Source: a bacterium (GTDB taxonomy: Bacteria > 4484-113 > JALSIF01). From it: DNA of 22,189 nucleotides. Shown here one piece after another: positions 1 to 22,189 of the stretch. Below the pieces are notes generated by a model. That model was not told where the DNA came from. It did not search any database and was given only the letters and a program-made list of their open reading frames with translations. A program made the position numbers and the translations under genes. Numbering within the stretch: the stretch's first letter is position 1; every line of letters starts with the position of its first letter. The DNA is taken from contig JALSIF010000107.1 of assembly GCA_026981635.1 (NCBI GenBank), positions 1-22,189 on the forward strand, in the 5' to 3' direction.

Positions 1-25
1 AGGACCAGCATCGGGGAGGAGGGGA

Positions 26-220
26 CTAGCGCCAGCTGCGGATGAAGAGCAGGGTGTAGATGATGGCCCAGACGAGCAGGATGATGTAGCTTGCGATAAG
101 AAAAAGGTTCAGCCCCCCCGGGTCCTTCTCTGGCACCAGAAAGGGGTCATCAAGTTTTTCTAGGACGGGAGGCTCACCGCCTGTCTGAACCTGTTGCTGG
201 CTGGTCTTGTTCTCCTCCAT
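26..220 (-). CDS. Small single-helix membrane protein, putative cbb3 oxidase accessory subunit
   Basis: This 64-residue protein has a polar N-terminal half (residues 1-35, rich in Glu, Gln and Pro) and one hydrophobic segment at about residues 38-59, followed by a short basic tail ending RSWR. That is the size and layout of small one-helix subunits of haem-copper oxidases such as CcoQ, but there is no sequence signature strong enough to name it. It starts 9 bp after the ccoO stop in the same direction, so it is probably the last visible gene of the oxidase operon. By position it could help stabilise or assemble the CcoN-CcoO core. It could also correspond to the isolated N-terminal helix of a CcoP-type subunit. 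The reading frame is convincing because of spacing and composition; the function is inferred from position only. Confidence 0.6.
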   Translation of the reverse strand: MEENKTSQQQVQTGGEPPVLEKLDDPFLVPEKDPGGLNLFLIASYIILLVWAIIYTLLFIRSWR

Positions 221-229
221 GGCGGTCTC

Positions 230-1030
230 CTATCTACGCTTGTCCCACCCGCACTCCTCTATGTCGCTAAGGTCAAAGTAGTGGGGCGGGGTGATGTAGG
301 TTACCTTCTCCTCCGGCGGACGGGGAGCCTCAGTGGTGGGGACAGCACCGAGGGTTTCCTCCGCCTCCTCTACTACCGGGATCCAAGGTTTAAAGACCCC
401 CAGGGTCTGAATGTAGAAGACCAGTGCACGGGCATCGCAGGTGGGCTCACCGGTGGGGGTAAAGAGCCAGGTGTAGGCAGGCATGATGGAGCCGGGAACC
501 ATTTCACGAGGATTGAGGAAATGGGCGTAGTGCCAGTCGTCGGTATACTTTCCACCCACCCGGGAAAGGTCTGGACCAGTACGCTTGGTACCCAAGAAAT
601 GGGGGCTGTCAGCCAGGTACTCCCATGCTTCCGCCACCACCGGTGGCTTCTGCTTCCTCCAAAGTAGCTTGCGGTCATAGTCCACATCTCCTCGCCCGAA
701 CATGCGGATGTCGCCATCCAGAGGTCTTACTTGCTGGGAGTGACAGTACATGCAGCCCTCTCGTTTGTAGACCAGCCTACCACGCTCCCATTTATTACGC
801 ATGGCCAGATCCTTGCCTGACAGTTCGCGCTTGGGCTTGAGCATCCAGTCGGGCAGACCGCGGTTGGGGTCCTGTTGAACCTCCTTGGGGATGGTGTTCC
901 AGCCTGGAGTGGCGATGACCGGGATGATCACGGTGGCGATGACGGCAAAGATGAAGAAAGACATCAGGATGGCCACAAACCAGGCCAGGTTTCGCTCGGC
1001 GCGGTGGAAGATGTCATTTTTCCCTGCCAT
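230..1030 (-). CDS. ccoO: Cytochrome c oxidase cbb3-type, subunit II (monohaem CcoO)
   Basis: CcoO is the membrane-anchored monohaem cytochrome c of cbb3 oxidases; it passes electrons to the CcoN haem b/b3-CuB core. The 266-residue protein has one N-terminal membrane helix (about 17-40), a haem-binding site CMYCH at 93-97 followed by SQQVRPL, which matches the CcoO pattern CxxCHSQxxRP, and the conserved block KRTGPDLSRVGGKY at about 149-162. The likely axial methionine is M183 in SIMPAY. Length is slightly above the usual 200-240 because of a proline/glutamate-rich C-terminal tail. The start has a GGAGG ribosome binding site 9 bp upstream, lying over the ccoN stop, so the two genes are translationally linked. 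I am very sure of the family. Confidence 0.95.
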   Translation of the reverse strand: MAGKNDIFHRAERNLAWFVAILMSFFIFAVIATVIIPVIATPGWNTIPKEVQQDPNRGLPDWMLKPKRELSGKDLAMRNKWERGRLVYKREGCMYCHSQQVRPLDGDIRMFGRGDVDYDRKLLWRKQKPPVVAEAWEYLADSPHFLGTKRTGPDLSRVGGKYTDDWHYAHFLNPREMVPGSIMPAYTWLFTPTGEPTCDARALVFYIQTLGVFKPWIPVVEEAEETLGAVPTTEAPRPPEEKVTYITPPHYFDLSDIEECGWDKRR

Positions 1031-1033
1031 CGC

Positions 1034-2497
1034 TTACACCTCCGCCACACTGCCGCCCCCGGTGGCCAGCGCCTCAGCCTCCCGCTCGGTGAGCGCCACC
1101 TTGCGCGGTTCGGCCATGAGCGCAGTCATCACCGCGTTGTAGGCAAAGACGAACATGCTTAGCACCATCATGCTCCCGCCGATGATACGGATCCAGTAGA
1201 AGGGCTGCATGGCTACCACGGTCTCAATGAAGCTCAAAGAGGTGTGCTTCCACAGCCAACCCTGATAGAAACCGCCCACCCACATGTCCAGGGCAAAGAT
1301 GACAAAGCCCCAGATCATCAAGTGGATCTGGACCCACTGAAGGCCACGGGAGTAGATGGGCCGCTTGTACATGATGGGCAGCATGTAGTAGGCCGCCCCA
1401 ATGGCAAAGGCGGTAAAGGCGCCAAACAGGGCCATGTGGGCGTGGCCCACCACCCAGTCGGTAAAGTGGACATACTGGCTCACCGATCGCAGGGCCTGAG
1501 CAGGTCCTTGGATGCAGGTAGCGAGGTAGAAAGTTGTCCCCCAAATGAAGAGGTTTACGATGGGGTTAGTTCGTATCTGCTTGGCCAGGTCAATGGGAGT
1601 GAGATAGAAGTTGGTCACCGCAGTAAAGACCGGAATCAGTAGCAGGACGGAAAAGACAGCCGCTACCGTGGTGAGCCAGGTGGGGATGGGGCCGTAGGTG
1701 AGGTGGTGGGCGCCGTTCCAGGCGTAGATGAAGGCAATGGACCAAAAGCCGATCATGGATAGGGTGTGGCTCCACAGGGGGCTGCGAGAGGCTTTGGGGA
1801 TGAAGTAGTAGGCCAGCGCCAGGCCGGCGGGAGTGGCAATCAGCCCCACCACCATGTGGCCGTAGAACCAGTTGATGTTGGCGTCGTTTACTCCGGTGTA
1901 GCCAGCAGGCCAATTGCCGATGATGTAGACCGCCGCGGTCCAGATCAGGGTCCCCATCATGTACCAGAGGCTGGTGTACATCTGCTTGACCCGACGGTTG
2001 GCGATGGTCTGGAAGAGGACATAGGAGACCAGCACCCAGCTGACCACGATGAGCAGGTCAACCCACCAGGGCCAGTCGGCCCACTCCTTGCCCTGGGTAT
2101 ATCCCAGGGGGACAGAGAAGAGGGCCAGGATGTTGGCGACAAGCCAGATGTAGCCTGCCCAAAGAGCAAGCTTCTCGCTGTAAAGCTTAGTTTTGCAGAG
2201 TCTAGGGGTGATGAATAGGAAAGCAGCCACATTGGCGGAGACCAGCCAGCCGGTTACTACAAGATTGTTGTGAGTTGGTCGGATGCGACCCAAACTTAAC
2301 CAAGCCACTTTGCCGAGAAATTCAGGGAGGACAAATTTGATGGCGGTAATTAGCCCAAGAACTACTCCTATGCACAGGAATGCAATGCTCATAAAAAGCC
2401 AGAAACGGGCCGCTTTGTCCTCGTGGACGACGGGCTGATCATAGCTTCCCGTCTGGCTTACTGGCTTGGCGGTGATTACTGCAGCTGAAGACTCCAT
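1034..2497 (-). CDS. ccoN: Cytochrome c oxidase cbb3-type, catalytic subunit I (CcoN)
   Basis: This is the O2-reducing, proton-pumping haem-copper subunit of a cbb3 (C-type) oxidase: 487 residues with about 12 membrane helices. Conserved metal ligands are visible: H76 in RPTHNN (low-spin haem b), H214 in FYGHMVVG plus H264-H265 in GAHHL (CuB), and H352/H354 in VVGHAH (haem b3 and b). Y258 in FIYAWNGAHHL sits where cbb3 enzymes carry the cross-linked active-site tyrosine on helix VII, which argues against an A- or B-type oxidase. The N-terminal 30 residues are polar and cytoplasmic. It lies between a monohaem cytochrome c gene (3-bp gap) and ccoO (3-bp gap) in one operon. The enzyme usually has high O2 affinity, so it suits microaerobic respiration. 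Confidence 0.96.
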   Translation of the reverse strand: MESSAAVITAKPVSQTGSYDQPVVHEDKAARFWLFMSIAFLCIGVVLGLITAIKFVLPEFLGKVAWLSLGRIRPTHNNLVVTGWLVSANVAAFLFITPRLCKTKLYSEKLALWAGYIWLVANILALFSVPLGYTQGKEWADWPWWVDLLIVVSWVLVSYVLFQTIANRRVKQMYTSLWYMMGTLIWTAAVYIIGNWPAGYTGVNDANINWFYGHMVVGLIATPAGLALAYYFIPKASRSPLWSHTLSMIGFWSIAFIYAWNGAHHLTYGPIPTWLTTVAAVFSVLLLIPVFTAVTNFYLTPIDLAKQIRTNPIVNLFIWGTTFYLATCIQGPAQALRSVSQYVHFTDWVVGHAHMALFGAFTAFAIGAAYYMLPIMYKRPIYSRGLQWVQIHLMIWGFVIFALDMWVGGFYQGWLWKHTSLSFIETVVAMQPFYWIRIIGGSMMVLSMFVFAYNAVMTALMAEPRKVALTEREAEALATGGGSVAEV

Positions 2498-2500
2498 GGC

Positions 2501-3106
2501 TCAGTTCTCACCCTCCTTTACGATCTCCTCCAGGGGGCGGGCAATGGGAGAATCCCGCTCCACCCCTGCGTTGTACTTGATCCAGTTGATGATGTTCCAG
2601 ATGTCAGTTGCACTAAAGGTGGAACCCCAGGCAGGCATTGCTGTACCTGGAATCCCGTTCTTGATGGATATAAAGAGCCAACCATCCGGGCGGGCTTCAA
2701 TCCACTGCTTGATAGTCAGATTCCGTGGACGAGGATCCAGTGAGAAGTAGCGCGGTCCCTTCCCGTCGGCAAGACGGCCATGGCAACCTATACAGTTTTG
2801 AATATAGAGCCTCCTGCCTCGCTCTATGGAACTATCGGTCATCTTGACAGGATTGAGTGGGATGGGGATGTACTCAAAACCCGCCTCCAAGTCGGGGATG
2901 GTCTGGGTCGGAGAGGTGATTTCACTCAGCTCCGGCGGGGCCTTGGAAGTGATCTCTTCCGCTGGGGTTGACTCCTGCTCAGGTTGGGCATAGATATAGC
3001 CCGTGCTTCTGAGACTGAGAAACACTCCAAGCGAGAAAACCGCCAGCACGAAAAGAGCCAGCACCCACACTGACCCAATCTTTGAGGTCTTACCTTCCCT
3101 TTTCAT
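2501..3106 (-). CDS. Membrane-anchored monohaem cytochrome c, CcoP-like domain
   Basis: A class I cytochrome c tethered by one N-terminal helix (residues 11-32). The haem site is CIGCH at 105-109, followed by GRLADGKGP, and the likely axial ligand is M157 in GTAMPAW; this is the CBB3-III-type cytochrome domain found in CcoP. Canonical CcoP has two haems on one chain, whereas this one has a single haem. It may share the CcoP role with the next monohaem cytochrome upstream. The linker at 40-75 is rich in Pro, Glu, Ser and Thr. The frame is open 60 bp further upstream, but I chose the ATG at 3106 because GGAGAGG lies just before it and the signal anchor begins there. The stop is 3 bp before the ccoN start. 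Confidence 0.88.
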   Translation of the reverse strand: MKREGKTSKIGSVWVLALFVLAVFSLGVFLSLRSTGYIYAQPEQESTPAEEITSKAPPELSEITSPTQTIPDLEAGFEYIPIPLNPVKMTDSSIERGRRLYIQNCIGCHGRLADGKGPRYFSLDPRPRNLTIKQWIEARPDGWLFISIKNGIPGTAMPAWGSTFSATDIWNIINWIKYNAGVERDSPIARPLEEIVKEGEN

Positions 3107-3146
3107 CGCGCACCTCTCCTCACCTTGGTTGTAGTGCCCTCTCAGA

Positions 3147-3920
3147 TTACTTCTTCCCCTCACCATCTAAAGCGTGCACCTTCTTCGGTGGAGAAGGAGG
3201 GATCTGCGGAGGAGGGAGTTTAATGCCTTGTTTCTCTTCTAGCTGTTTCCAAAGGGGTCTCTCTGGGGGTGGGTAGGGGATGGGGATTCCTTGGGCTCGG
3301 ACATACTCATATTCACTAGGCGGGATAGTGACGGTCATTCGCTGATAAGCCAGATAACGGGCCAGGGCCTCCACCTCCCAATCGTCCCTGATGTAGATGC
3401 CCATGATTGAGTCGGGTTGGAGGGACTGAGGAGCTTTTATCAGCTGCTTTAGCCATTCAAAACTGCGCCGCAACCCAACACCAGATAGGTCAGGTCCAAC
3501 TTCTCCCCCTTGCCCTAGGATTGAGTGGCAGGTTATACATCCCTTAGTGTAGAAAAGCACCCTGCCCATCTCAGCGCTCTCTAAGTAGCTCTTTGGAGGA
3601 GGGGGAAGGGGAGGAGCGGGATCCAGAGGCTGGTAATCAGGATCACCGGGCCACGGTAAAGTCTTTAAAAAGGCTTCTACTTCGGGAGGGATGCGGTTTT
3701 CCTTGCCCCGGCTAGCTGGCACGGGTAGAGGCTCTTGCTCGGTTGCTGCCTCTTGGATTTCCGACGGCGGGGTCTCAGGAGTTTGACCGGAGCGTATCTC
3801 CAGGCTTTCACTTTGGACCAGGGCAGGAAGAGCAGCCAAGGTGGCAATCAGGATGGACGCAAATGACGCCACCGTAAAGAAGCTTAATCTCGCTTGTCGC
3901 TTCCCGCTTTTACTGATCAT
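3147..3920 (-). CDS. Membrane-anchored monohaem cytochrome c with proline-rich linker
   Basis: A 257-residue cytochrome with an N-terminal anchor or signal (basic residues 4-11, hydrophobic 13-36), then a long proline/glutamate-rich stretch (about 45-115, including a run of prolines near 101-109). The haem-c domain has CITCH at 128-132, preceded by GRVLFYTKG and followed by GEVGPDLSGVG. A methionine in DSIMGIY about 38 residues later is a plausible axial ligand. The C-terminus is again proline-rich. Its start overlaps the end of the tetrahaem cytochrome gene by 11 bp, which indicates translational coupling. The flexible linker suggests a haem head that swings between a quinol-oxidising complex and the oxidase. 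That role is inferred; the cytochrome assignment is secure. Confidence 0.88.
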   Translation of the reverse strand: MISKSGKRQARLSFFTVASFASILIATLAALPALVQSESLEIRSGQTPETPPSEIQEAATEQEPLPVPASRGKENRIPPEVEAFLKTLPWPGDPDYQPLDPAPPLPPPPKSYLESAEMGRVLFYTKGCITCHSILGQGGEVGPDLSGVGLRRSFEWLKQLIKAPQSLQPDSIMGIYIRDDWEVEALARYLAYQRMTVTIPPSEYEYVRAQGIPIPYPPPERPLWKQLEEKQGIKLPPPQIPPSPPKKVHALDGEGKK

Positions 3921-5172
3921 TGTCCATCACCCTACCCTCTTCGGCGGAGCTGGCCTTAGAAACGGGTGAAGAAGCAGTCTTCTTACCGTTCTCATCTCTG
4001 TCTCCTACGCCAGACAGATAACGAACTATCTGCTCCAATTCATCCACATTGGGACGATCCTCTGGTGGTCCCATCAGTGATTCTCGCCCCTCTCCCGGTC
4101 TGGTCCTTACAACCCATTGAGAGGGACGTTGGCTGAGGAGGAAGGTGACAATGGCATATACCTCTCGGGCAGCCCAGGGGTCACGCCTTGGGTCCAGCCC
4201 CTCGTTGTACTCATAGGGGTATATTCCTTCATGCCGCTCCCTGAGGATTTCCTCCTCCACCTCAGGTGTACTGAACAGGAAAGGCATCTTGGTGTCTGCT
4301 TGATTGGCGGCTGGATTCCAGAGGGAGAGTTCAATGTACTCCCAGCGAAACTGCTCGCCTATCTTGGTCAGTTCTGGTCCAATCTGTCCCCAACTGAGGC
4401 CATCAATCTTGTGGCATGAGTAGCATCCCCGGGCAAAAAACAGCTCTCTACCCAGCTTCACCTGGTCCATGGAGAGAACTCCCTGCCCCTCCACATAAGG
4501 ATAGGGGTGACAAGAGACACATAGGGCCTGGTAGTACTTCTTAACACGAAGCTCATCCCCCATAAAGACGGGGTCTAGCCATCGCTCAAAGCGCTCATCT
4601 TTGTATGCCTGACCGAGGAGGTAGTTCTTAGCCTCACCGAATCCATGTGCATCTGCCAGGGTCAATCCCCTTCCATTTCCGGCGTGGCAAGAAGTACAGG
4701 AGATCTCTGTGAACTTGTGGGGAGAAATGTCAGGGTGGGCGACCAAGGCCTTCTCCAGCAACCGTTGCTCCTCAGGAGTAAACTGGTTAAAGTCTGCAAA
4801 GGACACTCCCCCTTCAAACATAGGGTTTTCAATTGCTGCGTGGCACGTGGTGCATCGCTGGATCTCTACCGTTCCCCACTCTTCATTTACAATGGTTTGC
4901 TGGGAAATCTCTGGGAAGAGCTGCCGGACTGCTCTCCGTACAGCGTACATCCCCTTTACCACCGCATTGGCTCCCTCAGGTGGAATAAGGGCTCTCTCAC
5001 GAAACTGCTCCTTCACCCCGGGATCTTCGGCCAGCTGGTAGGCTTTCAAATAGTAAGCCTCCCTGTAGATGGAGAACTCACGGTTTTTCTGGGCTGAGTA
5101 GTAAAAGGTAATCAACACTGAAAGGAAAGCCACTGCCGTTGCCAGTCCAAGCGCAAAGTAGAGCCTGCTCAT
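3910..5172 (-). CDS. Membrane-anchored tetrahaem cytochrome c
   Basis: A 420-residue protein with one N-terminal membrane helix (about 5-26) and four CxxCH haem sites: C107-H111 (CTTCH), C159-H163 (CTSCH), C218-H222 (CVSCH) and C250-H254 (CYSCH). The last site sits in a class I-like segment (LGRELFFARGCYSCHKIDG ... GPELTKIG). The C-terminal tail beyond 390 is polar and probably disordered. It lies directly after cytochrome b and Rieske, where cytochrome c1 or f would be encoded in standard bc1 or b6f operons, so it is probably their c-type electron acceptor. It is unlike c1 or f. A GGAG site about 9 bp upstream supports the ATG at 5172. I do not recognise a named family beyond multihaem cytochrome c. 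Confidence 0.88.
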   Translation of the reverse strand: MSRLYFALGLATAVAFLSVLITFYYSAQKNREFSIYREAYYLKAYQLAEDPGVKEQFRERALIPPEGANAVVKGMYAVRRAVRQLFPEISQQTIVNEEWGTVEIQRCTTCHAAIENPMFEGGVSFADFNQFTPEEQRLLEKALVAHPDISPHKFTEISCTSCHAGNGRGLTLADAHGFGEAKNYLLGQAYKDERFERWLDPVFMGDELRVKKYYQALCVSCHPYPYVEGQGVLSMDQVKLGRELFFARGCYSCHKIDGLSWGQIGPELTKIGEQFRWEYIELSLWNPAANQADTKMPFLFSTPEVEEEILRERHEGIYPYEYNEGLDPRRDPWAAREVYAIVTFLLSQRPSQWVVRTRPGEGRESLMGPPEDRPNVDELEQIVRYLSGVGDRDENGKKTASSPVSKASSAEEGRVMDNDQ

Positions 5173-5227
5173 CCTTCAATCTCCACCACTTGAGGATTTC
5201 TCCAGCAAGTTGCCCTCCTCCTTCCCC

Positions 5228-6562
5228 TCAACCTTTCCCTAGCGGTGGCAGGTTCCACGGAAGGATAAACTCCCAATTGGGCCCTCGGAAGTAGGTTCCA
5301 AGCACGATGAAGAAAATGTTCAACAGGACAAAGGCGCCAAAGAGGGAGTTGACCAACAGGCGCCGGCGGTGGAACCAGACACCCTTGCCAACAATGCCTG
5401 CCCGATCTAAGTAGGGAGTGAGGGCAAGCAGAGTCATTACAATGCCGGGAATTCCAATCCCTCCCCAGAAGGCGTCGTAACTGACTAGTTCCTGGAGCCC
5501 CAAGAAGTACCAGGGAGCTTTGGAAGGGTTGGTGGGATGGGCCGGATTAGCAGGTTCCTCTAATGGTGCCTGGATGAGCAGTGAAACCACAGTTAGCACC
5601 GCAAAAAGCACCGCAAAGACGATCACTTCACGAAGTATCAGGTCTGGCCAAGAAAAAACCCTATCCTTGAGTTGGCGCTGGACAGTGGGGCGGGAAGCAT
5701 CAGCAATGCCGAGAAGACCGTAGGTTTTGGTTGTCCCGGGGAAACTAAGGTCCTTGCGGCGATGAAAACCGGTCACCGTCTTCTTCATCCCCAGATCGGG
5801 GGTGACATTCCTGGGGTGATGGGTCAGACCACCGTCCTTATGTATGCGCCAGAAGTGGACCGCGATGAGCACCGCAGCCGCTAGTGGAAGGACTATTACG
5901 TGGAGGGTGTAAAACCGGATCAGTGCCTCCTGTCCTAAGGTGGTTGAACCAATCAGTACGTAGCGGATCTGGGGACCTATCACCGGGGTGTAGCTGGCAA
6001 TGGAAGTTCCCACTTGGATGGCCCACAGGGCCAGCTGGTCCCAGGGGAGCAGATAGCCCGTAAATGAAAGAAATAGGGTTAGTAAGAAGAGCCCAATTCC
6101 CACTACCCAGTTAAACTCCTTGGGCTTGTAGTAGCAACCGGTAAAGAAGACCCGCGCCATATGGAGGAAGACAAACAGCACCATGGCATGGGCTGCCCAT
6201 CGGTGCATATTTCTCAGATAGTCCCCAAACAGCACCGAGGATCGCAGGTCCAACATGCGGGCGTAGGCCTGCTCCACCGAGGGGACGTAGTAGAACATGA
6301 GCAGGATGCCGGTGATGGTGAGGATGATGAAGAGATAAAAGGAGATGAGGCCGAAGCCCATGGTGTAGGTGAAGCGGAGGGTCTCGGTGGTGCAGGTGGA
6401 GGACTGGAAGTGGAGAAACAGGTTGTTGAAGGTGGTCTGAACCCGAGTGCGGTCGTTTTTGGAGCCCATCTCGGTGGGCCATATTGACTTGACCACGTTC
6501 TGGGGAAGGTTGACCAGAACCTCCCAGAAACTGGTCTCGTAATCAACTCTCTGTCCCGGCAT
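5228..6562 (-). CDS. Cytochrome b of a Rieske/cytochrome b (bc-type) complex, full-length fusion
   Basis: This is the quinol-oxidising membrane subunit, 444 residues, holding the b6-like four-helix part and the subunit IV-like part in one chain. Haem b ligands are H120 and H134 (13 residues between them) and H221 and H236 (14 between), the spacing of b6-type proteins. The Qo-site motif is PWY at 350-352 (KAPWYFLGLQE) rather than PEWY; such variants are common in menaquinol-using bacteria. I see no cysteine where b6 carries the covalent haem c(n) attachment. A polar loop of about 60 residues (242-305) joins the two halves, and a 60-residue cytoplasmic segment precedes helix A. A GGAAGGG site precedes the ATG at 6562. 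It lies between the Rieske and tetrahaem cytochrome genes. Confidence 0.94.
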   Translation of the reverse strand: MPGQRVDYETSFWEVLVNLPQNVVKSIWPTEMGSKNDRTRVQTTFNNLFLHFQSSTCTTETLRFTYTMGFGLISFYLFIILTITGILLMFYYVPSVEQAYARMLDLRSSVLFGDYLRNMHRWAAHAMVLFVFLHMARVFFTGCYYKPKEFNWVVGIGLFLLTLFLSFTGYLLPWDQLALWAIQVGTSIASYTPVIGPQIRYVLIGSTTLGQEALIRFYTLHVIVLPLAAAVLIAVHFWRIHKDGGLTHHPRNVTPDLGMKKTVTGFHRRKDLSFPGTTKTYGLLGIADASRPTVQRQLKDRVFSWPDLILREVIVFAVLFAVLTVVSLLIQAPLEEPANPAHPTNPSKAPWYFLGLQELVSYDAFWGGIGIPGIVMTLLALTPYLDRAGIVGKGVWFHRRRLLVNSLFGAFVLLNIFFIVLGTYFRGPNWEFILPWNLPPLGKG

Positions 6563-6613
6563 TGCCCTTCCTTTCTCCCGACCTCTCTTGTCTTAGCCCG
6601 TCCTGGCTGTCTG

Positions 6614-7135
6614 CTAGATGATTTTGATGAAGTGGGTGGACTTGGCCTTCTTGGTCTTGGAGGGATCTAAGTCTACGGAGGTGTCAATCTCAAGCTCACC
6701 GTTGGGAAGCTTGTAGACTGGGTGCCAAGCCAAGTGGCGCGGGGCTGGTCCGGCAATGACATTGCCAAAGGCGTCGTATTGGCTTCCGTGACAAGGGCAT
6801 TTAAAGTCGCCTTCTCGGGTAGCAACCGTGCAACCGAGGTGGGTGCAGATATTGCTAATTACACCGATGGTGTCACCCCTTCGCCATATGGTAGCCTTGG
6901 CCTCGGCGAAAAATACCCTGACATCATCCGGGTAGTCCTCCAAGCGTCCAATCTTGAACTTCTTGGAGGGTCCCACATCCACCGCAGGCCAGAAAAAGGC
7001 CCCCATCAACAGGGCTGTACCGCCAGCTACACCTAGGCCAACGAGCCCGGTGACAAAGTTGAGGAACTCCCGCCGGGTGGTTTTCCTCACCCGGGGGACC
7101 CGGTTTGTGGGATGGCTTGAGCTATACGTTGACAT
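6614..7135 (-). CDS. Rieske iron-sulfur protein
   Basis: This is the mobile [2Fe-2S] subunit that takes one electron from quinol at cytochrome b and hands it to cytochrome c. In 173 residues it has a twin-arginine-type N-terminus (TTRREFLNF, 19-27) and one anchor helix (about 28-48), then the cluster-binding boxes CTHLGC (97-102) and CPCHGS (113-118). Expected ligands are C97, H99, C113 and H116, with C102-C115 as the disulfide. The motif [12 protein letters not shown] following box 2 is typical. Its start overlaps the end of the upstream CcoS-like gene by 14 bp and is preceded by GGAGG. Family assignment is certain; whether it belongs to a bc1, b6f or hybrid lineage needs a tree. Confidence 0.95.
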
Positions 7136-7319
7136 ATCTCTCAGCCTCCTCCTCCTCTAGCAGAGGTTGAAATTTTGCCTCCTCCAGATTGTCAAACTCT
7201 CCCTGCCGAATGGCCCAGACAAACCCTACGAGTCCCAGAAGCCCAAGGCCAATGGCAAAGACAATCTGAAGGATCAGTGACGGAACCAGGTAATTCCCAA
7301 CGTCCACAATTTCGCTCAT
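7122..7319 (-). CDS. ccoS: CcoS/FixS-like small membrane protein
   Basis: This 65-residue protein has one membrane helix (about 12-36) followed by [20 protein letters not shown], which closely matches the FixS/CcoS pattern of a helix, then W-x-x-(R/K)-x-G-(Q/E)-(F/Y)-D-(D/N)-L. In proteobacteria CcoS is needed for assembling the haem and copper centres of cbb3 oxidase. Here it is not next to ccoNO: it sits between the oxidoreductase and the Rieske gene. Its ATG overlaps the oxidoreductase stop as ATGA, so the two are translationally coupled. It may be a true assembly factor for the oxidase encoded further down the same operon, or a structural small subunit of the cytochrome b complex that shares this motif. 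Confidence 0.75.
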
Positions 7320-9346
7320 CCTGCCACCACCTCCCTTGAGGGAAGCTGAACCCGCTCAGCCAGGGGAGGACCACCGTTGGTCTCACCTGGCTTTACCACC
7401 ACGTAGCTTTCCCTGATATCAAAGCTGTCCATGGTCATGGCGTGGGTGGGACAGCGGTAGGCACACAGCCCACAGCGGATGCAGATGGTCTCGTCCTTGA
7501 GCAGAGCGGTGGCCCGCTCGGCAAGCTCATCCTCCCGGCCCTCCTCAATGAGGGCGCGGGCGTCAATGCCGTACATGTTTAGCATGAAGCGGTTGATCTC
7601 ATCGGTGATCTCAATCTCGTCCAGCGTGACGAACTTGAGGCAGTCCATCGGGCAGACATCCACGCAGCCGTTGCAGAGGACGCAGAGTTCGCTGTTGTAG
7701 GTGGGCTGGATGTGGCAGCGCAGGCAGCGGTTGGCCTGGCGGACCGCCTCCTGCTTGGAGTAGATGAACTCCACCTGGTCGTTGGTGCGACGCCGGCGGG
7801 CCGGATCCAGCTTGGGCGGGTCGCGCCGCTCGTAGTCCAGATACTCCTCCCGGCAGATCATCTCCCGGGTGTAGTTCTCAATGGTGTGGACCTCAAAGGT
7901 GTAGCTTCGGGTGATGCGCTCGCCGGTTAGGTACTCGTGGATGCCGGCGGCTGCCCGCTGGCCGGCTGCGATGCAGGTGATAAACAGGCTCGGCCCCACC
8001 GAGATGTCGCCGGCGGCAAAGACCCCCTCCAGGTTGGTGGCGCCGGTGAGAAAGTCAACGTCAATGTAGCCGCGAGGAGTGAGGCGCAGGTTCTTTAGCT
8101 CACCCACCATGAAGTTGTCCAGCACCCGCTGACCGATGGCGAAGTAGACGGTGTCAAACTCCCAGAATTCCTCGCTGTCGTCAATGATTACCGGGCTGAA
8201 GCGGCCGTCCTCGTCAAAGGCCCGCGCCACCCGCTGGGTGATCACTCCCTTTACCCGCTTACCGTGGACCGGGTCGGGCTCGGTGACGATCTCCTTGAAG
8301 GTGTAACGGTTGTGGAGGTAGATGCCCTCCTCCATGAACTCCTCCACCTCGGCGTCGGTGGAGGGCATCTCCTGGCGCGATTCAACAGTGAACATGTGGA
8401 CCTCAACCTCGGGGTCCAGCTCCTCCTCGGGCACCACCGGGTGGTCGCGCCTGACTCCGTAGGCGTAGCGCAAGGCGGTGCGCACCACGTCGCAGGCCAC
8501 CAGACCTCCCCCCAACACGGCGATCTTCTTGCCGCACTCGGGGCAGTCCTTGCCCAGCGCCACATCGGCCAGGAAGTCAATCCCCGCCCTCACTCCGAAG
8601 GCGTCGTGGCCGGGGATACGAAGCACGCTGCCCTGCCAGAGGCCCACCGCAATGAGCAGGGCCTCGTAGCCCTGCTCCCTGAGCTCCTCCCAGGTCACAT
8701 CCTTGCCGAAGGTAACCCCGCACTTCAAAGTTATACGGGGCAGAGATAGGATCGCCTCGCACTCCCGCTGAATCAGCTCCCGCTCCAAGCGGAAAAGGGG
8801 CACCCCGTACTGCATCATCCCGCCCGGCTCGGGCATCATCTCAAGAATGAGCACCTCATAGCCCAACCGGGCCAGGTCATGGGCGGCGGTAAGCCCCGCT
8901 ACACCCGCTCCCACGATGGCCACCTTGTGGCCGTTGGGAGGCGGATTCAGCGTGCCGGCGGCGTGGGAGTAGCGCAGGGTCTCGGCCGGATCGCGCACCT
9001 CAACTCCATAGAAGTTGTTGATGTAGCGCTTGAGGGCCCGGATGGAGACCGGATTGTCGTAGTCCTTGCGGCGGCAGGCGGTCTCACAGGGCGCCCCGCA
9101 TACCTTGCCACACATGGAGACGAAGGGGTTGTTGGCCCGGGCGTAGGCGTAGCCCCGCTCATACTCCCCGTTGGCCACCGCCAGCACATAGCCCCGCCCG
9201 TCGGTCTGGACCGGGCAGGCCTCCATGCACTCAATCAGTCCGCGAAACTCAAGCAGGTCGGGAAGAACGGCGTGGTACTTCTGGTCGGCGTAGTAGATAT
9301 CCTTGATGACCCTACCGCCAGGCTGCTGCCAAGGATTTGTCACCAT
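7316..9346 (-). CDS. GltD-like FAD/NAD(P) oxidoreductase with C-terminal dicluster ferredoxin domain
   Basis: A 676-residue cytoplasmic flavoprotein. Residues 35-92 hold the GltD-type iron-sulfur cysteines (C40, C44, then C79, C83, C87, C91). A first dinucleotide fold starts at GAGVAG (146-151), a second GGG site is at 279-281, and the FAD motif GVFAAGD is at 441-447. The C-terminus adds C541/C544 and two ferredoxin motifs CxxCxxCxxxCP (555-566 and 622-633). Such proteins move electrons between NAD(P)H, FAD and iron-sulfur partners. There is no glutamate synthase large subunit nearby; instead it heads the Rieske/cytochrome b/cbb3 operon, so it may be an electron-input or bifurcation module. 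I chose the ATG at 9346 (AGGA 8 bp upstream) over the in-frame GTG at 9364. Confidence 0.88.
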   Translation of the reverse strand: MVTNPWQQPGGRVIKDIYYADQKYHAVLPDLLEFRGLIECMEACPVQTDGRGYVLAVANGEYERGYAYARANNPFVSMCGKVCGAPCETACRRKDYDNPVSIRALKRYINNFYGVEVRDPAETLRYSHAAGTLNPPPNGHKVAIVGAGVAGLTAAHDLARLGYEVLILEMMPEPGGMMQYGVPLFRLERELIQRECEAILSLPRITLKCGVTFGKDVTWEELREQGYEALLIAVGLWQGSVLRIPGHDAFGVRAGIDFLADVALGKDCPECGKKIAVLGGGLVACDVVRTALRYAYGVRRDHPVVPEEELDPEVEVHMFTVESRQEMPSTDAEVEEFMEEGIYLHNRYTFKEIVTEPDPVHGKRVKGVITQRVARAFDEDGRFSPVIIDDSEEFWEFDTVYFAIGQRVLDNFMVGELKNLRLTPRGYIDVDFLTGATNLEGVFAAGDISVGPSLFITCIAAGQRAAAGIHEYLTGERITRSYTFEVHTIENYTREMICREEYLDYERRDPPKLDPARRRRTNDQVEFIYSKQEAVRQANRCLRCHIQPTYNSELCVLCNGCVDVCPMDCLKFVTLDEIEITDEINRFMLNMYGIDARALIEEGREDELAERATALLKDETICIRCGLCAYRCPTHAMTMDSFDIRESYVVVKPGETNGGPPLAERVQLPSREVVAG

Positions 9347-9378
9347 CGCTCGGTTCCTACCCACCTAATCCTAGCCCA

Positions 9379-9396
9379 CCTCACCGGAGGGTGAGG
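9379..9396 (-). promoter_or_regulatory. Hairpin in the 5' leader of the respiratory operon
   Basis: CCTCACC and GGTGAGG form a perfect 7-bp stem with a 4-base loop. It lies just downstream of the minus-strand -10 box, so it would be at the very 5' end of the respiratory mRNA. It is not followed by a T-run and so is not a terminator. It could stabilise the message or act as a binding site; no function is shown. Confidence 0.5.
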
Positions 9397-9403
9397 CGGG
9401 GAA

Positions 9404-9409
9404 ATTATA
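9404..9409 (-). promoter_or_regulatory. Predicted -10 box of the respiratory operon promoter
   Basis: A perfect TATAAT on the minus strand, about 57 bp upstream of the oxidoreductase ATG. This predicts a leader of about 50 bases. No good -35 hexamer is visible at 17 +/- 1 bp, so an activator may be needed. Confidence 0.55.
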
Positions 9410-9471
9410 CCATCTTTGTGAAGATTATCACTTAGCTAACCCTTCCATCGCCAGCCCCCACCCGGCCTCCC

Positions 9472-9477
9472 TATAAT
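9472..9477 (+). promoter_or_regulatory. Predicted -10 box for the NAD-salvage pair
   Basis: A perfect TATAAT on the plus strand, 20 bp upstream of the first ATG. This gives a predicted leader of about 14 bases with no Shine-Dalgarno sequence. The -35 region is GC-rich and unlike TTGACA. It is divergent from the respiratory promoter, with about 62 bp between the two -10 boxes. Confidence 0.5.
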
Positions 9478-9497
9478 GGCGCCCAGAGCCGATATTC

Positions 9498-10874
9498 ATG
9501 AGCCGCTACCTCAACACCGACCTCTATGAAGTGACCATGGCCCTGGGCTATCTCAGGGCTGGGATGGCCCATCGGGAGGCCCACTTTGAACTCTTCTTTC
9601 GCGACCTGCCCAGGCGGAGAAACTTTGTAGTGGCAGCGGGGGTTGACCGGGCGGTTGAGTTTGCCCAGGGCTTCAAGCTGGACGGAGAGGACATTGACTA
9701 CCTGCGCGCCGTTCCCGCCTTCGGATCCATCGCCGATGAACTGTGGGAGCAGCTGGAGGCACTTCCGCCTCCCCTGCGCATCTACTCGGTGAGGGAGGGG
9801 GAGGTGGTGTTTCCCCACGAACCGGTTGTCCGCATAGAGGGACCCCTGGCCACCTGTCAACTCCTTGAGACGGCGATCATCTCCCTGGTCCACTATCCAT
9901 CGGTGGTGGCCTCCAAGGCGGCCCGGGTCCGCTTCGCCTGCCGGGGAAAGACCTTCCTGGAGTTCGGCATGCGCCGGGCTCCCATGCTGGAGGCGGCGCT
10001 GGAGGCCAGCCGGGTGGCCTACATGGTGGGGGCGGATGCAGTGAGCAACACCGAGTGCGGAAGACGCTTCGGGATCCCGGTGGCGGGGACCATGGCCCAC
10101 TCCTGGGTGATGAGCTTCCCCACTGAACGGGAGGCCTTCCAGAGCTTTATTGAGACCTTTCCAGAGCTTGGCATCCTGCTCATTGACACCTGGGGGGTTG
10201 AGCATGGGCTCTCCTCCGCCCTCCAGGTGGACGGCAGGCTAAGGGCGGTGCGGATAGATTCCGGCCGGCTAAAGGAAGAGACCCGCTGGGTGAGACGGAT
10301 GCTGGACCAGGCGGGAAAGGAGAAGGTGAGGATCATCCTCTCCGGCAACTTGGACGAATACATCATTGACGAACTTTTGCGGGAGGGGGTGCCGGTGGAC
10401 TCCTTTGGGGTGGGTACCGAGATGGTCAACTCCACCGACAGCCCCAAGATCTCCTACATCTATAAGCTGGTAGCGGTGGAGAATGGGGAAGGGAAACTCA
10501 GGCCCACCATAAAGATAAGCCCGGGCAAAAAGACCTGGCCCTGGGGAAAGCAGGTGCTGAGGCGGCTTGAGGATGGGGTGATGGCAGGGGACCTGATCAT
10601 CCGCCATGACGAGGAGGGCTATCCCGGCGAGCCGCTAGTTAGGCTACGCTGGAGCCGGAAAGAAGGCTGGCGTGAGCCGCCACGGCAGTTGGAGGAGAAC
10701 CGCCATTTCTGCATCTCCAGGCTCAACCAGCTTCCCCCAGGACTGCGCGACCTCTATGAGACCCGTCCCTACCCGGTGGAGATCAGCTCCCGGCTAGAAA
10801 GGGAACGCCGTGCACTGGAGATGCTGGAACTTGCCCGGGTGAACCTAAAGGGTGAGCGGGCAGGTAGAAGATAG
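9498..10874 (+). CDS. pncB: Nicotinate phosphoribosyltransferase
   Basis: This enzyme makes nicotinate mononucleotide from nicotinate, PRPP and ATP, the committed step of the Preiss-Handler NAD salvage route in the cytoplasm. The 458-residue protein opens with the family signature TDLYEVTMA (residues 7-15) and has FRDLPRRRNF, EFGMRRAP, VAGTMAHSWVMSF and DSGRLKEETRWVR, all typical of the bacterial NAPRTase family. Length falls between the E. coli enzyme (about 400) and the Bacillus/human type (about 490-540). The C-terminal 90 residues follow the family pattern. The ATG at 9498 matches the usual N-terminus; there is no Shine-Dalgarno sequence. The nicotinamidase gene follows 32 bp later, giving a two-step nicotinamide to NaMN unit. 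Confidence 0.93.
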   Translation: MSRYLNTDLYEVTMALGYLRAGMAHREAHFELFFRDLPRRRNFVVAAGVDRAVEFAQGFKLDGEDIDYLRAVPAFGSIADELWEQLEALPPPLRIYSVREGEVVFPHEPVVRIEGPLATCQLLETAIISLVHYPSVVASKAARVRFACRGKTFLEFGMRRAPMLEAALEASRVAYMVGADAVSNTECGRRFGIPVAGTMAHSWVMSFPTEREAFQSFIETFPELGILLIDTWGVEHGLSSALQVDGRLRAVRIDSGRLKEETRWVRRMLDQAGKEKVRIILSGNLDEYIIDELLREGVPVDSFGVGTEMVNSTDSPKISYIYKLVAVENGEGKLRPTIKISPGKKTWPWGKQVLRRLEDGVMAGDLIIRHDEEGYPGEPLVRLRWSRKEGWREPPRQLEENRHFCISRLNQLPPGLRDLYETRPYPVEISSRLERERRALEMLELARVNLKGERAGRR

Positions 10875-10906
10875 GGAGAGGGAAATGCCACCTGGAGGTG
10901 GAAGCG

Positions 10907-11554
10907 ATGGCGCTGGTCTTCGTGGACATTGACACTCAGTTTGACTTCATGGACCCCCAGGGCAAGCTTTATGTCCCCGGGGCGGAGAAGCTCCAGGAAA
11001 ACCTGCGGCGGCTGACCGAAATTGCCCGGGAGCGTGGCATCCTGGTCATAGCCACGGCGGACAACCATCCAGAAGATGCGGAGGAGTTTGCCGAGTGGCC
11101 CCCCCACTGTGTGATGGGAACCCCGGGCCAGCTCAAGATGCCCTACACCTCCTTTGCCAACCCCTTCCGGGTCCCCTGGCAGGAACCTCCCAAGGCAGAG
11201 GAGATCCCCCTTGAGGGGCAGGTGATCATTGAGAAGAACGCCCTCTCCTGCTTTACCAATCCGAGCTGTGACCCATACCTCAGGCGGGTGGCCAAGGAGC
11301 TTAGCGGGGATGAGCCGGTCACCTTTGTGGTCTATGGGGTGGCCACTGACTACTGCGTGAGGGCGGCAACGCTGGGGCTTAGAGAGCGGGGATACCCGGT
11401 GATGGTGGTTGAGGACGCCATTGCCGGGGTAAGCGAGGAGACCACCAAGCAGGCCCTGGAGGAGATGCGCCGGGCTGGGGCCCAGTTTGTCACTACCGAC
11501 CAGGTAGTGGAGATGGTCGGGCACGGAGTTCCCCAGGCCAGAGAGGGAAGCTAG
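10907..11554 (+). CDS. pncA: Nicotinamidase (isochorismatase-family cysteine hydrolase)
   Basis: It is likely to hydrolyse nicotinamide to nicotinate, feeding the enzyme encoded just upstream. The 215-residue protein has the cysteine hydrolase triad: D9 in DTQFDF, K110 in IIEKNALSCF and C150 in YGVATDYCVRAA. D52 and H54 (ADNHP) and H67 (PPHCVMGTPG) fit the metal-site positions of nicotinamidases. I chose the ATG at 10907, because GGAGG lies 8 bp before it and the beta-strand ALVFVD starts there, rather than the GTG 9 bp upstream. The isochorismatase superfamily is broad, so the substrate rests on motif detail plus adjacency to nicotinate phosphoribosyltransferase; together these make nicotinamidase likely. 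Confidence 0.88.
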   Translation: MALVFVDIDTQFDFMDPQGKLYVPGAEKLQENLRRLTEIARERGILVIATADNHPEDAEEFAEWPPHCVMGTPGQLKMPYTSFANPFRVPWQEPPKAEEIPLEGQVIIEKNALSCFTNPSCDPYLRRVAKELSGDEPVTFVVYGVATDYCVRAATLGLRERGYPVMVVEDAIAGVSEETTKQALEEMRRAGAQFVTTDQVVEMVGHGVPQAREGS

Positions 11555-11626
11555 TCCCTCCTTCAAAAGAGGAGACCAAAGCCCCCAAAGCAAAGTAAAA
11601 ACCTCCCCGCAGAGGGTAAAACCTAC

Positions 11627-11656
11627 TTGACCCTGCCTTGGCAGTTGTGGTATAAA
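11627..11656 (+). promoter_or_regulatory. Promoter of the 23S rRNA gene
   Basis: TTGACC (11627-11632), an 18-bp spacer, then TATAAA (11651-11656) form the best sigma70-like promoter in the window, about 100 bp upstream of the mature 23S. Two small dyads overlap it: CTGCC-TT-GGCAG inside the spacer (11633-11644) and GTGG/CCAC flanking the -10 box (11647-11660). These could be operator half-sites or chance. Confidence 0.75.
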
Positions 11657-11692
11657 CCACTTCTGCCCGCTGGACGTGGTTCGGCAGGGCAC

Positions 11693-11734
11693 CGTACCTT
11701 GAAAGCTGGTGGCTAGCGTGGATCCTAGTCCGAG
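11693..11734 (+). other. 5' strand of the 23S precursor processing stem
   Basis: Bases 11711-11734 pair with 14659-14682 as a 24-bp helix containing only two G-U wobbles. CGTACCT at 11693-11699 also pairs with AGGTACG at 14694-14700. This is the long duplex expected for RNase III excision of pre-23S. A small hairpin (CCCTTG-GAGA-CAAGGG, 11736-11751) lies between it and the mature 5' end. Confidence 0.85.
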
Positions 11735-11762
11735 TCCCTTGGAGACAAGGGGCAAGGGAGCA

Positions 11763-14638
<2,876 letters not shown>

Positions 14639-14658
14639 TTCCTTCCCCTTGACCTCAG

Positions 14659-14700
14659 CTCGGACTGGGATCCACGCTGGCCGCCCGCTGGATAGGTACG
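14659..14700 (+). other. 3' strand of the 23S precursor processing stem
   Basis: Bases 14659-14682 are complementary to 11711-11734 over 24 positions, with two positions changed only to G-U wobbles. AGGTACG at 14694-14700 pairs with 11693-11699. It closes the precursor around the 23S and confirms that the rRNA unit contains 23S alone. Confidence 0.85.
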
Positions 14701-14716
14701 AAGACTTCTCACCCCC

Positions 14717-14746
14717 AGGCAGGCAAGAGCCTGCCTTTTTTTATTT
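14717..14746 (+). terminator. Intrinsic terminator of the 23S unit
   Basis: AGGCAGGC and GCCTGCCT form a perfect 8-bp GC-rich stem with an AAGA loop, followed directly by a 7-base T-run and then ATTT. It is the strongest terminator in the window and ends the rRNA transcript before any 5S gene could occur. Confidence 0.93.
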
Positions 14747-14947
14747 GTGAGAGATGGAGGAGAAAGCCTGCCCCTTCCCAGAGCATGGGCTTTAGCAGGG
14801 TGAGCCTGGTTTGAGTAAGCTTAGGCTATCGGAGAAAGCAGGCAAGAGCTGGAAGAGCTGGCTCGCTTTCTGGCTGCCCGACTGACGGACGAGCTCAGGG
14901 AGGGGGGCTGGCTCAGGGATCCAAAACTTGAGCTTGCCTTTCGCGAG

Positions 14948-15655
14948 GTGCTCCGCCATCACTTCATTCCCCAGTTTGACCACCTGGGCCTGCTAGGGAG
15001 GCCGCCCTGGCGGGAGGACGAGCTTCGCATCATCTATCAAAATCGGGTGCTCTCACTCAAGCGCTCCGCCACCGGCAGGCTCATCTCCTCCTCCAGCGAA
15101 CCGGCCATCATGGCGGTGATGCTGGAGACCCTCCGGCTGGAGGAAGGGAGCAGGGTGTTAGAGGTGGGTACTGGCAGCGGCTGGAATGCCGCGCTGATTG
15201 CCTATCGCATCGGCCCGAGGGGGCTAGTGGTGAGCCTGGACCTGGAGCGGGAGCTGCAAGACCATGCCCGGCAGGCCCTGGCCCGCTACGGCTTTGACAA
15301 TGTGGTGCTGGTCAACCGAGATGGCCACCTCGGTGCGACCGAGTATGCCCCTTACGACCGGCTGATCGTCACCGCGGCAGCCAAGGGGATCACCAGGCCC
15401 TGGTACGAGCAGCTGGCAGAGGGTGGGGTGATGGTGGTGCCGGTTGAGATAGAACTAGGAAACTCCCCCGTCTACCGCTTCGTCAAGCGCGAGGGCAGGT
15501 TGGAGGGTGAGCTCATCAGCTTTGCCTCCTTCCTACCCATGGAGCCCAGGGCAGCGGTGGAGTTTGTGGCCACCGCCCGGGGCATCGGCCAGCTCGGCTG
15601 GCGGCTGGGGCAGGAATTCGTCATTGAACCTCCCCCGGGCAGAAAAACCAGCTAG
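14948..15655 (+). CDS. pcm: Protein-L-isoaspartate O-methyltransferase-like SAM methyltransferase
   Basis: PIMT repairs isoaspartyl damage in proteins using S-adenosylmethionine. The SAM-binding motif VLEVGTGSGWNAALIA (70-85 from this start) is followed by VVSLDLE, then APYDRLIVTAA and LAEGGVMVVPVE, all in PIMT order. The usual TxSQP segment is SSSEPAIM here, so it is a divergent member and its substrate is not certain. The GTG at 14948 is the first conventional start. The open frame continues upstream to 14825, and its translation (RLTDELREGG, WLRDPKLELAFREV) looks like the normal PIMT N-terminal helices. The true start is therefore probably near 14849, at a CTG with AGG 6 bp upstream, or another non-AUG codon. 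The 3' end shares a CTAG with tadA. Confidence 0.8.
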   Translation: MLRHHFIPQFDHLGLLGRPPWREDELRIIYQNRVLSLKRSATGRLISSSSEPAIMAVMLETLRLEEGSRVLEVGTGSGWNAALIAYRIGPRGLVVSLDLERELQDHARQALARYGFDNVVLVNRDGHLGATEYAPYDRLIVTAAAKGITRPWYEQLAEGGVMVVPVEIELGNSPVYRFVKREGRLEGELISFASFLPMEPRAAVEFVATARGIGQLGWRLGQEFVIEPPPGRKTS

Positions 15656-16122
15656 CCATCCTCCGCACGAAGCCCCTCAAAGAAGGCCCTAAGCAGGCTG
15701 CGGGACTCCTCTTCCCCTACCCCACCAACCATGGCAAGGCGCCTGAAACGCTCATGGCCAGCAAGCTTGAAGCGGGAACGGAGAGCGCCGAACTTGGGCT
15801 CGGGGCAACCGTAAACCAGTCGGGAGATGCGGGCGATGAGGATCGCTCCCAGACACATGAGGCAGGGTTCAACGGTGACGTAGAGAGTGGCCCCCTCAAG
15901 ACGGAAGTCGCCCTGGTGGCGGGCCGCTTCCCGCAAAGCCACCACCTCGGCATGGGCAGTAGGGTCGCTGTCCCGGCGGGTCCGATTTTCCCCCTCCCCC
16001 ACTACCTCCCCCCCCAGCACTACCACTGCTCCTACCGGCACCTCCTCGGCCACCAGAGCTTGGCGGGCAAGCTCCAGCGCCCGCCCCATGAACCTCTCGT
16101 CCTCAGATAAGAAATCGGCCAA
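15652..16122 (-). CDS. tadA: tRNA-specific adenosine deaminase
   Basis: TadA converts adenosine to inosine at the wobble position (A34) of tRNA-Arg(ACG), an essential step in decoding. The 156-residue protein shows the zinc deaminase motifs HAE (57-59, with E59 as proton shuttle) and PCLMC (86-90), plus EVPVGAVVV near 27-35 and YGCPEPKFGA, typical of TadA rather than cytosine or guanine deaminases. The start is a TTG at 16122, because the family helix (EDERFMGRALELA) begins before the next ATG at 16089. The TTG has no Shine-Dalgarno sequence, but TAGAAT lies 8 bp upstream, which fits a leaderless message. It converges on the methyltransferase gene with a 4-bp overlap. Confidence 0.94.
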   Translation of the reverse strand: MADFLSEDERFMGRALELARQALVAEEVPVGAVVVLGGEVVGEGENRTRRDSDPTAHAEVVALREAARHQGDFRLEGATLYVTVEPCLMCLGAILIARISRLVYGCPEPKFGALRSRFKLAGHERFRRLAMVGGVGEEESRSLLRAFFEGLRAEDG

Positions 16123-16130
16123 GGGGGGCG

Positions 16131-16136
16131 ATTCTA
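16131..16136 (-). promoter_or_regulatory. Predicted -10 box directly upstream of tadA
   Basis: TAGAAT on the minus strand (5 of 6 matches to TATAAT) ends 8 bp before the TTG start. Transcription would begin at or next to the start codon, giving a leaderless mRNA. Confidence 0.4.
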
Positions 16137-16154
16137 GCCCAGCTAGGGGGCTAG
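16134..16154. repeat. Inverted repeat between the lipoprotein gene and tadA
   Basis: CTAGCCC (16134-16140) and GGGCTAG (16148-16154) form a 7-bp stem with a 7-base loop. There is no T-run on either side, so it is not a standard terminator. It overlaps the predicted tadA -10 box and could affect either read-through from the lipoprotein gene or tadA transcription. Confidence 0.4.
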
Positions 16155-16191
16155 CCTTTGGGCTTCCACCTGCCAGGAGCTCGGCTGGGGT

Positions 16192-16803
16192 CTAGGAGTC
16201 GTAGTAGGGGGTAGGGGTGGAGGGAACTCCCCAACCGGAGTACTGCTCGTCAATCAGCTTCCTTATCTCACCAATGCTGAGCCCCTCCGCCAACAGATCA
16301 CGGGTCACCAGGGCGATGTCCACACAAACCTTGCAACCGGCACCGTGGGGATCAAGCTCACCCTCATCGGTTATAAAGCATTCTCTATTAGAAATGTGAC
16401 CCAGACGGGCACAACCACACCAGCAGGGCACCTTCTCCAACCACTGGGGCTCGTTCAGGGCGTAGATGTATGCCTCTTCCGTCCTAGGGGCTACCCAGTT
16501 GAGTTTGGCATAGACGGTGGCCATGACCTCCTGGATACGGTCCCGGTCCGCATCGGAAACGGTGTAGAGGGAGGCGGCATCGGAGGACGGGGAGGACTGT
16601 TCAAAGGAAGATTCCCCAGAATTCTCATCCTTGGTCTGCTGCCCATCCTCCACAGAAGGTGAATCAGCTAAGACTTCACCCCGACTAGCAACCTGCTCAG
16701 CTGAAGCTGGAGCGGACCGCTCTACCTTTTCCTGATTGGGACAGCCACTGGCTAGAATCGCCAGCGTGAAAAGGGGCAGGAGAAGAGCAAGCCTGTTCCT
16801 CAT
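16192..16803 (-). CDS. Lipoprotein with a PCYCGC-type cysteine motif
   Basis: The 203-residue protein begins with a lipoprotein signal (hydrophobic 5-19, lipobox LASGC with C21), so it should be lipid-anchored on the outer face of the cytoplasmic membrane. Residues 25-75 are Ser/Glu/Gln-rich and probably disordered. The C-terminal domain has PCWCGC (126-131), GHISNREC (135-142) and GAGCKVCVDIA (155-164): the cysteine pattern of the PCYCGC-motif family, whose function is unknown. Six cysteines and conserved histidines could bind a metal or be redox-active. The ATG at 16803 has GGAGG 10 bp upstream; the frame is open 36 bp further, but that would spoil the signal peptide. It is divergent from the FtsB-like gene. 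Confidence 0.78.
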   Translation of the reverse strand: MRNRLALLLPLFTLAILASGCPNQEKVERSAPASAEQVASRGEVLADSPSVEDGQQTKDENSGESSFEQSSPSSDAASLYTVSDADRDRIQEVMATVYAKLNWVAPRTEEAYIYALNEPQWLEKVPCWCGCARLGHISNRECFITDEGELDPHGAGCKVCVDIALVTRDLLAEGLSIGEIRKLIDEQYSGWGVPSTPTPYYDS

Positions 16804-16825
16804 CGCTTGATGACCTCCACGTGTA

Positions 16826-16831
16826 ATTATA
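16826..16831 (-). promoter_or_regulatory. Predicted -10 box of the lipoprotein gene
   Basis: A perfect TATAAT on the minus strand, 22 bp upstream of the ATG at 16803. The short leader includes GGAGG. No clear -35 hexamer is seen. Confidence 0.5.
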
Positions 16832-16854
16832 CACCTCATGGGCTAAGGATGCGT

Positions 16855-16860
16855 TATGAT
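16855..16860 (+). promoter_or_regulatory. Predicted -10 box of the FtsB/DivIC-like gene
   Basis: TATGAT (5 of 6 matches) ends 12 bp before the ATG at 16873, so the leader would be only about 6 bases and lack a Shine-Dalgarno sequence. It sits back to back with the lipoprotein promoter. Confidence 0.4.
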
Positions 16861-16872
16861 TGAAAATGTTCA

Positions 16873-17220
16873 ATGGGAAGAAGGGGCAGGCAGGACCACG
16901 GCTTCTCATCGCTGGGGGAACTCGTCCGTGAGCTCATAGTTACTCAGCTTGCCTTCCTGGTCCTGCTTACCCTCATTGGTCTGGCTGGCTGGCAAATCTA
17001 CTCCATCGCCCAGGAGGTGGCCAAGTCAAGCCGCCTGGAGCAGGAGATCCAGGCCACCTGGCTCAGGCGGGCAGAGCTGTTTGAGCGTCACCGGGCAGTA
17101 AGGGAGGAGATTGAGCGACTCAGAAGTGACCCCGAATACCGCCGCCGCCTCCTCAAGCAGCAGATGGGCTACACCGAGGAGGGTGAGATCGTGGTGGTAT
17201 TTGGCGGCGAGGAGCGCTGA
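16873..17220 (+). CDS. FtsB/DivIC-like septum formation initiator protein
   Basis: A 115-residue bitopic protein: a basic cytoplasmic N-terminus (1-20), one membrane helix (about 21-44), an extracytoplasmic coiled coil (about 48-88, with charged heptad-like spacing) and a short end domain YRRRLLKQQMGYTEEGEIVVVF. The last segment corresponds to the FtsB/DivIC pattern in which an Arg/Leu helix is followed by MGxxxxGE and a beta strand. These proteins join FtsL and FtsQ/DivIB in the divisome and help activate septal wall synthesis. No other division genes are adjacent. It is monocistronic, and its stop lies 5 bp from the convergent nucleotidyltransferase stop. Family call is good; FtsB versus DivIC cannot be separated here. 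Confidence 0.75.
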   Translation: MGRRGRQDHGFSSLGELVRELIVTQLAFLVLLTLIGLAGWQIYSIAQEVAKSSRLEQEIQATWLRRAELFERHRAVREEIERLRSDPEYRRRLLKQQMGYTEEGEIVVVFGGEER

Positions 17221-17225
17221 GCCCC

Positions 17226-17957
17226 CTACCCTTCCAGACTCAGGGTCACCTTCCGGGCAAGCTGGTTGGCCCGGGGGTAGCTTTCAAAGGTGCCCGCATC
17301 GGTCCACCAGCCGGAGAGCTTGGTCCAGGCAAGCTCCCCCAGCCTCAGGTAGGCGTTGTTTACGTCGGTGATCTCAAGCTCCCCGCGGGCGGAGGGCTCA
17401 AGGCTTGCCGCCACCTCAAAGGCGTAGTGGTCGTAGAAGTAGATGCCGGTCACCGCCAGGTTGGAGGGAGGCTCAGAGGGCTTTTCCACGATCTCTACCA
17501 GCTCACCTTCCTCAAAACGGGCCACCCCAAAGCGCTGGGGCTGGTCCACCTCCTTGAGCACCACCATCGCCCGCCGCCCGCTCTCCTGGTAGGAACTAAC
17601 CAGCGGGCCGAGGGGGTCCTCAAAGATGTTGTCGCCAAGGATGACGCAGACCCGCTCGCCCAGGGCGAAGTGCTCGCAGAGAAGCAGGGCCTCGGCAATC
17701 CCGCCCGCCTGGTCCTGGACCCGGTAGGTGAAGGAAAGCCCCCACTGGGCACCGCTCCCCAAAAGGCTTACCACGTCCCCCATGTGTTCGCGGCCAGTGA
17801 CGATGCAAATGTCGGTAATGCCGGCGTCCTTGAGCTTGGCGATGGGGTGGTAGATCATCGGGTAGCGGCCCACCGGAAGCAGGTGCTTGTTGGTCACCTT
17901 GGTGAGGGGGAAGAGGCGCGAGCCGGTCCCACCTGCCAGGATGATGCCCCTAATCAT
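17226..17957 (-). CDS. RmlA-like glucose-1-phosphate nucleotidyltransferase (short form)
   Basis: The enzyme joins a sugar-1-phosphate with a nucleoside triphosphate, most likely glucose-1-phosphate and dTTP, to start nucleotide-sugar synthesis for surface glycans. The N-terminal signature is GIILAGGTGSRLFPLTKVTNK (4-24), with K24-HLLPVG matching the KxLLPV motif; D109 in LGDNIF is the metal-binding aspartate. VEKP (about 152-155) and GIYFYD further on also fit. At 243 residues it is the short type: RmlA proper is about 290 and has an extra C-terminal allosteric/dimer part. No rmlB, rmlC or rmlD is nearby, so the exact sugar is not fixed. Its start overlaps the Clp-N gene end by 8 bp, which indicates co-translation. 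Confidence 0.85.
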   Translation of the reverse strand: MIRGIILAGGTGSRLFPLTKVTNKHLLPVGRYPMIYHPIAKLKDAGITDICIVTGREHMGDVVSLLGSGAQWGLSFTYRVQDQAGGIAEALLLCEHFALGERVCVILGDNIFEDPLGPLVSSYQESGRRAMVVLKEVDQPQRFGVARFEEGELVEIVEKPSEPPSNLAVTGIYFYDHYAFEVAASLEPSARGELEITDVNNAYLRLGELAWTKLSGWWTDAGTFESYPRANQLARKVTLSLEG

Positions 17958-18639
17958 CTTCTTCCCGCTCCTCCTCCTGGGGAGTGAGGAATGATAGTGC
18001 TTCCCTGAGCCGGCTTAGGGCATCCCTAAGTCTCACCACCTCCCGCTGGACCTGCTCCAGCCCCCGGGAGAGCTGATCCAGCGTCTCCCGCATCTTTCTG
18101 GCCGCCTCATGGGGTGAGAGGGTTTCCCCGGCAGGCTTCTTCTCCCCGTTTTCCAAAAGCTCCAGCTCGCCCAGACGCTCCCCCTTGCGCTGGTCATCAC
18201 GCCAGCGGCGAAATCCCTGGCGCAGCTTTCTGAAGTCCACCCCCTGCTCGGCCAAGATCAGCCCGGGAAGCCCCCCCAGCTCGTAGAGCATGGCGGTCAT
18301 CAGCTGGAAGCAGGTGATCTTTCCGCTGGGGTTGCGCTCCGCTTCCAGGGCGGCCGCCTTGAGAATCTCCTGGGTGCGGGGATGAAACTCCATCTGTTCG
18401 GGGGAGGCCGGCTGGGAGGGCTTGTGGCGCTCCATGAACTTCTCCAGCCCCTCCCGCATGTGGTCCACATCCAACTCAAGCTCATAGAGGTAGCGCACCA
18501 CCGCCAGCCGCTCGTCCCTCAGCATGGCCAGCATGATGTGCTCGGGCAGGACCGCCTCGTGCTGGTGGGTGAGGGCCAGCTCCTTGGCGGCAAGGATGAC
18601 CTCCCTGCCCTCCCGGTCCAGGCGGGCGATGATGGACAT
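17950..18639 (-). CDS. Stand-alone Clp-N-domain protein with C-terminal coiled coil
   Basis: Residues 5-70 and 85-145 look like the two repeats of a Clp N-terminal domain: the first has QHEAVLPEHIMLAMLRDE and the second TQEILKAAALEAERNPSGKIT with FQLMTAMLYE, the classic pattern of helices before LL-x-GL/G. No AAA+ ATPase modules follow. Instead there is a charged linker and a coiled coil (about 175-218) with an acidic tail. In ClpA/B/C the N-domain recruits substrates or adaptors, so this could be an adaptor, or a member of the stand-alone Clp-repeat family. The ATG at 18639 has GGAAG 4 bp upstream. It overlaps the nucleotidyltransferase gene by 8 bp and is divergent from the aminotransferase. 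Confidence 0.78.
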   Translation of the reverse strand: MSIIARLDREGREVILAAKELALTHQHEAVLPEHIMLAMLRDERLAVVRYLYELELDVDHMREGLEKFMERHKPSQPASPEQMEFHPRTQEILKAAALEAERNPSGKITCFQLMTAMLYELGGLPGLILAEQGVDFRKLRQGFRRWRDDQRKGERLGELELLENGEKKPAGETLSPHEAARKMRETLDQLSRGLEQVQREVVRLRDALSRLREALSFLTPQEEEREEDD

Positions 18640-18664
18640 CGTTCTTCCAGTCTAGCGCGGCTGG

Positions 18665-18670
18665 TAGTAT
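18665..18670 (+). promoter_or_regulatory. Predicted -10 box of the aminotransferase operon
   Basis: TAGTAT ends 9 bp before the GTG start at 18680. No Shine-Dalgarno sequence is present, so a leaderless or nearly leaderless mRNA is predicted. The match to consensus is moderate. Confidence 0.35.
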
Positions 18671-18679
18671 TGGCTGGCC

Positions 18680-19876
18680 GTGGAGCGGGAAGAGAGACTA
18701 CCCGAGGTGTCGCGCCGGGTACGGGAGGTCCCCCCCTACCTGTTTGCCGAGATTGACCGGGCGCGGGACGAGGCCATCGCCCGGGGGATTGATGTGATCA
18801 GCCTGGGCATCGGCGACCCCGACCAACCCACCCCCGCCTTTGTCATAGAGGCAATGGCCGAGGAGATCGCCAAGGCCGAGAACCACACCTACAGCCCCTA
18901 CTGGGGGACCGACCGCTTCCGCCAGGCAGTAGCCGGCTACATGAAGGGGCGCTTCGGGGTGGAGCTTGACCCCGGGAAGGAGGTGATCGCCCTCATCGGG
19001 GCCAAGGAGGGGCTGGGCCACCTCCCCCTGGCCCTGCTGGATCCGGGGGATCTGGCCCTCATCCCCGACCCGGCCTACCCGGTCTATGAAAACGCCTCCC
19101 GCTATGCGGGGGCGGCCACCATCTCGGTTCCCCTACTGGAGGAAAACGGCTTCCTGCCCGATCTTTCGGCCCTGCCCGAGTCGGTCCTGAGGACGGCCAA
19201 GGTGATCTTCCTAAACTACCCCAACAACCCCACCGGCGCCCTAGCTCCCCTCTCCTTCCTTGAAGAGCTGGTTGAACTCGCCCACCGCTTTGGCTTCTAC
19301 ATCGTCTCCGACAACCCCTACGCGGAGATCTACTTTGACGAGGAGCACCCTCCCCACTCCATCCTGGAGGTGGAGGGGGCGAGGGAGGTGGCCATTGAGC
19401 TCCACTCCTTCTCCAAGACCTTCAACATGACCGGCTGGCGCATCGGCTGGGCCTGCGGGGCTGAGAGGCTGGTTGCTGCCCTCGGCTCCATCAAGTCCAA
19501 CATGGACTCCGGTCCCTTCAAGGCGATCCAGCATGCGGTGGTTCGGGCCCTGAGTCATCCCCAGTGCGGTGATTTCATCCGCTCCCAAAGGGAGCTTATG
19601 AGAAAAAGGCTAAGCCTGCTCAAGGAGGGACTTAGCCGGCTGGGACTTAGGTGGTGTGAGCCGGGGGGGGCCTTCTACCTCTGGGTGCACCTGCCCGAGG
19701 GGTATCAGAGCTCCATCAAGTTTTGCAGTGAGGTGCTAAACCGGGCCGGGCTGGTGTTTGGCCCCGGGCGCGGCTACGGGGTCTACGGGGAGGGCTACTT
19801 CCGCATCTGCCTGACCACACCGGAGGAGAAGATCGCCCAGGCGATGGAGCGGCTGGCAGGTTTCCTCGCCTCCTGA
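18680..19876 (+). CDS. dapL: LL-diaminopimelate aminotransferase-like PLP enzyme
   Basis: This is a fold-type I aminotransferase of 398 residues. The N-terminal block PPYLFAEIDRARDEAIARGIDVISLGIGDPDQPTP (18-52) is characteristic of DapL, which converts tetrahydrodipicolinate to LL-diaminopimelate in one step toward lysine and peptidoglycan. Other sites are YPNNPTGA (180-187), SDNPYAEIYFD (210-220) and the PLP lysine K246 in SFSKTFNMTGWRIGW. An aspartate or methionine aminotransferase of the same subclass is possible. The start is GTG at 18680, with no ribosome binding site and a -10-like TAGTAT 9 bp upstream. The stop is followed after one base by the lipB ATG, so the two are coupled. Confidence 0.88.
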   Translation: MEREERLPEVSRRVREVPPYLFAEIDRARDEAIARGIDVISLGIGDPDQPTPAFVIEAMAEEIAKAENHTYSPYWGTDRFRQAVAGYMKGRFGVELDPGKEVIALIGAKEGLGHLPLALLDPGDLALIPDPAYPVYENASRYAGAATISVPLLEENGFLPDLSALPESVLRTAKVIFLNYPNNPTGALAPLSFLEELVELAHRFGFYIVSDNPYAEIYFDEEHPPHSILEVEGAREVAIELHSFSKTFNMTGWRIGWACGAERLVAALGSIKSNMDSGPFKAIQHAVVRALSHPQCGDFIRSQRELMRKRLSLLKEGLSRLGLRWCEPGGAFYLWVHLPEGYQSSIKFCSEVLNRAGLVFGPGRGYGVYGEGYFRICLTTPEEKIAQAMERLAGFLAS

Positions 19877-19877
19877 G

Positions 19878-20585
19878 ATGGCTGCGGGAAACAGAGTGGA
19901 AAGGGCAGAGGCCAAGTCTGAGAGCTCTCTTATCCTGCGAAGGTGGGAGCTTGGAGCTGGCCTCATCGCCGAGTGGCTCGGGCGCAGGCCCTTCAAACCG
20001 GTCTGGGACTACCAGCTCTCACTCATTGCCCCCATTGCGGAGGGGAGGGCGGCAGAGAGGCTCATCCTTGTTGAACACGAGCCGGTCATCACCCTGGGCC
20101 GGCGGGGGAGGGAAGAGAACCTGCTGGTCCCGCCCGGGGAGCTCAAGCGGCGAGGAATTGACCTCTACCGCATCGAGCGGGGAGGCGACATCACCTACCA
20201 CGGTCCGGGTCAGCTGGTGGGCTACCCGATGCTCAGCCTAAAGCGGCGCTCCCTGGGGCTGGTGGAGTACATCCGCCGGCTGGAAGGGCTGATCATCTCG
20301 GTCCTTTCGCACTTTGGCATCAGCGCCACCACCCGGCCGGGCTACACCGGGGTCTGGGTGGAGGGGAGGAAGATCTGCTCCATCGGGGTGGCCGGAAAGC
20401 GCATGGTCACCTTCCACGGCTTTGCCCTCAATGTCTCCACCGACCTTGCCCACTTCAGGCAGATCAACCCCTGTGGGCTTGACCCCGCCGTGATGACCAC
20501 CATGGGTCGGGAGCTCGGCAGAGAGGTGAGCCCTGGGGAGGTGATGGAGGTGGTGGTGGAGCGGTTTGCCGAACTTTTCGGCTGA
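19878..20585 (+). CDS. lipB: Octanoyl-[acyl carrier protein]:protein octanoyltransferase
   Basis: LipB moves the octanoyl group from ACP to lipoyl domains of pyruvate and 2-oxoglutarate dehydrogenases or the glycine cleavage H protein, the first step of lipoate synthesis. In 235 residues it has LILVEHEPVITLGRRG (61-76), RGGDITYHGPGQLVGYP (101-117), and the catalytic pair K165 (GRKICSIGV) and C199 (INPCGL), both in the expected motifs. The first 20 residues are polar and extra to the usual fold, so the true start could be a little later. It lies 1 bp after the aminotransferase stop. No lipA is in the window. Family assignment is firm. Confidence 0.94.
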   Translation: MAAGNRVERAEAKSESSLILRRWELGAGLIAEWLGRRPFKPVWDYQLSLIAPIAEGRAAERLILVEHEPVITLGRRGREENLLVPPGELKRRGIDLYRIERGGDITYHGPGQLVGYPMLSLKRRSLGLVEYIRRLEGLIISVLSHFGISATTRPGYTGVWVEGRKICSIGVAGKRMVTFHGFALNVSTDLAHFRQINPCGLDPAVMTTMGRELGREVSPGEVMEVVVERFAELFG

Positions 20586-20635
20586 CCGGGGGATGGTGGT
20601 TCTGCTAGCCTGACTACCAACTTCACAGGGAGAGG

Positions 20636-21625
20636 ATGGGTGAGATGGTGATCCTTGACAGCGTCCTTCAGGCGGTAGGGGAAACCCCGGTGGTGAGGCT
20701 AAACCGCATCGGGAGAGAGCTTCCCCACACCCTGCTGGTAAAGCTTGAATATCTCAACCCCTCCGGCTCGGTCAAGGACCGGATGGCCATCTTCATGTGC
20801 GAGCAGGCAGCAAGAAGGGGCGAGCTGCGTCCGGGTGGCACCATCGTGGAGAACACCAGCGGCAACACCGGCATGGCCCTGGCCATGTATGCGGCAGTAA
20901 AGGGCTACCAGTGCGTCTTTACCATTCCCGACAAGATGAGCCAGGAGAAGATCAACCAGCTTCGCGCCTTTGGGGCGGAGGTGGTTGTCTGCCCCTACGA
21001 CGTGCCGGAGGATCACCCGGAGCACTACGTGAACGTGGCAAAACGCATCGCAGAGGAGCGGCCGGGAAGTTTCTATGTGAACCAGTACCACAACCAGGAC
21101 AACATCACCGCCCACCAGCTCACCACCGGCCCGGAGATATGGCGCCAGACCGAAGGCAAAGTGGACTACATCTTCATCGGCGCCGGTACCGGCGGGACCC
21201 TCTCCGGGGTGGGGAGGTTCTTCAAGTCGGCTGGGCTTCCCACCAAGATCATCGGGGTTGACCCGGAGGGTTCCATCTTCTACGACCTGTTTCACCGCGG
21301 AGAGCCGGGTGAGCCCCACCCCTATCAGGTGGAGGGCATCGGCATGGAGATCGTCTGCCAGGCGCTGGATCTTACGGTGGTGGACGACTTTGTACGGGTG
21401 GGGGACAGGGAGAGCTTTCTCATGACTCGCAGGCTGGCCCGGGAGGAGGGGCTCTACTGCGGAGGCTCAAGTGGGGCGGCGGTCTCCGCCATGGTGAGGT
21501 ACATGGCTGAGATTGAGGAGGAAGGACCTAAGGTGGCCTTGGCCATCCTCCCCGACCACGGCAGCCGCTACCTGTCCAAGATCTACAACGACCAGTGGAT
21601 GCGGGAGCACGGCTACCTGGACTGA
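20636..21625 (+). CDS. Cysteine synthase / cystathionine beta-synthase family PLP enzyme
   Basis: A fold-type II PLP enzyme of 329 residues that makes beta-replacement reactions on O-acetylserine or serine. K47 in NPSGSVKDRM is the PLP lysine, NTSGNTGM (73-80) binds the substrate carboxylate, and GAGTGGTL (182-189) binds the PLP phosphate. The C-terminal half (EGIGMEI, ALDLTVVDDFVRVGDRESF, EEGLYCGGSSGAAV, DHGSRYLSKIYNDQWM) resembles cystathionine beta-synthase catalytic cores more than CysK, but no CBS regulatory domains follow. It could take part in transsulfuration or in cysteine synthesis. AGGGAGAGG touches the ATG at 20636, so the ATG at 20645 is at a better distance and may be the real start. 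It is probably the third gene of the dapL-lipB operon, after a 50-bp gap. Confidence 0.88.
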   Translation: MGEMVILDSVLQAVGETPVVRLNRIGRELPHTLLVKLEYLNPSGSVKDRMAIFMCEQAARRGELRPGGTIVENTSGNTGMALAMYAAVKGYQCVFTIPDKMSQEKINQLRAFGAEVVVCPYDVPEDHPEHYVNVAKRIAEERPGSFYVNQYHNQDNITAHQLTTGPEIWRQTEGKVDYIFIGAGTGGTLSGVGRFFKSAGLPTKIIGVDPEGSIFYDLFHRGEPGEPHPYQVEGIGMEIVCQALDLTVVDDFVRVGDRESFLMTRRLAREEGLYCGGSSGAAVSAMVRYMAEIEEEGPKVALAILPDHGSRYLSKIYNDQWMREHGYLD

Positions 21626-21633
21626 CCGGTCAG
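21622..21633. repeat. Perfect 12-bp palindrome at the convergent gene junction
   Basis: CTGACC/GGTCAG is a perfect palindrome covering the stop codon of the cysteine synthase-like gene. There is no loop and no downstream T-run on the plus strand, so it is weak as a terminator. It lies between two convergent genes and may be chance. Confidence 0.3.
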
Positions 21634-21646
21634 GCAAAAAGGAGGG

Positions 21647-22189
21647 CTACTGGTCAAGGTTCAGGGAGCTTTCCGGCTGGTAGGAGATGCGCATTACCCC
21701 GGTAAACCCGTCTCCGCCCGACACCGGTCCGGTGGTGCGGTCGCCGGTAACCAGCAGCGAGCCGTCGGGGGCCACCGCACAGGAAACCGGTCTGAACCAT
21801 CCCCCCACCTCCTCCTGGGGCAGGGAGGGGTCGGCGGTGAGGAACTTGCCGGTGAAGGGAGTGCCCATGCCGGGCCCACTAATCAGAAAGACCCGATAGC
21901 CGGTGCGCACGCTACTGTTCCAGCTCCCCCGGGCGGCCACAAAGATGCCCTGGTTCCAGGGGGACGGAAAGTTAGTGAGCTCCGCCTTGACCATCCCCAG
22001 GGGGGTGTTGTGGGCGGGGATCCAGGCCTCCGGGGTGAAGGGGATCTGGTCCGGGCTGGGGGGAGTGGGGGGGTCGGAGACCCGGGCATCGCGGATGTAG
22101 CTTTCTGTGCCTGCGTCCCAGACCCACCAGGGGTAGCCCAGGTGGACGGTGCCCGAGGTGGTGGAGAGGGGGAGGCGAAACATGGGCTC
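21647..22189 (-). CDS. Sorbosone/glucose dehydrogenase-like beta-propeller protein, C-terminal part (cut by window edge)
   Basis: The 180 visible residues run to a TAG at 21647; the gene continues past the right edge. The motifs match the last blades of soluble PQQ-type glucose/L-sorbosone dehydrogenase propellers: P-A-H-N-T-P-L-G-M, FVAARGSWNSSVRTGYRVF, GGWFRPVSCAVAPDGSLLVTGD, then a closing strand with RISYQ. Such proteins are usually exported and oxidise sugars or act as adhesive propellers, with PQQ and calcium in the active members. The signal peptide and PQQ ligands would lie in the missing part, so activity cannot be judged. It converges on the cysteine synthase-like gene with 21 bp between stops. 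Confidence 0.8.
   Translation of the reverse strand, partial: EPMFRLPLSTTSGTVHLGYPWWVWDAGTESYIRDARVSDPPTPPSPDQIPFTPEAWIPAHNTPLGMVKAELTNFPSPWNQGIFVAARGSWNSSVRTGYRVFLISGPGMGTPFTGKFLTADPSLPQEEVGGWFRPVSCAVAPDGSLLVTGDRTTGPVSGGDGFTGVMRISYQPESSLNLDQ

What the first reader, a model, noticed from the sequence alone, without database searches (positions are those of the whole stretch)
26..9346. One operon joins an NAD(P)/FAD/Fe-S module, a Rieske/cytochrome b complex, a cytochrome c relay and a cbb3 oxidase
Ten co-directional genes with overlaps or gaps of about 55 bp or less encode every step from a soluble flavo-iron-sulfur oxidoreductase to O2 reduction. Seen: family motifs for each gene, ATGA coupling at 7316-7319, and overlaps at 7122-7135 and 3910-3920. 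Known: Rieske/cytochrome b complexes and cbb3 oxidases usually have separate operons, and some are reported to form supercomplexes. Inferred: this may be a dedicated respirasome in which NAD(P)H or ferredoxin, quinol and O2 are linked in one assembly, with seven c-type haems in the relay. I do not recall a described system with exactly this gene set.
Basis: partly seen in the sequence, partly recalled or inferred. Interest (0 to 1): 0.75.

Follow-up and report, generated by a model that had tools for sequence, protein, structure and literature searches.

The report
Oxygen respiration operon with NAD(P) arm
Ten neighbouring bacterial genes appear to build one continuous respiratory chain, joining a quinol-oxidising complex that carries an NAD(P)-handling arm to an oxygen-consuming enzyme; the same gene order recurs in unrelated bacteria, so it is a real and apparently undescribed variant that could make a disputed idea about how cells make NAD(P)H testable.

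Summary
The operon is real. Ten co-directional genes (9346-26, minus strand) encode a GltD-like FAD/NAD(P)/Fe-S protein, a CcoS-like protein, Rieske, b6-type cytochrome b, tetrahaem c, two monohaem c, CcoN, CcoO and a one-helix protein; there is no CcoP. The order is conserved in a deep-sea-labelled MAG (Dive96), a 'Deltaproteobacteria' MAG and six Chlamydiales MAGs. There the separate cytochromes c are fused into one six- or seven-haem protein, and a CcoS-like gene again sits between gltD and Rieske. The core (gltD, Rieske, cytochrome b, multihaem c) is a wider plug-in module: at least 30 of 385 sampled genomes carry it, next to NosZ, a molybdopterin oxidoreductase or, rarely, cbb3. The window's own genome has a second copy in a clade II nos cluster. 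The closest described relatives are the anammox Rieske/cytochrome b complexes with an NAD(P) oxidoreductase. Best reading: a dedicated quinol:O2 machine in which electron bifurcation may send low-potential electrons to NAD(P)+. Sequence does not settle whether NAD(P)H is product or donor, nor whether the parts form one assembly. Observation confirmed; interpretation partly supported; new variant of a known kind; interest 0.68.

The parts
7316..9346 (-). GltD-like NAD(P)/FAD oxidoreductase with N-terminal Fer4_20 and C-terminal two-cluster ferredoxin domain (676 aa; alternative GTG start at 9364)
   Evidence: Pfam PF14691, PF07992, Fer4; NCBIfam PRK12771-type; Cys ligands and Rossmann motifs conserved in 17 homologues where those regions are present
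7122..7319 (-). CcoS/FixS-like one-helix protein (65 aa)
   Evidence: PF03597 and TIGR00847 above cut-off; same position in L077, L110 and Chlamydiales loci, not detected in other Rieske/cytb loci
6614..7135 (-). Rieske 2Fe-2S protein (173 aa)
   Evidence: PF00355; first and third PDB hits 9rk4 and 9rk3, which appear to be the anammox Rieske proteins of PMC12954380
5228..6562 (-). cytochrome b, b6-type core fused to a subunit-IV-like part (444 aa)
   Evidence: PF00033/PF13631; closest PDB hits cytochrome b6; His120/134 and His221/236 conserved
3910..5172 (-). tetrahaem c-type cytochrome with N-terminal hydrophobic helix (420 aa)
   Evidence: four CxxCH; Cytochrom_C domain; conserved partner of cytb in many loci
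3147..3920 (-). monohaem cytochrome c (257 aa)
   Evidence: PF00034, CITCH
2501..3106 (-). monohaem cytochrome c, CBB3-III-domain-like (201 aa; alternative ATG start at 3166)
   Evidence: PF13442; corresponds to the C-terminal part of the fused seven-haem protein in L077 (43% identity)
1034..2497 (-). CcoN, haem-copper oxidase subunit I (487 aa)
   Evidence: PF00115; best PDB hit cbb3 CcoN 3mk7; haem/CuB ligand His and active-site Tyr aligned
230..1030 (-). CcoO, monohaem subunit II (266 aa)
   Evidence: PF02433; CMYCH
26..217 (-). one-helix protein, possibly a haem-less CcoP N-terminal anchor or CcoQ analogue (63 aa)
   Evidence: no Pfam hit; similar one-helix ORFs after ccoO in L077, L110 and Chlamydiales, two of them with weak sub-threshold FixP_N hits
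9404..9431 (-). promoter-like site upstream of gltD
   Evidence: GTGATA-16-TATAAT with TG before the second hexamer; the only minus-strand site found in 1-11000; a pattern match only

Best explanation
The operon encodes a dedicated quinol:O2 respiratory chain. A b6-type Rieske/cytochrome b complex oxidises quinol; the Rieske branch passes electrons along the tetrahaem and monohaem cytochromes c to a CcoNO (cbb3-type) oxidase that reduces O2; and the GltD-like FAD/Fe-S protein docks on the cytoplasmic side of cytochrome b. By analogy with the proposal for anammox Rieske/cytochrome b complexes, the arm most likely takes the low-potential electron of bifurcated quinol oxidation and reduces NAD(P)+, with O2 reduction as the driving half-reaction. 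Shown: gene set, motifs, conserved order, fusion of the cytochromes, partner swapping. Inferred: physical assembly, docking side and electron direction. The confidence given is for the whole statement, direction included; that the genes form a dedicated quinol:O2 chain with an NAD(P) arm, direction left open, I put at about 0.8.
For: Same gene order in L077/L094, L110 and Chlamydiales L096-L101. Oxidase-linked GltD proteins form one supported group (98/98), NosZ-linked ones another (100/100). Tetrahaem plus monohaem cytochromes are a single protein elsewhere. Other copies of the module sit with NosZ, molybdopterin oxidoreductases or an HAO-like multihaem protein. Rieske is closest in PDB to 9rk4/9rk3, the anammox type for which potentials above +300 mV were measured and NAD(P)H production proposed (PMC12954380). 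Fe-S and FAD/NAD(P) motifs are conserved. In the own genome this is the only haem-copper oxidase over cut-off, with no cyt bd and no NrfD-family protein found, complex I (NuoH) present, and only two cytochrome b matches, both gltD-linked.
Against: No biochemical evidence for direction or assembly. The cN-haem cysteine is absent here, and so is an insertion that may correspond to the extra helices of the anammox subunit IV. The conserved His51, a candidate ligand for the extra haem b proposed in anammox, is also present in modules without gltD, so it does not discriminate. Chlamydiales have no evident need for quinol-driven NAD(P)H formation. The genome is 85% complete, so absences are provisional.
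Confidence: 0.42

Rival explanations
1. NAD(P)H-input chain: the GltD-like arm oxidises NAD(P)H or reduced ferredoxin and feeds electrons into cytochrome b and the quinone pool, ending at O2, comparable to ferredoxin/FNR-linked quinone reduction at cytochrome b6f.
For: Same gene linkage and motifs; FAD/Fe-S modules of this superfamily run either way; Chlamydiales carriers have no evident need to make NAD(P)H from quinol.
Against: Complex I genes are present in the same genome, so a non-pumping entry would waste energy; the anammox authors argue against this direction on the same ground (PMC12954380).
Confidence: 0.3
2. Co-regulated but physically separate complexes: a Rieske/cytochrome b complex with an NAD(P) subunit and a cbb3-type oxidase are transcribed together because both serve microoxic respiration, without a supercomplex.
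For: Operon structure alone cannot show contact; another genome has ccoNO near bc-type cytochrome b genes without gltD (L080).
Against: The cytochromes c are fused into one protein in other lineages; no CcoP is encoded in the window; the only two cytochrome b complexes found in the genome each lie with their own terminal reductase.
Confidence: 0.2
3. The gltD-like gene has an unrelated cytosolic function and is a neighbour by chance.
For: It belongs to the broad GltD/PRK12771 superfamily.
Against: It adjoins the Rieske/cytb pair in at least 30 of 385 sampled genomes with different terminal reductases, and keeps a conserved C-terminal Fe-S extension.
Confidence: 0.04

Closest known systems
Anammox Rieske/cytochrome b complexes with NAD(P) oxidoreductase (Kuenenia Kustd1480-1485 and Kuste4569-4574; PMC12954380)
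   Same: Related Rieske protein (first and third PDB hits), b6-type cytochrome b plus subunit IV, multihaem cytochrome c in place of cytochrome f, putative NAD(P)/FAD protein with several Fe-S clusters
   Different: Partner is a cbb3-type oxidase, not an HAO-like or unknown reductase; tetrahaem plus two monohaem c rather than hexa/octahaem; no cN cysteine; no long insertion in the subunit IV part; CcoS-like protein present; cytochrome b and subunit IV fused in the window
cbb3-type (C-family) haem-copper oxidases
   Same: CcoN with the haem and CuB ligands, CcoO, CcoS-like protein
   Different: No dihaem CcoP; its role may be taken by the monohaem and tetrahaem cytochromes; operon joined to a complex III and an NAD(P) arm
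gltD-Rieske-cytb-multihaem modules in clade II nos clusters (own contig C261 and class relatives G001, G004, G007, G008); a Rieske/bc complex is known to serve clade II N2O respiration in Wolinella (Hein et al. 2017, seen only as a citation in PMC13274427)
   Same: gltD, Rieske, cytochrome b and multihaem c
   Different: Terminal enzyme is NosZ; pentahaem c; no CcoS-like gene; separate group in GltD and cytochrome b trees
III-IV respiratory supercomplexes (actinobacterial bcc-aa3; Rhodobacter bc1-cbb3, PDB 6xkw)
   Same: Coupling of a quinol:cytochrome c reductase with an oxidase through bound cytochrome c
   Different: b6-type cytochrome b with multihaem c and an NAD(P) oxidoreductase; physical assembly not shown here

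Membership tests
Anammox-type Rieske/cytb-NAD(P) complexes | Rieske subunit related to Kuste4569/Kustd1480 | tested here: met
   9rk4 and 9rk3 are the first and third PDB hits; their identity with the Kuenenia proteins is inferred from title and date
Anammox-type Rieske/cytb-NAD(P) complexes | b6-like cytochrome b with subunit IV | tested here: met
   cytochrome b6 chains are the top PDB hits; His221-His236 spacing is b6-like
Anammox-type Rieske/cytb-NAD(P) complexes | five-helix subunit IV | tested here: inconclusive
   window lacks the ~70-residue insertion of L033, L047 and L049 that may encode extra helices; helices were not predicted and Kuenenia sequences were not at hand
Anammox-type Rieske/cytb-NAD(P) complexes | cysteine for the covalent cN haem in cytochrome b | tested here: not met
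   no Cys at the b6 Cys35-equivalent region in the window or other oxidase- or NosZ-linked members; present in 6 of 7 modules without gltD
Anammox-type Rieske/cytb-NAD(P) complexes | NAD(P)/FAD subunit with several Fe-S clusters | tested here: met
   Rossmann motifs and conserved Cys sets; direct alignment with the Kuenenia protein was not possible
Anammox-type Rieske/cytb-NAD(P) complexes | hexa- or octahaem cytochrome c subunit (plus HAO-like subunit in Kuste4569-4574) | tested here: not met
   tetrahaem plus monohaem c, and ccoNO instead
Anammox-type Rieske/cytb-NAD(P) complexes | quinol-driven NAD(P)+ reduction | not testable with these tools
   also only proposed, not shown, for the anammox complexes (PMC12954380)
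cbb3-type oxidase | CcoN with haem b, haem b3 and CuB ligands and active-site Tyr | tested here: met
   alignment with 3mk7 and 25 other CcoN sequences
cbb3-type oxidase | CcoO monohaem subunit | tested here: met
   PF02433, one CxxCH
cbb3-type oxidase | CcoP dihaem subunit | tested here: not met
   none in the window; also none in the operon of L077; the window contig ends at position 1
III-IV supercomplex | stable physical association | not testable with these tools
   needs native PAGE, mass spectrometry or cryo-EM

The most novel reading that the evidence does not exclude
A conserved O2-driven, quinol-bifurcating respirasome: menaquinol oxidation sends one electron through Rieske and a cytochrome c relay to a CcoP-less cbb3-type oxidase and the other to NAD(P)+, so that O2 reduction directly drives NAD(P)H formation; the same core module is re-used with N2O reductase and molybdopterin oxidoreductases.
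Probability: 0.35. Interest if true: 0.88.

Novelty: new variant of a known kind. Interest (0 to 1): 0.68.

Why it matters
NAD(P)H generation by bifurcating Rieske/cytochrome b complexes has been proposed for anammox bacteria; for one of the two complexes no driving reaction has been suggested. This operon pairs the same kind of complex with an oxygen reductase, and a sister module in the same genome sits with N2O reductase, giving natural variants whose driving oxidant can be read from the genes. That would make the proposal testable outside anammox bacteria, and it suggests an interchangeable design in which one electron-splitting module is plugged into different terminal reductases.

Tried and rejected
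Chance neighbourhood of gltD: rejected by conservation. GltD arm peculiar to the oxidase: rejected, it also occurs with NosZ and molybdopterin enzymes. Gln at the E323-equivalent of CcoN as a signature of this operon: rejected, common in many CcoN sequences. Conserved His51 as evidence for an electron path to GltD: rejected, also in modules without gltD. AlphaFold2 model of the tetrahaem protein: mean pLDDT 50, not used. L111 (Gammaproteobacteria record) reads gene for gene like Chlamydiales L097, probably mis-binned, not counted. pncB as a test that the contig belongs to the bin: hits in class relatives are no better than elsewhere, so uninformative; G+C of the flanking genes agrees with other contigs. 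Kuenenia gene sequences could not be fetched by name. Literature searches found the parts described separately (for example CcoN/O and PetBD in Chlamydiae, PMC9816063; separate ccoPON in Scalindua, PMC13253579) but not this operon; the library holds open-licence papers only.
Full report
Observation. The ten genes are present on the minus strand between 9346 and 26 with overlaps or gaps of at most 55 bp, including ATGA coupling at 7316-7319 and overlaps at 7122-7135 and 3910-3920. Family searches confirm each assignment except the last one-helix protein, which matches no family. Seven CxxCH sites lie in the cytochromes and CcoO. One promoter-like site, upstream of gltD, was found on the minus strand and none inside the cluster. 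The window is one whole contig of an 85% complete, 1.75-Mb genome, so genes beyond position 1 are unknown; in L077 two small ORFs, a CcoG homologue and an ORF with a P-type-ATPase motif (read by eye) follow ccoO.

Anatomy. The GltD-like protein has the N-terminal cluster-binding Cys set, FAD and NAD(P) Rossmann motifs, and a C-terminal part with two [4Fe-4S] motifs plus further Cys, all kept in 17 homologues where those regions are present. Cytochrome b is closest in PDB to cytochrome b6 and keeps the four haem-ligand His; the spacing of the second pair is b6-like. The Rieske protein has 9rk4 and 9rk3 as first and third PDB hits; by title and date these appear to be the Kuenenia Rieske proteins described in PMC12954380. 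CcoN aligns with 3mk7 and keeps the haem and CuB ligands and the active-site Tyr. No CcoP is encoded.

Conservation. CcoN was searched in 385 genomes and the neighbourhoods of the best hits were read: G356 (L077) has the same order. The one genome-contig scan then found it in a 'Deltaproteobacteria' MAG (L110) and in six Chlamydiales MAGs (L096-L101); L095 and L102 are partial. L094 is the same contig as L077 and names it: bacterium Dive96_bin1.51. A small FixS-like ORF lies between gltD and Rieske in every such locus (read directly in L077, L110, L096, L097, L100; by similarity in L098, L099, L101); three that were checked exceed the FixS cut-off; none was detected in the other Rieske/cytb loci. 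In L077 and the Chlamydiales the multihaem protein carries seven haems in one chain, covering the window's tetrahaem and monohaem proteins; in L110 six haems were read. In the GltD tree the oxidase-linked proteins form one group (98/98) and the NosZ-linked ones another (100/100); the cytochrome b tree shows the same grouping with weak support for the oxidase group (56/90). One origin followed by transfer between phyla is the simplest reading, not a proven one.

A plug-in module. gltD next to cytochrome b, with a multihaem c gene, recurs in at least 30 of the 385 genomes (loci; about ten split-cytb hits were not read, so this is a lower bound). Within 9 kb on the same strand NosZ was found in 7 genomes, a molybdopterin oxidoreductase in 7 and ccoN in 2 (own and G356); in the rest the partner was not recognised, often because the contig ends. 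One module (L047) also lies beside an HAO-like multihaem gene. The window's own genome has a second module with a Sec-dependent (clade II type) NosZ, NosD and nos transporter-like genes on contig C261, and four class relatives have the same NosZ arrangement.

Own genome. One haem-copper subunit I over cut-off, this one; no cytochrome bd; no NrfD family; NuoH twice; two cytochrome b matches, both gltD-linked. So, as far as an 85% complete genome shows, each quinol:cytochrome c complex is tied to its own terminal reductase, one for O2 and one for N2O. Operon G+C is 57% against 63% for other genes of the contig and about 62-63% on three other contigs (59% on C261); gltD is host-like, the rest lower. 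This would fit acquisition but does not show it.

Mechanism. Shown: linkage, motifs, conserved order, fusions, partner swapping. Inferred: the path quinol - Rieske - tetrahaem and monohaem c - CcoO - CcoN - O2, and a Fe-S/FAD arm on the cytoplasmic side of cytochrome b. The direction through the arm is open. Complex I is available for NADH oxidation, and the recognised partners include reductases of high-potential acceptors (O2, N2O), which favours quinol-driven NAD(P)+ reduction as proposed for anammox (PMC12954380). Against this, the cN cysteine is missing and Chlamydiales have no evident need for it.

Membership and novelty. It is not filed as an anammox-type complex, because the cN cysteine and the hexa/octahaem subunit were tested and not met; it is a relative that probably works in a similar way with an oxygen reductase as partner. 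It is not a complete classical cbb3 cluster either, since CcoP is missing. Searches of an open-access library found no description of this operon, only of its parts. I rate it a new variant of a known kind.

Noticed in passing
9498-10874 + and 10907-11554 +: pncB-like and pncA-like (NAD salvage; named by eye, not by a family search) genes transcribed divergently from the operon, with TATAAT-type boxes on both strands of the intergenic region.
   Followed up: no
about 11770-14700 +: What looks like a 23S rRNA gene, seen by eye and not checked against Rfam.
   Followed up: no
L037:283-11733: Second gltD-Rieske-cytb-pentahaem module in the same genome, linked to clade II type NosZ, NosD, transporter-like and NosL-like genes.
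   Followed up: yes
26-9346: Operon G+C (57%) is lower than that of the other genes on the contig (63%), except gltD (63%, GC3 0.84).
   Followed up: partly
L077, L154, L182: Genome G356 carries three Rieske/cytb modules with gltD: one with cbb3-type oxidase, one with a molybdopterin oxidoreductase, one cut by the contig end.
   Followed up: partly
L080:9094-17231: Another genome has ccoNO near two bc-type cytochrome b genes without gltD, a different complex III/cbb3 linkage.
   Followed up: no
L032, L034, L035, L039, L046, L048 (cytochrome b N-terminus): Rieske/cytb modules without gltD keep a Cys where cytochrome b6 binds the cN haem (6 of 7), while oxidase- and NosZ-linked gltD modules lack it.
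   Followed up: partly
L111: Contig filed under a Gammaproteobacteria MAG reads gene for gene like Chlamydiales L097, probably mis-binned.
   Followed up: partly
L099:2332-4179: gltD appears as two adjacent open reading frames in one Chlamydiales MAG, a frameshift or sequencing error.
   Followed up: no
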